DNA of 64,000 nucleotides from Alphaproteobacteria bacterium SO-S41 (GTDB lineage: Bacteria; Pseudomonadota; Alphaproteobacteria; Micropepsales; Micropepsaceae). Under the pieces are notes generated by a model. The model did not search any database. It saw only the letters and a program-made list of their open reading frames with translations, and had not been told where the DNA came from. A program made the position numbers and the translations under genes. Below, one piece after another: positions 1-64,000 of this stretch. Position 1 is the stretch's first letter, and the number at the start of each line of letters is the position of its first letter. Location of the stretch: the NCBI GenBank assembly GCA_019670725.1, contig AP024629.1:2418001-2482000 (forward strand), in the 5' to 3' direction.

Positions 1-93
1 GAGGCAGTGCTCCAAACACTCGACTCGAAAGGTACGGGAGTCGTGACGGGAAAACAATCCGGTGCGACAACACGTTCCATGACATTTAAAACA
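1..93. other. Window edge, no gene recognised
   Basis: No open frame with a start, ribosome binding site and plausible protein was found in this short edge stretch. It may be the 3' end or downstream flank of a gene outside the window. Confidence 0.5.
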
Positions 94-121
94 AAAAGGA
101 CGCCCAAAAGGGCGTCCTTTT
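94..121 (-). terminator. Rho-independent terminator (works on both strands)
   Basis: A perfect 12-bp stem (94-105 with 110-121) encloses a 4-nt loop. It has a run of A on the left and T on the right, so each strand ends in a U-tract. It lies 28 bp beyond the stop codon of the small membrane protein gene at 149-406, whose transcript it should end. A plus-strand gene entering from the left edge could share it. Confidence 0.9.
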
Positions 122-148
122 CGCATCCGGCAGATGCCGAATTAATTC

Positions 149-406
149 TTAGTTCGAGTCGTCGTCGTCATCCGAGACGGCGATGATGATGCCGATGGCG
201 ATAGCAGCGGCCAGGGCGATCAGCCACCAATTCTGGCTGGACGAGGCTTCCTGGACGGTCGCGGCAGGGGCCGGGCCGGCAGGCTCGAGCGCCGGAGCGG
301 GCTGGGGGGCCGGTTCGATCGGCGTGCCCTGACCGTTCGCGAACGCCGCGGTCGACAACGTGGTGGCGAGGGCCGCCGCAGTGGCGAGCGAAAGGATACG
401 CTTCAT
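149..406 (-). CDS. Small exported single-span membrane protein, proline-rich, with poly-Asp tail
   Basis: 85 residues, not assigned to a named family. The order is a signal peptide (1-23, ending AFA), a Pro/Ala-rich segment (24-48), a Ser/Gln linker, a strongly hydrophobic span (about 59-78, starting NWWLIAL) and a tail with five Asp ending SN. I chose the ATG at 406 because GGAGGA lies 9 nt upstream; the longer frame to 451 has no such site. Residues 24-48 are almost identical to a segment of the DUF4139 protein at 41136-43202. The gene has its own promoter and terminator, so it is a monocistronic, probably well-expressed unit. Function unknown; the topology suggests an inner-membrane protein if the signal is cleaved, or a two-span protein if it is not. 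Confidence 0.8.
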   Translation of the reverse strand: MKRILSLATAAALATTLSTAAFANGQGTPIEPAPQPAPALEPAGPAPAATVQEASSSQNWWLIALAAAIAIGIIIAVSDDDDDSN

Positions 407-435
407 GTGATTTAGTCCTCCAAACAACAATGTGA

Positions 436-464
436 TTTTTAGGCGCGCCATTTCGGTCCGTCAA
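436..464 (-). promoter_or_regulatory. Sigma-70-type promoter of the small membrane protein gene
   Basis: On the minus strand TTGACG (464-459) is separated by 17 bp from TAAAAA (441-436). The start codon is at 406, leaving an untranslated leader of roughly 23 nt that contains the GGAGGA ribosome binding site. The -35 box matches the consensus at five of six positions. Confidence 0.65.
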
Positions 465-594
465 CGCGTACTTTGCTGCGCCGCAAGACAAATTCACCGA
501 AATCGCGGATGGGCTCCAATCTGTTGCGCAAATGACGCAGAAATCGACGTCAGATCGCGGCACGCAGTCCAACGCAGCACAGCTAAGAATAGAT

Positions 595-669
595 TGGTGA
601 GCCCAGATGGATTCGAACCATCGACCCCCTGATTAAAAGTCAGATGCTCTACCGCTGAGCTATGGGCCC
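595..669 (-). tRNA. tRNA-Lys (anticodon TTT)
   Basis: The minus strand folds as a cloverleaf. The 7-bp acceptor stem pairs GGGCCCA with TGGGCTC (one G-U). The D-arm begins TAGCTCAGCGG, the anticodon loop reads CTTTTAA with TTT in the anticodon position, and the T-loop is GGTTCGAATCC. The discriminator is A and the CCA end (597-595) is encoded. A TATAAG element at 688-683, 14 nt upstream, may be its -10 box. The gene stands alone between the small membrane protein and tgt. Confidence 0.95.
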
Positions 670-736
670 ACTCAGGGGCGCTCTTATACGAATTCGCGCC
701 CAAGCCTAAGGGAAAATCGCGGGCCCGCCGCCTGCC

Positions 737-2951
<2,215 letters not shown>

Positions 2952-3040
2952 GGTCGCCTCAGGTCGGCCATATGGGCCGGGAATTCAAGTCGGGTGCGCT
3001 GCCCGCAGCATTGGAGTCGGCCTCGCCATTCCAAATTCCC

Positions 3041-3153
3041 GTCATCCCGGCCGCAGCGGAGCGAAGAGCCGGAACCCAGAGGCCGCAGACACCGTGCTTG
3101 TTGCCCTTGGTCCCGGGTCTCGGGCGCCTCCGGCGGCCTCGCCCGGGATGACG
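3041..3153. repeat. Dispersed palindromic repeat, family C
   Basis: The element begins GTCATCCCGGCCG and ends CGGGATGACGG, so its ends are inverted repeats. The inside contains AGCCGG-ACCCAGA and GGTCCCGGGTCTCGG blocks. A second copy lies at 35837-35951 with the same order of blocks and scattered changes. It is non-coding and could form a long hairpin in RNA. Confidence 0.75.
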
Positions 3154-3162
3154 GCTTAGTTG

Positions 3163-3220
3163 ACGCAGCGCGTGGTTCGAGGCTCCGCGCGTGCCGCGCT
3201 GCGCATCTCACCATGACGGG
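3163..3220. repeat. Dispersed palindromic repeat, family B
   Basis: The block holds CGTGGTTCGAGGCTCCGCGC, a GC-rich centre and CTCACCATGACGGG. A closely similar and longer copy is at 36805-36893, where the matching left arm (CGTCATCCTGAAGAGC) is also present, so this copy may be truncated. Confidence 0.7.
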
Positions 3221-3251
3221 GCGTGAGGAGGAGTGGAGAGGAGCGAAATCC

Positions 3252-3280
3252 TTGGATGCCCGCCTTCGCGGGCATGACAA
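3252..3280. repeat. Dispersed palindromic repeat, family A, single arm
   Basis: GGATGCCCGCCTTCGCGGGC followed by ATGAC. This is the right half of the paired element seen complete at 26077-26146. The same unit recurs at 34071, 34666 and 37563 and, with a GGTCCGC core, at 36921 and 51545. Confidence 0.8.
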
Positions 3281-3302
3281 CCAAGTGCCAGGCCTGGGAA
3301 GA

Positions 3303-3815
3303 TCAGGCCTGCGCCTTCTTGCGCTCTTCGACGCGCTGCAACAGGCGCTCGGCGACGTAGGGGGAGGTAAAGGAGGTGATCTTGCCGCCGAGGGTGGCGA
3401 TTTCCTTGACCAGTTTGGAGGCGATCGCCTGGTTCATGGGTTCGGCCATCAGGAAGATGGTCTCGACCTCGTCGTTGAGGCGCATGTTCATGCCGACCAT
3501 CTGGAATTCGTATTCGAAATCGCTGACCGCGCGGAGGCCGCGGATAATGACCTGGGCGCCGACTTCCTCGGCGAACTGCATCAGCAGCGACTTGAAGGGT
3601 CGCACTTCGATGGTGGCCTGGCCCTTGAGGCGCTGGGCCTCGTGCTCGACCATTTCGACCCGCTCTTTCAGCGAGAAGAGCGGGCCCTTGCCTTCGTTGA
3701 TGGCGACGCCGATCACGAGATGATCGACCAGCTTCACCGCACGGCGGATGATGTCGAGATGGCCGTTGGTGATCGGATCGAAGGTGCCCGGATACAGGCC
3801 CACGCGCTTCGTCAT
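3303..3815 (-). CDS. coaD: Pantetheine-phosphate adenylyltransferase
   Basis: 170 residues. CoaD joins AMP to 4'-phosphopantetheine, the fourth step of coenzyme A synthesis. The N-terminal YPGTFDPITNGHLDII holds the nucleotidyltransferase T/HxGH signature (His19), followed by the expected RGLRAVSDFEYEFQM block. I placed the start at 3815 because GGGGGAG lies just upstream and the protein begins MTKRVGLYPG as in the family; a frame open to 3854 adds 13 untypical residues. It lies 92 bp downstream of gyrA on the same strand and may be co-transcribed with it. The last ten residues (VEERKKAQA) are a charged tail. Confidence 0.96.
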   Translation of the reverse strand: MTKRVGLYPGTFDPITNGHLDIIRRAVKLVDHLVIGVAINEGKGPLFSLKERVEMVEHEAQRLKGQATIEVRPFKSLLMQFAEEVGAQVIIRGLRAVSDFEYEFQMVGMNMRLNDEVETIFLMAEPMNQAIASKLVKEIATLGGKITSFTSPYVAERLLQRVEERKKAQA

Positions 3816-3907
3816 CGAGACTCCCCCAAACGGTTTCGACCGTCTACGGAGCAAAGTCGTAGCCGAAAAAACGACGTTGCTCCAGAGGGTTAGACTTAAC
3901 GCTAGCG

Positions 3908-6649
3908 TCAGCCTTCGGTAGACGCTTCGGCGACCCGCTCGACGGACACGACGCGCTCCGCGCCGTCGGTGCGGAAGAGGATGACGCCGTTCGAGGCGCG
4001 GCCCTGGAAGCTGATCTGGGCGACCGGCAGACGGATCGTCTGGCCCTTGTCGGTGACCATCATCAGCTCGTCGCTGTCCTCGACGGTGAGCACGGAGAGC
4101 ACCGTGCCCACGCGATCAGGGCGGCTGACCGCCTTGACGCCCTGCCCGCCCCGGCCCTTGGCCGGATAGGCGAAGGCGCTGGTGCGCTTGCCGAAGCCGC
4201 GATCCGTGACGGTCAGCAAGAATTCCTCGCACTTGGCGAGTTCGGCGAAGCGCTCGGGCGAGAGCGTCGCCTCCTCGGAGGCTTCTTCCTCGCCATCGTC
4301 GGCGACGGCGTCTTCGACCGGTGCTTCCTCGCCTTCGGGACGGCGGGCGAGCGCGACCTGCTTCAAGTACGCGCGCGCCTCGGCAGCGGTCGCTTCGACA
4401 TGGCGCATGATGCCGAGCGAGATGAGTTCGTCGTCGGCCGCCAGTTTCACGCCGCGCACACCGGTGGAGTCGCGGCCCTTGAAGACGCGGACCTCGGTGA
4501 CCGGGAAGCGCATCGCCTTGCCGCCCTTGGTTGAGAGCAGCACGTCGTCGTTTTCGGTGCAGATGGCGACGCCGGCGATGTGATCGTCATCGTCGAGCTT
4601 CATCGCGATCTTGCCGTTGGCGCGGACATCGACGAAGTCGGAAAGCTGGTTGCGGCGGACATAGCCGGACTGGGTCGCGAACATGACCTGGAGCGACTCC
4701 CACTGGGATTCCTCCGGCAGCTCCATGATCGTGGTGACCTTCTCGTCCTTCTTCAGCGGCAGAAGATTGACGAGCGCCTTGCCCTTGCCCTGCGGCGTCG
4801 AGAGCGGCAGGCGCCAGCACTTCAGCTTGTAGGCCATGCCGTTGGACGTGAAGAACAGGATCGGGGTGTGGGTGTTCGCGACGAAGACGCGCGTCACCCA
4901 ATCCTCGTCCTTGGTCGTGATGCCGGTGCGGCCCTTGCCGCCGCGCGCCTGGACCCGGTAGGTCGCGAGCGGCACGCGCTTGATGTAGCCCTCGTGCGTC
5001 ACGGTGACGGCCATGTCTTCGCGCTGGATGAGGTCTTCATCCTCGACGTCGGCATCGAGTTCGATGATCTCGGTGCGGCGGGGTGTCGCGAACTGGGCCT
5101 TCACAGCCTCGAGTTCGGTGCGGACGATGCCCATCAGCTTGGCGCGCGAACGCAGGGTTTCGAGGTGGTCCTCGATCTCGACCCGGAGGTCTTCCAGCTC
5201 CTTGCCGATCTCGTCGGCGCCGAGCGCGGTGAGGCGCTGCAGGCGGAGGTCGAGAATGGCGCGGGCCTGTTCGTCCGACAGCAACAGCGTGCGATCATCG
5301 GCCATCACGTGGCGCGGATCGGCGATCAGCATGACCAGCGGGACCATGTCCTTAGCCGGCCAGCGCCGCGCGGTCAGCGCTTCGCGCGCGGCGGCCGGGT
5401 CGGGCGAGGTGCGGATGATGCGGATGAATTCGTCGATATTGGCGAGCGCGATGGCGAGGCCGACCAAGATGTGGCTGCGGTCGCGGGCCTTGTTGAGGCG
5501 GAATTTGGTGCGGCGGGTGACGACCTGCTCGCGGAAGCGCAGGAACGCGACCAGCATGTCGCGCACGTTCATCAGCTCGGGCTTGCCGGCGTCGATCGCC
5601 AGCATGTTGACGCCGAACGAGGTCTGCAGCGGCGAGAATTTGTAGAGCTGGTTCAGCACAACATCGGCGATCGCGTCGCGCTTCAGTTCGATGACCACGC
5701 GCACGCCGTCGCGGTCGCTTTCGTCGCGGAGGTCCGAAATGCCCTCGATCCGCTTGTCCTTCACCAGTTCGCTGATCTTCTCGATCATCGCGGACTTGTT
5801 CACCTGGAAGGGGACTTCGCTGACGACGATCGCCTCGCGGTCCTTGCGGATCTCCTCGATCACACAGCGGCTGCGCATGATGACCGAGCCGCGACCCTTG
5901 GCCATGGCGGCGCGGGTGGCGGCCTTGCCCATGATGAGGCCACCGGTCGGGAAGTCCGGGCCCTGGACGATGTCGAGCACCGCTTCCATCGTGGCGTCGG
6001 GATCGTCGATCAGCAGGACGGCCGCGTCGACGACCTCGCCGAGATTGTGGGGCGGAATATTGGTCGCCATGCCAACGGCGATGCCGCCGGCGCCGTTGAC
6101 GAGCAGGTTCGGGAAGCGGGCCGGCAGCACGACCGGCTCGCGGCGCTCGCCGTCATAGTTGGGTTGGAAATCGACGGTGTCCTCGTCGATGCCTTCAAGC
6201 AGCTCCATCGCCGCCTTGGTCAGGCGGCTTTCGGTGTAGCGCATGGCGGCGGCCGGATCGCCGTCCATCGAGCCGAAATTGCCCTGCCCGTCGATCAGCG
6301 GCACGGCCATGGAGAAATCCTGGGCCATGCGGACAAGCGCGTCGTAGATCGCGCTGTCGCCATGAGGGTGGTAGCGGCCCATGACTTCGCCAACCGTGTT
6401 GGCGGACTTGCGGTAGCGCTTGTCGGGCGTGTTGCCCGCCTCGTCCATGCCGAAGAGGATGCGGCGCTGGCCGGGCTTCAACCCGTCGCGCACATCGGGC
6501 AGCGCACGGCTGACGATGACGCTCATCGCGTAGTCGAGATAGGAGCGTTTCAGCTCGTCCTCGATGTTGATCGGACGCACCTCGCCGCCGCCAGGAGGCA
6601 GGGCCTCGGGCTCGTCAGGCGGGGGGATGTCGGTGTCGTCCGAACTCAC
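3908..6649 (-). CDS. gyrA: DNA gyrase subunit A
   Basis: 913 residues. With GyrB it introduces negative supercoils using ATP. The catalytic tyrosine is in AAAMRYTE (Tyr138). The quinolone-determining region reads [13 protein letters not shown] with the sensitive-type Ser99 and Asp103. The C-terminal pinwheel has a GyrA-box reading QARGGKG. An acidic, low-complexity insertion (about residues 770-800, rich in Glu, Asp and Ala) lies between two blades of the C-terminal domain and explains the length above the usual 870-900. Its promoter is visible at 6724-6752. The neighbours ssb/uvrA and coaD are typical for alphaproteobacteria. Confidence 0.98.
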
Positions 6650-6723
6650 GCGAAAATCGTATCCTGTGGAGAGAAAAAGCGCGCCGCGGGGAAGGCCCGG
6701 GGACGCGCCGGAATCGAGCGATT

Positions 6724-6752
6724 TTTATAGCCCGAAGCGGCTCGCCACACAA
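6724..6752 (-). promoter_or_regulatory. Sigma-70-type promoter of gyrA
   Basis: On the minus strand TTGTGT (6752-6747), a 17-bp spacer and TATAAA (6729-6724). The expected transcript start near 6717 leaves about 68 nt before the gyrA start codon. Confidence 0.65.
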
Positions 6753-6776
6753 ATCATTGGGGCGACGCAAGGCGAG

Positions 6777-6795
6777 GATTTTTCAAGGAAAAATC
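6777..6795 (-). terminator. A/T-rich hairpin downstream of the unknown gene, possible terminator
   Basis: A perfect 8-bp stem, GATTTTTC with GAAAAATC, has a 3-nt loop and lies 8 bp after the stop of the gene at 6803-7414 and before the gyrA promoter. The stem is AT-rich and no clear U-tract follows on the minus strand, so it could equally be a protein-binding site. Confidence 0.35.
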
Positions 6796-6802
6796 GAGCG
6801 CG

Positions 6803-7414
6803 CTAGCGCCGCGAGGCAGGTCCCGCGGGATGGTAGGTTTCGAGGTAGTCCCGGAGCGGCCAGAGCCGCCCCAATTCCAGCGCCTCGTCGATCGCCGGCG
6901 CGTCGTCGAATACGTTGAGGTTCAGATACGGCGCCGAGGTCACGACCAGTCGCCTGCCGTCTGGCGCCGAGAACACGATGCCATCGCCGACATGGTGCGG
7001 GTGCTCGGTATCCCGGAGGGTTTCGCCGCGCTGGGCCATCGCCCGGACACCAACGCGCACGATGATCGCACCGTCTTCGTCCGGGCTGGAATCCACGCAC
7101 AACGCCATGAAGACGCCGATGGCGGACGCGCCCAGCGGCCATGCGCGCCAGCTGATCGCATCGGCAGCAGGGACGGCGACGCCGAGCGCGGAGAGTTCCT
7201 CAAGCGTGCCGACGGCCAAGGCGAAATGATCACCGTGTTCGGCCGTCGCCAGGCCGACGACCGTGCCGTCCGAGGCCCCGAACCAGACGGCGGCAGGCCG
7301 ATGAGGCTCGGGATCGTGGTTGGGATAGTCGAAACTGAGCGCCTTGATGCCGCCCGCCAGGCTCAGCAGCCTATGGGGCGCGCCGAGCAGCGGGAGATCG
7401 GCGATCCACGGCAC
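6803..7414 (-). CDS. Protein of unknown function between gyrA and ssb
   Basis: 203 residues, not recognised. It begins MPWIADLPLLGAPHRLLSLAGG and has no signal peptide or clear membrane span. It is moderately hydrophobic, with many short strands implied by alternating residues (RRLVVTSAPYLNLNVF), and ends in PAGPASRR. The stop of ssb lies 9 bp upstream, so it is probably co-transcribed with ssb. The opposite strand carries a longer open frame, but that also runs antisense to ssb and has no recognisable protein, so the minus strand is preferred. The C-terminal WPLRDYLETYHPAG could be a conserved motif. Confidence 0.65.
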   Translation of the reverse strand: MPWIADLPLLGAPHRLLSLAGGIKALSFDYPNHDPEPHRPAAVWFGASDGTVVGLATAEHGDHFALAVGTLEELSALGVAVPAADAISWRAWPLGASAIGVFMALCVDSSPDEDGAIIVRVGVRAMAQRGETLRDTEHPHHVGDGIVFSAPDGRRLVVTSAPYLNLNVFDDAPAIDEALELGRLWPLRDYLETYHPAGPASRR

Positions 7415-7423
7415 GCGGCCGCG

Positions 7424-7906
7424 TCAGAACGGGATCTCGTCGTCGAGGTCGGCCGCGAAGTCGCTGCGGCCGCCACCACCCGAGGAGCGGCCCCCGCCGC
7501 CGCCATAGGAGCGCTCGCCGCCCCCGCCACCGGCCGGCGCCCCGGCGCCGTCACCACGGCCGCCGAGCATGGTGAGCTCGCCGCGGAACTTCTGGAGGAC
7601 GATTTCGGTCGAGTACTTCTCGGCGCCGTCCTTGTCGGTCCATTTGCGGGTCTGGAGCTGGCCCTCGATGTAAACGGTCGAGCCCTTCTTCAGATACTGC
7701 TCGGCGACCTTGCCGAGCTGGTCGTTGAAGATCACGACGCGGTGCCACTCGGTCTTTTCCTTGCGCTCTCCCGAGGCCTTGTCGCGCCAGGTTTCCGATG
7801 TCGCGATGGAGAGGTTGACGACCTTGTCGCCCGAATTCATCGACCGCACTTCCGGGTCCTTGCCCAGATTGCCGATCAGGATGACCTTATTGACGCTGCC
7901 CGCCAT
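7424..7906 (-). CDS. ssb: Single-stranded DNA-binding protein
   Basis: 160 residues. SSB coats single-stranded DNA in replication, repair and recombination. The N-terminal OB-fold ([20 protein letters not shown], then TEWHRVV and [15 protein letters not shown]) is typical. A Gly/Ser/Arg-rich linker follows from about residue 112, and the acidic tip DLDDEIPF binds partner proteins. I chose the ATG at 7906; an in-frame ATG three codons earlier (7915) is possible. It diverges from uvrA, the same arrangement as in E. coli, and shares the intergenic SOS region with it. Confidence 0.97.
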
Positions 7907-7937
7907 AGTTCCCACTTTCCGAAATACGCCATCGCTT

Positions 7938-7958
7938 CTGTGGGCTATTTAACCACAG
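7938..7958. promoter_or_regulatory. Inverted repeat upstream of ssb, possible operator
   Basis: CTGTGG and CCACAG are separated by 9 A/T-rich bases, 32 bp upstream of the ssb start. The symmetry suggests a dimer-binding site or part of the ssb promoter, but no regulator can be named. Confidence 0.3.
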
Positions 7959-8000
7959 CGACTGACGGCATCCCACCCGATCTGTCCATGCAATCCCCAT

Positions 8001-8033
8001 TTGCCTGGGGATATCGTTGTTCCTATTATGTTC
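8001..8033 (+). promoter_or_regulatory. uvrA promoter with overlapping LexA box
   Basis: TTGCCT (8001-8006), a 17-bp spacer and TATTAT (8024-8029) form a sigma-70-type promoter. The -10 box lies inside GTTC-N7-GTTC (8019-8033), the LexA operator form of alphaproteobacteria. LexA bound here would block RNA polymerase directly. The -10 box ends only 5 bp before the uvrA ATG at 8035, so the transcript should begin at or next to the start codon. A 7-bp inverted repeat (7993-8012) overlaps the -35 box. Confidence 0.8.
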
Positions 8034-8034
8034 C

Positions 8035-10965
8035 ATGCCTAGGGATTCGGTCAAGCCGGTGCACAAGTTCCTCTCCGTCCGCGGCGCGCGCGAGCATAAC
8101 CTCAAGAATGTCGACGTGGATCTGCCGCGCGACAGCCTGGTGGTGATCACCGGCCTGTCGGGCTCGGGCAAGTCTAGCCTGGCGTTCGACACGATCTATG
8201 CCGAGGGCCAGCGGCGCTATGTCGAGAGCCTGTCGGCCTATGCGCGCCAGTTCCTGGAGATGATGCAGAAGCCGGACGTCGACCATATCGACGGGCTGTC
8301 GCCGGCGATTTCGATCGAGCAGAAGACGACCTCGCGCAATCCGCGCTCGACGGTCGGTACGGTCACCGAGATCTACGACTATCTCCGCCTGCTGTTCGCG
8401 CGGGTGGGCGTGCCCTATTCGCCCGCGACGGGTCTGCCCATCGAGAGCCAGACGGTCAGCCAGATGGTCGACCGCATCATGACGATCAAGGACGGCACGC
8501 GGCTGTTCCTGCTGGCGCCGATGATCCGGGGCCGCAAGGGCGAGTACAAGAAGGAGCTCGCCGACCTGCAGAAGCGCGGCTTCCAGCGCGTGAAGGTGGA
8601 CGGGACATTCCACGAGATCGACGCGGTGCCCGCGCTCGACAAGAAGAAGAAACACGACATTGAGGTGGTGGTGGACCGCGTCGCGGTGCGCGATGGGCTG
8701 CAGCAGCGGCTGGCGGATTCGACCGAGACGGCGCTGGGGCTCGCGGACGGGATTTTGATCGTCGAATATGCCGACGAGAAGGATGCGGACGGCGATCCGA
8801 AGCGGATGTTGCTGTCGTCGAAGTTCGCCTGCCCGGTGTCGGGCTTCACGATCGAGGAGATCGAGCCGCGGCTCTTCTCGTTCAACTCGCCGCACGGCGC
8901 GTGCCCGAAATGCGACGGGCTGGGAACGCAGATCTTCTTCGACGGCGATCTCGTCGTGCCTGACGATGCGCTGAGCCTGCGCGAGGGGGCGATCGCGCCC
9001 TGGTCGCGGACGCAAACGCCCTCGCCCTATTACGCCCAGACGCTGGAAGCGATCGTGCGCCACTACAAGGCGTCGATGACGACGGCGTGGAAGGACTTGC
9101 CGGCGAAGGTGAAGGACGCGGTGCTGAACGGCACGGGCAGCGACACGATCAACTTCATCTATGACGACGGCCTGCGCCGTTACGAGACCAAGAAGTCGTT
9201 CGAGGGCGTCATCCCCAATCTCGACCGGCGCTGGAAGGAAACGGACAGCGCGTGGGTGCGCGAGGAGCTGGAGCGCTATCAGAACAATGCGCCATGCGAG
9301 ACCTGCGCCGGCTATCGCCTGAAGCCGGAAGCGCTGGCGGTGAAGATCGCCGGCAAGCATATCGGCGAGGTCTGCAATATCTCGATCAAGAAGTCGGATG
9401 CCTGGTTCGGCGATCTCGACGCCAAGCTAACCTCCAAGCAGACCGAGATTGCAAACCGCATCCTGAAGGAAATCCGCGAGCGGCTGCGGTTCCTGAACGA
9501 TGTGGGTCTGGAATACCTGACGCTGTCGCGGAACTCCGGCACGCTGTCGGGCGGCGAGAGCCAGCGTATCCGGCTGGCCTCGCAGATCGGGTCCGGTCTG
9601 ACCGGTGTTCTGTACGTCCTGGACGAGCCCTCGATCGGGCTGCATCAGCGCGACAATGCGCGGCTGCTGGAGACGCTGAAGCGGCTGCGCGACCTCGGCA
9701 ATACCGTGATCGTGGTCGAGCATGACGAGGATGCCATCCGCCTTGCCGACTATGTCGTGGACATGGGACCGGGCGCCGGCATTCACGGCGGCACGATCGT
9801 GGCCGAAGGCACGCTGGAAAAGCTGCTGCAGAACCCAGCGAGCCTGACCGGCCAGTACCTGACCGGCTTCAAGCAGGTGCCCCTGCCCGTCGCGCGGCGC
9901 CCCGCCAACATGAAGCGGGCGCTCAGGGTTGTCGGGGCGACCGGCAATAATCTGCGCAATGTCACGGCGGAGTTTCCGCTGGGCACCTTCACCTGCATCA
10001 CCGGCGTGTCGGGCGGCGGCAAGTCGTCCCTCGTGATCGACACGCTCTACAAGGCGACGGCACGCAAGCTGAACGGCGCGCGCGACATGCCCTCGCCGCA
10101 TGTGCGGATCGACGGGCTGGAGCATCTCGACAAGGTCATCGACATCGACCAGTCGCCTATCGGCCGCACGCCGCGCTCAAATCCCGCGACCTATACCGGC
10201 GCCTTCACGCCGATCCGCGACTGGTTCGCGGGCCTGCCCGAGGCGAAGGCCCGCGGCTATGGTCCCGGCCGCTTCTCGTTCAACGTGAAGGGCGGGCGCT
10301 GCGAGGCGTGCCAGGGCGACGGCGTCATCAAGATCGAGATGCACTTCCTGCCCGACGTCTATGTCCAGTGCGATGTCTGCAAGGGCCAGCGCTACAATCG
10401 CGAGACGCTGGAGGTGAAGTTCAAGGACAAGTCGATCGCCGAGGTGCTCGACATGACCGTCGAGGACGCCGCCCAGTTCTTCAAGGCGGTGCCGTCGGTG
10501 CGCGAGAAGATGGAGACGCTGGAGCGGGTGGGCCTTGGCTATATCAAGGTCGGCCAGCAGGCGACGACCCTCTCGGGCGGCGAGGCGCAGCGCATCAAGC
10601 TGTCGAAGGAGCTGTCGCGCCGGGCGACCGGCAAGACGCTCTATATCCTCGATGAGCCAACGACGGGGCTACACTTTGAGGATGTCCGCAAACTGCTGGA
10701 GGTGCTGCATGAGCTCGCCGACCAGGGCAATACCGTGATCGTGATCGAGCACAATCTGGAGGTCATCAAGACCGCTGACTGGATCATCGATCTCGGCCCG
10801 GAAGGCGGCGACGGCGGCGGCGAAATCGTCGGCGCCGGCACGCCCGAGGACATCGCGGCGATCCCGCGCTCCTATACCGGCCAGTTCCTGAAACCGTTCC
10901 TGAAGCGCAAGACGGCGATTGCGCCGGTCGCTTTGCCCAAAGCCAAGAAGGTCGCGAAGCGCTAG
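8035..10965 (+). CDS. uvrA: UvrABC excinuclease subunit A
   Basis: 976 residues. UvrA is the damage-sensing ATPase of nucleotide excision repair and loads UvrB. Two ABC modules are visible. The first Walker A is GLSGSGKSS (residues 40-48), the second GVSGGGKSS, and there are two LSGGE(S/A)QRI signatures. Zinc-binding pairs are visible in CPKCDG, CETCAG, CEACQG and CDVCKG. I prefer the ATG at 8035; upstream in-frame codons fall inside the LexA box. A GTG at 8059 would give [17 protein letters not shown], also a family-like start. No Shine-Dalgarno precedes 8035, in keeping with a leaderless message. It ends 4 bp inside the convergent gene at 10962. Confidence 0.98.
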
Positions 10966-11813
10966 CTCCGGTCCGGCAGCAGGTCGGCCGGCTGCAGGCC
11001 GCCGAGGATCTTGTAGATGTAGGACAAGATCGCGATGCCGATGGCGGTCATCAGGACGCCGAAGACATACATGATGACGGTCGAGACGATGAGGCCCTCG
11101 CGGGCCTGCGTCATGATCTGGATAAGCTCCGCCGGCGATAGCTTGCCGAGGTTCGGATTGTAGGCGATCGGGTTGGTGCCGACCGCGACGAGGGGCAGCG
11201 GCAGGAAGGCGAAGAAAAAGCAGCCGAAAATGCGCCACCAATTGCCGCGGGTCATCTCCATGGCCTGGCGCGGGGCGAATTCGCCGGTGGCGACGAGGTG
11301 CGGGAAGACCGGCAGCAGGCGGATGGAGATGATGGCGAAAGCGAAATAGCCGATCAGGATCGCGAACACGACGCCGCCCATGCCGGGCGGCGGGTTTGAT
11401 CCCGGTGTGATGTCGAGCACCGCAATGAGCATGATCGGGATCATCATGATGATCATGAAGGCGAGCCAGACGATCATGAAGGCGATTTCGGTGGGACCGA
11501 CGCTGAGGCGGGCGGCCTGAGGCCCGAAGAGCGCGATGCGGTGGAGCGCGACAGCGGCGATCGACGTGAAGATCGCCTGGACGACATTGAAGCCGAGCGC
11601 ATAGCCGAGCACCCGCGAGCTCGCCGCTGCAAGGTCGCCGCCCGTGCCCGCCAGCGTCTCGATCTGCATGCCGAGCATCGCGTCCTGGACGAAATAGCCG
11701 ATCACCGCCGCGATCAGCAGCGGCACGCCCGCCGTCATGAAGATCGCGCCGAAATTGAGATAGGCGAACCGGTAAGCGAGGCCGATCGTGTCGAAGACGG
11801 GTATTTTCGGCAT
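10962..11813 (-). CDS. Multi-pass membrane protein of unknown function
   Basis: 283 residues from [16 protein letters not shown]; a frame open to 11849 adds 12 Arg-rich residues that look unlike the start of a membrane protein. About six hydrophobic spans are visible (near [84 protein letters not shown] and [18 protein letters not shown]). A charged cytoplasmic loop precedes the penultimate helices ([17 protein letters not shown]), a pattern often seen in DUF-type glycerophosphoryl-diester-like membrane domains. The function is unknown. Its 3' end overlaps uvrA by 4 bp on the opposite strand. Confidence 0.75.
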
Positions 11814-11979
11814 GGCTCTCCCCAAGGCCGCAGAGCGGCGCAGACCCATCTATAGGGCATGATCCGGGACATTGAAGGAAGCGTCGCGGATGGGCGTGAC
11901 AAAACGTCAGCGGCGGACCAATCTTCGCGCCGCCGGCCGCGTTCCAGGCGCGCCAGGGCAACAACAACCCGGGGGAACC

Positions 11980-13410
11980 ATGTCGTTTGTCGAGTATGCC
12001 GATTATGACGGGCTGGGGCTCGCCGCACTGATCGCCAAGAAGAAGATCTCGGCCGCCGAGGCGCTGGAGGCGGCGATTGCGCTGGCCGAGAAGCACAATC
12101 CGGCGCTCAACGCGATCGTCTACAAGTTCTACGACCAGGCGCGGGCGCGGGCGAAAGGCAAACTGGGCAAAGGCCCATTCGCGGGCGTGCCCTTCCTGAT
12201 GAAGGACATTCTCGGCGGCATGGTGGGCATCCCGACACGCTCAGGGTCGGCCTTCATGCCGGCTTTCCCGGCGATGTATGATTCAACCCTGACGCAGCGC
12301 TTCCTGAAGGCCGGCGTAGTGCCGTTCGGCAAGACCAACGTGCCGGAGTTCGGCCTGCTGCCCATCACGGAATCGACCCTCTACGGGCCGGCGCGCAACC
12401 CGTGGAATACCGATCACACGCCCGGCGGCTCGAGCGGCGGTTCGGGCGCGGCGGTTGCGGCGGGCATCGTGCCGATCGCCCATGCCAATGACGGCGGCGG
12501 CTCGATCCGCATTCCCGCGGCGAGCTGCGGCCTGGTCGGGCTGAAGCCGACGCGGGCCCGCAATCCGCTCGGTCCCGATCTCGGCGACATCATGGGCGGG
12601 TTGATCGCGGAGCACATCGTCAGCCGCACGGTGCGCGATACGGCGGCGATGCTGGACGCGACCCATGGTGCGGAGCCGGGCGATCCCTATGCCGCCCCTG
12701 CCCCGCTATATGCCTATGCCGACGAGGTGAAGCGCAAGCCGAAGAAGCTGCGCATCGGCTACGCCACCACAAATCTCGCCGGGCAGAAGGTCCATGCCGA
12801 TTGTATCGCGGCCGTGCGATCGGTCGCGCAGACCTGCGAGGATCTCGGCCATACCGTCGAGGAGTCCTCGCCGTCGCTGGAGATGGCGATCCTGTCGGAA
12901 GCCTTCATGGCGGTTTGGGCCTCGGGTCTCGTGCAGCAGATCGAGATGATCGCGACGTTGAGCGGCGTGAAGCCCTCGCCCAAGAACCTGCAGGGCCTCA
13001 CCCTCGGGCTCTACGAGGCGGGCCGGAAGATCAGCGCGTCCACCTATATGAACGCGATGACGGCTTTCCAGGCGATGGCACGCACCATCGCGAAGTGGCA
13101 CCAGACCTATGACGTCTGGCTGACGCCGACGCTGGGCGCGCCGCCGCTGAAGGTCGGCGCGGTCGATACGAGCCTGCGCGACCCGCAGGCGGCGTTTGGG
13201 CCGATCATCGACTATGTGCCGTTCACGGCGATCCAGAACGCGACGGGTCAGCCGGCGATCAGCCTGCCTTTGCACTGGACGAAGGCCGGGCTGCCCGTCG
13301 GCGTGCAGTTCGTCGGGCGGTTCGGCGACGAGGCGACACTTTTGCGCATCGCCGCGCAGCTGGAAAAGGCGCAACCTTGGAAAGACCGCAAGCCCGGTAT
13401 CTATGGCTGA
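11980..13410 (+). CDS. Amidase-signature family enzyme (first of three)
   Basis: 476 residues. Amidase-signature enzymes hydrolyse carboxamides with a Ser-cisSer-Lys triad. Here Lys75 (VPFLMKD), Ser151 (PGGSSGGS) and Ser175 ([10 protein letters not shown]) fit those positions. I chose the ATG at 11980 because GGGGGAA precedes it. There is no signal peptide, so it is cytoplasmic. It is a clear paralog of the amidase at 14673-16094 (shared LNAIVYK-YD-ARA-AK and [10 protein letters not shown] blocks), and the two flank an unrelated unknown gene. There is no GatB or GatC nearby, so a tRNA amidotransferase role is unlikely. The substrate is unknown. Confidence 0.92.
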
Positions 13411-13448
13411 GCAGTAGCGGGCGACGCTAGGACGCCGCAGGAGATATA

Positions 13449-14651
13449 ATGGTCGACGGCCCGCTGAAGTCCAAGAAGTTCCGCGACAATGACCGCCTCC
13501 AGAAGTGCGCTCAATTCGACTCATTCCATGTGACGCCGCGCTCGCCAGCGTCGGACCATGTGGCGAAGATCCAGGAGGCCCTGCGCGAAGTCGATGGCGC
13601 GAACATCCCGGCCAGCGAGAAAGACTATGGCGACTTCACCATCAAGGCCGTAGTCGCGTTCAAGACCAAGCACCGGCTCTTCACCCGCGGCACGCAGACA
13701 ATCGATCCGATCACCGGTACAGGGACCAGCCGCAAGCTCGACGAATTGCTGCTCAAAAAGGAGCCGCCCCCGCCGCCGCCGCGCCCGGGACCGCCCGGTC
13801 CGAAGCCGCCCGGGCCGCCCGTGCCGCCGCCGCCACCCCCGCCGCCCGGACCGATCATCAAGGATCCGGTCGTCGTGCTGTCGGGGCAATGCCAGCTCAT
13901 CGGCGAGTTGAAGGACAACCCCCAGGCGCCCGACCTCCAGTTCGCGGACCCGATCGCCGCGCGTAAATCGCTCGCGACGACCGCCATCACGGCCCCCTTC
14001 GTGATCATGGATGACGGAGCCCTCGAGGGCATCATGAACGGCGTGATGGTTGCGGTGGCCGCCATCGCCGGCCGCGGCGACAGTTTTCTCGCCAATGCCG
14101 AAGGGCTGGCCATGTGCCAGCATTTCTACAAGACGGGCAACGGCACGCCCAAGAACTTCGCCAAAGGCAGCGCGGTCTCTAACGCGGCGCGCGACGATGT
14201 CGGGGGCGCGGCCTTTGTCAGCGAGATCACCTTCGTCCTCAACAACATCATTCGCCGGCACTGGAAAGCCGGACGGATCGATGACCGTGTCATCGCAGGC
14301 GAAGCGCGCACGCAGCAGTTCAAGACGGGGAAATTCGCCGGCGCGCTGACCGCCTTCATCGGCGGCTTCCAAGGATTTCGCGTGGAGATGTGCAATTTCT
14401 CGGTGGACCTTGCGGCCAAGACGTTTTCCTACACGTTGGACGTCCAGATCTTCGACCATTTCGGTGTCGACGAGACCGACATCAACCGTGGCGCCGCCAG
14501 CGACAGCCTGCTGATCGGCGGCGCGATGGGGCCGTTCTTCGTGATGCAGCACGATCGCTCGCTGAAGCCCGTCAATTTCGTGTTGCGCAACTATCGGCCG
14601 TTCCGGGTTTCGATCCGGTTCGACACACAGGTTCAGACGGGAAAAGTCTAA
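13449..14651 (+). CDS. Peptidoglycan-binding-like / polyproline / DUF3289-like protein
   Basis: 400 residues. Residues about 35-103 resemble a peptidoglycan-binding repeat (VAKIQEALREVDG, FTIKAVVAFKTKH, ending in SRKLDEL). Residues 106-136 are almost only Pro and Gly, an extended linker. The C-terminal domain (about 165-400) contains a Trp/Arg-rich helix (NNIIRRHWKAG), then YTLDVQIFDHFGVDETD (329-344) and FFVMQHDRSLKP (363-374). That order resembles DUF3289, a domain I recall in polymorphic-toxin and secreted effector proteins; this is a recollection, not a search. There is no signal peptide. GGAG lies just upstream of the ATG. It is the middle gene of an amidase-X-amidase-OsmC run and could be an exported envelope-targeting protein, but the function is unproven. 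Confidence 0.8.
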   Translation: MVDGPLKSKKFRDNDRLQKCAQFDSFHVTPRSPASDHVAKIQEALREVDGANIPASEKDYGDFTIKAVVAFKTKHRLFTRGTQTIDPITGTGTSRKLDELLLKKEPPPPPPRPGPPGPKPPGPPVPPPPPPPPGPIIKDPVVVLSGQCQLIGELKDNPQAPDLQFADPIAARKSLATTAITAPFVIMDDGALEGIMNGVMVAVAAIAGRGDSFLANAEGLAMCQHFYKTGNGTPKNFAKGSAVSNAARDDVGGAAFVSEITFVLNNIIRRHWKAGRIDDRVIAGEARTQQFKTGKFAGALTAFIGGFQGFRVEMCNFSVDLAAKTFSYTLDVQIFDHFGVDETDINRGAASDSLLIGGAMGPFFVMQHDRSLKPVNFVLRNYRPFRVSIRFDTQVQTGKV

Positions 14652-14672
14652 GTCGCGACTGAAGGAGCTCTC

Positions 14673-16094
14673 ATGCGGTACGATGAATATGCGGCCCTCG
14701 ACGGCGTCGGCATGGCGGCGCTCGTCCGCCGGGGCGAGGTGACGCCGCTCGAACTTCTGGACTGTGCCATCGCGCGCGCCGAGGCGGTGAACCCCAAGCT
14801 CAACGCCATCGTCTACAAGGGCTATGACGATGCGCGCGCCACGGCGAAGGCGATCAACGATATCGAGGCGCCGTTCGCGGGCGTGCCGTTCCTGATCAAA
14901 GACCTCTACTGCGACGTGGCGGGCTGGCCGATGTCGAACGGTTCGCGCTTCTTTCGCGATTACGTGTCGAAGGAGGACAGCGAGTATGTCCGGCGCTGCC
15001 GCAAGGCGGGGCTCGTGATCATGGGCAAGAGCAACACGCCGGAATACGGGATCACCGGCACGACCGAGGGCGCGTATCTCGGACCTTGCCGCAGTCCCTT
15101 CGGCGAGAACCGGATCGCAGGCGGCTCGAGCGGCGGTTCGGCTTCGGCCGTGGCGGCGGGCATCGTGCCGATGGGGCATGCGACCGACGGGCTTGGCTCG
15201 ATCCGCATTCCCGCTTCGTGCAACGGACTGGTGGGGCTGAAGGTCACGCGCGGTCGCAATCCGATGGATTGGAACTCGCCGGTCACCGAATTGTCGGTCG
15301 GGCACGTTGTCTCGGTGAGCGTGCGGGACAGCGCGGCGATGCTGGACGCTGTCGCGGGGCCGGTCGCCAATGCGCCGTTCGCCTATCCCGCGGCGCCGGA
15401 TTCGTTCCTGGCGGAAGCGCTCGCCCGGCCGAAGCAGCTGACGATCGCCTATTCGGCCGAGAACCCGTCGCATACCCCGATGCATCCCGACGTCGCGGCC
15501 GGGTTCGCAGCGACGATCGCAAAGCTGGAGGAACTCGGCCACAAGGTGATCGAGCGGGCGCTGCAGGTCGACTGGCGCAAGCTGTATCGGGCACAGGGCG
15601 CGCACTCCGCCGGGCATTTCGGGGCGGGCATTCTGCAATCGATCGCCGAGGTCGGACGCGAGCCGCAGCCCGGCGACTTCGAGCCGCTGACCATGACCTA
15701 TTGGGAGGGCTCGAAGCGAATGGGCGCCGACCGGTCCGCCTGGGGCACGCTGACGCTGCGGGCCATGGCGCGGGACATCCTGGCGCAGTTCGAGGCCTTC
15801 GACGTGTTCCTGTCGCCGACGATGATTACGCCGCCGCCGGAGATCGGCCTGATCGATACGGTGAAGCTGGACGCCAAAGAACTCGGCAAGCGCCAGTCGC
15901 GCGTCTTCGGCTATACGCCGCCGTTCAACATGACGGGGCAGCCCTCCGTCTCGCTGCCGCTGGCATGGAGCCAGGACGGGCTGCCCATCGGCATGATGTT
16001 CACGGGGCGCTATGCCGACGAGGCGACGCTGCTGAACCTCGCCATCCAGTTGGAGGAAGCGATGCCCTGGAAGCAGCGGCGGCCGGTGACCTGA
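14673..16094 (+). CDS. Amidase-signature family enzyme (second of three)
   Basis: 473 residues. Lys76 (VPFLIKD), Ser152 (AGGSSGGS) and Ser176 (DGLGSIRIPA) fit the amidase triad; the nucleophile loop has Leu where most relatives have Gly. It starts after a clear AAGGAG. It resembles the amidase at 11980-13410 more than the one at 49571-50989, so the first two probably arose by local duplication. The stop codon overlaps the start of the OsmC-family gene by one base (TGATG), showing translational coupling. Substrate unknown. Confidence 0.92.
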   Translation: MRYDEYAALDGVGMAALVRRGEVTPLELLDCAIARAEAVNPKLNAIVYKGYDDARATAKAINDIEAPFAGVPFLIKDLYCDVAGWPMSNGSRFFRDYVSKEDSEYVRRCRKAGLVIMGKSNTPEYGITGTTEGAYLGPCRSPFGENRIAGGSSGGSASAVAAGIVPMGHATDGLGSIRIPASCNGLVGLKVTRGRNPMDWNSPVTELSVGHVVSVSVRDSAAMLDAVAGPVANAPFAYPAAPDSFLAEALARPKQLTIAYSAENPSHTPMHPDVAAGFAATIAKLEELGHKVIERALQVDWRKLYRAQGAHSAGHFGAGILQSIAEVGREPQPGDFEPLTMTYWEGSKRMGADRSAWGTLTLRAMARDILAQFEAFDVFLSPTMITPPPEIGLIDTVKLDAKELGKRQSRVFGYTPPFNMTGQPSVSLPLAWSQDGLPIGMMFTGRYADEATLLNLAIQLEEAMPWKQRRPVT

Positions 16095-16540
16095 TGGCGG
16101 AGCATCGCGCGAACATCGTGTGGACACGGACGTCAGCCGATTTCGCTTACGAGAGCTATAACCGCGACCATGTCTGGCGCATTCCCGGCGGGCTGGAAGT
16201 GGCGGCCTCGTCCGCGCCGGCCTATCGCGGCACCGACGAGCGCATGGACCCCGAACAGGCGCTCGTTGCGGCGCTGTCGAGCTGTCACATGCTCACTTTC
16301 CTGTCGATCGCCGCGCGCAAGCGGCTGGTGATCGACGCCTATGAGGATGAAGCGTCGGGCGTGATGACGAAGAATGCCAAGGGCAAGCTGTTCGTCAGCC
16401 ACTGCACGTTAAGGCCGAAGATCACCTGGGGCGGCCCGGCGCCGTCGGCCGAGGAGATCGAGAAGATCCATCACCTCAGCCATGAGGAATGCTTCATCGC
16501 CAATTCGGTGCTGACAGAGATTACCGTCGAACCGCGCTAG
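16094..16540 (+). CDS. OsmC-family peroxiredoxin-like protein
   Basis: 148 residues. OsmC/Ohr proteins reduce organic hydroperoxides with two cysteines. Here Cys64 (ALSSCHMLTFL) and Cys133 (HEECFIANSV) fit the peroxidatic and resolving positions, and Glu54 in DPEQALVAA sits where the family has its conserved acidic residue. The ATG overlaps the amidase stop by one base. The downstream gene is on the opposite strand only 3 bp away. The link to the amidases suggests an accessory or detoxifying role, but nothing in the sequence defines the substrate. Confidence 0.9.
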   Translation: MAEHRANIVWTRTSADFAYESYNRDHVWRIPGGLEVAASSAPAYRGTDERMDPEQALVAALSSCHMLTFLSIAARKRLVIDAYEDEASGVMTKNAKGKLFVSHCTLRPKITWGGPAPSAEEIEKIHHLSHEECFIANSVLTEITVEPR

Positions 16541-16543
16541 CGC

Positions 16544-16885
16544 TCAGCGCTGGACGGGGTCTTCGGGGATGCCGGGCTTGGTCTTGACCCAGGCGATTTT
16601 GAAGTCCTCGCCGGCTTCGACGAAGCGGACGGTGAAGTCGGCCATGCCGTCGACGAACTGCCATTCGCCGCAGAGTTCGGCAGGTCCTTCCACGCGGCGG
16701 ACGTGAAGTTCGGCCTTGCGCTCGTCCGGCTCGATCTTGACCAGGAAGTCAGGGAAGGAGTCCACGACGCGGACACGCCCCTTGAGGGGATGGCCTTCGA
16801 ACTCGCAGGGACGCTGATCGCCGCCGACGCCCTGGGCGGCGGCGGACGGGATGGCGAGGCACAGCAGCACCACGGCGATACGCAT
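16544..16885 (-). CDS. Small secreted protein, 7(1) septoil-knot family, divergent copy
   Basis: 113 residues with a signal peptide (1-17, ending AAAQ). The mature part has CEFEGHPLKGRVRVVDSFPDFLVKI, then LCGEWQFVDGMADFTVRFVEAGEDFKIAWV. The same layout of a first Cys, GK/R-V, a repeated V-x-S/G-F/M-x-D unit and C-G-x-W is shared with the next gene. That pattern matches what I know of the predicted 7(1) septoil-knot domain, a small beta protein with a seven-crossing torus knot. Repeats here are eroded compared with the neighbour (EPDERKAELHV and VEAGEDFKI replace SFPD units). Two Cys could form a disulphide. Molecular function unknown. Confidence 0.7.
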   Translation of the reverse strand: MRIAVVLLCLAIPSAAAQGVGGDQRPCEFEGHPLKGRVRVVDSFPDFLVKIEPDERKAELHVRRVEGPAELCGEWQFVDGMADFTVRFVEAGEDFKIAWVKTKPGIPEDPVQR

Positions 16886-16918
16886 GGCGGCAGTCTAGGT
16901 TCGGACGGTTAAGGAAGC

Positions 16919-17233
16919 TTACGGCTCGCCGGGGAAGCTCTCGACCATCTGGATCTTGAAGTCCGGGAACGAGGTCACGTACTCGATCGTGAAGTCGGGG
17001 AAGTTCTCGACCATCTGCCACTCGCCGCAGTCGTCGGGGAACGACTCGACCATCTTGACCTTGAGGTCGGGGAAGCTGGTGACGATCTGGACCTTGAAGT
17101 CGGCGCCGCTGCTGACGACCTGGACCTTGCCTTTCAGCACCTTGCCGTGGGCCGCGCAGCCCTGGATCTCTTCTTCCGCTCCAGACACGCCCATCAGAGC
17201 CGCCGCAGCAGCCAGAACCACCAAAAGCCTCAT
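16919..17233 (-). CDS. Small secreted protein, 7(1) septoil-knot family
   Basis: 104 residues from [22 protein letters not shown] lies upstream of this ATG. After a signal peptide comes [19 protein letters not shown], then six units of about 11 residues built on V-x-SFPD-x-K-(V/I), broken once by DCGEWQ. This repeat and the CG-x-W break are the recognisable pattern of 7(1) septoil-knot proteins. It is the better preserved of two tandem paralogs, 33 bp upstream of the other on the same strand, so they form a two-gene unit. It diverges from trmFO, 65 bp away. Two cysteines could form a disulphide. No function is established. Confidence 0.75.
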
Positions 17234-17298
17234 CGCACACTCTCCCATCCGATCGGGGTTTCGCCCGCCGCGCGGCATGTCTATGTTCCGCGCCGATC

Positions 17299-18654
17299 AT
17301 GGCAGAATTCAAGCATATTCATATCGTCGGCGGCGGATTGGCCGGTTCGGAGGCGGCCTGGCAGGCCGCCGAGGCCGGGGCGCACGTCATCCTGCACGAA
17401 ATGCGGCCGGTGCGCGGCACCGAGGCGCATCTGACAGACTCGTTGGCGGAGTTGGTCTGTTCCAATTCGTTCCGGTCGGACGACTGGGAGAACAACGCGG
17501 TCGGCCTGCTACACGCCGAGATGCGGCGCTGCGGCTCGGTCATCATGCGGGCGGCGGACGCCAACCAGGTGCCGGCCGGCGGTGCGCTGGCGGTGGACCG
17601 GCACGGCTTTTCCGCAGCGGTGCAGGCGGCGATCGAGGGTCACCCGAATATCCAGATCCAGCGCGAGGAAGTCGCGGGCCTGCCGCCCGAGGACTGGGAC
17701 AATGTGGTCATCGCGACCGGTCCCCTCACCTCCCCGGCTTTGGCCGAGGCGGTGCGGGGGTTGACGGGCGAGGAGTCGCTCTCGTTCTTCGACGCCATCG
17801 CGCCCATCGCGCATCGCGAGTCGATCGACTTCTCGGTCGCGTGGTTCCAGTCGCGCTATGACAAGGTCGGTCCCGGCGGTGACGGCGCGGACTATGTGAA
17901 CTGTCCGATGAACGAGGCGGAGTACAACGCGTTCATCGATGCGCTGCTCGCGGGCGAGAAGACCGACTTCAAGGAATGGGAGAAGTCGACGCCCTATTTC
18001 GAGGGCTGCCTCCCCATCGAGGTGATGGCCGAGCGCGGCCGCGAGACGCTGCGCTTCGGACCGATGAAGCCGGTGGGCCTGCGCGATCCGCGCACCGGCA
18101 CACGGCCGCATGCGGTGGTGCAGCTGAGGCAGGACAATGCGCTCGGCACCCTGTTCAACATGGTCGGCTTCCAGACCAAGCTGAAGCACGGCGCGCAGAC
18201 GGCGATCTTCCGGATGATCCCCGGGCTTCAGAACGCGCAATTCGCGCGGCTGGGCGGCCTGCATCGCAACACGTTCATCAACAGCCCGCGGCTGCTGAAC
18301 CCAGATCTGACGCTGAAGGCGATGCCGCGGCTGCGCTTTGCGGGCCAGGTGACGGGCGTCGAAGGCTATGTCGAGAGCGCGGCCATCGGGCTGCTGGCCG
18401 GGCGCTTTGCCTCGGGCACCGCCGTGCCGCCACCGCGCGAGACGGCGCTGGGCGCGCTACTCAACCACATCACGCTGGGCGGCGACGCCAAGACGTTCCA
18501 GCCGATGAACGTGAACTTCGGGCTCTTCCCAGATCTGGAGATCGGCAAGCTGCCGAAGGGCCAGGATCGCGGCAAGGCGCGCAAGCAGGCCATGGCACGG
18601 CGCGCGATCGCAGCGATCGAAGGGTGGCTGGGCGTCAGGTCGGAAGCGGCTTAG
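17299..18654 (+). CDS. trmFO: Methylenetetrahydrofolate-tRNA-(uracil-5-)-methyltransferase
   Basis: 451 residues. TrmFO makes ribothymidine-54 in the tRNA T-loop using methylenetetrahydrofolate and FAD. The N-terminal dinucleotide-binding motif is [11 protein letters not shown] (11-21). The CSNSFRSDD block (Cys54) matches a conserved functional cysteine. The [28 protein letters not shown] and [13 protein letters not shown] blocks are family hallmarks. The C-terminus is normal. It is the plus-strand partner of the divergent knot-family pair, and the next gene is convergent. Confidence 0.97.
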
Positions 18655-18682
18655 CGCGTTTTCCGGTTCTCTTTCTCTAGAT

Positions 18683-18763
18683 CGTCATTGCCGCCCTTGA
18701 GGCGGCCATCCATTGATGCAGCCGCGGTTTCTGGATGGCCGGGTCAAGCCCGGCGATGACGAT
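18683..18763. repeat. Dispersed palindromic repeat, family D
   Basis: Built from CGTCATTGCCGCC-TTGAGGCGGCCATCC on the left and GGATGGCCGGGTCAAGCCCGGC-GATGACG on the right. A second copy in opposite arm order is at 23267-23343. It lies between the convergent trmFO and squalene-synthase-like genes and may also act as a terminator. Confidence 0.75.
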
Positions 18764-18784
18764 GAGAGTTTGTACGGGCCGATT

Positions 18785-19399
18785 TTAGAACCTGTTCCGC
18801 AGCGCCATGGTCAGCGCGCGCCAGTGCAGGCGCAGCGCTGAAACCGGGTGGCGGGCATCGACGAAGGTGGCGGGGAGATAGGCGGGAAGCTCGGCCTTGC
18901 GCGTCTTGCGCACTGGGCGCCACAGCCGCCGCGCTTCGGCCAGGAAGTTGCGGTCACCGGTGACGATGGCGACGGCAGCGGCTTCGGCGATGGGGTTTTC
19001 TCCCGCCGGCGCGCCGCACAGGCGGGCGGCATGGGAGATGATGGCGTCTTCGGTGATGGCGGGTTCGGCGATCCGCTCGCGTTCGTCGACGAGATTTTTC
19101 AGGGCCGCAGTCGAGATGCCTTCGGGCCCGACGATCCCGGCGACTTCGGTCAGGACCGGATGGCCGCGGGTGGTGCCCGGCAACGCGGCAAGTGCGTCGC
19201 GCCACCACTGGAAGCGGATGGCAATGATCATGGGCTCGCGCGCGGCTTCCGGGATGCGCCGGAGTTCGGCATCTAAAGCGTAGAGCGCATAGAGCTTCCG
19301 CCGCGTCGCTTCGGGCGCGAACAGCGCCGTCACGAAGCGCACGGGATCGTGCTGCTTCACCAGACTGGCGCAATGATCGGCGGAGAGATTGGGCGTCAT
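18785..19399 (-). CDS. Squalene/phytoene-synthase-like protein (NDUFAF6-like)
   Basis: 204 residues, shorter than the usual 280-350 of the family. It keeps the fold markers (ALFAPEATRRKLYALYALDAELRRI and IRFQWWRDAL) but lacks the Asp-rich DxxxD motifs needed for prenyl diphosphate chemistry. It therefore resembles the non-catalytic branch related to mitochondrial NDUFAF6, a complex I assembly factor. Its usual neighbours in alphaproteobacteria are secDF, an Mth938-like gene and trmFO. Here trmFO is present, but the gene directly upstream is PuuD-like. A role as complex I assembly factor is inferred from the family, not shown. Confidence 0.75.
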   Translation of the reverse strand: MTPNLSADHCASLVKQHDPVRFVTALFAPEATRRKLYALYALDAELRRIPEAAREPMIIAIRFQWWRDALAALPGTTRGHPVLTEVAGIVGPEGISTAALKNLVDERERIAEPAITEDAIISHAARLCGAPAGENPIAEAAAVAIVTGDRNFLAEARRLWRPVRKTRKAELPAYLPATFVDARHPVSALRLHWRALTMALRNRF

Positions 19400-19409
19400 G
19401 GAACGAATG

Positions 19410-19433
19410 AGGCCGCCCGTTTCCGGGCGGCCT
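19410..19433 (-). terminator. GC-rich hairpin after the PuuD-like gene, likely terminator
   Basis: A perfect 10-bp stem, AGGCCGCCCG with CGGGCGGCCT, has a 4-nt loop. It lies 25 bp beyond the stop of the gene at 19458-20102, with TCATTCGTTCC after it on the minus strand. The U-tract is weak, so termination may be partial. Confidence 0.55.
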
Positions 19434-19457
19434 GCATCCCCTTACCGGAACCGGACC

Positions 19458-20102
19458 CTAGAGGCCGGAATTGCCGTAGTTGAGACCGCCGCCGGTCATC
19501 GCCAGCAGCAGCGGGATCGAGAGCATCATGTTGGTGCGCGAGAACAGCATCGCGAGACGCGCGGCGCGGTCCTTCTGAGCCTGCGGCAGATCGGGATAAG
19601 CGTTGTTGATGTTCAGCGCCTTCTTCTGGTTCGGCCAGATCACGAACCAGACGTTGAACCACATGATCGTGCCCAGCCACATGCCGACGCCGATGAAGAA
19701 GGTGGGAACGTCGAAGCCGTCGGCGAAGCCCAGCATATAGGCGTCATGCAGATAGCCGCGCAGCCAGGCCACGATCAGGCCGGTGACGATGGTCGACATC
19801 GCCGCCCAGCGGAACCACCAGAGCGCTTCCGGCGCGACGAATTTCGAGACCGCCGGCTTCTGTTCGGCGGGGATCTTCGGCATCTGGATCATCTGCACGA
19901 AGTTGAAATAGTACAGGAGGCCGATCCACATGACGCCCGAGGCGACGTGGACCCAGACGAACAGGTAGGCCCAGGTGATGCGCCCACCGAAGGCCGCGCC
20001 GATATCGACCTCGCCCAGCACGATGACGGCTGCCAGAAGCACCAGCGCCAGGACAATGCCCGCCGCCAAGGTGCGATAAAGATTGGTTAGAATGATCGCC
20101 AT
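19458..20102 (-). CDS. Urate oxidase N-terminal-like (PuuD-type) membrane protein
   Basis: 214 residues with about six membrane spans. The WVHVASGVMWIGLLYYFNFVQ and GMWLGTIMWFNVWFVIWPNQ stretches are typical of the membrane domain found at the N-terminus of PuuD urate hydroxylase (Urate_ox_N family). The cytochrome-c part of full PuuD is absent, so urate oxidation cannot be inferred. Conserved His and Trp in the spans suggest a redox or haem-linked role. It lies 30 bp downstream of secD, the place where secF is normally found, and is probably in the secD operon. Confidence 0.75.
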   Translation of the reverse strand: MAIILTNLYRTLAAGIVLALVLLAAVIVLGEVDIGAAFGGRITWAYLFVWVHVASGVMWIGLLYYFNFVQMIQMPKIPAEQKPAVSKFVAPEALWWFRWAAMSTIVTGLIVAWLRGYLHDAYMLGFADGFDVPTFFIGVGMWLGTIMWFNVWFVIWPNQKKALNINNAYPDLPQAQKDRAARLAMLFSRTNMMLSIPLLLAMTGGGLNYGNSGL

Positions 20103-20132
20103 TGCGTCCCCCTCGGACTCGTTCCGTTCAGC

Positions 20133-21896
20133 CTAGATAGGCAGAACTTTCGGCCTGCGCCAGCGGTACCAAGATACGACCATGATGCGCGTGAGCAAGA
20201 CCGCAGTGAACTGCGACACCACGATGCCGATGCCGAGGGTCACGGCGAAGCCGCGCACCGGGCCGGCGCCCAGCTGGAACAGGATCAAACAGGCCAGAAG
20301 CTGGGTGACGTTGGCGTCAATAATCGCGGACATCGAGCCCGAAAAGCCGCTGGTCAGCGAACTGACCGGTGCCTTGCCGTTCGCCCGCTCCTCGCGAATA
20401 CGCTCGTAGAACAGCACGTTCGCGTCGACGGTCATGCCGATCGAGAGGATGAGGCCCGCGATACCCGGCAGGGTCATCGTGGCGCCCAGCAGCGTCATGA
20501 TCGCGATGGTGATGATGAGGTTGAGCGTCAGGCCGACGACGGCGAACGAGCCGAAGAGGCCGTAACAGGCGACCAGCAGCACGACCACGAAGACGATGCC
20601 GGCGACCGCGGCGGTCGAGCCCGCCTGGATCGAGTCGGCACCGAGTTCGGCGCCGACGGTGCGCGCCTCTTCCGGCGTAAGCTTGGCCGGCAGCGCGCCG
20701 GCACGCATCAGGATCGCAAGGTCGTTGGCGCTTTCGAAGGTGAAATTGCCGCTGATCTGGCCCGAGCCGGTGATGATCGGTTCGTTGATGACGGGCGCGC
20801 TGATCACCTTGTCGTCGAGGACGATGGCGAAGCGGCGGCCGACATTCGCCTGGGTTGCATCGCCGAACCGGCGGGCGCCCTGGGCGTCGAACTGGAACGA
20901 CACGACGGGAATGCCGCGCTGCGAGTCGACGGATTGCTGGGCATTCACCAGCGACTCGCCGGTCACGATGACGCGCTTCTCGATGACGATCGGCACGCGC
21001 TGGACGTCGCGGCCGGTGGCGAGGACCGCGATCTGGTCGCGGATCGGCTTCGCCTTCGAACCGTCGGGATCGCCCGCCGCGACGACGCCGATCAGGCGGC
21101 CGATCTGGTCGATCATCGGCTTGACGCGGTCGACCGGGGCGTTGGGATCGCGCGGGATGGCGCGCTCCTCGTAGAGCAGCTCCGACCCTGCGGGAACGCG
21201 GCCGGCGATGGCGGCGTCGAGATCGGCGGACTCGTCCACCATGCGGAAGGTCAGCTTGGCGGTCTGGCCGATCAGGTCGAGCAGGCGCTTGGGGTCACCA
21301 AAGCCGGGCACCTGCACAAGGATGCGATCGCCGCCCTGCTGCTGGATGGTCGGCTCTTTCGTGCCGAGTTCGTCGATGCGGCGGCGGACGATCTCGATCG
21401 ACTGCGCCAGTGTCTGGGTGCGGTAATAGACCTGTGCGCCTTCGGTCATCTTGAAGGTGAAGACGCCCTCGGGGGTCTGCGTCAGGTCGTAATTCTTGGC
21501 GCCGCCGCCGAGCAGGCTCGCTTCCACCGAAACGATCATCGGCTGGAGCTTGGCGGCGGCCGCGGCGATCTTGTCGGCGTCGCGGATCTTCACCTGGACG
21601 GTGTCGATGCCCTGCAGCGTCAGGCCGGTATAGCCGATATCCGCGTCGCGCAGCGTCTGGCGGATTTCGTCGCGCGTGCCTTCAAGCTTTTCCTTGAAGA
21701 CCAGATCCATGTCCGCGCTGAGCAGCAGGTAGACGCCGCCCTGGAGATCGAGGCCGAGGCTCAGCGTCTGTTTCGGGAACCAGCCCGGTAGAGAATTACG
21801 CACATTCTCGGGCAGCACGTTGGGCAACGCGATGACGAACGCAACGACACAGGCGATGATGCTCGACCAGATCGTCCAGCGCGAAAAAGAAAGCAT
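20133..21896 (-). CDS. secD: Protein translocase subunit SecD
   Basis: 587 residues. SecD uses the proton motive force to pull exported proteins out of SecYEG. The N-terminal span (LSFSRWTIWSSIIACVVAFVIALPN) leads to LSLGLDLQGGVYLLL, the typical SecD start. The P1 domain ends in a head subdomain (VSFQFDAQGARRFGD, FAIVLDDKVISAPVINEPI). The C-terminal five-span half has the DANVLFYERIREE motif. No SecF is fused, and none follows. The gene is 12 bp downstream of yajC. Confidence 0.97.
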   Translation of the reverse strand: MLSFSRWTIWSSIIACVVAFVIALPNVLPENVRNSLPGWFPKQTLSLGLDLQGGVYLLLSADMDLVFKEKLEGTRDEIRQTLRDADIGYTGLTLQGIDTVQVKIRDADKIAAAAAKLQPMIVSVEASLLGGGAKNYDLTQTPEGVFTFKMTEGAQVYYRTQTLAQSIEIVRRRIDELGTKEPTIQQQGGDRILVQVPGFGDPKRLLDLIGQTAKLTFRMVDESADLDAAIAGRVPAGSELLYEERAIPRDPNAPVDRVKPMIDQIGRLIGVVAAGDPDGSKAKPIRDQIAVLATGRDVQRVPIVIEKRVIVTGESLVNAQQSVDSQRGIPVVSFQFDAQGARRFGDATQANVGRRFAIVLDDKVISAPVINEPIITGSGQISGNFTFESANDLAILMRAGALPAKLTPEEARTVGAELGADSIQAGSTAAVAGIVFVVVLLVACYGLFGSFAVVGLTLNLIITIAIMTLLGATMTLPGIAGLILSIGMTVDANVLFYERIREERANGKAPVSSLTSGFSGSMSAIIDANVTQLLACLILFQLGAGPVRGFAVTLGIGIVVSQFTAVLLTRIMVVSWYRWRRPKVLPI

Positions 21897-21908
21897 GACG
21901 CGGTCGTC

Positions 21909-22265
21909 CTATTCCGACTTGGCTTCGGACTTCGCTTCGCGCAGGGGTTCGGTCTTCGCCTTCACGTCGGAGATCGAGCTGCGCACGACGCGAACATCGA
22001 CGCCCTTGGCGAGTTCGATGGTCACTTCGTCGTCGGTGTCGTTCACCGACTTGATCTTGCCGATCAGGCCACCGCCGGTGACGACGACATCGCCCTTGCG
22101 GACCGCCATGATCATCGCGCGATGCGCCTTCACGCGCTGCTGCTGGGGACGGATCAGCAGGAAGTACATGATGACGAAAATCAGGATGAAGGGGATGATC
22201 TGGATAAAGATTTCCATACCCCCGGGCGCGCCCGCACCTTGGGCATACGCCGGCGTAACAAACAT
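21909..22265 (-). CDS. yajC: Preprotein translocase subunit YajC
   Basis: 118 residues, single span. YajC joins SecDF at the holotranslocon. MFVTPAYAQG starts the protein, the span is IFIQIIPFILIFVIMYFLLIRPQQQR, and the cytoplasmic part has the usual GDVVVTGGGLIGKI. I chose the ATG at 22265, with GGAG 6 nt upstream; a TTG four codons before it is possible. It ends in a Lys/Ser/Glu-rich tail. It heads the yajC-secD unit and diverges from the DUF815 ATPase gene. Confidence 0.95.
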   Translation of the reverse strand: MFVTPAYAQGAGAPGGMEIFIQIIPFILIFVIMYFLLIRPQQQRVKAHRAMIMAVRKGDVVVTGGGLIGKIKSVNDTDDEVTIELAKGVDVRVVRSSISDVKAKTEPLREAKSEAKSE

Positions 22266-22399
22266 GAAGAGCTCCAATACAGGGCGCGCGGGAAGCCCGG
22301 CGCAAATCGGCGCGGACTATAGCCATCGGCCCGGCTTTTTCAAACGCCGATAGGGGGTTATAGCGACGCTCTGATTCAGGCGGAAAACCCGGAATTTCC

Positions 22400-23254
22400 A
22401 TGGAAAACGATATTCAGCGACTGCTCGGCCGGATCGCCGATGCGCTCGAAAGGCTCGCCCCGGCCGCCGTGACGGCGCCGGACTGGAGCGCGGCGGACGC
22501 CTTTGTCTGGGAGGCCGGGTCGCTGGGCGTGACGCCGGTGCCGACGGTCGCGGCGGTGCCCATCGACCTGCTGCGCGGGATCGACCGGGTGCGCGACCTG
22601 CTGGTCGACAACACCAAGCGCTTCGCCGCGGGCCTGCCGGCCAACAACACGCTGCTGTGGGGCGCACGCGGCATGGGCAAGAGCTCGCTGATCAAGGCGG
22701 CGCATGCCGAGATCAACGCGGAAGGTCCGGGGCGGCTGATCCTGATCGAGATCCACCGGGAGGATATCGAGACGCTGCCTGCCCTCCTCCGCCATCTGCG
22801 CGCCTCGACCGAGCTGCGCTTCATCGTGTTCTGCGACGACCTGTCGTTCGAGGGCGAGGACCAGTCCTACAAGTCGCTGAAGGCGGTGCTCGACGGCGGG
22901 ATCGAGGGGCGGCCGGCGAATGTGATTTTCTACGCGACCTCGAACCGCCGCCATCTCCTGCCGCGCGACATGATGGAGAACGAGCGCTCGACGGCGATCA
23001 ATCCGGGCGAGGCGGTCGAGGAGAAGGTCTCGCTGTCGGACCGCTTCGGGCTGTGGCTCGGCTTCCACAAATGCAGCCAGGATGAGTATCTCGCGATGTG
23101 CGACGGCTATGCCGCGCATTTCAGGATCGCGACCGGCGAGGCGCTGACGGCGGCGGCGATCGAGTGGACGGCGACCCGCGGCGCCCGCTCAGGCCGCGTC
23201 GCCTGGCAGTTCATCCAGGATTATGCGGGGAGCTTGGGGAAGCGGTTGGGGTAG
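22400..23254 (+). CDS. DUF815-family P-loop ATPase
   Basis: 284 residues. The Walker A motif is WGARGMGKSS (about residues 87-96) and Walker B is RFIVFCDDLSFE (about 138-149), followed by an arginine-bearing NVIFYATSNRRHLLPRDM sensor stretch. This is the AAA-like DUF815 family (YcaJ/helicase-loader-like fold), widely found next to yajC in alphaproteobacteria. No substrate or partner is known with confidence. There is no membrane span. It is alone on the plus strand between two minus-strand operons. Confidence 0.9.
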   Translation: MENDIQRLLGRIADALERLAPAAVTAPDWSAADAFVWEAGSLGVTPVPTVAAVPIDLLRGIDRVRDLLVDNTKRFAAGLPANNTLLWGARGMGKSSLIKAAHAEINAEGPGRLILIEIHREDIETLPALLRHLRASTELRFIVFCDDLSFEGEDQSYKSLKAVLDGGIEGRPANVIFYATSNRRHLLPRDMMENERSTAINPGEAVEEKVSLSDRFGLWLGFHKCSQDEYLAMCDGYAAHFRIATGEALTAAAIEWTATRGARSGRVAWQFIQDYAGSLGKRLG

Positions 23255-23266
23255 CTCCCCAACTTC

Positions 23267-23343
23267 CTCATGGCCGGGCTTGACCCGGCCATCCACCTAT
23301 CCCTCGCCAACATGGATGGCCGCCTCAAGGGCGGCCATGAGGA
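23267..23343. repeat. Dispersed palindromic repeat, family D, second copy
   Basis: CCTCATGGCCGGGCTTGACC-CGGCCATCC, then GGATGGCCGCC-TCAAGGGCGGCCATGAGG. The arms are those of 18683-18763 in swapped order. It lies between the convergent DUF815 and NlpD-like genes. Confidence 0.75.
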
Positions 23344-23353
23344 GATTGGGTGT

Positions 23354-24475
23354 TCAGCTCGCCTTAGCGACCAGGTGCTTGCGGGGATCGACGGACTCCG
23401 TGCCCTTGCGGACTTCGAAGTGGAGCTGGGGCGATTTCACGTTGCCGGTCTTGCCGGAGAGCGCGATCACGTCGCCGCGCGAGACCTTGTCGCCGCGCTT
23501 CACCTTCAGGGAATCGTTGTGGGCATAGGCGGTGACATAGCCGCCGGAATGTTCGATCAGGACGAGGTTGCCGTAGCCGCGCAGTTCGTTGCCGGCATAG
23601 CGGATCGTGCCGGCCGCGGCGGCGCGGACGGGCGTGCCGACGGGCACGGCGATGTTGATGCCTTCATTGTAGAGGCCGTCGCCGCTGGCGCCGAAATTCG
23701 AGATGACCTTGCCCGAGACCGGCCAGTCGAAGCGCGGGCCTTCGGCGGCCGCCTGCTTTGACGGCTTCGCGGCGGGCTCTGCTACCGCGGAGCGGCCGCC
23801 ATCCATATCGGGCTTGGTGCGCGGGACGGCGACGTCGCCGGCCTTCACATAGTCGCCCTCGCTGGGCGCGGCGGCGGTTTCGCGGGCGGGGATCTTGAGC
23901 TCCTGGCCCTTCTTGAGCGCATAAGGCGGGCGGAGGCTGTTGAGGGCGATGATGTCAACTTCGCGGACGCCGTAATTGTCGGCGATGTCGCTCAGCTCTT
24001 CGCCCTTGGCGACGGTGTGCGTGACGGTGCGCGGCGCCGGGCGGGCCTCCACGGCGTGCTCGCCGGGGCGCATCGTGGTGAGGGTGCGTTGCTCTTCATC
24101 GTCGCGGCTGGCGCGGCGTTCCTCGCGCGGGGCCGGCTCTTCGCGCGGCGCAGGCTCGTCATAGGAGCGGTCCGCGGAGGGCGGCGGGAGTTCGGCGGAT
24201 TCGACGTTGTTGGTGCCGTAGCTGCGGTCGTAGTCGCTTTCGGCGCTGGCGACACGGGTCTCGCGGACGGGCGTGGCGCGGCGGGTGTCTTCGCGAGCAA
24301 CGCGCGCGACGGGGGCCTCCTCGTCGCCGGCATAGGCGCCTTCCCACATGTGGGGCGCCGGCGGCGGGCCGTTCGGATCCCCGTCAAAGGGATTCATCGC
24401 GCTCATGGACGAGGTGCAGGCGACCGCGAACTGGGTAGCCGCGGCGATAAAGGCGAGACGAAAAAGGGTGCGCAT
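23354..24475 (-). CDS. LysM / degenerate M23 (LytM) lipoprotein, NlpD-like
   Basis: 373 residues. A signal peptide ends in the lipobox AVAC (lipid Cys20). A long charged, Pro-rich spacer follows, then a LysM domain (about 150-197, THTVAKGEELSDIADNYGV) and an M23 domain from about 245. The first zinc motif of active M23 enzymes (H-x3-D) is replaced by NEGIN, while AYAHN and QLHFEVR remain, so it should be catalytically inactive. That fits NlpD/EnvC-type activators of cell-wall amidases. It belongs to the pcm/surE/serS cluster as in most relatives, ending 30 bp short of pcm. Confidence 0.9.
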   Translation of the reverse strand: MRTLFRLAFIAAATQFAVACTSSMSAMNPFDGDPNGPPPAPHMWEGAYAGDEEAPVARVAREDTRRATPVRETRVASAESDYDRSYGTNNVESAELPPPSADRSYDEPAPREEPAPREERRASRDDEEQRTLTTMRPGEHAVEARPAPRTVTHTVAKGEELSDIADNYGVREVDIIALNSLRPPYALKKGQELKIPARETAAAPSEGDYVKAGDVAVPRTKPDMDGGRSAVAEPAAKPSKQAAAEGPRFDWPVSGKVISNFGASGDGLYNEGINIAVPVGTPVRAAAAGTIRYAGNELRGYGNLVLIEHSGGYVTAYAHNDSLKVKRGDKVSRGDVIALSGKTGNVKSPQLHFEVRKGTESVDPRKHLVAKAS

Positions 24476-24504
24476 GGGGGTGCCTTTGCTCTCGAAGCCG
24501 TTCC

Positions 24505-25152
24505 TCAGCCGTCGCGGGCCACCCCCTGCAGCATAGGCACAAATGCGACGAAACCGAGGTTCTCGACCTCTTTGCCGGCATCCTGCTTGGTTACCCTTAA
24601 CAAAACCTGAGTCGCTCCCGCCGGACCGACCGGACAGACCAGAATTCCGCCGATTTTGAGCTGGTCGATCAGCCGATCCGGGAGTTCCGGGGCGGCCGCG
24701 GTGACGATGATGCGGTCGAACGGCGCCTGTTCGGGCCAGCCGAGATAGCCGTCGCCATGGGCCGTGACGATGTTGGAGAGGCCCAATTTCTTGAAGCGCA
24801 GCTCGGCCTCGCGCATCAGGTCGCGGTGGCGCTCCATCGTGTAGACGCGGAGCGAGAGCTTGGCGAGGACAGCGGCCTGATAGCCGGAGCCGGTGCCGAT
24901 CTCGAGGACCTTCATGCGCTCGCCCAGCTTCAGCGCATGGGTCATCAGGCCGACGATAAAGGGTTGGCTGATGGTCTGGCCGAGCCCGATGGGGAGCGGC
25001 TTGTTCTCGTAGGCCTGCGACCGCTGGGCCTCCGAGACAAAGGCGGCGCGGGGGACGCGCTCAAGGGCGTCGAGCACCCGGGCATCCGTCACCCCCTGCC
25101 CGCGCAGCTCCATGATGAGCTTGATGAGATCGGGCGACGGGGCATCGGTCAT
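24505..25152 (-). CDS. pcm: Protein-L-isoaspartate O-methyltransferase
   Basis: 215 residues. Pcm methylates isoaspartyl residues in aged proteins with AdoMet so that they can return to Asp. The AdoMet site is VLEIGTGSGYQAAVLAKL, and the family motifs PLPIGLGQTISQP and FDRIIVTAAAPELPD are intact. It starts 4 bp after the surE stop, so they are co-transcribed, as is common in proteobacteria. Confidence 0.96.
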   Translation of the reverse strand: MTDAPSPDLIKLIMELRGQGVTDARVLDALERVPRAAFVSEAQRSQAYENKPLPIGLGQTISQPFIVGLMTHALKLGERMKVLEIGTGSGYQAAVLAKLSLRVYTMERHRDLMREAELRFKKLGLSNIVTAHGDGYLGWPEQAPFDRIIVTAAAPELPDRLIDQLKIGGILVCPVGPAGATQVLLRVTKQDAGKEVENLGFVAFVPMLQGVARDG

Positions 25153-25156
25153 GGGG

Positions 25157-26056
25157 TCAGCCGATTTCGACGTCCCGCGGCGTCGGCTTCGCCTTGCGCG
25201 GCTTCTTCGGCGGCTTGCCGATCACCTTCTCCAGCGCCGGGATGGTCGCGGCCTCCGTGAGGTTCAGGTGCAGCGGGGTCACCGAGACGAAGCCGTCATA
25301 GATCGCGCGGAGGTCCGTGCCGGCCGGCGGGTTGGAGAGGATGCGCTGGAAGCCGAACCAGAAGTAAGGATTGCCGCGCGCGTCGATGCGCTGGTCGACC
25401 TTGAGGTTCGCCTGATCGCGCTTGCCCTGCGACGTCACGCGGACGCCCTCGACCTTGTCGGCGAGGCGATCGGGGAAGTTGATGTTGATCAGCACGTCCT
25501 TCGGCCAGCCCGCCGCGAGCAGCTTGCGGATGACGATGGGGCCGTGATGTTCGGCGCAGCTCCATTTCACCTGGACATGCTCGTCGTAAACGAAGGCCTG
25601 GCTGAGCGCGATCGACGGGACACCGAGAACGGTGCCCTCCATGGCGGCGGCGATGGTGCCCGAATAGGTCACGTCGTCGGCGATGTTGGAGCCGCGATTG
25701 ACGCCGGAGAGAACGAGATCCGGCGGCTCGTCCTTCATGAGATGGAGCATGCCCATCATCACGCAGTCGGTCGGCGTGCCGTCGACGGCGAAGCGCTTCT
25801 TCGAAATCGCGCGGACGCGCAGCGGCCGGCTGAGGGTCAGCGAGTGCGAGGCGCCGGATTGCTCCGTCTCAGGCGCGATCACCCAGACATCGTCGGAGAG
25901 CGCCTTGGCGATCTTCTCGGCGGCCTTGAGGCCGGGCGCGTGAATGCCGTCGTCGTTGGAAACGAGGATGCGCAGCGGGCGCCAGCCGTCCTTGTCGTGG
26001 ACGGCGGTGGGTTTGGTTTTCTTCGTCTTGGCGGGTTTGGCCGACTTCGTTGCCAT
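25157..26056 (-). CDS. surE: 5'/3'-nucleotidase SurE
   Basis: 299 residues. SurE removes phosphate from nucleoside monophosphates. The metal site is ILVSNDDGIHAPG (Asp35, Asp36), and the LVLSGVNRGSNIADDVTYSGTIAAAMEG block is typical. It has an extra Lys/Thr-rich N-terminus of about 26 residues (MATKSAKPAKTKKT) and a C-terminal basic tail (GKPPKKPRKAKPTPRD); both are unusual and could bind nucleic acid, but this is a guess. A family A repeat separates it from serS. Confidence 0.95.
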   Translation of the reverse strand: MATKSAKPAKTKKTKPTAVHDKDGWRPLRILVSNDDGIHAPGLKAAEKIAKALSDDVWVIAPETEQSGASHSLTLSRPLRVRAISKKRFAVDGTPTDCVMMGMLHLMKDEPPDLVLSGVNRGSNIADDVTYSGTIAAAMEGTVLGVPSIALSQAFVYDEHVQVKWSCAEHHGPIVIRKLLAAGWPKDVLININFPDRLADKVEGVRVTSQGKRDQANLKVDQRIDARGNPYFWFGFQRILSNPPAGTDLRAIYDGFVSVTPLHLNLTEAATIPALEKVIGKPPKKPRKAKPTPRDVEIG

Positions 26057-26076
26057 CTTCAGAAACCGGCTTTCTC

Positions 26077-26146
26077 GTCATGCCCGCGAAGGCGGGCATC
26101 CACCTTCAGCGCGCCTGTGTGGATGCCCGCCTTCGCGGGCATGACA
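26077..26146. repeat. Dispersed palindromic repeat, family A, complete pair
   Basis: A perfect 27-bp inverted repeat (GTCATGCCCGCGAAGGCGGG-CATCCAC against its complement) with a centre of about 16 nt. It lies between surE and serS. A transcript through it would form a long, stable hairpin that could separate expression of the two genes. Confidence 0.85.
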
Positions 26147-26173
26147 GTTTGGGAGTGTTGAGGGGACTTTGGA

Positions 26174-27448
26174 TCACCCACCGATGACCTCGATCCCGCC
26201 CATATAGGGCTTCAGCACGTCGGGCACGGCGATGGTGCCGCCTTCCTGCTGGTAGGTTTCCATGACGGCGATCAGCGTGCGGCCGACCGCGAGGCCGGAG
26301 CCGTTGAGGGTGTGGAGGAAGCGCGTGCCCTTCTCGCCGGCGGGACGGTAACGCGCGTCCATGCGGCGGGCCTGGAAGTCGCCGCAGTTGGAGCAGGACG
26401 AGATCTCGCGATAGCGGCCCTGGCCAGGCAGCCAGACATTGATGTCGTAGGTCTTGCGCGCCGAGAAGCCCATGTCGCCGGCGCAGAGCAGGACCGTCTG
26501 GAAGGCGAGGCCCAGGCGCTGAAGGATCGTCTCGGCGCACTCGGTCATGCGCTCGTGCTCCGCGTCGGACTGGTCCGGCGTGGTGATGGAGACGAGCTCG
26601 ACCTTGTTGAACTGGTGCATGCGGATCATGCCGCGCGTGTCGCGACCGGCAGAGCCGGCTTCCGAGCGGAAGCTGGGCGTATGCGCCGTGAAGCGCAGCG
26701 GCAGTTCGGTGTCGGCGAGGATGGACTCGCGCACGAGATTGGTGAGGGAGACTTCAGCGGTGGGGATGAGCCACATGCCGGTTGTCGTCTTGAAGAGGTC
26801 TTCCTCGAACTTCGGCAGCTGGCCGGTGCCGAAGGCCGCATCGTCGCGCACCATCAGCGGCGGGCTGACTTCGGTGTAGCCGAACTCGCCGGTGTGGGTG
26901 TCGAGCATGAAATTGGCGAGGGCACGTTCAAGGCGCGTGAGCTGGCTCTTCAGGAAGACGAAGCGGGCGCCGGACATTTTTGTCGCGGACTCGAAGTCCA
27001 TCATGCCCAGGGCTTCGCCGAGCTCGAAATGCTCCTTGGCGTTGTTCAGGCGGCGGGGCTCACCGACCTTGCGCTGCTCGACATTGTCGTCCTCGTCCTT
27101 GCCGGGCGGGACGTCGAGCGCGGGAATGTTGGGGATCTTCGCGAGTTCGTCGAAGAGCTGCTTCTGGAGGGCGCGTTCCTCCTCCTCGGCGGCGGGCATC
27201 GTTTCCTTCAGCGTCGCGACTTCGGCCATGAGGGCGCTGGCGGTCGCCTCGTCCTTCTTCGCCTTGGCCTGGCCGATGAGCTTGGATGCCTCGTTGCGGC
27301 GTTGCTGCATCTCCTGAAGGCGCGTGGTCACGGCGCGGGCGGCGGCGTCGAGCGACAGGATCGACTGCGCCAGGGGCTGAAGATTGCGCAGGGCGAGCCC
27401 GGCGTCGAACGCGTCAGGCGCTTCGCGGATCAGTTTGATGTCGTGCAT
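26174..27448 (-). CDS. serS: Serine-tRNA ligase
   Basis: 424 residues. SerRS charges tRNA-Ser and tRNA-Sec. The N-terminal coiled-coil arm (about 30-105, including [13 protein letters not shown]) holds the tRNA long arm. Class II motifs are visible: the motif 2 region has [25 protein letters not shown], and motif 3 has [17 protein letters not shown]. The length is normal. It starts the segment leading into surE and pcm. Confidence 0.98.
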
Positions 27449-27550
27449 GGCCGGTCTTCACAAAGGCTGAGAAATCCGGCGAGTCGCCCCCTGCCCGCCG
27501 GCGGCTGACCTATAGGGGGCGCGGTTTGCGCGGTCCAGCCAACACCTCAG

Positions 27551-27714
27551 GTCATCCTCGGACGGCCTTAAGGCCGATCCGAGGACCCATGCCGTGAAGC
27601 CGGAAAACCGCAAAAGTGGTTGAATTGGTGCTCTGAACCACCGGCGCAGATTTAATCAGCACGGCATGGGTCCTCGGGTTCCGACGCCTTCGGCGGCGGC
27701 CCCGAGGATGACGG
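27551..27714. repeat. Composite nested palindrome, family E (about 164 bp)
   Basis: The outer arms GTCATCCTCGG and CCGAGGATGAC are inverted, and inside them CCCATGCCGTG and CACGGCATGGG are inverted too. The centre holds GTGGTT and AACCAC arms. The whole is a three-level palindrome between tatC and serS, where no gene is present. Its size and ends resemble a non-autonomous mobile element or REP doublet. No second copy is seen in the window. Confidence 0.7.
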
Positions 27715-27747
27715 GTTATGGGAGGGGATGACGATTGTAGGAGAGAG

Positions 27748-28557
27748 TTAGGGCGCCGCGTCTTTGGTCGCGTCGGCCGCAAGGCGCGCCTTTTCCATGG
27801 CCTTCACGAGCCAGATGGAAATTTCGTAGAGCAGCAGGACGGGCACGGCCAAGGCGAACTGGCTGAGCATGTCGGGCGGAGTCAGCACGCCGGCGACGAC
27901 GAAGACGCCGACAATGGCGTAGCGGCGTCCCGCGGAGAGCGCCTTTGCGGTGACGATGCCGACGCGGGCGAGCAGCGTCAGGGCGACCGGCAGCTGGAAG
28001 CAGAGGCCGAAGGCGAACATCAGCGACATGGTGAGGTCGAAATATTCGGAGACGCGCGCTTCGAGTTCGATGGGAATCTGCCCCGGTCCCGCCTGCGCCT
28101 GGAAGGTCAGCAGGAAGCGCAGCGCCATCGGCAGGATGACATAGAGCACCAGCGCGGCGCCGGTGATGAAGAGCACCGGGGTCGCGATCAGGTAGGGGAA
28201 GAACGCGCCGCGTTCGGTCTTGTAGAGGCCGGGGGCGACGAAGAGCCAGATCTGGGTCGCGAGCACGGGAAAGGCGAGGAAGACGGCGCCCCAGCCCGAG
28301 AGCTTCAGATAGGTGACGAAGGTTTCCTGCGGGCTCGTCGCGATCAGGCGCTGGTTCGGCTGGCCTTCCAGCGCGTGCAGCAGCGGCTGCGCCAGGACCG
28401 AATAGATCTGCTGGGCGAAGATGTAGCAGATGATGAAGCCGACGAATAAAGCGAGCACCGCCCAGATGAGGCGGTTGCGCAGTTCGATGAGGTGATCGAG
28501 CAGCGGGGCGCGGGAGGCCTCGATCTCGTCCTCGTCGCGCTTGCCGGCGGCGCTCAT
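27748..28557 (-). CDS. tatC: Sec-independent protein translocase TatC
   Basis: 269 residues, six spans. TatC receives twin-arginine signal peptides with TatB. APLLDHLIELRNRLIWAV at the start and the SPQETFVTYLKLSGWGAVFLAFPVLATQIWLFVAPGLY block are characteristic; the Glu of HLIELRNR is needed for signal binding in other species. It overlaps tatB by 4 bp. Confidence 0.97.
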   Translation of the reverse strand: MSAAGKRDEDEIEASRAPLLDHLIELRNRLIWAVLALFVGFIICYIFAQQIYSVLAQPLLHALEGQPNQRLIATSPQETFVTYLKLSGWGAVFLAFPVLATQIWLFVAPGLYKTERGAFFPYLIATPVLFITGAALVLYVILPMALRFLLTFQAQAGPGQIPIELEARVSEYFDLTMSLMFAFGLCFQLPVALTLLARVGIVTAKALSAGRRYAIVGVFVVAGVLTPPDMLSQFALAVPVLLLYEISIWLVKAMEKARLAADATKDAAP

Positions 28558-28958
28558 GGCGTCGTCTTCTCGGGCGTCGCAGCGGGCGGTGCCGGTTCGG
28601 CCGGCGCGGGCGGCAGGATGGAGTGCTCGATCGGTGGCGGCAGAGGCAGCGGCGCGGGCTTGGGCTCGTCCGACTGGACCATCAGGTGGTCAGGCGGCGG
28701 CGTGGTGGAGGTCGCGGGATCCCAACGCATCGGCGCGTTCATGTCGCGTTTCATCGCCGCGAGATCCTTGCGGAGGTCTTCGAGTTCGGCCTGGCGGATC
28801 ATCTCGTCGACGCCGGACTGGAAATGCGCGGCCATGCGGCGCGCCTTGCCGACCCATTGGCCGACCGTCTTCATCATGCGCGGCAGGTCCTTGGGGCCGA
28901 CGACGAGGATCGCCACGACCGCAATGACGAGAATTTCGCTCCAGGCGAGGTCGAACAT
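28554..28958 (-). CDS. tatB: Sec-independent protein translocase TatB
   Basis: 134 residues. The single N-terminal span and amphipathic helix are MFDLAWSEILVIAVVAILVVGPKDLPRMMKTVGQWVGKARRMA, with the TatB hinge Gly-Pro. The C-terminal half is Pro-rich and ends in Ala/Pro-rich repeats with charged Asp/Lys (typical of TatB). The tatC start overlaps its stop by 4 bp. Confidence 0.96.
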   Translation of the reverse strand: MFDLAWSEILVIAVVAILVVGPKDLPRMMKTVGQWVGKARRMAAHFQSGVDEMIRQAELEDLRKDLAAMKRDMNAPMRWDPATSTTPPPDHLMVQSDEPKPAPLPLPPPIEHSILPPAPAEPAPPAATPEKTTP

Positions 28959-28984
28959 CGTTTTACCCGCCGGCTATGCCGGGT

Positions 28985-29197
28985 TCAGACCTTCGACGCG
29001 TCGGTCTTGACGGGCTCGACGACGGGCGTTTCGGCCTGGCTCGTGACCTGGGGCTTCGGATCGTCGGCCATGCCCTGGCGGAAATTCTTCACGCCCTTGG
29101 CGACGTCGCCCATCAGTTCGGAAATCTTGCCGCGGCCGAACAGCACCATCACCAGGACGACGATGACGATGAGATGCCAGATGCTGAAACTGCCCAT
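28985..29197 (-). CDS. tatA: Sec-independent protein translocase TatA
   Basis: 70 residues. TatA assembles into the export pore. [29 protein letters not shown] is the span and hinge (FGRGK). An amphipathic helix and an acidic/Pro-rich C-terminus follow. AAGGAG lies upstream of the ATG. tatA, tatB and tatC form one unit. A truncated TatA-like micro-ORF lies 110 bp upstream. Confidence 0.96.
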
Positions 29198-29307
29198 GGG
29201 CTAACTCCTTGGGGCGCGAAGCCGTGTGCGCCGGTCGGCCGTCATTTTAAGGGGTGCGGCGGGAGGCCGCAATCAAAGTTCAGAGCGCGGAGAACACGAA
29301 ACCGCGC

Positions 29308-29370
29308 CTAGAGGAGGAACATCACCAGAAGCAGGATGATGAGACCGTGCCAGAGGCTGAAGCTGTTCAT
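29308..29370 (-). pseudogene. TatA-like fragment of 20 codons, upstream of tatA
   Basis: The minus strand reads an ATG, 20 codons and TAG. The product starts MNSFSLWHG and continues as a hydrophobic span (LIILLLVMF). It aligns with the first 20 residues of the intact TatA next door ([20 protein letters not shown]) but stops before the FGRGK hinge. No ribosome binding site precedes it. It is probably the remnant of a tatA duplication, or else a tiny membrane peptide. Confidence 0.6.
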
Positions 29371-29380
29371 GCGGCCGGTT

Positions 29381-30406
29381 CTAGGCTGGAGGGGCCGGGA
29401 ACACCATGCCCTGCCCGGCGCGCAGCCGGACGCCGATCACCTCGCCGGCCCGGATGGGCGCGCCGCCGTCGAAGACCGCGCGCAGCGTGTCGCCCTCGAC
29501 ATGGATGCCGTCGGAGGCGGTCTGGACCGCCCGGACGGTGAGCGGCGCCCCGCCCTCGCCGGCGCGTTCCAGATCGCGGGGGCGGAGGATGGCGATGACC
29601 TTGTCGCCGTCGGCGTGGCCGGGCGCGGGAATGGCGCCGTAGGGGGTCGCGGCGGCGCCGTTGGCGACGACGGTGGCGATGCGGTTGATCGGCGAGAAGA
29701 AGGCGGCGGTGTCGATATCGGCGGGCGCGGCGAAGAGCTCGGCCGGGGTGCCGGCCTGGACGATGCGTCCGGCGCGCAGAAGGACGATGCGGTCGGCGAA
29801 GCGCAGGGCCTCGTCGGGGTCGTGGGTGACGAGGAGGGTCGCGGCGCCCTGCCCCTTCAAAATGCCGAGGACGTCGCGGCGGACGTCATCGCGCAGGCGC
29901 TCGTCGAGGCCGGAGAACGGCTCGTCCAGCAGCATCGCCTTGGGCCGCGGCGCGAGGGCGCGGGCGACGGCGAGGCGCTGCTGCTCGCCGCCTGAAAGCT
30001 GATGCGGGAAGGCGGTCGCGAGATGGCTGAGGCCGACGGTCTTCAGCAGCTCGTCGGCGCGGGCATTCGCCTCGGCTTTCGAGAGGCGAAAGAGCCCGAA
30101 GGCGGCGTTGGCGCGGGCGTTGAGGTGCGGGAAGAGCGCAAGGTCCTGGAAGACGAGGCCGACATGGCGCTTTTCGGGGGGTACGAAGATCGCCGCGGAT
30201 TCGACGGTGACGCCGTCGACGGCGACTTCGCCGAGCTCGGGGCGCTCGATGCCGGCGGCGATGCGGAGCGTGGTCGACTTGCCGGAGCCGGAGCCACCGA
30301 GCAGGCAGACGACCTCACCCTGCCCCACGTCGAACGAGACATTGTCGACGACAGTGCGGCCCGCGAAGGACTTGGAGATGCCCTTGACGGACAGGAGCGA
30401 GGTCAT
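29381..30406 (-). CDS. ABC transporter ATP-binding protein (FbpC/PotA-like)
   Basis: 341 residues from the ATG at 30406 (MTSLLSVKGISKSF); the open frame extends upstream to 30802 but that part is Arg-rich and antisense-like. Walker A is LLGGSGSGKSTTLR, the signature LSGGEQQRLAVARALAP, and Walker B AMLLDEPFSGLD. A C-terminal regulatory TOBE-like domain (about 240-341) carries INRIATVVANG and VIAILRPRDLE. Its nearest relatives are ATPases of iron(III) or polyamine importers. No permease or binding protein is adjacent, so the transporter may be completed elsewhere. Confidence 0.9.
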   Translation of the reverse strand: MTSLLSVKGISKSFAGRTVVDNVSFDVGQGEVVCLLGGSGSGKSTTLRIAAGIERPELGEVAVDGVTVESAAIFVPPEKRHVGLVFQDLALFPHLNARANAAFGLFRLSKAEANARADELLKTVGLSHLATAFPHQLSGGEQQRLAVARALAPRPKAMLLDEPFSGLDERLRDDVRRDVLGILKGQGAATLLVTHDPDEALRFADRIVLLRAGRIVQAGTPAELFAAPADIDTAAFFSPINRIATVVANGAAATPYGAIPAPGHADGDKVIAILRPRDLERAGEGGAPLTVRAVQTASDGIHVEGDTLRAVFDGGAPIRAGEVIGVRLRAGQGMVFPAPPA

Positions 30407-30450
30407 GGCGGCGGACGCTATCTGCGAACGAGTTGCAGGTCTAGACGCGC

Positions 30451-31239
30451 TCAGAACCGGCGCGCGATGCCCGCATAGACTTCGGCGTCGGCGGTCTGGC
30501 GGTTGAGGCCGAAATTCGAGCCGAGATCGAGCTGGATGTTGTCGGCGACCTGCCAGGCGAAGGAGACGGCGGCGGAGCGTTCCTGGCTGTGGCCGGCCGG
30601 GTCGAGGTCGCGGCTGGCGGTCAGTTCGAGCGAGGCGCCGAGGCTGCCGGTCAGCGGGATGCCGAGGCCGATCGTGCCGGCATAGGCGGGGTGGTGGCCG
30701 CCGCGCTCGCTGTTCGGGGTCGCGTCGAGTTCGGCGGTGAGGCCGAGGGAAAAATCGCCGCCGAGATCGATGCCGACGGGCAGGACGAGGCCGCCGCTCC
30801 ATTTGCCGGCGCCGATCGCCTCGCCGCCGGTGGGGAGGGTCAGGAATGGCATGAAGGCGACCGAAACGCCGCTGCCGTCCGGGTTCTGGAGGTTCTGGCG
30901 GAGGGCGATGAGGACGTCGCCGGTGCCGGAGACGCGGTCGTCGAGGCCGGTGTCGCGGGTATGGACCTCGCCATAGGCGGTCCAGCCGAGCTGGAGTTCG
31001 GTGCTCTCGCCGACGCCGTAGCGCAGGAGGATATCGCCGGCGGTCCAGGTGTCGGTACGGGCGGTGTCCTGGCGGTCGCGGGTCCAGTCGACGAGGCCGA
31101 CCTCCAGCATCAGGTGGCCGGGGTCCATGGTGCAGGCCGGGGTGCCGTTGCCGGGGCGGTCGGCGCAGAAATCGCGAAGATCGTCAGCCTGCGCCGCCCC
31201 GCTAAGGACAGCGAGGGCAGCCAGAATGCGAAGGGACAT
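30451..31239 (-). CDS. Outer-membrane transporter-like beta-barrel protein (PF13557 type)
   Basis: 262 residues with a signal peptide (1-18, ending AQA). Many alternating strands follow, with GLVDWTRDRQD, LQLGWTAYGEV, GTGDVLIALRQNL and FMPFLTLPTGGEAIG, the usual blocks of the phenol-degradation MetA-like barrel family. The C-terminal residue is Phe (GIARRF), the expected outer-membrane assembly signal. Four Cys near the mature N-terminus (DFCADRPGNGTPACT) could form a disulphide. It starts 1 bp before the scpB stop, so it is co-transcribed after scpB. Substrate unknown. Confidence 0.8.
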   Translation of the reverse strand: MSLRILAALAVLSGAAQADDLRDFCADRPGNGTPACTMDPGHLMLEVGLVDWTRDRQDTARTDTWTAGDILLRYGVGESTELQLGWTAYGEVHTRDTGLDDRVSGTGDVLIALRQNLQNPDGSGVSVAFMPFLTLPTGGEAIGAGKWSGGLVLPVGIDLGGDFSLGLTAELDATPNSERGGHHPAYAGTIGLGIPLTGSLGASLELTASRDLDPAGHSQERSAAVSFAWQVADNIQLDLGSNFGLNRQTADAEVYAGIARRF

Positions 31240-31240
31240 G

Positions 31241-31966
31241 TTACTCGTCGTCCTTGGGGGCCAGCAGTTCGGCGATGTCGTTGTCGTCCAGCGGGTCTTC
31301 GTCGGGGCCGAGGACGTCGGAGGGGCTCGGGACCGCGAAGCCGGCGGGGACCGAGGAGTCGAGCAGGCCGGCGAGCTTCAGCTCCTCCATGCCGGGCAGG
31401 TCGCCGACGCGGTCGAGGCCGAAATGCTGGAGGAAGGCGTCGGTCGTACCGTAGGTGACGGGCCGGCCGGGCGTGCGGCGGCGGCCGCGGGGGCGGACCC
31501 AGCCGATTTCGAGCAGCAGGTCGAGCGTGCCCTTGGAGACGCCGACGCCGCGGATCTCCTCGATCTCGGCGCGGGTGACGGGCTGGTGGTAGGAGACGAT
31601 GGCGAGGGTTTCGATGCCCGCGCGCGACAGGCGGCGCTGTTCCGTGGTCTCCTTGCGGAGCAGGAAAGCGAGATCGGGCGCGGTACGCAGCGCGTATTTT
31701 CCCGAGACTTTAATGAGGTTTACGCCGCGCGGCTCATAAAGCGCCTGAAGATGCGGCAGGAGCTGGGCAAGGTCCGCATCCTTGGGCATGCGGGCCTTGA
31801 GGGTTTCCTCATCCAAAGGTTCAGCGGCCGCGAAAAGCAGCGCTTCCAGCATTCGCAGGTGAAGCTGCGTGTCGGGGAAAAGCACCGTCAGGTCGGCGCC
31901 GTCTTCGTCCGGCTGGGTGTCGGGCGTTTCGTCTTCCATGGATACTCTGGCGGTGGCGCTGGTCAT
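31241..31966 (-). CDS. scpB: Segregation and condensation protein B
   Basis: 241 residues. ScpB binds ScpA and Smc to condense the chromosome. The winged-helix pair is visible: LRMLEALLFAAAEPL, then ETLAIVSYHQPVTRAEIEEIRGV and DLLLEIGWVRPRGRR-TPGRPVTYGTT. I chose the ATG at 31966, with GGAGG upstream; MEDETPDTQ (31939) is a possible second start. It ends in a DDNDIAELLAPKDDE acidic tail. It sits 37 bp downstream of scpA on the same strand. Confidence 0.95.
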   Translation of the reverse strand: MTSATARVSMEDETPDTQPDEDGADLTVLFPDTQLHLRMLEALLFAAAEPLDEETLKARMPKDADLAQLLPHLQALYEPRGVNLIKVSGKYALRTAPDLAFLLRKETTEQRRLSRAGIETLAIVSYHQPVTRAEIEEIRGVGVSKGTLDLLLEIGWVRPRGRRRTPGRPVTYGTTDAFLQHFGLDRVGDLPGMEELKLAGLLDSSVPAGFAVPSPSDVLGPDEDPLDDNDIAELLAPKDDE

Positions 31967-32003
31967 GTGCGGGAGCCTCCCCTGCGGGCTTCTGGAGCCG
32001 GGG

Positions 32004-32843
32004 TCAAGCGGGCTGGTGGTCGTTGGCGGGTTCGGCGTGGCCGGCGGCGCTGCGCAGGAAGAGCGGCCCGAAGGCGTTCGCCTGGCGCAGGAACAGCTTG
32101 CCGTCCTTCGCCATCTCAAGGCTCGCCGAGAAGGTGCTGGCGAGGGCGCTGCGGCGGAGTTCGCGGAATTCGGGCAGGTCCGGCAGGAAGCTGTCGAGGC
32201 GGCTCCAGTCCATGGACATGCCGATCATCCGCTCCAGCCGCTTGCGGGCCTCGTCGATGGCATAGACCGGGGCACGCTTGACGGCGAAGCGGGTGCCGAG
32301 CGTGCGGGTGCGCTGGTCGGAATAGGCCTTGAGCAGGTCGAAGATCGAATCCGCCCAGGCGGGCGTGCGGACGATGCGGATGCCCTCGGGCTCGCCGCGG
32401 AAGAAGACATCGCGGCCGAGGCGGTCGCGGGCCATGAGCCGGCCGCCTGCCTCGCGCATCGCCTGGAGGCGCTGGAGGCGGAAGGCGAGCCGCGCCGCCA
32501 TCTCCTCGCCGCTCGGCTCGTCGGAGTTCTTTTCCGGCTTCGGCAGCAGGAGGCGCGATTTCAGATAGGCCAGCCACGAGGCCATGACGAGATAGTCGGC
32601 CGCGAGGTCGAGGTCGGCCTTGGCGAGATGGCCAATGAATTCAATGTATTGGTCGACGAGCTGCAGGATCGAGATGTTGCGGAGATCGACCTTCTGCGAG
32701 CGCGCGAGCGTCAGCAGCAGATCGAGCGGGCCTTCAAAGCCTTCGACATCGACGATGAACGCTTCGCCCGGGGGCGCCGCCGTCATGGTCAGGTCGAAGG
32801 CGGGTTCCTCGCCCTGCCCTTCCTCGACGGTTACTTCACTCAT
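32004..32843 (-). CDS. scpA: Segregation and condensation protein A
   Basis: 279 residues. ScpA is the kleisin bridging Smc heads. FIVDVEGFEGPLDLLLTLARSQKVDLRNISILQLVDQYI (residues 29-68) and the following LDLAADYLVMASWLAYLKSRLLLP block are family signatures. The C-terminal FLPDLPEFRELRRSALASTFSASLEMAKDG is the winged-helix end. It overlaps nagZ by 4 bp, giving a nagZ-scpA-scpB operon. Confidence 0.96.
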   Translation of the reverse strand: MSEVTVEEGQGEEPAFDLTMTAAPPGEAFIVDVEGFEGPLDLLLTLARSQKVDLRNISILQLVDQYIEFIGHLAKADLDLAADYLVMASWLAYLKSRLLLPKPEKNSDEPSGEEMAARLAFRLQRLQAMREAGGRLMARDRLGRDVFFRGEPEGIRIVRTPAWADSIFDLLKAYSDQRTRTLGTRFAVKRAPVYAIDEARKRLERMIGMSMDWSRLDSFLPDLPEFRELRRSALASTFSASLEMAKDGKLFLRQANAFGPLFLRSAAGHAEPANDHQPA

Positions 32844-33862
32844 GCGATCGCGGTTCCGCCTGACAGCAAATGGGTGAGCCGCTCGGCCCCCCTGACGGCG
32901 TCGAAGTCGGACGGCGGGGTGATTCTGTCAAGCGCGGCGGCGGCCCGGCGGGCGGCCTCGCCCTCGAGCGCCCGGCTGCCCTTGGCGCATTCCTGCATCT
33001 CGTCGAGCTTGCCGCTGCAATGCAGAGCGACGTCGCAGCCCGCGACCAGCGAGCGATGGGTGCGCTCGTCAAAGCCGCCTGAGAGCGCGTGCATGCCGAC
33101 ATCGTCGCTCATCAAGAGACCGTCGAAGCCGATCTCGCCGCGGATGACGTGATGGACGAGGCGCGAGGAGAGCGTGGCGCAGCGTTCGGGGTCGATCGCC
33201 TGGTAGACGACATGGGCGGTCATCGCCATCGGCATGTCGTTGAGGCTGCGGAACGGCACGAAGTCGGTGCGGCTGAGTTCGTCGTGCTCGGTATCGAGGA
33301 CGGGGAGTTCGAGGTGGCTGTCGGATTTGGCGCGGCCGTGGCCGGGGATGTGCTTGATGACCGGCAGTACGGCGCCGTCGAGCAGGCCCTCGGCGACGGC
33401 GCGGCCGAGTTCGGCGATCTGGTTGGTTTCGCGCCCCAGAGCGCGGTCGCCGATGATGCCGTGGCCGTCGTCATGCAGCAGGTCGAGGCACGGCGAGCAG
33501 GAGACGTTGACGCCGATCTCGGTCAGCTCGGTCGCGATGAGGCGCGAGTTGAGGAAGGCGGCTTCCATCGCGGTCTCAACGTCGCGCTCATAGAGTTCGG
33601 CGAAGACGGCGGCCGGGGGCGGATGCCGCCAGACCGGTGCCTTGAGGCGCGCGACGCGGCCGCCTTCCTGGTCGATCAGGATGGGCGTGTCGGCGCGGCC
33701 GGTGATGGCGCGCAGGCTGTCGGTCAGTTTCAGGACCTGCGCCTTGTCGGCGCAGTTGCGCGCGAAGAGGATGAAGCCCCAGGGCTGGACCTCCTGGAAG
33801 AAGGCGCGCTCCTCCGCGGTAAGCGCGAGGCCGGACATGCCGAGGATCAGGGCGGAGGTCAT
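32840..33862 (-). CDS. nagZ: Beta-N-acetylhexosaminidase
   Basis: 340 residues from the ATG at 33862; the codon two residues earlier would be TTG. NagZ releases GlcNAc from muropeptides in cell-wall recycling. ILIDQEGGRVARLK holds the substrate-binding loop, KHIPGHGRAKSDSH contains the catalytic His/Asp pair and GLLMSDDVGMHAL the nucleophilic Asp. GH3 family length is normal. It follows the SPOR-protein gene, as in other alphaproteobacteria, but 924 bp of small gene and repeats now separate them. Confidence 0.95.
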   Translation of the reverse strand: MTSALILGMSGLALTAEERAFFQEVQPWGFILFARNCADKAQVLKLTDSLRAITGRADTPILIDQEGGRVARLKAPVWRHPPPAAVFAELYERDVETAMEAAFLNSRLIATELTEIGVNVSCSPCLDLLHDDGHGIIGDRALGRETNQIAELGRAVAEGLLDGAVLPVIKHIPGHGRAKSDSHLELPVLDTEHDELSRTDFVPFRSLNDMPMAMTAHVVYQAIDPERCATLSSRLVHHVIRGEIGFDGLLMSDDVGMHALSGGFDERTHRSLVAGCDVALHCSGKLDEMQECAKGSRALEGEAARRAAAALDRITPPSDFDAVRGAERLTHLLSGGTAIA

Positions 33863-34166
33863 ATGCAAACTCTTGGACGGGTGACGCTGGGCGCGGCGTG
33901 ATTCGGCGGTCGACGTCGCGGCCCGGCAATCTGCCGCGCCGTCAGGGCGCGTTCAATGCGGCGACTTGGCAGCCGCGCACACTTTCCGTGTCAGTGTTGC
34001 ATGAAGCCGTGTTCGGTGGCGGACAGAGAGGTCCTGCGCCAAACGCATCGGTGCCGCCAACGCTACCGTTGTCATTCCCGCGCAGGCGGGAATCCAGTTC
34101 ATGGGCACCGAAGGTGGATGCCCGCCTGCGCGGGCATGACAATAAAGGTGTGTGGACGCGACGGCG
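33863..34166. other. Gene-free stretch between nagZ and a small secreted protein gene
   Basis: Apart from the family A repeat pair at 34071-34140, no gene or clear promoter was found. The nagZ operon promoter should lie here. Confidence 0.6.
34071..34140. repeat. Dispersed palindromic repeat, family A, pair
   Basis: The left arm is GTCATTCCCGCGCAGGCGGG-AATCCAG and the right arm GTGGATGCCCGCCTGCGCGG-GCATGAC, with a 16-nt centre. The arms are the two variants (TTCCC and TGCCC), unlike the perfect pair at 26077. Confidence 0.85.
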
Positions 34167-34547
34167 CTACTGTCCGCGGCGATAGAGGGTGCCCTTCGCG
34201 ACATAGGTGGTTTCGTCGGTCACGGTCAGTTCGCTCCAGTGTTCCTTGCCGCCATCGTCAACCAGAGCGAAGGCGCAATTGTCAGGCGAGGTGCCGGGCT
34301 TGGCGAGCCATTTGCCGACAGGGATCAGCTTTCCGGGCTGCAGGGCGCCATCGACCATCTTGTCGTAGCGCGTGGCGGCGGTGCCATCCGCGGTGTAGTC
34401 GACGTGGATGTACTGGACTTTTTCCGAAACCGTAATCTGCGCGTTCCAGCCGCCGGTCAGGAATGTCGCGCAGGTGGAGTTGTCGAAAGCCGATGCCGTG
34501 CCGGCCAGAAGGCAGACGGCGGCGGCAGCGCCAAGGAGCTTGATCAT
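34167..34547 (-). CDS. Small secreted protein of unknown function
   Basis: 126 residues with a signal peptide (1-20, ending ASA). The mature part FDNSTCATFLTGGWNAQI starts with one Cys and a second Cys lies in PDNCAFALVDD, so one disulphide is possible. Strands alternate through VQYIHVDYTADGTAATRY to LTVTDETTYVAKGTLYRRG, which suggests a small beta-barrel or lipocalin-like fold, but no family was recognised. It is bracketed on both sides by family A repeats. Confidence 0.7.
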   Translation of the reverse strand: MIKLLGAAAAVCLLAGTASAFDNSTCATFLTGGWNAQITVSEKVQYIHVDYTADGTAATRYDKMVDGALQPGKLIPVGKWLAKPGTSPDNCAFALVDDGGKEHWSELTVTDETTYVAKGTLYRRGQ

Positions 34548-34665
34548 CTGGATTCCCTCTCGTGCCGCCGTGTTGCGACGACGGAGGATCGCGCGATGCG
34601 TTGAAGGCGCGCATCGCTCAAACGGGGATGATTGGCGGGGAGGCGGCGACCGCTGCCTTCACACT

Positions 34666-34768
34666 GTCATTCCCGCGAAGGCGGGAATCCAGCCGCGCGC
34701 TTAGGAGATGGATGCCCGCCTTTGCGGGCATGACAGAGAGGGAATGGATGCCCGCTGATGCGGGCATC
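34666..34768. repeat. Dispersed palindromic repeat, family A, three arms
   Basis: A left arm (TCATTCCCGCGAAGGCGGG), a right arm (GATGCCCGCCTTTGCGGGC) and a third arm (GATGCCCGCTGATGCGGGC) follow one another between the secreted protein gene and the SPOR-protein gene. The third unit has a looser stem. Confidence 0.8.
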
Positions 34769-34790
34769 GCAGCGCGAAGCAGTGAAGGTC

Positions 34791-35684
34791 CTAGGTCGGC
34801 GCGATGATGCAGTTCACGCCGCGGGTCTTCAGCACTTCGCACTTGGCGACGGCGTCGGCGCGGGTGGCGAAGGGGCCGATGCGGAGGCGGTACCACACGC
34901 CCTTCTCGCCGAGGTCGACGCGCTTGATGTCGGGCTTCAGCGACCCAAGCGTATCCTTGTTCTTGTTCTTCAGGCCCTGCCAGCTCGCAGCAGCTTCGCT
35001 GTCCTGCTTGTAGGAGCCGATCTGGACGACGAAGGCGCCGCCCGCGACGATCTCGTTCTTCGCGGCTGCATCGGCGACGCCCGGATCAATCTTCTCGATT
35101 TCGGAGGTGAGAGCCGCAGCCTGCTCCTTCGCCTTTTGCTGGGCGGCGAGCTGTTCGGGCGACGGACCGGCGGCCATTTCGATGTCGGGATCGACATCGG
35201 CGGCGGCGAGGGCCGAGTCGCCCTCCTCCGCAGCGCCGGGCTCGGTCACTTCGACGGGCGTCGCCATCGCGGCGGTGGGCGCCGGATCGGCGGCGGGCTG
35301 CGGCAGGTCCTGCGGCACTTCCGGCGGCGGGGCGAGCGCTTCGGGCGCGGGGGTGGTCTCGGCGCCGGCGATGCGCTCGTAGATCAGCTTGTCCTGGTCG
35401 GGCACGGTGGTGCCGCCGGGGTCCTCGGGCAGGATCTTGGTCGGGCCGGGTTCGGCGGTGATGACGGGCGGCGCGCCGCGGTCGCCCTGGCGGATGCCCT
35501 GCTGGTAGGCGACCCAGACGACGGCGCCGAAGGCGGCGAGCACGAGGCCGGTAAGGATGATGAAAAGCGGGCTGCGTGGCGAGCCGCCTTCCTCGTCCTC
35601 GAGGGTCGCGTCGTACATGAAGTCGCCGTGGAAGCGGCGGTCGTATTCGGCCTGATCGAAGCCGCCGCGATCGATATTGGTCAT
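34791..35684 (-). CDS. SPOR-domain membrane protein (FtsN-like)
   Basis: 297 residues from the ATG at 35684. The order is a short cytoplasmic N-terminus (MTNIDRGGFDQAEYDRRFHGDFMY), one span (about 37-59, FIILTGLVLAAFGAVVWVAY), a long Pro/Ala/Glu-rich periplasmic linker and a C-terminal SPOR domain (about 215-297, AFVVQIGSYKQDSEAAASWQGLK through VWYRLRIGPFATRADAVAKC). SPOR domains bind denuded glycan at division sites. In many alphaproteobacteria this gene sits between argS and nagZ; argS is not present here. Confidence 0.88.
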   Translation of the reverse strand: MTNIDRGGFDQAEYDRRFHGDFMYDATLEDEEGGSPRSPLFIILTGLVLAAFGAVVWVAYQQGIRQGDRGAPPVITAEPGPTKILPEDPGGTTVPDQDKLIYERIAGAETTPAPEALAPPPEVPQDLPQPAADPAPTAAMATPVEVTEPGAAEEGDSALAAADVDPDIEMAAGPSPEQLAAQQKAKEQAAALTSEIEKIDPGVADAAAKNEIVAGGAFVVQIGSYKQDSEAAASWQGLKNKNKDTLGSLKPDIKRVDLGEKGVWYRLRIGPFATRADAVAKCEVLKTRGVNCIIAPT

Positions 35685-35836
35685 CTCGTCGTCCCCAACG
35701 CCCGCGCAAATCCTAGCAGCGCACTGGCGATTCGCTCTGTTCACTACACTAACAGGGTGATCGCGGCGGAATACGGGCGTTAGGAAGGACCCTTGTGCCT
35801 TATTGATTAGCGGGAGGTTAATGAGGCTCCAGAGTG

Positions 35837-35951
35837 GTCATCCCGGCCGTAGCGAAGCGGAGAGCCGGGACCCAGAAGCCGTATCCATCGGCGCGTGCGG
35901 CCCTGGGTCCCGGGTCTCGGACGGCTCCGCCGGCCTCGCCCGGAATGACGG
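35837..35951. repeat. Dispersed palindromic repeat, family C, second copy
   Basis: Begins GTCATCCCGGCCG and ends GGAATGACGG, with the same ACCCAGAAGCCG and GGTCCCGGGTCTCGGACGG blocks as 3041-3153. It lies upstream of the SPOR-protein gene and abuts the stop of the SIMPL gene. Confidence 0.75.
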
Positions 35952-35959
35952 CCCATATA

Positions 35960-36682
35960 TCAATCCAGGTAGAAGGTCACGTTGGTGACGACGCGGACTT
36001 TCTTGTCGATGGCGCGGTCGTCGCCGCCGTATTCGCCGCTGTTGTCGTCGTGGATCTCGAAGCCGCCTTGCTGGGCGGAGCGGATCTTGCCGACGGCGAC
36101 GCCGGCGTTCTTGGCGAATTCGTCGGCGGCGACGCGGGCGTTCTGCGCGGCTTCGCGGACCATTTCCGGCTTGATCGCATTGAGGCCGGTGAAGAGGTAG
36201 CGCGGCTGGGTGTCGGTCAGCAGCAGGCCGGAGGCGATGAGGTCGCCAACCTTCTGGTTCGCGGTATCGACCGCCTTTACGTCGGCGGTGGTGACGACGA
36301 TCGAGCCGGTGATGTCGTAGCGCGTTTCGATCAGCGTGCCGTTGGCGTCGCGGAATTCGTTCTCGACGACCGAAACCTGGCCGGGCGCGATCGCGGTGGC
36401 GGGGAAGCCGTTGGTCTCGAGGAAGGCGCGGATGGTCTGCGCGGCGGCCTCGGCCTCGGAATAGCCGGCCTTCAGATCGGCGTTGGAGACCTTGTAGCCG
36501 ATCGACCAGATCGCCTGGTCGGCCTTCACCGAGCGTTCGGCGAGGCCCTTCACGTCGGCGGTATCGACGAGCGTCTGATTGATCATGGTGCGGGAGACGA
36601 AATAGCCGCCGGCCGTGATGCCGAGGCCGATGGCAAGGCCGGCCGCGAGGAGGCCGGCGCCGGTGCGTTTGTAGTCGCTCAT
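35960..36682 (-). CDS. SIMPL-domain (DUF541) envelope protein
   Basis: 240 residues. An N-terminal membrane anchor (GAGLLAAGLAIGLGITAGGYFVSRTMI) leads to a SIMPL domain with DVKGLAERSVKADQAIWSIGYKVSNADLKAGYSEAEAAAQTIRAFL, the family start. No catalytic residues are known for this family, which is thought to form oligomeric periplasmic rings in some members. GGAATT precedes the ATG. It stands in the place where argS is expected. Confidence 0.85.
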   Translation of the reverse strand: MSDYKRTGAGLLAAGLAIGLGITAGGYFVSRTMINQTLVDTADVKGLAERSVKADQAIWSIGYKVSNADLKAGYSEAEAAAQTIRAFLETNGFPATAIAPGQVSVVENEFRDANGTLIETRYDITGSIVVTTADVKAVDTANQKVGDLIASGLLLTDTQPRYLFTGLNAIKPEMVREAAQNARVAADEFAKNAGVAVGKIRSAQQGGFEIHDDNSGEYGGDDRAIDKKVRVVTNVTFYLD

Positions 36683-36804
36683 GTTCTTGAATTCCTCAGC
36701 CTACGGATCATCCGTGGCGTGAGGCTACATCGCCAGCCGATTGCGGCGCGTTTGAGGCGGAATCGGAGGTTTCTAAACTTTTTGTCATGAAGGCTCTGCA
36801 TCCC

Positions 36805-36893
36805 CCTCCTCGTCATCCTGAAGAGCGGCTGCGTCAACGGTGCGTGGTTCGAGGCTCCGCGCCTGCGGCGCTGCGCACCTCACCATGACGGGC
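36805..36893. repeat. Dispersed palindromic repeat, family B, long copy
   Basis: Runs from CCTCCTCGTCATCCTGAAGAGC through GCGTGGTTCGAGGCTCCGCG to CCTCACCATGACGGG. The ends are inverted (CGTCATC and ATGACGG). The shorter copy is at 3163-3220. Confidence 0.7.
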
Positions 36894-36920
36894 AGTTGTG
36901 AACCTTGCCGAAGATAGTCG

Positions 36921-36948
36921 TGGATGGTCGCCTTCGCGGACCATGACA
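36921..36948. repeat. Dispersed palindromic repeat, family A variant, single arm
   Basis: TGGATGGTCGCCTTCGCGGA-CCATGACA, with the GGTC core in place of GCCC, as in the full variant pair at 51545-51627. It follows a family B copy, the same order as in the cluster at 3163-3280. Confidence 0.7.
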
Positions 36949-36959
36949 CTGACGGTGAT

Positions 36960-37541
36960 CTACCCGTGGATTTTCTCGCCCTTGGCACACATGGCGACGA
37001 ACTTGGCGATGCGGGCGGCGCGGGTCTCGGGCTTCTTGGCGTCGTGGATGCGGAAGAGGATGGCGTAGCGGTTGGCGCCCTTGAGCGTGTCGAAGAAGGC
37101 GGCGGCCTTCTTGTTCTTGGCGAGTGCCGCCTTCAGGTCGTCGGGCACCTCGATGGTCTTGGACCCCGCATAGGCGGCATCCCAGCGGCCGTCGGCCTTG
37201 GCGGCGTCGATCTGTTTCTGGCCGGCGGGGCGCATGCGGCCGGCCGAGGTCAGCGCTTCGACCTTGCCGCAATTGATCTTGGACCACTTGCTGCGGCTCG
37301 TGCGCGGCGAGAAGCGCTGGACGAACCATTCGCTGTCGAACGCGCCCTTTTGCCCATCGATCCAGCCATGGCAAAGCGCGACATCGAGCGCTTCGGCATA
37401 GGTGACGGTGGGGTGGCCGCTGTCCTTCTTGGCGATCTTGAGCCAGACGCCGGGCGAGTCCGCCGGCTGCTTGGCGAGCCAGGTCTCGAAGGCCTTGGGC
37501 GTCTTGAACGGGAGGACGGGCGAGTCGGAGAGCTTGGCCAT
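36960..37541 (-). CDS. YdeI/OmpD-associated-family protein
   Basis: 193 residues from the ATG at 37541 (MAKLSDSPVLPFKTPKAFE). FETWLAKQPADSPGVWLKIAKK, then TYAEALDVALCHGWIDGQKG, FVQRFSPRTSRSKWSKIN and a Lys-rich end are hallmarks of the YdeI/OmpD-associated family, whose members have been linked to bacteriocin protection and peptide resistance. It has no signal peptide, so the link to the envelope is unclear. The upstream part of the open frame to 37787 holds repeat DNA and is not coding. It lies between two repeat clusters. Confidence 0.85.
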   Translation of the reverse strand: MAKLSDSPVLPFKTPKAFETWLAKQPADSPGVWLKIAKKDSGHPTVTYAEALDVALCHGWIDGQKGAFDSEWFVQRFSPRTSRSKWSKINCGKVEALTSAGRMRPAGQKQIDAAKADGRWDAAYAGSKTIEVPDDLKAALAKNKKAAAFFDTLKGANRYAILFRIHDAKKPETRAARIAKFVAMCAKGEKIHG

Positions 37542-37562
37542 GGCCGAACTATCACCCGAAGT

Positions 37563-37641
37563 GTCATTCCCGCGAAGGCGGGAATACGCAAGCATCGGGC
37601 GCCGTCGCCAAGTCGTGGATGCCCGCCTGTGCGGGCATGAC
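37563..37641. repeat. Dispersed palindromic repeat, family A, pair with long centre
   Basis: The left arm is GTCATTCCCGCGAAGGCGGG-AATACGC; the right arm is GTGGATGCCCGCCTGTGCGG-GCATGAC. The centre is about 27 nt. It lies between the dgt stop and the YdeI-family start. Confidence 0.8.
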
Positions 37642-37651
37642 AAGTGGAGAT

Positions 37652-38857
37652 TCAGAGCGGGTCGGGGTCGAGGCCGAAGAGGCGTTTGTGTTCGATGAAG
37701 GCGAAGCGGTCGGTCATGCCCGCGATGTAGTCGGAGACGACGCGGCCGGAGCGCGCGGTCTTGGGGCCGTCGGCGATGGCGCGCCATTCGTCGGGCATCA
37801 GGCGGGGCTCGTCGATGAAGGCGGCGAAGAGGTCATGGACGACGCGGCGGGCCTTGCCGGTCATGCGCATGACCTTCCAGTGGCGGTACATGTTGACGAA
37901 GAGGAACTCCTTCAGCGTCTTCAGCGAGCGCTCCATCTCGGGCGTGAAGGCGGCGAGCGGTTTGCCGCAAGCGCGGACCTCGGCGGCTGAAGCGACGCCG
38001 GCGGCTTTGATGCGGCGCGTCGTCTCGCCGATGAGGTCCTCGATCATAAGGCCGATCAGGTCGCGGATCGCTTCATGCGCCTGGCGCGTGCGATCGACGG
38101 TTGGCCAGCGTTCCTCGACGCGACGGAAGACATCGCCGACCATCGGCAGCGCCAGCAGGTCCTCAACGGTGAAGAGGCCGGCGCGCAGGCCGTCGTCGAT
38201 GTCGTGATTGTTGTAGGCGATGTCATCGCTGAGGGCGGCGACCTGTGCCTCCAGCCCGGCATAGGTGCCGAGTTCGAGGTCGTGGATGGCGTTGTATTCG
38301 ACGATGGCCTCGGGGAGCTCGTGGCCCTTGGGATGCGGCACCAGGGGGCCGTTGTGCTTGGCGATGCCTTCGAGCGTTTCCCAGGTGAGGTTGAGGCCGT
38401 CGAAGGCGGCGTAGCGAGCCTCGAGCTTGGTCACCAGGCGGATGGCATGGGCGTTGTGGTCGAAGCCGCCATAGGGGGTCATGCACTCCGCCAGGGCGTC
38501 CTCGCCGGCATGGCCGAAACAGGTGTGGCCGAGGTCGTGGGCGAGCGCGAGGGCCTCGGCCAGGTCCTCGTCGAGGCCGAGGACGCGGGAGATCGAACGG
38601 GCGATCTGGGCGACCTCCAGCGAGTGGGTCAGGCGCGTCCGGTAGTAGTCGCCCTCGTGATAGACGAAGACCTGGGTCTTGTGTTTCAGCCGCCGGAAGG
38701 CGCCGGAATGGATGATGCGGTCGCGGTCGCGCTGGAGCGGCGTGCGGGTGCGGCTTTCGGGCTCGGGATAGAGGCGGCCGCGGGTCTCGAACGCCTTGGT
38801 CGCATAGGGAGCGAGGCCGTCCGGCGTGTCGAATTCGGTGACTGAGGGCCGCGCCAT
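37652..38857 (-). CDS. dgt: Deoxyguanosinetriphosphate triphosphohydrolase-like protein
   Basis: 401 residues. Dgt enzymes hydrolyse dGTP or other dNTPs to the nucleoside and tripolyphosphate. The HD-domain metal motif is visible as THSLEVAQIARSI and LALAHDLGHTCFGHAGEDAL. SRTPLQRDRDRIIHSGAFRRLKHKTQVF and the C-terminal RFAFIEHKRLFGLDPD are family marks. It diverges from the Fe-S carrier gene at 38942, a common alphaproteobacterial arrangement; argS, usually the next gene, is missing. Confidence 0.95.
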   Translation of the reverse strand: MARPSVTEFDTPDGLAPYATKAFETRGRLYPEPESRTRTPLQRDRDRIIHSGAFRRLKHKTQVFVYHEGDYYRTRLTHSLEVAQIARSISRVLGLDEDLAEALALAHDLGHTCFGHAGEDALAECMTPYGGFDHNAHAIRLVTKLEARYAAFDGLNLTWETLEGIAKHNGPLVPHPKGHELPEAIVEYNAIHDLELGTYAGLEAQVAALSDDIAYNNHDIDDGLRAGLFTVEDLLALPMVGDVFRRVEERWPTVDRTRQAHEAIRDLIGLMIEDLIGETTRRIKAAGVASAAEVRACGKPLAAFTPEMERSLKTLKEFLFVNMYRHWKVMRMTGKARRVVHDLFAAFIDEPRLMPDEWRAIADGPKTARSGRVVSDYIAGMTDRFAFIEHKRLFGLDPDPL

Positions 38858-38941
38858 GAAGGCTCCATTTGAAATCGTCCGTCCGAAGCCCCACTATTAG
38901 CGGGTGACGTCTAGCGAAGAGTTTAAGGCCACCCTGCCCCC

Positions 38942-39286
38942 ATGACCACCGACACCGATACCCTGCCCGTCTCGATCTCGCCCAGCGCCGCCAAGCGCGT
39001 GGCCGATATCCTGGGCGGCGAAGCGCCCGGCACCATGCTGCGGGTCGCGGTCAACGGCGGCGGATGCCAGGGTTTTTCCTATGACTACTCGTTCACGGCC
39101 GACCAGGCGGGCGACGACATCCTGATCGAGCGCGACGGGGCCAAGGTGCTGGTCGACGAGATGTCGGCCGAATATCTAAAAGGCTCGGTCATCGACTGGG
39201 TGGACGATTTGATCGGGGCATCTTTCCAGATCCGCAATCCGAACGCGAAGTCGTCCTGCGGCTGCGGGACTTCGTTCTCACTTTAG
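38942..39286 (+). CDS. erpA: A-type iron-sulfur cluster carrier/insertion protein
   Basis: 114 residues. A-type carriers deliver Fe-S clusters to apo-enzymes. The three ligand cysteines are in place: Cys42 (NGGGCQGFSY) and Cys106 and Cys108 (SSCGCGTSF). The position divergent from dgt is the usual one for the alphaproteobacterial erpA-type gene. IscA or SufA cannot be excluded from the sequence alone. The following genes are unrelated. Confidence 0.9.
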   Translation: MTTDTDTLPVSISPSAAKRVADILGGEAPGTMLRVAVNGGGCQGFSYDYSFTADQAGDDILIERDGAKVLVDEMSAEYLKGSVIDWVDDLIGASFQIRNPNAKSSCGCGTSFSL

Positions 39287-39388
39287 GCCCCGGAACCATC
39301 GTCCGGAGGCGGCGTTCTATCTCCATCGAGCACGGCGGCGCGCCTGAATGGCGTGGGCAGTGTTCCACGCCTCAAGGAGATGTTTCCC

Positions 39389-39778
39389 ATGAAGAAGATG
39401 ATCGTTGTAGCCGCCGCGGCGCTCGCTTTTGGCGGCGTGTCCCTCGCCGAGCCCGTTAACCCCGACGTCAATACCTGCTTCGGCGACGTGCAGACGGCGC
39501 TCGACACCAACACGTCCTATGACGCGTTCGTGCCGACGCGCTTCCTCGACGAAGCCCGCGTTTATGAGTGGAAGGCGCCCTATAGCGACGCCAACGCCAC
39601 GCCGGTCGCGACGCTGGTGATCATCGAGGGCGTCGCCCGCAAGCGCGCCGACCATGGCGACACCGAAGACGTGACGATCAAGTGCGGCATGGATGCCGGC
39701 GTCGTGCGCGCCATCGAAATCATCGACGGTCACGACATCAAGATCGACTCGCCGGTCGCCCCGACCCGCGTGAACTGA
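39389..39778 (+). CDS. Small secreted protein, first of a tandem pair
   Basis: 129 residues from the ATG at 39389 (MKKMIVVAAAALAFGG); AAGGAGA lies upstream. After a signal peptide (about 1-19), mature CFGDVQTALDTNTSYDAFVPTRFLDEARVYEWKAPYSDANAT leads to ATLVIIEGVARKRAD and VTIKCGM. The two Cys could form a disulphide. It is a paralog of the next gene, with Cys and most hydrophobic positions shared. Not recognised as a named family. Confidence 0.75.
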   Translation: MKKMIVVAAAALAFGGVSLAEPVNPDVNTCFGDVQTALDTNTSYDAFVPTRFLDEARVYEWKAPYSDANATPVATLVIIEGVARKRADHGDTEDVTIKCGMDAGVVRAIEIIDGHDIKIDSPVAPTRVN

Positions 39779-39879
39779 TCTCGCTTTTTGTGCCTTCAGA
39801 CGGGCCGTGGCGTTCGCGCCGCGGCCCGTTTGCGTTGGGGCGGCGGCGCGGTAGGTTGCGGGACATAGTGGGGATCATC

Positions 39880-40254
39880 ATGAAGCGTCTTGCCGTCGTT
39901 CTGTCCGCCCTCGCCCTGACGGGCGCGGCGTCCGCCAAAATGGAGATTTCATCCCCCGTCGCGGCGTGTCTCGCCAGCGTCGATGCGGTGCTGGAAACCG
40001 ACAAGGTCTACGACGCCTATCTGCCCAGCGAGTTTCCCGACAATGCGCGCGTGTTGATGTGGATCGCCCCCTATAGCGCGACCAACAAGACCGAAGTCGC
40101 GACGGTCGTGATGGTCGAAGGCATCGCCCGGCATCGCGACGACGCGTCAAAGTCCGATCCGGTGACGCTGCAATGCGGCCTCACCGACGACAAGGCGCTG
40201 GTGACCGAGCTGCTGCCCGGCCACGGACTGCCCGAACCGGAGCCCGGCAAATGA
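39880..40254 (+). CDS. Small secreted protein, second of a tandem pair
   Basis: 124 residues from the ATG at 39880. A signal peptide (1-19, ending ASA) precedes CLASVDAVLETDKVYDAYLPSEFPDNARVLMWIAPYSATNKT and TVVMVEGIARHRDD and LQCGL. These match the previous protein in length and position (both Cys, the DAxxP, ApYs and EGxAR blocks). The stop overlaps the xthA start by 4 bp (ATGA), so it is co-expressed with the repair nuclease. Function unknown. Confidence 0.75.
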   Translation: MKRLAVVLSALALTGAASAKMEISSPVAACLASVDAVLETDKVYDAYLPSEFPDNARVLMWIAPYSATNKTEVATVVMVEGIARHRDDASKSDPVTLQCGLTDDKALVTELLPGHGLPEPEPGK

Positions 40255-41033
40255 AGATCGCCACCTGGAACGTCAATTCGGTGAAGGCACGGCTCGAGGC
40301 GGTGCTCGGCTGGCTCAAGGAATCCTCGCCGGATGTGGCGGGGTTCCAGGAGATAAAATGCATCGACGAGAACTTCCCGCGGCTGGAGATCGAGAGCCTC
40401 GGCTACAATGTCATCACGCATGGGCAGAAGAGCTATAACGGCGTCGCGCTGCTCTCGAAGCATCCGATCGAGGATGTGACGCGCGGCCTGCCGGGGCTTG
40501 AGGACGTGCAGTCGCGCTATATCGAAGCGCTGGTGACGCCGAAGGATGCGGTGCCGATCCGGGTCGTCTGCATCTACCTGCCCAACGGCAATCCGGCGCC
40601 GGGCGAGAAGTACGACTACAAGCTGCGCTGGATGGCGGCGCTGCAGGCCCGCGTCGAGACGCTCCTGGAACAGGAAGAACGGCTGATCGTCATGGGCGAC
40701 TACAACGTCATTCCCGAGCCGGAGGACGTCCACAATCCCGCCGCGTGGGCGAACGATGCGCTGTTCCTGCCGGCGACGCGCGCGGCCTATCGCAAGTTCG
40801 TCAATCTGGGCCTCACCGATGCGGTGCGGGCCTGCAATGCGCTGCCGAACCAGTACACGTTCTGGGACTATCAGGCCGGCGCCTGGCAAAAGAACAACGG
40901 CATCCGCATCGACCACCTGATGCTGTCGCCACAGGCCGCCGACCGGCTGACCGAAGCCGGGATCGACCGGCATGTGCGGGGCTGGGAGAAGGCCTCCGAT
41001 CACGTCCCCGCGTGGTGCCGTCTGGCGGCCTGA
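40251..41033 (+). CDS. xthA: Exodeoxyribonuclease III
   Basis: 260 residues. ExoIII is an AP endonuclease and 3'-phosphatase in base-excision repair. ATWNVNSVKARL, FQEIKC (Glu34, metal), YNGVALLSK, VMGDYN and the terminal KASDHVPAW are the endonuclease-exonuclease-phosphatase motifs. The start codon overlaps the stop of the small secreted gene by 4 bp, so a short exported protein is translated just before it. Confidence 0.96.
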   Translation: MKIATWNVNSVKARLEAVLGWLKESSPDVAGFQEIKCIDENFPRLEIESLGYNVITHGQKSYNGVALLSKHPIEDVTRGLPGLEDVQSRYIEALVTPKDAVPIRVVCIYLPNGNPAPGEKYDYKLRWMAALQARVETLLEQEERLIVMGDYNVIPEPEDVHNPAAWANDALFLPATRAAYRKFVNLGLTDAVRACNALPNQYTFWDYQAGAWQKNNGIRIDHLMLSPQAADRLTEAGIDRHVRGWEKASDHVPAWCRLAA

Positions 41034-41135
41034 TCCCCTCGTCCACCCGGCATTATGTCGCTGCCCCGCGGGCATGACGCTGCGGGGCTGGTGTGCCAGC
41101 TTGGCCGCTCGACTTAGCTAGATCCGGGGTTCGCC

Positions 41136-43202
41136 ATGATGTCCTTCCGCCGCCTGACCGCCCGCCTTGCGAGCGGCGCCGCCGCGCTTGCGCTGCTCAC
41201 CTATTCCGCCGAGGCCGCCGAGCTTGAACTGAAGCGGGTGATGCTGTCCGCAGGCGGCGTCGGCTATTTCGAGTATCAGGCCGAAGTGAACGGCTGGGAG
41301 ACGATGGACGTGCCCGTCCGTCTGGACCAGGTGGACGACGTGCTGAAGAGCGCCGTCGTGTTCGACGATGAGGGCGGCAGCGGCACGATCCAACTGCAGG
41401 GCCGGGATTCGCTGACCGAGATTTTCCGCACCATGCCGATCGGGCCGGAAGCGTTCGAGACGCCCGGCGCGCTCTATGCGGCGCTGAAGGGCGAGGAAAT
41501 CTCCGTCGCCGAGCCGATCGCCGCGACGGGCCGGATCGTTTCGGTGGTCGACGAGACCTCGTCCGACGACAAGGGCCATGACTGGACGCGCACGCGGGTC
41601 GCGATCATGACCGACGAAGGCCTCGTGCAGTTCGTGCTGCAGGATGCGCGCGGCGTGAAGTTCACCAACGAAGCGCTGGACGCCAAGGTGAACGGCGCAC
41701 TGATGGCGCTGGCCAACAACCGCCAGCGGGAACTCCGTACGCTGAAGATCACCGCGCGCGGCGAAGGCACGCGCACCGTGACGGTCGGCTTCGTGATCGA
41801 GGCGCCGCTGTGGAAGACCTCGTACCGGCTGGTCACCAATGCCGACGGCAAGGCGCGGATGCAGGGTTGGGCCGTCATCGAGAACGCCAGCGGCGCGGAC
41901 TGGAAGGATGTCGAACTGACGCTGGTCAGCGGCAACCCCGTGACGTTCAAGCAGGCGCTGTACGACAAGTATTATGTCGATCGCCCGTCCGTGCCGGTCG
42001 AGGTATTGGGCCGGGTGACGCCGCGCCGCGACGACGGCAGCACCGGCGGCGAGGACACCGATTGGGAACAGAACGGCCAGGGCACGCCGATCGAGCCGGC
42101 GCCCCAGCCCGCACCTGCGCCCGCGATGGAGCCGGCGGGGCCTGCTCCAGCAAGCGTAGCGGACACCGAGGAAATAGAGGTCACGGCACGTAAAGTGCCA
42201 GAGAAGCCTGGGCAGGTGGCGGCGGAAAGCCAGGAGACCGCGACCTCCGTCGTATTCACCCTGTCGAACGCCGTGACGGCGGGCTCGGGGCAGTCGCTGA
42301 CGGTGCCGATCCTCGATCGTGAGATCCCCGCGCAGCTGATCTCGTTCTATCAGCCCTATACGCACCCCACACATCCGCTGTCGGCGGTGAAGCTGAAGAA
42401 CGAGACCGGTACGGGACTGCCGCCGGGCATCACCACCCTGTTCGACAATTCGAGCGGGCGTACCGTATTTGCCGGTGATGCGATCCTGAGCGTGCTGCCG
42501 ATCGGCGAGGAGCGCATCCTCTCCTACGCGCTCGACCAGAAGATCAGGGTCGACAAGAGCGAGGCCGAAGAGGCGACGCTGAGCGGCGCAAAGATCGCGA
42601 ACGGCGTGCTGGAAACGCAGACCGTGCAGCGCGTGACCAACTCCTACGCGGTGAAAGGTGCGACCAACGAGGACCGCACGGTGATCATCGAGACGCCGCG
42701 CTATAACTGGGAGCTTAAGTCGCACGACATCGCCAAGGTCGATGCGACCTACAACTATCTGCGCCTGCCCGTCTTTGTCGGCGCGGGAAAGACCGAGAAG
42801 CTGGATGTCGTGTGGGAGAAGGTCGCGTCGAGTACGGCGGAAGTGATCGACCTGTCGGAGGGATCGGTCGCCTACTACGCCAGCACCGACGGCAAGATGC
42901 CGGAGCCGATCCGCGCAGCCTTTGTCCGCATCGGCGAATTGAAGGCGACCGTCGAGCAGATCAAGAGCGCGATGGCGACGGCGGAAGCCGAGCGGGCGCG
43001 CATTTATGAGGAGCAGGAGCGCATTCGCGCCAATCTGGAAGCGGTGCCGGAAGGCAGCGACATGCAGCGGCGTTATCTTGCTTCGCTGGCGACGCAGGAA
43101 GACCGGCTGACGGCCATCGAGGCCGAAACCGCGCAACTGCAGACTCAGTTGACGGCAGCCGAAGCGGCGCTGCGAGACTATGTCATGTCGCTCAATCTCT
43201 GA
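41136..43202 (+). CDS. Exported DUF4139-family protein with a proline-rich, TonB-box-like insertion
   Basis: 688 residues with a signal peptide (about 1-28, ending AEA). DUF4139 proteins (mucoidy inhibitor A-like) have unknown function; the mid-part SYRLVTNADGKARMQGWAVIENASGADWKDVELTLVSGNP and C-terminal VTNSYAVKGATNEDRTVIIETPRYNWEL fit. A coiled coil of about 75 residues follows (IKSAMATAEAERARIYEEQERIRANL). Between the two parts lies an insertion (about 297-370) containing a segment shared with the first gene (313-339) and then EEIEVTARKVPEKPGQV (345-361), which reads like a TonB-box region of an outer-membrane receptor. No SD was seen other than weak GGGGTTCGCC. It stands 102 bp after xthA. 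Confidence 0.82.
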   Translation: MMSFRRLTARLASGAAALALLTYSAEAAELELKRVMLSAGGVGYFEYQAEVNGWETMDVPVRLDQVDDVLKSAVVFDDEGGSGTIQLQGRDSLTEIFRTMPIGPEAFETPGALYAALKGEEISVAEPIAATGRIVSVVDETSSDDKGHDWTRTRVAIMTDEGLVQFVLQDARGVKFTNEALDAKVNGALMALANNRQRELRTLKITARGEGTRTVTVGFVIEAPLWKTSYRLVTNADGKARMQGWAVIENASGADWKDVELTLVSGNPVTFKQALYDKYYVDRPSVPVEVLGRVTPRRDDGSTGGEDTDWEQNGQGTPIEPAPQPAPAPAMEPAGPAPASVADTEEIEVTARKVPEKPGQVAAESQETATSVVFTLSNAVTAGSGQSLTVPILDREIPAQLISFYQPYTHPTHPLSAVKLKNETGTGLPPGITTLFDNSSGRTVFAGDAILSVLPIGEERILSYALDQKIRVDKSEAEEATLSGAKIANGVLETQTVQRVTNSYAVKGATNEDRTVIIETPRYNWELKSHDIAKVDATYNYLRLPVFVGAGKTEKLDVVWEKVASSTAEVIDLSEGSVAYYASTDGKMPEPIRAAFVRIGELKATVEQIKSAMATAEAERARIYEEQERIRANLEAVPEGSDMQRRYLASLATQEDRLTAIEAETAQLQTQLTAAEAALRDYVMSLNL

Positions 43203-43213
43203 AGGAAGATCCC

Positions 43214-43582
43214 ATGATCAAGCTGACCTTCTGTCTCGTCCGACTGCCGCATCTGACACGGGAGGCGTTTCAGGACTACTGGTTCAACGTGCATGGGCCG
43301 CTGGTGCGCAGCGTACAGGACGTGCTGCACATCAGGCGCTATGTTCAACTTCATTCGCTGGATGAGGAAACGAGCGGCACTCTGCGTGTGTCGCGCGGCG
43401 GACCGCCGCAGTTCGACGGCGTGGCCGAGCTATGGTGGGACAGCCTGGAGGATATGGCGGTCGCCCAACTCGATCCGGAGGCGACCGATGCCGGCCGCCT
43501 CCTGCTCGAGGACGAAAAGCGCTTTATCGACCTCTCCCACTCGCCCCTGTGGTGGGGCGAGGAGAAAACGATTATCGGCTAG
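43214..43582 (+). CDS. EthD-domain protein
   Basis: 122 residues. IKLTFCLVRLPHLTREAFQDYWFNVHGPLV is the EthD start; the family is a dimeric ferredoxin-like fold linked to ether degradation but mostly of unknown role. AVAELWWDSLEDMAVAQ-like and WWGEEKTIIG complete the fold. It has no signal peptide. GAAGGAAG lies upstream, 12 bp from the DUF4139 stop. Its 3' end overlaps the opposite gene by 4 bp. Confidence 0.85.
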   Translation: MIKLTFCLVRLPHLTREAFQDYWFNVHGPLVRSVQDVLHIRRYVQLHSLDEETSGTLRVSRGGPPQFDGVAELWWDSLEDMAVAQLDPEATDAGRLLLEDEKRFIDLSHSPLWWGEEKTIIG

Positions 43583-44259
43583 AAGCTCATCGCTCCGCGT
43601 CGATCGACGCGAATGGCGTTGCGGACCGCCGAGACACCGGCGGTTTCGCGGGCGAGGTCCTCGGCGCGCAGACGCTGCGCTTCCGTCGCGACGCTGCCGG
43701 AGAGAATGGCTTCCCCGTCGGCGACTGTGACGTCGATATTGTCGCTGTCGACCATCCAATCGGCCTTGAGGCTTTCGCGGACGGCCTCTGCGTCGTTGGT
43801 TTGTGTTTCCGCGATGACGTCCTCCGGGACCGCGACCGGATCTGCACCGGCCCAGACTGCGAAGTCATCAACGATGCGGATTTCCAGCCCGCTTCCCTTG
43901 CGCTCACCCAAGCCCTCACGACCGTAGCCGTAATTTGCGGCGTCGTTCGAACCGGGCGCGGGAGCGTAGGCGTCCGCATAGGTGTCAAACGCGCCCTCGC
44001 GGCCGTAGCCGTGATTGGCCGCGTCGTTTGAGCCGCGATCGGGCGCGTAGCCGCCGGCATAGCCATCTACGCCCTGACGGCCGTATCCGTAATTCGCGGC
44101 GTCGTTGGAGCCTACCTCTGGGAAGGTCGCGCCGGCATTGTCGGCGCCCTGACGGCCATAGCCGAAATTGGCAGCGTCGTTCGACGCGGGATCGGGGGCG
44201 TAGGCGCCGAACACGCGGTCAACGGCGCGCTGGTCGTCTTCATTCCATTTGCGGGCCAT
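43579..44259 (-). CDS. BON-domain protein with four SNDAAN-YGYGR repeats
   Basis: 226 residues, no signal peptide. Four copies of S-N-D-A-A-N-x-G-Y-G-R-(Q/E)-G lie at residues 26-38, 51-63, 77-89 and 104-116, separated by Ala/Gly/Tyr-rich spacers. A BON domain follows (about 150-226, VRESLKADWMVDSDNIDVTVADGEAILSGSVATEAQRLRAEDLARE). BON domains bind membranes or phospholipids. The N-terminal repeats are low complexity with Tyr and Asn and may be a disordered or assembling region. The start is the ATG at 44259. It faces the EthD gene with a 4-bp 3' overlap. Confidence 0.85.
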   Translation of the reverse strand: MARKWNEDDQRAVDRVFGAYAPDPASNDAANFGYGRQGADNAGATFPEVGSNDAANYGYGRQGVDGYAGGYAPDRGSNDAANHGYGREGAFDTYADAYAPAPGSNDAANYGYGREGLGERKGSGLEIRIVDDFAVWAGADPVAVPEDVIAETQTNDAEAVRESLKADWMVDSDNIDVTVADGEAILSGSVATEAQRLRAEDLARETAGVSAVRNAIRVDRRGAMSF

Positions 44260-44359
44260 GATGGGCCTCCTTTCGCGATGTCTCGTTTAACCAACGGGTC
44301 GCGGCGGGGATGGTTCCGGCCCCGCGAGGAGCGGGCTGTCGATTCCGGAATAATCGTGC

Positions 44360-44447
44360 TACAATCCGCTCATGAGCGACATATTTGGAAAGATTCGATC
44401 CCGAGGTCGCTCAAAAAGCCGCTGAAAAGTGAGCCTTCGGGCGGCTT
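44360..44447 (+). promoter_or_regulatory. Possible ilvD leader: -10 box, tiny ORF and pseudoknot-prone RNA
   Basis: TACAAT (44360-44365) resembles a -10 box; the -35 region is weak. An ATG 6 nt on (44372) opens a 17-codon frame (MSDIFGKIRSRG...). Downstream, GCTCA (44409-44413) can pair with TGAGC (44430-44434), while AAGCCGC (44416-44422), which lies in that loop, can pair with GCGGCTT (44441-44447), the topology of an H-type pseudoknot. A GCC-TTCG-GGC tetraloop overlaps the second stem. These could be chance pairings. Confidence 0.35.
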
Positions 44448-44506
44448 AAAACGCGCAAATCCGGCGCCCATTTGCTATGTGGCCCGGCAGTATTCAGGAT
44501 TCCGTC

Positions 44507-46402
44507 ATGCCTCCGTATCGTTCACGCACCACCACCCACGGCCGCAACATGGCCGGCGCCCGCGGCCTGTGGCGCGCGACGGGCATGAAGGACAGCGACT
44601 TCGGCAAGCCGATCATCGCGATCTCCAACTCGTTCACGCAGTTCGTGCCCGGCCATGTGCACCTGAAGGATCTCGGCCAGCTCGTCGCGCGCGAGATCGA
44701 ACAGGCGGGCGGCGTCGCCAAGGAATTCAACACGATCGCGGTCGATGACGGCATCGCGATGGGCCATGACGGGATGCTCTACTCCCTGCCCTCGCGCGAG
44801 CTGATCGCGGACAGCGTGGAGTACATGGTCAATGCGCATTGCGCGGATGCGCTCGTCTGCATCTCGAACTGCGACAAGATCACGCCCGGCATGTTGATGG
44901 CCGCGCTGCGGCTGAACATCCCGACGGTGTTCGTGTCTGGCGGGCCGATGGAGGCCGGGAAGGTCGTGCTCTCGACCGGCGCGAAGAAGGTCGATCTGAT
45001 CGACGCAATGATCGCAGCGGGCGACGACAAGGTTTCGGACGAAGACGTCAAGATCATCGAGCGGTCGGCCTGCCCCACCTGCGGGTCGTGCTCGGGCATG
45101 TTCACGGCGAACTCGATGAACTGCCTGACCGAGGCGATGGGCCTGTCGCTGCCCGGCAACGGCTCGGTGCTGGCGACCCATGCGGATCGCAAGGAGCTGT
45201 TCCTCGAAGCGGGCCGCACGGCGGTTCGGCTGGCGAAGCGGTACTATGAGGGCAACGACGCCTCGGTGCTGCCGCGCGCGATCGCGAGCTTCGAGGGGTT
45301 CGAGAATGCCATGACGGTCGATATCGCCATGGGCGGATCGACCAACACCGTGCTGCATCTTCTGGCGGCCGCGCACGAGGCGGGCGTGAATTTCACCATG
45401 CAGGATATCGACCGCCTGTCGCGGCGCGTGCCGTGCCTCTGCAAGGTCGCGCCGAACAAGGCCGACGTGCACATGGAAGACGTGCACCGCGCCGGCGGGA
45501 TCATGGCGATCCTGGGCGAGCTCGACCGTGGCGGGCTCATTCGCACCAATCTGCCGACCGTGCACAGCGCGACGCTGAAGGACGCGCTGGATACGTGGGA
45601 TATTGCGCGCGCGCCGTCGGAAGAGGTGATGCACTTCTATCGCGCGGCGCCGGGCGGCGTGCCGACGCAGACCGCGTTCAGCCAGGACCGGCGTTATGAC
45701 GATGTCGATGCCGACCGCGAGACCGGCGTGACGCGCAGCGTGGAGCATGCGTTCAGCCAGGATGGCGGTCTCGCCGTGCTGTTCGGCAACATCGCGCTCG
45801 ACGGCTGCATCGTGAAGACGGCCGGCGTCGATGCCAGCATCCTGAAATTCACGGGCCCGGCCCGGGTGTTCGAAAGCCAGGATGCGGCCGTGTCGGCGAT
45901 CCTGACCAACGAGATCAAGGAAGGCGACGTGCTCGTCATCCGCTACGAAGGCCCGAAGGGCGGTCCGGGAATGCAGGAGATGCTGTATCCGACGAGCTAT
46001 CTGAAATCGAAGGGCCTGGGTAAGGCGTGCGCGCTGATCACCGACGGGCGCTTCTCGGGCGGCACGTCGGGCCTCTCCATCGGCCACGCCTCGCCGGAAG
46101 CGGCGGAAGGCGGCGCGATCGGGCTGGTGCAGGAAGGCGATAAGATCGAGATCGACATTCCGAACCGGTCGATCCGCCTGGCGATTTCCGACATCGAGCT
46201 GGACCTCCGCCGGTCGGCAATGGACGCCAAGGGCGAGGCGGCGTGGCAGCCGATCGCGTCGCGGCCGCGCAAGGTTTCGCCGGCGCTGCAGGCCTATGCC
46301 GCACTGACGACCAGTGCGGCGCGCGGCGCGGTGCGCGACGTCACGCAGCTGCGCAAGGCGGCGAAGCCCGTGCAGCGGCCGGCGGCCGAGGCGGCGGAGT
46401 GA
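44507..46402 (+). CDS. ilvD: Dihydroxy-acid dehydratase
   Basis: 631 residues from the ATG at 44507 ([20 protein letters not shown]). IlvD makes the 2-keto acid precursors of valine, isoleucine and pantothenate. Iron-sulfur ligands are in [11 protein letters not shown] and [29 protein letters not shown] and [12 protein letters not shown] are also typical. AGGA lies 8 nt before the start; the frame runs upstream to 44477. The stop TGA overlaps the start (GTGA) of the next gene, coupling the two. No other branched-chain genes are nearby. Confidence 0.97.
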
Positions 46403-46761
46403 GGCTGTTTGCGGCGCTGCTCGGCCTTGGCCTGGCGAGCGGTGTTGCCTCTGCGGCGGATGCCGGTGGCAAATTCATGATCACCGGCGAAGGCGCGGCG
46501 ACGTGCAGCGTTTTCAACGAGGTGTTCAACAAGGGCGATAGCGCGGGCATTTCGAAGTTCGCAGCCTGGGCGCACGGCTATGCCGCCGCGCTGAACGAGA
46601 CGTTGAACGGCACCTACAATGTGCTGGGGGCGAAGACGCTGGACGAGTTCATCGTCGATGTCGCCCTCGCCTGTCAGACCGACAACACGCAGCCGCTCCA
46701 CGACGCGGTGCGGGCGACGCTGACGGCGTATTATCCGGACCGGATTCAGGTCGCGCCCTAA
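46399..46761 (+). CDS. Small secreted protein coupled to ilvD
   Basis: 120 residues from a GTG start at 46399 whose GTGA overlaps the ilvD stop. A signal peptide (1-19, ending ASA) precedes [37 protein letters not shown], then [29 protein letters not shown]. The helical pattern with one Cys at each end resembles HdeA- or Rap1a/Tai-type small alpha-helical proteins, but no family is assigned with confidence. It ends 4 bp into the next gene, which is on the other strand. Confidence 0.7.
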
Positions 46762-48080
46762 GCGGGCAATTGCGCGGCGCGTGCCGCGAAACCCCGATTG
46801 ATCGGGCTGTGCGGGCGGGAGGCGCGGCGTTCAGCGGCGAGGGCCGTCGCGAGCGGTCGGTTGCCGGCGCGCAGGGCGGCTTCGGTGGCGGTCCAGTGGA
46901 AGACATCGCGCTGGGCGTGGCTGCCGCCGCTGAGACTGAGCTTCGGCAGGACGGGCATCAGATGTGCGAGCGCCGTGGCGTAGTTGCGGTCGGCGAAGGC
47001 GGCGATGCCGTGGACGGTGGCGAGGCCGACCTCGCGGGTCATCAGCGCGTTGACGAGCGGCGCCCGCGCTGCGGTTTCCATGGCGCGCAGCAGGCGGGTG
47101 ATCGCAGCATCTCGGCCCGTTGAGGCGAAGGCCATGACGGCATGCATGTCGTTGAAGGCGTAGAGCCCCTGCTCCGCCCGCGGCTCCCATGCGTCGGCGA
47201 CGGCGCCCCAGCGGTCGCCGACATCGTGGCCGAGCGCGCTCAGCCGCCACAGCAGCGCCGAGGCGTCGCAGAGTTGGAGCGCCTGTGTCAGGCCGAGGGT
47301 GAGGATGCCGCGGTCGTAGGTGGCGAGCGCGCCCGCGGGATTACCGGATTCCAGTTCAGCGAGCGCGAGGTGCCAGGCATTGTGGCAGGCGAGCAGGCCG
47401 TTCTCGGTCCAGTCAGGTTCGGTGCCGCGCAGCCACTGCGCGCCCTCCTCTGCCCGGCCCTCCATTTCGAGCACATGCGCGACGGCGTGGGTCCCCCAGG
47501 AGTCCTGCGGATTACGCGAAACGGCCTCGCGGCCGACCGCCTCCGCGCGGCGATAGTCGCCGCACTCCTCCAGCCCGAAGGCCTGCATGCCCAGCACAAA
47601 GCCGTAGCCCGGCACGCTCTCGTCCCAATGCGGCAGGACCCGCGCGATGCGGTCCCGCAGCATCAGTGAACGGCCAAGGAAGAAATCGCCCTGCTGCGCC
47701 ATCTGAATCGCGAAGATATCGCGCGGTGAATCGACGGCAATTTCACCCCAAGCCTCTGTCGCGCCTTCGAAATCGTCGGAACGCCAGCGGCGGGCGGCAG
47801 CGATATAGGCCCGCTCGCGCGGGTTGGCATTTGCGGTCAGCGCTTCGGCGGCGCTCAACGCGCGATCCATATAGCCGTCGAAGGTGCGGTCCATGGAGGT
47901 GGCGAAGACCGTCGCGAGGAAAACATGGCCCATGACGAAGTCGGGCTGGTCCTTCAGCGCGGCGACGATCGTGCCGACGGGATCGCCATGGAAGGCATTG
48001 AGCTCGGCGGTCGCGGCGTCGAGCGCGGCGACGGCGTCCGAAGATGTCGTGGAGAGTGCATTGGCGCGACAGTCCTGCAT
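46758..48080 (-). CDS. Tetratricopeptide repeat protein, TTC38-like
   Basis: 440 residues, no signal peptide. Helical repeats of the TTC38 type run throughout (AEALTANANPRERAYIAAARRWRSDDFEGATEAWGEIAVDSP, GDYRRAEAVGREAVSRNPQDSWGTHAVAHVLEMEGRAEEG). The HAVAHVLEMEGR and HNAWHLALAELESG blocks carry paired His, a family mark. No enzymatic role is known; it is probably a protein-binding scaffold. It lies 9 bp downstream of the NAD(P)HX repair gene and may be in its operon. Confidence 0.88.
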   Translation of the reverse strand: MQDCRANALSTTSSDAVAALDAATAELNAFHGDPVGTIVAALKDQPDFVMGHVFLATVFATSMDRTFDGYMDRALSAAEALTANANPRERAYIAAARRWRSDDFEGATEAWGEIAVDSPRDIFAIQMAQQGDFFLGRSLMLRDRIARVLPHWDESVPGYGFVLGMQAFGLEECGDYRRAEAVGREAVSRNPQDSWGTHAVAHVLEMEGRAEEGAQWLRGTEPDWTENGLLACHNAWHLALAELESGNPAGALATYDRGILTLGLTQALQLCDASALLWRLSALGHDVGDRWGAVADAWEPRAEQGLYAFNDMHAVMAFASTGRDAAITRLLRAMETAARAPLVNALMTREVGLATVHGIAAFADRNYATALAHLMPVLPKLSLSGGSHAQRDVFHWTATEAALRAGNRPLATALAAERRASRPHSPINRGFAARAAQLPA

Positions 48081-48089
48081 GGGCTCAGC

Positions 48090-49571
48090 CTATCGCGTTG
48101 ACTGGAGACCGGCCAGCACAGCGGGGACTGCGCCCGGCAGATCATCGGCGGTGAGGCCGGGGCCGAAATGGCGAGCGGCGGCGCCGTGGAGGAAAACGCC
48201 GGCGCAGGCGGCGTCGAAGGGTTCGAGGCCTTGCGCGAGAAGGCCACCGATGAGGCCGGCGAGCACGTCGCCGCTGCCTGCGGTCGCTAACCAGGGCGGG
48301 CTGAGGCTGTCGATAGCGGCGCGGCCGTCGGGGCCTGCAATCACGGTGTCTGCGCCTTTCAGGAGAACGATCGCGTTGGCGCGGCGGGCAGCGGCGCGGG
48401 CGGCTTCGAGCTTGCCAATCTTAGGCATGTCGGCGGCCACATGGGGAAAGAGCCGCGCGAACTCGCCGCCATGCGGGGTGAGGACGCAAAGATCGTGAAT
48501 CTTTTGAATCCCTTCGCGGTAGTCCTTCGCAAGCAGAGTGAGCGCATCGGCGTCGAGCACGGTGGGTCGGTGCTGGGCGAGAACGATGTTCAGCTTGTCG
48601 GCAGCGGCGGCATCGAGGCCGAGGCCGGGGCCGATCACAATGGCGTTCTTGCGTGTATCGGCGAGGAGTTCGTCCAGCGGATCGGTGCGCATCATGATGG
48701 AGGTGAGGTGGCTCGCGTGGATGGCGGCGGCTTCGTCAGGTGCGGCGATCGTGGTGAGCCCTGCCCCGGCGCGCGCGGCACCCAGGGCGGCGAGGCGAGG
48801 CGCGCCGGTGGAGTGCTTGTCACCGGAGACGACGAGGCAGTGGCCGCGATCGTATTTGTGGACGGTGGGATTGCTCGGGCCAGCGAAGCCGCCGGCGAGG
48901 GCGAAGGTCTCGAAGTCGAGGTCCATGACGCGGAACACGACGGCTTCGGGCATGCCGATATCGGCGAGGACGGTCTCGCCGCAATGGGCGCGACCGGGCA
49001 GCAGAAGGTGGCCGGGCTTGCGGCGGACAAAGGTGACGGTCAGGCCCGCGCGGACGGCGATGCCACCCAGCGCGAGGCCGGTGTCGCCGTGGATGCCGCT
49101 GGGGATGTCGATGGCGACGACGCGTTCGGGGATGTTGGTCAAGGCTTCCGCGAGGCCGGCGGCGGTGCCCTCCAATGGGCGCGAAAGACCGACGCCGAAC
49201 AGGGCGTCGACGAAAAGCTCCGTAGCCGGATGATCATCCACCGCAGCCCGCGTTTCACCGTCCCAGCGGCGAAAGGCTTCGGCGGCGTCGCCCTTGAGCG
49301 TGGCGGGGCCGACGATGGTTTCACACCAGACCGGCCAGCCGCGCGATTTCAGGATTCGAGCGACGATATAGCCATCGCCCCCATTGTTGCCAGGACCGCA
49401 CAGGACGGCGGTCGGGCGCGGCGTGAAGCGGCGGCCGATCTCGTCGGCGACGGCCCTGCCCGCATTCTCCATCAGCGTCATCGACGGCATACCGTGATCG
49501 GGCGCCGCGGCATCGGCCCGCCCCATCTGCGTGACGTTCAGCAGGGTTTCGAAGGACGCCTCGGCGCGCAT
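48090..49571 (-). CDS. nnr: Bifunctional NAD(P)H-hydrate epimerase / dehydratase
   Basis: 493 residues from the ATG at 49571. Domain 1 (about 1-215, LMENAGRAVADEI, CGPGNNGGDGYIVA) epimerises damaged NAD(P)HX; domain 2 (about 225-490, GDKHSTGAPRLAALG, VIGPGLG, GSGDVLAGLIGGLLAQG) dehydrates it with ADP or ATP. The fused arrangement is usual in bacteria (NnrE plus NnrD). The start overlaps the stop of the amidase gene by one base, so the two are coupled. Confidence 0.96.
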   Translation of the reverse strand: MRAEASFETLLNVTQMGRADAAAPDHGMPSMTLMENAGRAVADEIGRRFTPRPTAVLCGPGNNGGDGYIVARILKSRGWPVWCETIVGPATLKGDAAEAFRRWDGETRAAVDDHPATELFVDALFGVGLSRPLEGTAAGLAEALTNIPERVVAIDIPSGIHGDTGLALGGIAVRAGLTVTFVRRKPGHLLLPGRAHCGETVLADIGMPEAVVFRVMDLDFETFALAGGFAGPSNPTVHKYDRGHCLVVSGDKHSTGAPRLAALGAARAGAGLTTIAAPDEAAAIHASHLTSIMMRTDPLDELLADTRKNAIVIGPGLGLDAAAADKLNIVLAQHRPTVLDADALTLLAKDYREGIQKIHDLCVLTPHGGEFARLFPHVAADMPKIGKLEAARAAARRANAIVLLKGADTVIAGPDGRAAIDSLSPPWLATAGSGDVLAGLIGGLLAQGLEPFDAACAGVFLHGAAARHFGPGLTADDLPGAVPAVLAGLQSTR

Positions 49572-50989
49572 CACCAACCCGGGGCGTGGCGCTGGTGTTC
49601 GGGATGCGCAGCCTCGAAGGCGCGGGCGGCGCGGAGGACGCCGGCGTCGTCGAACATTTTGCCGACGATCTGAAGGCCGATGGGGAGGCCGTCCTTGGTG
49701 AAGCCGCAATTAATGGAGGCGGCCGGTTGTTGCGTGAGATTGAAGGGATAAGAGAACGGCGTCCACGGCATCCAGAGCCAGTAAGGATCGGTCTCGCCCG
49801 GCGCAATGCGATCGACGCCGAAGGCCGGGACGGCTGTCGCGGGGGTGAGGATGAAGTCGAAATTCTCCATCCACTGGCGCATGGCGGAGCCATAGCGGCC
49901 ACGGGCTAGCGTCGCCTCGAAGAAGGCGGGTAGATCGTATTTCAGCCCCTCCTCCACCATCTGGCGGAGGCCGGGGTCGAGCAGCGCCTTCTTCTCGTCC
50001 GGGAGCGGGTTCAGATACTGGCCGGCGGCGCCGAACCACAGTGTACGGAAGATTTCCGAGGGGTTTTCGAGCGGCGGATCGATTTCGTCCACCTGCGCGC
50101 CAAGCGCCTGGAAGGCGAGCGCAGCGCGGTTGACGGCCTCATGTACGTCGCGGTCGATGCCGGTCGCCCAGCCGAGCGTCGGGCAATAGGCGATGCGGGC
50201 GCCCTTCACGCCGCCCTCGAGCGCGGCGACGTAATCGATACCGCTGTTCGGGACCTGATGCCAATCGCGCGGGTCGGGCTTGGTGAGCTCGTTCATCAGC
50301 AGCGCGGCGTCCTCGACCGTGCGAGTCATCGGACCGACATGGGCGAGCGTGCCGAAGGGCGAGAGCGGATAGGCGGCGACGCGGCCGAAGCTCGGCTTCA
50401 GCGCGAAGGTGCCGGTGAAGCTGGCGGGGATGCGGACCGAGCCGCCGCCATCGGTGCCGAGCGCGAGCGGTGCGAGGCCGGCGGCAAGCGCCGCGGCCGA
50501 TCCGCCGCTTGAGCCGCCGGGGGTTTTGGAGAGGTCCCACGGGTTGCGCGTGGTGCCGGTGAGCGGGCTGTCGTTCGAGCCCTTGAAGCCGAACTCGGGT
50601 GTCGTGGTCTTGCCGATGAAGACGGCGCCGGCCTCGCGCAGGCGGGCGACGGTGGGCGCGTCTTCCGCCCAGGCCTGGTTGCGATCGACAGTCTTCGAGC
50701 CGCGCAGGGTCGGCCAGCCCTTGGTGACGAGCAGGTCCTTGACCGCGACCGGCACGCCGTCGAGCGGCGAAAGCGGCTCGCCCGTCGCCCAGCGTTCTTG
50801 CGAGGCTTCCGCCTGGGCGAGTGTGGCGCCGCCGTCGATCAGACAGAAGGCGTTGAGCCTGGCGTCCAGCGCCTCGATGCGACTGAGCATGCCTTCCGCA
50901 ATCTCGACGGGCGAAACCTCGCCGGACGCATAGGCCCGGGCGAACGCGGCGGCGGAGAGCCATTGGGGGTCGTCCAGATCGTCGTCCAT
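49571..50989 (-). CDS. Amidase-signature family enzyme (third of three)
   Basis: 472 residues. The triad positions are Lys84 (VPVAVKD), Ser160 (TPGGSSGGS) and Ser184 (DGGGSVRIPAS). It is less like the two amidases at 11980 and 14673 than they are like each other (KTVDRNQAWAED and NWQ-type differences). No signal peptide. It starts 4 bp after the stop of the small membrane protein gene, so all three genes to nnr form one unit. Substrate unknown. Confidence 0.9.
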   Translation of the reverse strand: MDDDLDDPQWLSAAAFARAYASGEVSPVEIAEGMLSRIEALDARLNAFCLIDGGATLAQAEASQERWATGEPLSPLDGVPVAVKDLLVTKGWPTLRGSKTVDRNQAWAEDAPTVARLREAGAVFIGKTTTPEFGFKGSNDSPLTGTTRNPWDLSKTPGGSSGGSAAALAAGLAPLALGTDGGGSVRIPASFTGTFALKPSFGRVAAYPLSPFGTLAHVGPMTRTVEDAALLMNELTKPDPRDWHQVPNSGIDYVAALEGGVKGARIAYCPTLGWATGIDRDVHEAVNRAALAFQALGAQVDEIDPPLENPSEIFRTLWFGAAGQYLNPLPDEKKALLDPGLRQMVEEGLKYDLPAFFEATLARGRYGSAMRQWMENFDFILTPATAVPAFGVDRIAPGETDPYWLWMPWTPFSYPFNLTQQPAASINCGFTKDGLPIGLQIVGKMFDDAGVLRAARAFEAAHPEHQRHAPGW

Positions 50990-50993
50990 GGGC

Positions 50994-51482
50994 CTACTTC
51001 AAACTGTGTCCGAGCCAGAGCGTCATCGCGATGGAGATCAGCGAGAAGATGAAGCCGGCGAGCGACATGCCGAAGCTCCACCAATAGGTCTGCAGCCGCA
51101 TCTTCGTGAGCGTCATCCGCATGGCTTCGAGTTCAGGGTTGCGGCCCCGACCGCCGCCCCCCGCCCCGCTCGGCGGCTCCTCCTTGAGGAAGGCGAGATA
51201 GCCGCCATGGAGCGCCCAGTAGCGGCCGGCATTGGTGAGGTCGATCTCGGTGCGGTCGTCGCCCGTGAAGCGCGCCATCTTGGCGCCGACGAGCAGATCG
51301 GCGCCCGCCTTGGCGCGCTGCAGCCGCTCGGCCTCGCTGCCGGCGAAGCGGTCGGCCTGTTCGAAGAGGGCGAGCGGCGAGACCTCGTAGGCCGCCTGGA
51401 GCAGCATCTCGGCCGCGCGCTCCTTGGGGGTCGCTTCGACCGGCAGAGCGGGCGCGGCGGGCTCGAGATCTTCGTCGTCCAT
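50994..51482 (-). CDS. Membrane-anchored protein of unknown function
   Basis: 162 residues. A soluble N-terminal part (about 1-125) has FEQADRFAGSEAERLQRAKAGADLL and DRTEIDLTNAGRYWALHGGYLAF, then a Gly-rich linker and one or two C-terminal spans (YWWSFGMSLAGFIFSLISIAMTLWLG). I do not recognise the family. It heads an amidase-nnr-TTC38 run. Confidence 0.75.
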   Translation of the reverse strand: MDDEDLEPAAPALPVEATPKERAAEMLLQAAYEVSPLALFEQADRFAGSEAERLQRAKAGADLLVGAKMARFTGDDRTEIDLTNAGRYWALHGGYLAFLKEEPPSGAGGGGRGRNPELEAMRMTLTKMRLQTYWWSFGMSLAGFIFSLISIAMTLWLGHSLK

Positions 51483-51544
51483 GGGGCGAGGTTAGAGCGC
51501 GGCGCGCCGAAGCAGAAGGCTTATCAGGCCTGACTAACTTCGTT

Positions 51545-51627
51545 GTCATGGTCCGCAGAGGAGGACCATCCACGACTGAGCGCGCGCACCCAAAGCCGTG
51601 GGTGGTCCGCCTTCGCGGACCATGACA
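51545..51627. repeat. Dispersed palindromic repeat, family A variant, pair
   Basis: The left arm TGTCATGGTCCGCAGAGGAG-GACCATCCAC has a weaker stem; the right arm GTGGTCCGCCTTCGCGGACC-ATGACA is intact. The GGTCCGC core replaces GCCCGC. It lies between the membrane protein gene and the histidine phosphatase. Confidence 0.75.
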
Positions 51628-51645
51628 GGTGGGAGGGGCCGCGCG

Positions 51646-52194
51646 TCAGCGCACCACGGTTTCGGCTTCGCGGCCCTTTTCGATCAGCTTCAGGCGGGTG
51701 CCGTCCGTCTCCAGGATCGTGATCGAGCCGTTGGCGGGGGAGAAAACGGTGGCGCGTTCGTCGTCCGTGGCGGCGGCAACGGCGACGTTGATGGCGACGA
51801 AGTGGCTGAAGATCGCGCAGTCACGGGGCTGGCGGACGAGCGTGGCGACGACGCCGTCGCGCCAGGCGCGGCGCATGGCGTCGGCCTCCGCCCAGGTTTT
51901 GGTCATGATGTCGCGCAGCCACTCGCTGCGGTTTTCGAGCGGAATATCCGGCGACGGGACCTCGGCGACGCCGGGTTCGATGCGGGCATGGGTCGACCAT
52001 AGGCGCTCCAGCGGCGCGGCAGTTTCGCGGGCGCGGGCGAGCGGGCTGGAGAGCAGCGGCATGGGCGGCAGTTCGGCGAGAATGCGCCCGGCCTCCTCTG
52101 CCTCGGCGCGGCCGGTGTCGTCGAGACCGGGATCGGCGGAGTCGGCCCAGCTGGCGGCGGCCTTGCCGTGACGGACGATGTAGATGCGGGGCAT
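51646..52194 (-). CDS. Histidine phosphatase family protein
   Basis: 182 residues. RIYIVRHGKAA carries the RHG motif with the phosphate-accepting His9, and CAIFSHFVAINVAVA the second His. LLSSPLARARETAAPL is the usual Arg-containing loop. It resembles SixA or phosphoglycerate-mutase-like enzymes. Substrate not inferable. It lies 7 bp after the stop of the SecD-P1-like gene. Confidence 0.85.
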   Translation of the reverse strand: MPRIYIVRHGKAAASWADSADPGLDDTGRAEAEEAGRILAELPPMPLLSSPLARARETAAPLERLWSTHARIEPGVAEVPSPDIPLENRSEWLRDIMTKTWAEADAMRRAWRDGVVATLVRQPRDCAIFSHFVAINVAVAAATDDERATVFSPANGSITILETDGTRLKLIEKGREAETVVR

Positions 52195-52201
52195 GAACAG
52201 C

Positions 52202-52645
52202 CTATGGGTTGGGCGGGGGTGCGATGGACGCGGCGAGATCGTGCGCCGCCGTCGAGGTGAAGACGCCGGTGATCACGACCTCGCCGCCGGTGATCGCTTC
52301 CTGCACGACCGGCGCGGCGATGAGCTTGCCGTCGGCGACGATGGCGATCGGCTTGCCGATGCAGGACGCGGTGAAGTCCTTGAGGCGTTCCGCGCCTTCC
52401 TTCGTGAAGATGATGCGGACCTCGGACATGCCGGCGGCGGGATTGTCCTGCGCAACGGCGGAGGCGATGTCGGCATTCGTCAATTGCGGCTCGCGACCGG
52501 CATAGACGGTGATGCCGTCATCGGTTGTCATCTTGTTGAGGAACGGCGCTTCCTCGAACTCGGCGAACAGGAACTCGACCTCGGCGCGGGCCGCGGCGGG
52601 CAGAACGAAGGCCATGGCGAGCAAGGCGGCAATGATGAAGCGCAT
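52202..52645 (-). CDS. Stand-alone SecD P1-head-like secreted protein
   Basis: 147 residues with a signal peptide (1-21, ending ARA). The mature part aligns with the P1-head of the SecD in this window: VRIIFTKEGAERLKDFTASCIGKPIAIVADGKLIAAPVVQEAI resembles [42 protein letters not shown], and GVFTSTAAHDLAASI resembles GNFTFESANDLAILM. No membrane span follows. It is thus the periplasmic head of SecD as a free protein. Function unknown; it might bind exported chains. It lies 7 bp upstream of the histidine phosphatase gene. Confidence 0.75.
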   Translation of the reverse strand: MRFIIAALLAMAFVLPAAARAEVEFLFAEFEEAPFLNKMTTDDGITVYAGREPQLTNADIASAVAQDNPAAGMSEVRIIFTKEGAERLKDFTASCIGKPIAIVADGKLIAAPVVQEAITGGEVVITGVFTSTAAHDLAASIAPPPNP

Positions 52646-52677
52646 CTGATCCTCCTGCCCTCGTCTCTCCGCCCGCT

Positions 52678-54228
52678 TTAGGCGGGAACGAAGACGTTTT
52701 TGCCGTCGGCGTGGGTGACCGTGCCCTTGCGGCCGAGGCTTTCGACGTCCATCAGCGTCTGCATCGCCGCCGCATCGCCTGCGGGCGTGTTGGCGAGGAA
52801 GCGGCTGCCGTCGGCGAGGCGGCCGATGACGATGCCGAAGGACGGGCCGTTGCGGTCGTGCATGACCGTGTAGGTCTCGATCGTCGCGTCGCCGTTGGCG
52901 ACTTCCACGAGCTTAGGCCGGTCAAGCGCGTCGATCTGCTTCTGGTAGCTCTTGGGGTCTTCGCGCTTCCAGCCGGGCTTGGTCGGGATGGTCGAGTAGA
53001 TGCCGCAGGCATGCTTGGTCGCGTACATCCCGTTCGCGGTGACGAGGCCGTAGGTGCCGCGCTTGTCGCGCATCGTATCCAGCATCGTGACGATGGAGTG
53101 CATGACGTAGTTGTTGCCGGCGCCGCCGAAATACGGGAGGCCGCCGGTGACGGTGAAGCCGCGCGGGTCGTCCTGGTCGAGGCCGAAGGCATCGAGCGCG
53201 TATTCGACGGCGCTGGGGAAGCAGGAATAGAGGTCCATGCTGCCGATATCGGCGATCGTGAGGCCGGCCATGGCGAAGGCCTTTTCACCCATCAGCTTGA
53301 TGGCAGGCGACACCGTGTAGTCGGCGCGCTCGCTGAGCAGCCAGATGTCGGTCGCCTCGGCGCAGCCGTGGAGGTAGACCCACTTCTCCTCGGGAATGCC
53401 GAGCTCGCGCGCCTTGGCGACGCTGGTCATGAAGACGGCGGCGGCCTGGTCGACCTCGATCACCGCGTTCATATACTTGGTGTAGGGGAAGCCGACATAG
53501 CGGTTGGAAGCGCTAGGCGTCGCGATTTCCTCGGCGCTGCGCCGGGTCGGGAACCATGAGAGCGGGTTCGCGGCGGCGACTTCGTTATAGCGGGCGAAGA
53601 GATCGCCCATCTTCTTCTGGTGCTCGGTGACGCCGCGGCCCTTGGCGCCGCGGATGGCGTTCTCGAACAGCGGATAGTTATTCACGGGGATCCAGGCGCC
53701 GTGCGCCTTCTCGTAGTCGCTGGAGCCGCGGCGGTAGTCGCCGAACTCCTCCGGCGTGCCGCCGGCATCCTCGGCCCAATCGAGCGCCACGCCCTTCTTG
53801 ATCGCGCCCATCATGGTCGCGAAATTCTCGCAGCCCGCGAGCAGCGCGACTTCCGTTTCGCCGTTGGCGATCTTCTCGGCGAAATGGTTGACGAGCTGCT
53901 GGGGCGTGTTGCCGCCGGGGGCGGTATAGATCTCGCGCTTCGGCGCGACGTCCAAGCGCTTCGCCAGCGAGCGCGGCGGGTTGGTGATGACTCCCATCGG
54001 CAGGCGGCGCGATTCCGAAGAGTCGGCGATCAGGCGGACGATGGCGATGGCGTCGATCGCCTTGATGACGGCATCGGCCGCGCCGGTATCCGCGGCGGCC
54101 ATGCGAGCGGCCTTCTCCAGCATGGGGATGGGCGCGACATCGTTGGTGAACTTGCCCTGTTGCGCCGCACGGTCGGTGTATTGGCCGCCGCCGACGAGGA
54201 TGGGGGTGCGGGGGTCGATCTCGCTCAT
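52678..54228 (-). CDS. Thiolase-like protein (TLP1 type), likely without a catalytic Cys
   Basis: 516 residues. The fold is thiolase-like (TPILVGGGQYTD, GETEVALLAGCENFATMMGA, YSCFPSAVEYAL, FGGAGNNYVMHSI). At the place of the nucleophilic Cys (CxSGLQAV) this protein has GGNTPQQLV, so ordinary acyl transfer is doubtful. The C-terminal about 90 residues (from PKLVEVANGDATIETYTVMHDRNG) form an extra beta domain, as in TLP1-type proteins. It therefore probably binds CoA esters but may not be a true thiolase. It stands between an unrelated secreted gene and a divergent phosphotransferase gene. Confidence 0.78.
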   Translation of the reverse strand: MSEIDPRTPILVGGGQYTDRAAQQGKFTNDVAPIPMLEKAARMAAADTGAADAVIKAIDAIAIVRLIADSSESRRLPMGVITNPPRSLAKRLDVAPKREIYTAPGGNTPQQLVNHFAEKIANGETEVALLAGCENFATMMGAIKKGVALDWAEDAGGTPEEFGDYRRGSSDYEKAHGAWIPVNNYPLFENAIRGAKGRGVTEHQKKMGDLFARYNEVAAANPLSWFPTRRSAEEIATPSASNRYVGFPYTKYMNAVIEVDQAAAVFMTSVAKARELGIPEEKWVYLHGCAEATDIWLLSERADYTVSPAIKLMGEKAFAMAGLTIADIGSMDLYSCFPSAVEYALDAFGLDQDDPRGFTVTGGLPYFGGAGNNYVMHSIVTMLDTMRDKRGTYGLVTANGMYATKHACGIYSTIPTKPGWKREDPKSYQKQIDALDRPKLVEVANGDATIETYTVMHDRNGPSFGIVIGRLADGSRFLANTPAGDAAAMQTLMDVESLGRKGTVTHADGKNVFVPA

Positions 54229-54388
54229 GCCGGTTGTCCGATCTTAAATTTCGATCCCTTGGGTTTGGCGCGGAGGCGCGGGCTTGTCCAGTTCCGTAGG
54301 GGGAAGGCTTGGGAAGGCTTGGTTTCCCGGGCGCGGTGGGGCTTACTCGCGGGATAAAGACATAAGAATTGCCCGGGAGGGCTCAGGG

Positions 54389-55483
54389 ATGACGCCACAA
54401 ACACTCGCCCGCACGCCGGACGAGGTAACGCCGGATTGGCTGACCGAGGCGCTGCGCCGGGCCGGCGCGCTGCGCGACGCTAAGGTCACGGACATCGCCG
54501 CGAAACGGGTCGGCAACGGCATGCTGGGCGACAGCGTGCAGTTCCGGCTGACTTACGACCGGGTCGAGGATGAGGCGCCGGCCAGCGTCGTCGGCAAGTT
54601 CGCCTCGGCCGATCCGGTGAGCAAGGCGACCGGCGCGTCGGTCGGGCTGTATGCGAAAGAGGTGAACTTCTATCGCGAGCTGCGTGACACTGTCGCCGTG
54701 CGTTCACCCCACCCTTACGTCGCCGAGATCGATCCGGCGACGCAGGACTTCACGCTGATCCTGGAAGACCTTGCGCCCGCCCGCGGCGGTGACCAGATCG
54801 CGGGCTGCGGGCTGGCCGATGCCGAACATGCAATGGACCAGGCGGCGGCGCTGCATGGGCCGCGCTGGGGCGATCCGACGCTGGCGGAAATTCCCTGGAT
54901 GATCCCGAAGGCCAGTCTGGGCGAATATCTGGTGACCGGCTTTCCCGGCTTCCTCGCTGCCTTTCGTGAGCGCTACGACGACATGCTGGAGCCCGAATAC
55001 ATGGCGGAATGCCTGCGGCTCGGCGACAACATCCTCAGCTTCTTCACGCCTCGTCAGGTGCCGCCGACCGCTCAGCATACCGACTTCCGGCTCGACAACA
55101 TGCTGTTCCAGGCGAATGGCGGCGCAACGCCGTTGGCGGTGCTGGACTGGCAGTCGGTGGCGGTCGGCTCGGGCATGCTGGACGTCGCCTATTTCATCGG
55201 CGCGGGGCTGCTGGCCGAGGATCGGCGCAAGCATGAGGCGGCGCTGGTGGAGCGCTATCTGGAAGCGCTGAAGGCCTATGGCGTGCGCGACTATGGCGGC
55301 GATCAGGCCTGGCGGGATTACCGGATCGGCATCCTGCAGGGTGTCTTCACGGCGATCTTCGCCTCGGTCGGCACGGTGCGGACCGCGCGCGGCGACCAGA
55401 TGTTCATGACCATGGCCCGCCGCCACTGCCAGCATTCGATCGAGCTGGACTCACTGAAAGCGCTGCGCGACGTCGCGAATTAG
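54389..55483 (+). CDS. Phosphotransferase-family kinase-like protein
   Basis: 364 residues from the ATG at 54389; the frame upstream is not convincing. TAQHTDFRLDNMLF (H-x-D-x4-N) and PLAVLDWQSVAVGSGMLDVAYFIGAGL are the catalytic and metal motifs of the aminoglycoside phosphotransferase (APH)/ecdysteroid-kinase-like fold. Substrate unknown; such genes next to a thiolase-like and a GST gene occur in lipid or xenobiotic clusters. The GST gene follows 20 bp later on the same strand. Confidence 0.85.
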   Translation: MTPQTLARTPDEVTPDWLTEALRRAGALRDAKVTDIAAKRVGNGMLGDSVQFRLTYDRVEDEAPASVVGKFASADPVSKATGASVGLYAKEVNFYRELRDTVAVRSPHPYVAEIDPATQDFTLILEDLAPARGGDQIAGCGLADAEHAMDQAAALHGPRWGDPTLAEIPWMIPKASLGEYLVTGFPGFLAAFRERYDDMLEPEYMAECLRLGDNILSFFTPRQVPPTAQHTDFRLDNMLFQANGGATPLAVLDWQSVAVGSGMLDVAYFIGAGLLAEDRRKHEAALVERYLEALKAYGVRDYGGDQAWRDYRIGILQGVFTAIFASVGTVRTARGDQMFMTMARRHCQHSIELDSLKALRDVAN

Positions 55484-55503
55484 TCAGTCAACGGAGAATT
55501 GGC

Positions 55504-56139
55504 ATGTTGGTCGTCCATCATCTCGGTGTCTCGCAGTCCGAGCGCATCGTGTGGCTCTGCGAGGAGCTGGGCATTCCCTATGAGCTGAAGAACTATGCGC
55601 GCGATGCGGTCACACGCATGGGGCCGCCGGACTACAAGGCGCTGCATCCGCTGGGCACGGCGCCGATCATCACCGACGGCGCTGTGACGCTCGCCGAGAC
55701 GGGCGCGATCATGGAGTACATCCTCGCGAAATACGGCGATGACGGGCTGATGGTGAAGCCCGATGCGCCGGGCTATGCCGACTATCTCTTCTGGTATCAC
55801 TTCGCGAACGGCTCGGTGATGCCGGCCGAGATGAGCGCGATGATCTCCAATCGCCTGCTCAAGGATCAGCCGGTGGGCAAGGCGCTGATGGCGCGGTCGG
55901 ACCGCGCCTTCGCGATGACCGAGGCGCGCTTGGGCGAGGTGCCATATCTCGCGGGCCAGGATTTCACCGCCGCCGACATCGTGTCGGTCTTCGCGCTGAC
56001 GACGATGCGGGCATTCACGGGGCGGACGCTGGATGACTTCCCGAACATACGCGCCTATCTCGCGCGGATCGGCGCACGGCCGGCCTACCAGCGCGCGATG
56101 AAGAAAGGCGATCCCGATATGGCGCCGATGCTGGCCTAG
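55504..56139 (+). CDS. Glutathione S-transferase family protein
   Basis: 211 residues. The thioredoxin-fold N-half has VHHLGVSQSERIVWLCEELGIPY with a candidate activating Ser, the cis-Pro in LGTAPIITD and the ETGAIMEYIL block; the all-helical C-half has YLAGQDFTAADI. A GGAGAATT stretch precedes the ATG. Glutathione-dependent substrate unknown. The 3' end overlaps the opposite gene by 4 bp. Confidence 0.9.
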   Translation: MLVVHHLGVSQSERIVWLCEELGIPYELKNYARDAVTRMGPPDYKALHPLGTAPIITDGAVTLAETGAIMEYILAKYGDDGLMVKPDAPGYADYLFWYHFANGSVMPAEMSAMISNRLLKDQPVGKALMARSDRAFAMTEARLGEVPYLAGQDFTAADIVSVFALTTMRAFTGRTLDDFPNIRAYLARIGARPAYQRAMKKGDPDMAPMLA

Positions 56140-56504
56140 GCCGGCGGCGCCAGCATGTGGACGTAAACCTCATTCAGCGCGATGCGGTCGCCGTCCATCA
56201 CGACAAGGTCGAAGCCGCGCATCGCCGGCGCGGCCTTTGGATCGTCGCCCATGACGCAGTACCAGCGGCCGCAATAGCCGTTCGGCGTCGCCCAGGTTTC
56301 CTCTGGGTCGTAGCGGGTCGCGGGCAGCGCGGCGAAGAGCGCGGTGAGGTACGGCCGCAATTCGGCGTGGCCGGTGACGCCCTTGGGCGCGCCGGGATCG
56401 AAATAAAGGCAGTCCTCGGCGTAGAAGGTCAGCAGCCGTTCGACATCCTTGTCGCTCCATGCCTGAAGCCAGCGCGCATTGAAGTCCGCGATGTCGATGG
56501 TCAT
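56136..56504 (-). CDS. NTF2/SnoaL-like protein
   Basis: 122 residues from the ATG at 56504. IADFNARWLQAWSDKDVERLLTFYAEDCLYFDP and GVTGHAELRPYLTALFAALP fit the SnoaL-like cone fold used by small isomerases and ligand-binding proteins. Its start overlaps the stop of the FAD oxidoreductase by 4 bp (ATGA), so the pair may act together. Substrate unknown. Confidence 0.82.
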   Translation of the reverse strand: MTIDIADFNARWLQAWSDKDVERLLTFYAEDCLYFDPGAPKGVTGHAELRPYLTALFAALPATRYDPEETWATPNGYCGRWYCVMGDDPKAAPAMRGFDLVVMDGDRIALNEVYVHMLAPPA

Positions 56505-57745
56505 GCGGTTTCTCCCAGCACGCGGGCGCGGTGTTCGGGGGTGAAGTATTCGGGCGGCAGGTTTTCGGGGCCGGCCATGATCGCGAAGCCGTGAATGCCG
56601 AGCGTCGGATCGGCGGCGGCGCGTTCGAAGAACGACTTGCGCCGGGCCTTCGCCTTCTCGCCGAATTCGGCATCGATCGACGAGGTCAGCGAGGCCGCAA
56701 AGCGCAGGCGGCGCATGCGTTCGGCGCGTTCCTCGGCATAGGGCGCGAAGTCGAGCGCCGACCAGTCGTCGGTCTCTTTCAGGATCTCGCTGACGATGCG
56801 GACGTCGCGATAGGTGATCGAGAGGCCAAGGCCGATGATCGGGTCGTTCCAACCGGCGGCGTCGCCGATCAGCACGACACCCGGCCGGTAAGGTGTGTCG
56901 GTCCAGGAATCGTTGTTGAAATAGGAGAGCACCGGGCCGGCGGGCTGGCCTTCCGCGATATGGCGGTTGGCCGGCGAGCAGCCGAGCTCGAAGGCGCGCA
57001 GGAAATCATATTGCGCGGTTGGGCCTGCGAAGCGGCCGCGCTGCTCAAGCGCGAAGCTGCCATAGATGCGGACGCGGCCATCGCCTTGCGGGAAGGCGAG
57101 GAAGGCGAAATCGCCCTCGGTGCCGATCGCCTGGAGCTTGTCGTCCCACTCCGTGACGCCATCGACCAGCATGCCGGCGAACCAGTGGTGCGGCTTGTCC
57201 TGGTTAAGGGGAATGCCGGCGGCTTCACGCACTGCAGACTGGCGGCCGTCGGCGCCGATCAGCAGACGCGCGCGCACCGTGTGGGTTTCGCCCTGATGGG
57301 TGAAGGTCACGGCCGGCGTGTTGGCGGGCACGATCATCAGAATATCGACGCCACGCAGCGTCGCCGCGCCGGCCCGCGTGGCCTCGTCGAACAGGGTCTG
57401 GCAATGATGGGGATGGCCGATGCACAAAGGCCCGGGCACGCCCTCGACGAACATCGAAAGCGGCAAGGGCGCGGCCTCGGCCGTCTCGATGTCCTTGGTT
57501 TCGTCATAGGTGATGTGACGGTCGAGGTGATGGCCACCGGCCTTTACGAGCAGGTCGTAGAGGCCGACGCGCTTCACCTCGCGGACGCCCCAGGGCGAGA
57601 TCCATTCGCCGCGCACCCGGTCCTCAAAGACCATGGATTTCTCCAGCACCAGGACGCTGCGTCCTGCCCGTGCCATCGTGATGGCGAGCGCCGACCCTGC
57701 GATGCCGCCGCCGACAATGACGAGGTCCCAAATCTTCTCGGTCAT
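56501..57745 (-). CDS. FAD-dependent monooxygenase-like protein
   Basis: 414 residues from the ATG at 57745 (MTEKIWDLVIVGGG). The dinucleotide motif is VGGGIAGSALAITMARAGRSVLVLEKS (residues 11-37), the second FAD motif ARLLIGADGRQSAVRE, and the third VVLIGDAAGWNDPIIGLGLS. These match the PHBH-type monooxygenases and related halogenases. Substrate unknown. The stop overlaps the NTF2-like gene by 4 bp. Confidence 0.88.
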   Translation of the reverse strand: MTEKIWDLVIVGGGIAGSALAITMARAGRSVLVLEKSMVFEDRVRGEWISPWGVREVKRVGLYDLLVKAGGHHLDRHITYDETKDIETAEAAPLPLSMFVEGVPGPLCIGHPHHCQTLFDEATRAGAATLRGVDILMIVPANTPAVTFTHQGETHTVRARLLIGADGRQSAVREAAGIPLNQDKPHHWFAGMLVDGVTEWDDKLQAIGTEGDFAFLAFPQGDGRVRIYGSFALEQRGRFAGPTAQYDFLRAFELGCSPANRHIAEGQPAGPVLSYFNNDSWTDTPYRPGVVLIGDAAGWNDPIIGLGLSITYRDVRIVSEILKETDDWSALDFAPYAEERAERMRRLRFAASLTSSIDAEFGEKAKARRKSFFERAAADPTLGIHGFAIMAGPENLPPEYFTPEHRARVLGETA

Positions 57746-57973
57746 AGCGTTTCCAGTATTCTGTTTTCGAATTGTTGTTGGCCCATGTTCCAACGATCGG
57801 GCGCGCGGTTCAATGGCGGTTTTCCGCCGCTACAACCTGACGATCCGTTCAGCTTCTCCTGACGCGGCCTTGTTTTGTAATTCATCTTCTTCGGAGCGAT
57901 CTTCATGCGTGCCGGGGGATAACTCCGGCTTGGGGCCCGAACATCCCCCCGCAACGCGAAAGCCCCAAGAGCG
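57746..57973. other. Gene-free stretch upstream of the FAD oxidoreductase
   Basis: No protein or RNA gene was recognised in these bases, which should hold the promoter of the FAD gene. Confidence 0.5.
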
Positions 57974-57998
57974 CGCCCGCCGGTCCCCCCGGCGGGCG
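57974..57998 (-). terminator. GC-rich hairpin after recQ, likely terminator
   Basis: A perfect 10-bp stem, CGCCCGCCGG with CCGGCGGGCG, has a 5-nt loop and begins 10 bp beyond the recQ stop. The following bases on the minus strand are not U-rich, so it may be weak. Confidence 0.5.
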
Positions 57999-58007
57999 TT
58001 CTCGCTT

Positions 58008-59906
58008 TCAGGATACGTCGGCGACCGCCGCCAGGACATCGCGGCCGTAGCGGTCGAGCTTCGCCTGCCCTACCCCCGCGATGCGGCCGAGGGCGGCGAG
58101 CGAGCCGGGTTCCTCGACGGCGATATCGACCAGCGTCTTGTCGTGGAAGATGACGTAAGGCGGCACGTTCTGTTCGGCAGCGAGCCCGCGGCGCCAGGCG
58201 CGCAGGCGTTCGAACCGATTTCGGACATCCATCGGCAGCGCGTCGAAGGCGGCGGCACGCGCCTCGCGATCCGCCCCGCCCCCTTTGCGCCGGCGGGGAT
58301 CGCCGGAGCGTGTGGAGGGATCGTAGGCATCGGGCTGGTGGCGGATGTGGATCTTGCGCGCGCCGCGATAGACGGCGCGGATGGCTTCGGCATCGCCGAG
58401 GGTCAGGAGCGGCTTGCCGTCGTTGGGGTCTTCGATCATCAGGCCTTCGATCAGGAGATGATCGATCACGTCGCGCCAGCCGCGCGGGGCGATGTCCTTG
58501 CCGATGCCGTAGGTGCTGAGCGCCGCCTCGTCGGCGCGGACGTCCTTGGTCTTGCCGGTGAGGTGGTCGATCACCCTGCCCCGGCCGAGTCGCCCGCCGA
58601 GCCGCTGCACGGCGGCGAGCGCCTTCTGGGCGGCTTCGGTGACGTCGGCGAGCATGGGCGGCGCGCGGCAGATGTCGCAAGTGCCGCAGGGCGCGACGCC
58701 CTCCTCGCCGAAATAGGTGCGCACAGCACGGGCGCGGCATGAAGAGCCGTCGAGCATCGCGTAGAGCTGGCGCGCCTTGCGGACCTGAACGGCCTTCACC
58801 TCCGGCGGCATGTCGCGGCCGTCGATGCGGCGGAGCGCCCAGGCGATGTCGGAGGCGCCGTAGAGGGTGATGCCCTCGGCCGGTTCGCCGTCGCGGCCGC
58901 CGCGGCCGATCTCCTGCCAATAGGCCTCGATCGAACCCGGCGGGTCGGCGTGGATGACGAAGCGGACGTCGGGTTTATCGACGCCCATGCCGAAGGCGAT
59001 GGTCGCGACCATCACCGCGCCGTCCTCGGCGAGGAAGCGCGCGAGGCGGCGGTCGCGATCGCGGGCATCGAGACCGGCGTGATAGGCGAGCGCCGGCACG
59101 CCGGTCGCAGCAAGCGCCTCGGCGAGGCGTTCGGTGCCGTCGCGCGAGCCGCAATAGACGATGCCGGACTTGCCGCGGCGGGCGGCGATCAGTTCCTTGA
59201 CGCGCTTGTCGGCGGCGGTGCGGCCGGCGGTTTCCTTGCGCTCGGCGGTGAGGCTGAGATTGGGACGCGCGAAACTGTCGACGAAGACGCCGGCATCGTC
59301 GAGATGGAGGCTGGAGCGGATGTCGTCGCGGGTGCGGGCGTCGGCGGTGGCGGTGAGCGCGATGCGCGGCACGCCGGGGAACGCCTCGCCGAGCCGGCCG
59401 AGTGTGCGGTAGTCCGGCCGGAAGTCATGGCCCCACTGGCTGACGCAGTGCGCCTCGTCGATCGCGATGAGCGCGAGCTTCAGTTTCTGCAGCCGCTGGA
59501 GCGTATGGTTCTGCGCGAGGCCTTCCGGCGAGATGTAGAGCAGGTCGAGGCGGCCGGCTTCCGCCTCGCGCCAGACATTGGCGCGCTCTTCGGGATCGAG
59601 TCCGGAGTCGAGCCGCGCGGCGGCGACGCCGAGCTGCTTCAGCGCCTCGACCTGGTCCGACATGAGAGCGATCAGCGGCGAGACGACGAGGCCCATGCCG
59701 GGGCGAAGGATCGCGGGGATCTGGTAACAGACGCTCTTGCCGCCGCCGGTCGGCAAGACGGCGAGGACATCGCGACCGGCCAGCATCTCGCCGACGATCG
59801 TGGACTGAAGGCCGCGAAAATCCGCGTGGCCCCAGACGCGGCGCAGCGTCTCGCGCGCGGGCTCGAGCCGCACGTCATCAGCCTCGCCAATACGTGCCGT
59901 CATCAT
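58008..59906 (-). CDS. recQ: ATP-dependent DNA helicase RecQ
   Basis: 632 residues. RecQ unwinds DNA in recombination and repair. Walker A is TGGGKS (53-58), and the DEAH box (150-153) is in AIDEAHCVSQWGHDFRPDY. The zinc-binding RQC region has CGTCDIC, and the C-terminus has an HRDC domain (from VRNRFERLRAWRRGLAAEQNVPPYVIF). The start could be 59906 or 59903 (MM). No LexA box was seen upstream. It is monocistronic. Confidence 0.96.
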   Translation of the reverse strand: MMTARIGEADDVRLEPARETLRRVWGHADFRGLQSTIVGEMLAGRDVLAVLPTGGGKSVCYQIPAILRPGMGLVVSPLIALMSDQVEALKQLGVAAARLDSGLDPEERANVWREAEAGRLDLLYISPEGLAQNHTLQRLQKLKLALIAIDEAHCVSQWGHDFRPDYRTLGRLGEAFPGVPRIALTATADARTRDDIRSSLHLDDAGVFVDSFARPNLSLTAERKETAGRTAADKRVKELIAARRGKSGIVYCGSRDGTERLAEALAATGVPALAYHAGLDARDRDRRLARFLAEDGAVMVATIAFGMGVDKPDVRFVIHADPPGSIEAYWQEIGRGGRDGEPAEGITLYGASDIAWALRRIDGRDMPPEVKAVQVRKARQLYAMLDGSSCRARAVRTYFGEEGVAPCGTCDICRAPPMLADVTEAAQKALAAVQRLGGRLGRGRVIDHLTGKTKDVRADEAALSTYGIGKDIAPRGWRDVIDHLLIEGLMIEDPNDGKPLLTLGDAEAIRAVYRGARKIHIRHQPDAYDPSTRSGDPRRRKGGGADREARAAAFDALPMDVRNRFERLRAWRRGLAAEQNVPPYVIFHDKTLVDIAVEEPGSLAALGRIAGVGQAKLDRYGRDVLAAVADVS

Positions 59907-60082
59907 CGCGGGAGATTCGCCGTCATCCCTTGTGAGTAGGCCGATCCGGCTGACGACGCCAGTTCGCGCAATACTTCACACCGGCGTGAGCCGGGGCGTC
60001 GATCCGCGCGCGCGTGAGGACGCTCACTTTACCTTCTCGCCTCCTCTGATTTTCGTGCCCGCCGACATTCAGGGAGGAACCC

Positions 60083-61261
60083 ATGTTGCTGCGGCGAATA
60101 TCAGTTATCACGTTTGGCGCGTTCATCGCGGGGAGCGCCGCCGAGGCGGCCATGCCCGTCATGGCGCCTCCAGAAGGGCAGCTCAGCGAGCCACTGCATA
60201 CGCTTGCCGGGCCTGCCGAACCCTCCGAGATCGCGGCCTACACGCCTGACGGCGGTCGTCTCATCTCGGCGGATGACGACGGCGTCCGCGTGTGGGATGC
60301 GGCGACGGGTGCGCCGATCGCGTCGTTTCAGGAACCGGGTGCGCGGATCGACGGCACCGCGATTTCGCCCGATGGCAAACGCGTCGTGGCTGCCTACAAC
60401 AAGGGCTATGCGAAAATTTGGGACGTGGCGTCCGGCAAGGCGATTGCGACGCTGAGCGGTCACACCAACTCGCTGCTGGGCGCGCGGTATTCCCTTGGCG
60501 GCGCGCGCGTCCTGACCTGGTCCTATGATGGCAGCGTGCGCATCTGGGACGCCGAGACGGGCGCCAGCGTCGCGGTGTTCGATGGGGGCTTCGACCTCGT
60601 CTACGACGCGGCCTTCTCGCCCGATGGAACTCTGGTTGCGATCGCGAGCCGAGGGACCGCCTCGTCGGACGTGAGCGCCAACGGCATCGTCGAGCTGTGG
60701 AGCGTGGCGCGCGCGGCGTGGGTGCGCACGCTGGTCGGGCAAAGCGCCTCCGATATCCGCAATGTCGTGTTCGCCGACGACGGCGCGACGGTCTTCGCAA
60801 CGGGATCGCCGCTGCGACGGTCGGTGAAGGCCGATGTCTTTCGTTGGGACGTGGCGAGCGGCGACCTGAAGACGACCTACGCCGGACATACCGACACGGT
60901 CTTCACGGTCGAGATCGCGCCCGACAAGACACACATCCTCACCGGTTCGTATGACGGCACCGCGCGTATCTTCGAGATCGAAAGCGGCGCGCCGGTCACG
61001 ACCTTCGCCCGTCACGCCGGTGGCGTCACCTCCGCCACCTATTCGCCTGACGGAAGAATGGTTCTGACCGCGGGCACGTTGACCGGCGAGGTGCCGAAAG
61101 ACGGCACCGCGCGGCTGTGGGACGTTGCGAGCGGCCAGATCCTCAGGATCATCAACGCCGATCCGAAATACCTGGAGACCGCGATTTTCGCGCCGGATGG
61201 CCAGACGCTCGCGACCGCGGGCTCGGACGGCACAATCCGGATCTGGCCGACGGCATCGTAA
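60083..61261 (+). CDS. Exported WD40 beta-propeller protein
   Basis: 392 residues. A signal peptide of about 23 residues (ending AEA) precedes seven or so WD-type units, each with DG-x-RVWD or WDVASG ends (DDDGVRVWDAATG, KGYAKIWDVASGK, DGSVRIWDAETG, DGTARIFEIESG, DGTARLWDVASG, DGTIRIWPTAS). The propeller should be periplasmic or surface-exposed. AGGGAGG lies upstream of the ATG. No partner is known. Confidence 0.85.
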   Translation: MLLRRISVITFGAFIAGSAAEAAMPVMAPPEGQLSEPLHTLAGPAEPSEIAAYTPDGGRLISADDDGVRVWDAATGAPIASFQEPGARIDGTAISPDGKRVVAAYNKGYAKIWDVASGKAIATLSGHTNSLLGARYSLGGARVLTWSYDGSVRIWDAETGASVAVFDGGFDLVYDAAFSPDGTLVAIASRGTASSDVSANGIVELWSVARAAWVRTLVGQSASDIRNVVFADDGATVFATGSPLRRSVKADVFRWDVASGDLKTTYAGHTDTVFTVEIAPDKTHILTGSYDGTARIFEIESGAPVTTFARHAGGVTSATYSPDGRMVLTAGTLTGEVPKDGTARLWDVASGQILRIINADPKYLETAIFAPDGQTLATAGSDGTIRIWPTAS

Positions 61262-61267
61262 AATGAA

Positions 61268-61293
61268 AAGGCCCGGGAGCGATCCCGGGCCTT
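61268..61293. terminator. Convergent terminator between the WD40 gene and glnA
   Basis: An 11-bp stem, AAGGCCCGGGA with TCCCGGGCCTT, closes a GCGA loop (a stable GNRA tetraloop). Seven bp after the WD40 stop and 23 bp after the glnA stop, with U-rich ends on both strands. It should serve both. Confidence 0.8.
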
Positions 61294-61315
61294 CCATTCC
61301 TTCGATCCGACAGGA

Positions 61316-62728
61316 TCAGACGGAGTAGTACATCTCGAACTCGATCGGGTGCGGCGTCATTTCGAACGCCATCACTTCCTTCATCTTCAATTCGATCCAG
61401 GCGTCGATGAAGTCGTTGTTGAACACGCCGCCCTTCAGCAGGAACGAGCGGTTCTTGTCGAGTTCATCGAGCGCTTCGCGGAGCGAGCCGCAGACCTGCG
61501 GGATCGACTTCGCTTCTTCCGGCGGCAGATCGTAGAGATCCTTGTCGGCGGGAGCGCCTGGGTTGATCTTGTTCTCTATGCCGTCGAGGCCGGCCATCAG
61601 CAGCGCGGCATAGGCGAGGTACGGGTTGGCGCCGGGATCGGGGAAGCGGACTTCAAGGCGCTTGCCGTACGGCGAGGACGAGAACGGGATGCGGACCGAG
61701 GCCGAACGGTTGCGGGCCGAATAGGCCAGCATGACCGGCGCTTCGTATCCGGGCACCAGGCGCTTGTAGGAGTTGGTCAGCGGGTTCGTGAAGGCGTTCA
61801 GCGCCTTCGCGTTCTTGATGATGCCGCCGATGTAATGGAGGCAGCTCTCCGAAAGATCCGCATAGCCCGAGCCGGCGAAGGTCGGCTTGCCGTCCTTCCA
61901 GATCGACTGGTGGACGTGCATGCCCGAACCGTTATCGCCCTTGATGGGCTTGGGCATGAAGGTCGCCGACTTGCCGTAGGCGGCCGCCACCTGGTGGACC
62001 ACATACTTGTAGATCTGCATGTAGTCGCCGCACTTCACGAGCGTGTTGTACTTGAAGCCAAGCTCGTGCTGCGAGGGCGCCACTTCGTGGTGGTGCTTTT
62101 CGGGCTGGATGCCCAGCTCGCCCATGACGGCGAGCATTTCGGAGCGGATGTCCTGCCCGCTGTCGACCGGCGGCACGGGGAAATAGCCGCCCTTGATGCC
62201 GGGACGATGGCCCAGATTTCCGGTCTCGAATTCGGTGCCGGAATTGTAGGGGCCCTCGCTGCTGTCCAGGAAGTAGTAGCCCTGGTGCATGCCCTGCGAG
62301 AAGCGCACGTCGTCGAAGATGAAGAACTCGGCTTCGGGACCGAAATAGGCGGTGTCGCCGACGCCGGCCGACTGCATATACGCCTCGGCCGCCTTGGCGA
62401 TCGAGCGCGGGCAGCGGTTGTAGCGCTCGCCCGTCGAGGGCTCGCACACGTCGGCGACCAGCACCATCGTGGTCTGCGCGAAGAAGGGATCGATGAAGGT
62501 CGTGTCGAGGTCCGGCTTCAGCAGCATGTCGGACTCGTTGATCGCCTTCCAGCCGGCGATGGACGAACCGTCGAACATCGTGCCTTCGGTGAGGAAATCC
62601 TCATCGACCAGCGAGAGGTCGAACGTGACGTGCTGCCACTTGCCCTTGGGGTCGGTGAAGCGCAGGTCGACGAACTTGACCTCCTTCTCCTTGATCATTT
62701 TCTGGATGTCGTCCGGTGTCGTCGCCAT
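61316..62728 (-). CDS. glnA: Glutamine synthetase, type I
   Basis: 470 residues. GlnA condenses ammonia with glutamate using ATP. Expected blocks are [44 protein letters not shown], and the adenylylation loop [10 protein letters not shown] with the Tyr modified by GlnE (near residue 400), so this is the regulated type. Active-site residues including the EAEFF stretch are intact. It lies 61 bp downstream of glnB and shares its nitrogen-controlled promoter. Confidence 0.98.
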
Positions 62729-62789
62729 GGTTCCATACTCTCCTGGATAGGTCGGTTTAGACGTACACGCCCCCGCGGCGCGTCAACGA

Positions 62790-63191
<402 letters not shown>

Positions 63192-63202
63192 TTAGCGGTA
63201 TA

Positions 63203-63218
63203 GCACGGCGCGTGCCAA
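63203..63218 (-). promoter_or_regulatory. Sigma-54 (-24/-12) promoter of glnBA
   Basis: On the minus strand TTGGCACG-CGCC-GTGC. The GG of -24 and the GC of -12 are 10 bp apart, the canonical spacing, and the match to TTGGCACG-N4-TTGC fails at one base. It lies about 75 bp upstream of glnB. Two GCACC half-sites 11 bp apart (63261-63265 and 63272-63276) may belong to an activator site, but they do not form a complete NtrC palindrome. Confidence 0.75.
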
Positions 63219-63339
63219 AGAGTTGGAGCGCAAAGACGGCGATTTTCCCCGGATTTGGTGGCACCGATGTCGCACCGCCTACTAGGTCTAGCGCGAGCCT
63301 GAGCAGAACTTAGGCACTTGCATAAGGATTGAGCAGTTC

Positions 63340-64000
63340 ATGAGCGCCACCCCACCCGCTCCAAACCCGGTTTTCGCCGGTCTCGGCACCACAATCTTCA
63401 CGGTGATGTCGGCGCTCGCGACCGAGCATGGCGCGGTCAATCTCGGCCAGGGCTTTCCCGATGAGGACGGGCCGACGACGATCCGCGAGGCGGCCGCCAA
63501 GGCGCTGCGCGACGGACCGAACCAGTATCCCCCGATGATGGGCCTGCCGCTGCTGCGCCAGGCGCTCGCCCGGCACGCCAAGCGGCACTACGACCTCGAC
63601 TTCGACTGGGAGCGCGAGGTGGTCGTCACCTCCGGGGCGACCGAAGCGCTGACCGACTGCCTGATCGCGCTGCTGAGCCCGGGCGACGAAGCGATCCTGA
63701 TCGATCCTGCCTATGACTCATACCGCCCGATCATCGAGTCGGTCGGCGCAAAGGCCATCGGCGTGAAGCTGGACGAGGACGGCTGGCGTCTGCCGCTCGG
63801 CGATATCGCTGCGGCGGTGACCAAGAAGACGAAGCTGGTCGTCATCAACTCGCCGCACAATCCTTCGGGACGCGTCTTCAGCCGCGCGGAGCTGGAAGGG
63901 CTGGCGGCGATCGTGCGGGAGAACAACCTGCTGCTGATCTGCGACGAGGTTTATGAGCACCTGACCTTTGACGGCCTGCCGCACATTCCGTTGATCTCGC
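63340..64000 (+). CDS. Aminotransferase class I, partial at the window edge
   Basis: The ATG at 63340 opens at least 220 codons and runs off the window. FAGLGTTIFTVMSALATEHGAVNLGQGFPDEDGP, QYPPMMGLPLLRQALARHAKR, VVTSGATEALTDCLIALLSPGDEAILIDPAYDSY, VVINSPHNPSGRVFS and LLICDEVYEHL are typical of the PLP-dependent class I fold, and the DEVYE block ends in the PLP-contact region. The NLGQGFPDEDGP start resembles the YbdL/KAT-like methionine or kynurenine aminotransferases. The catalytic Lys lies beyond the window. AAGGA precedes the ATG. Confidence 0.9.
   Translation, partial: MSATPPAPNPVFAGLGTTIFTVMSALATEHGAVNLGQGFPDEDGPTTIREAAAKALRDGPNQYPPMMGLPLLRQALARHAKRHYDLDFDWEREVVVTSGATEALTDCLIALLSPGDEAILIDPAYDSYRPIIESVGAKAIGVKLDEDGWRLPLGDIAAAVTKKTKLVVINSPHNPSGRVFSRAELEGLAAIVRENNLLLICDEVYEHLTFDGLPHIPLIS

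Follow-up and report, generated by a model that had tools for sequence, protein, structure and literature searches.

Q9PR55 is the only member of its protein family with a solved structure, and among protein knots it has been called the most complex one known. Brems et al. 2022 reported for this protein of 89 aa a knotted core at residues 27-83 with a 7_1 knot, while its homologue P73136, which has 112 aa and is 48% identical to Q9PR55, has a core at residues 45-94 and a predicted 5_1 knot; the difference between the two is one additional winding in Q9PR55 (PMC9278004). The 7_1 knot of Q9PR55 has been solved in PDB entries 8iwa, 8iwb, 8iwc, 8jrm and 8w68 (PDB titles; PMC13352647).

Here we describe two neighbouring genes of an alphaproteobacterium, copy A and copy B, which lie in the window (the whole stretch of DNA that was analysed, 64,000 nucleotides). 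They encode relatives of the solved 7_1 protein. It is likely, in our judgement, that both products are small beta proteins exported through Sec, that they belong to the torus-knot family of Q9PR55 and P73136, and that they came from a tandem duplication beside trmFO; the steps of knotting, disulfide formation and binding are those that we infer.

The tandem gene pair

Copies A and B were both present in the ORF list as adjacent, codirectional genes on the minus strand (Table 1). The ORF tool placed the start of copy A at 17278. There is also an inner ATG at 17233, and because the ribosome-binding site GGGAGAG stands directly before it, 17233 is probably the true start. The range 16544..17233, in which the preliminary description had placed the pair, is bounded by the copy B stop codon and this inner ATG. 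Read from 17233, copy A has 104 aa, with a signal peptide and a mature part of about 86 aa. The signal peptide of copy B is MRIAVVLLCLAIPSAAAQ. Signal-peptide-like N-termini were found in the two copies and in nearly all other members of the family. No terminator-like site was identified on the strand of the genes in this stretch, so the two copies are probably transcribed together; no promoter-like pattern was found in it either.

Table 1. Features of the knot-gene locus, in positions of the window.
Feature	Position	Strand	Remarks
Copy A, exported knot-family protein	16919..17278	-	phmmer to Q9PR55 E 8.4e-11; phrog_6462 E 2.1e-28; AlphaFold2 pLDDT 92.2
Mature domain of copy A, modelled part	16922..17179	-	six predicted strands; cysteines 8 and 51
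Copy B, diverged paralogue, 113 aa	16544..16885	-	40% identity to copy A; phrog_6462 E 2.3e-17; AlphaFold2 pLDDT 86.9
Gap from copy A stop to copy B start, 33 bases	16886..16918	-	
TrmFO-like tRNA methyltransferase (GIDA family)	17299..18654	+	divergent from copy A; conserved neighbour
OsmC-like protein	16094..16540	+	convergent with copy B
Amidase-family protein	14673..16094	+	conserved neighbour of the knot locus

Family membership

Copy A matched UU089.1/Q9PR55 in a phmmer search (Table 1). Mature residues 10-76 aligned in register apart from one gap of two residues, about 45% of the residues were identical over 67 columns, and the alignment spans the entire knotted core of Q9PR55. The local alignment of copy A with the Q9PR55 stretch scored 128, and shuffled sequences had a mean of 24.9 (sd 5.3, max 50, n=2000), which gives a z of 19.6. 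Copy B aligned with copy A over 107 columns (E 1e-20), with a local alignment score of 154 against 25 for shuffled sequences (sd 4.8, z 27). When copy B alone was compared with Q9PR55, the match was weak: the phmmer E was 1.1, and the local alignment scored 46 against a shuffled mean of 21.7 (sd 4.0, max 50, z 6.0), a score that was exceeded in at least one of the 2000 shuffles. Therefore the membership of copy B rests on copy A and on profiles. The phrog_6462 profile matched both copies (Table 1), and the A2 profile, whose rows include A-type sequences, also links copy B to the family. Pfam gave no match for either copy, and NCBIfam gave a single chance match (E 0.19).

These results confirm the observation of the preliminary description, which had named this family and noted two adjacent, secreted paralogues of no known function. 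As judged from the sequences, copies A and B belong to the torus-knot family of Q9PR55 and P73136, and the domain searches in Pfam and NCBIfam did not place them in another family. The tandem arrangement is borne out by the ORF list, and "secreted" holds in the sense of export signals, as both copies have signal-peptide-like starts. The statement on function is also correct. Neither copy has a family in Pfam or NCBIfam, and phrog_6462 is listed with unknown function.

Repeats and cysteines

Copy A carries six 11-residue repeats of the form V-x-[ST]-F-P-D, and a CGEW break separates the first three from the last three. The mean identity between repeats was 0.50 in copy A and 0.20 in copy B. One SFPD remains in copy B and most of the FP residues are replaced; the frame of valines and turn acids is for the most part intact, and CGEW, most strand valines and both cysteines are retained. 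In copy B the loop from strand 2 to strand 3 is also lengthened by 2 inserted residues, and the C-terminal tail is longer.

Two cysteines were followed through 51 aligned members, one at mature position 8 and one in CG-x-W. Both are present in 49 members and neither in two, and no member has only one of them. This both-or-neither pattern, together with the export signals, points to a probable disulfide between the N-terminal and the CG-x-W cysteine, which would link the N-terminal tail with the central part of the chain.

Predicted structures and type of knot

AlphaFold2, with 38 related sequences as input for copy A and 20 for copy B, gave confident models for both (Table 1), with pTM of 0.78 for A and 0.76 for B; the low part of the B model is only at its ends. 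The strands of A were predicted at mature residues 17-21, 28-32, 39-43, 53-56, 63-67 and 74-78, and those of B at 19-23, 30-34, 43-47, 57-60, 67-71 and 78-82. In the models each strand of A thus has a counterpart in B at the position expected from the alignment, a likeness which has to be read with the fact that the alignment for B contained family members and may pull B towards the fold of A.

The Q9PR55 entries were the sole significant Foldseek matches for both models (E 3.9e-07 for A), and a fold search in BFVD gave no significant match. When the models were superposed on 8iwa and 8jrm in sequence register, the roughly 67 aligned columns gave a TM of 0.29-0.38 and an rmsd of about 10 Å. 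By these values the models of A and B do not share the arrangement of the 7_1 protein Q9PR55 over the full length, although the proteins are related to it. With the freer alignment of VIA-align, 54 residues of A were superposed at 2.0 Å (Z 6.1), and 66 residues of B at 2.9 Å (Z 6.7) onto Q9PR55 residues 15-84. In this alignment the C-terminal end of B is about one repeat off the sequence register, as model residue 89 falls on chain residue 84, where about 95 is expected.

The preliminary description had read the repeats as the signature of a 7(1) knot that was only predicted for the family. The latter point is outdated by the solved structure of Q9PR55. Of the former, the kinship to the solved 7_1 protein stands, but the label 7_1 is unproven for this pair, as the models fail to superpose in register.

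A 5_1 knot in both copies, as predicted for P73136, would make Q9PR55 the member with one extra winding. The same 5_1/7_1 difference is already described between the 48%-identical homologues P73136 and Q9PR55 (PMC9278004), and a 5_1 knot agrees with models that do not overlay the 7_1 structure in register. The copies also fall in the length class of P73136, and for this reason we put 5_1 above 7_1; however, their likeness to P73136 is by length only, and we give this reading a little below an even chance. The same 7_1 knot as in Q9PR55, with flexible packing or a modelling fault as the cause of the poor superposition, seems unlikely to us. It agrees with a copy A sequence that aligns through the whole knotted core, residues 27-83, and with the 66 residues of copy B that superpose by VIA-align. 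But TM was 0.31-0.38 at 10 Å in register despite a pLDDT of 92, and a 5_1 knot is reported for P73136, whose length is similar (PMC9278004). The fold of A and B may also be simpler or unknotted.

Maintenance of copy B

Copy B had been called eroded in the preliminary description. In the meaning of decay this is not the case, as copy B is conserved in the genus, is under purifying selection and has the same predicted strands as copy A. Within the genus, the region was found in four genomes (G000, G002, G003 and G004), and each of them carries the pair. A loss of the pair in G001 was considered and rejected, because trmFO is missing there too and the region is simply absent from the assembly. 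The dN/dS values of the mature domain, from Nei-Gojobori counts in six genome pairs, were 0.07-0.21 for A and 0.09-0.28 for B, and the tree splits the A and B sequences into two strongly supported clades. Copy B is a diverged, maintained paralogue under purifying selection.

If copy B were a duplicate in decay that is turning into a pseudogene, the disappearance of most SFPD turns, with the lower repeat identity in B than in A, would fit. But the gene is open in four of four genomes with the region and has the dN/dS given above, and the cysteines, CGEW and the strand valines are retained, so we hold such a fate to be very improbable; for the sampled genus, decay of copy B is refuted.

We do not claim a B-type lineage common to copy B and the diverged single copies of family f121: their grouping in the tree was flagged as long branches meeting, and leaving one group out did not resolve it. 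Single, strongly diverged genes with GAD or GGD turns, open and of full length, were found in G367, G282 and G179 (loci L044-L046), which come from another family of the class; the two surroundings that were read (L069 and L070) are the same syntenic place.

Gene neighbourhood and distribution

The gene order SecD, PuuD-like, phytoene-synthase-like, trmFO, knot gene(s) and amidases was found in the genus of the window, with the pair, and in genus g4, with one copy. Family f121 keeps the main lines of this order from SecD to the amidases, with one diverged knot copy. The part from trmFO over the knot gene to the amidases is common to several g5 genomes, so that this synteny spans genera g1, g4 and g5 and family f121; in g3, trmFO stands beside a knot gene. 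Genera g2, g6 and g7 have trmFO and no knot gene beside it. Because the order of the locus is conserved across genera, the duplication most likely happened in place, at a stable chromosomal site beside trmFO.

The family is rare in the broader genome samples: 13 of the 385 genomes taken from the class had a member, as did 6 of the 398 taken from the phylum. Further members were found in Bacteroidota, Myxococcota, Succinivibrionaceae and Henriciella. In the search of the family for tandem pairs, the pair was confirmed in the genus of the window, and no tandem pair was seen elsewhere. Beyond the synteny block of the alphaproteobacteria, no gene recurred as a partner, and the neighbours vary from locus to locus.

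Some other features were seen around these genes. Between two amidase genes of the window, at 13449..14651, lies a gene for a protein of 400 aa which has a long proline-rich linker and no Pfam family. An antisense ORF of 868 aa at 13521..16127, over the amidase and its neighbours, is most likely spurious in this GC-rich DNA. At locus L021 (2034..2327), near a contig end, there is a second, exact copy of 17 residues of the end of the knot protein, perhaps an assembly fault.

Phage-associated homologues

Phage records and viral contigs gave no match when they were searched with single sequences, and for two queries none of 50,697 GenBank phages was hit; an alignment-based search found three viral contigs. 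Two prophage-like plasmids of Leptospira weilii carry a knot-family gene with a signal peptide in a baseplate cluster (L086, 3953..4267; L087, 5953..6267). The gene stands there between a 120-aa tail-cluster gene and baseplate J, with which it overlaps by four bases. Viral contig L055 also encodes a family member with a signal peptide (7917..8261); its gene lies among the tail and baseplate genes of a cluster, on the strand opposite to theirs. On the 100 kb viral contig L054 (7929..8243), a knot-family gene follows another small exported protein, and their ends overlap.

Together with phrog_6462, which is a phage family, these homologues would agree with an origin as phage cargo that acts in the host envelope, for example against a superinfecting phage or a lytic enzyme, the chromosomal copies being domesticated. 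However, in the window and in most bacteria the gene is surrounded by housekeeping genes and has no phage genes nearby, no GenBank phage matched the two queries used, and a functional link to phage would be hypothetical. We regard this reading as improbable.

Proposed function of the pair

The chains of A and B would cross the membrane unfolded via Sec, and each would form a (2,n) torus knot once it has reached the periplasm, with 5_1 a little likelier than 7_1. The disulfide from the N-terminal cysteine to that of CG-x-W would then pin the knot and give a very stable, protease-resistant domain. Q9PR55 itself is chemically and mechanically highly stable. The variable turns between the strands may carry a binding surface, a role of the turns in A and B that we put forward as a tentative proposal at most. 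Copy A would retain the ancestral turns and surface. Copy B would keep the frame of strands and disulfide, and because its turns are altered, its loop lengthened and its C-terminal tail longer, it would most likely bind a different partner in the cell envelope.

Taken more widely, it is possible, though somewhat short of an even chance, that there is one exported, disulfide-pinned family in which 5_1 and 7_1 members are made from the same repeat and tied after Sec, and that the duplicate in this genus has swapped most of the repeat signature and kept the knot. One locus supplies here two natural relatives, 40% identical and both under selection, and with this pair it could be tested how a complex knot in a protein fares when the sequence diverges. 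Should both chains be knotted, the knot would depend on the frame of valines, turn acids and cysteines and not on the SFPD signature. Export would also mean that a knot with five or seven crossings ties outside the cytoplasm, without ATP-driven chaperones.

Comparison with known systems

The protein UU089.1/Q9PR55 of Ureaplasma has the same repeat as the window proteins, and in copy A the repeats stand in the same order. The window proteins differ from it by their export signals and by a cysteine pair that co-varies; of the two, Q9PR55 has a counterpart near the CG-x-W position, while its aligned part lacks a cysteine near the N-terminal one. The sixth repeat of the window proteins is complete and ends in SFPG, or in KTKPG in the case of B, and their models do not overlay Q9PR55 in sequence register. 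P73136 is similar to A and B in length, and it is set beside them by description only. The PHROGs family phrog_6462 was built from viral members, whereas the copies of the window are chromosomal and stand beside trmFO.
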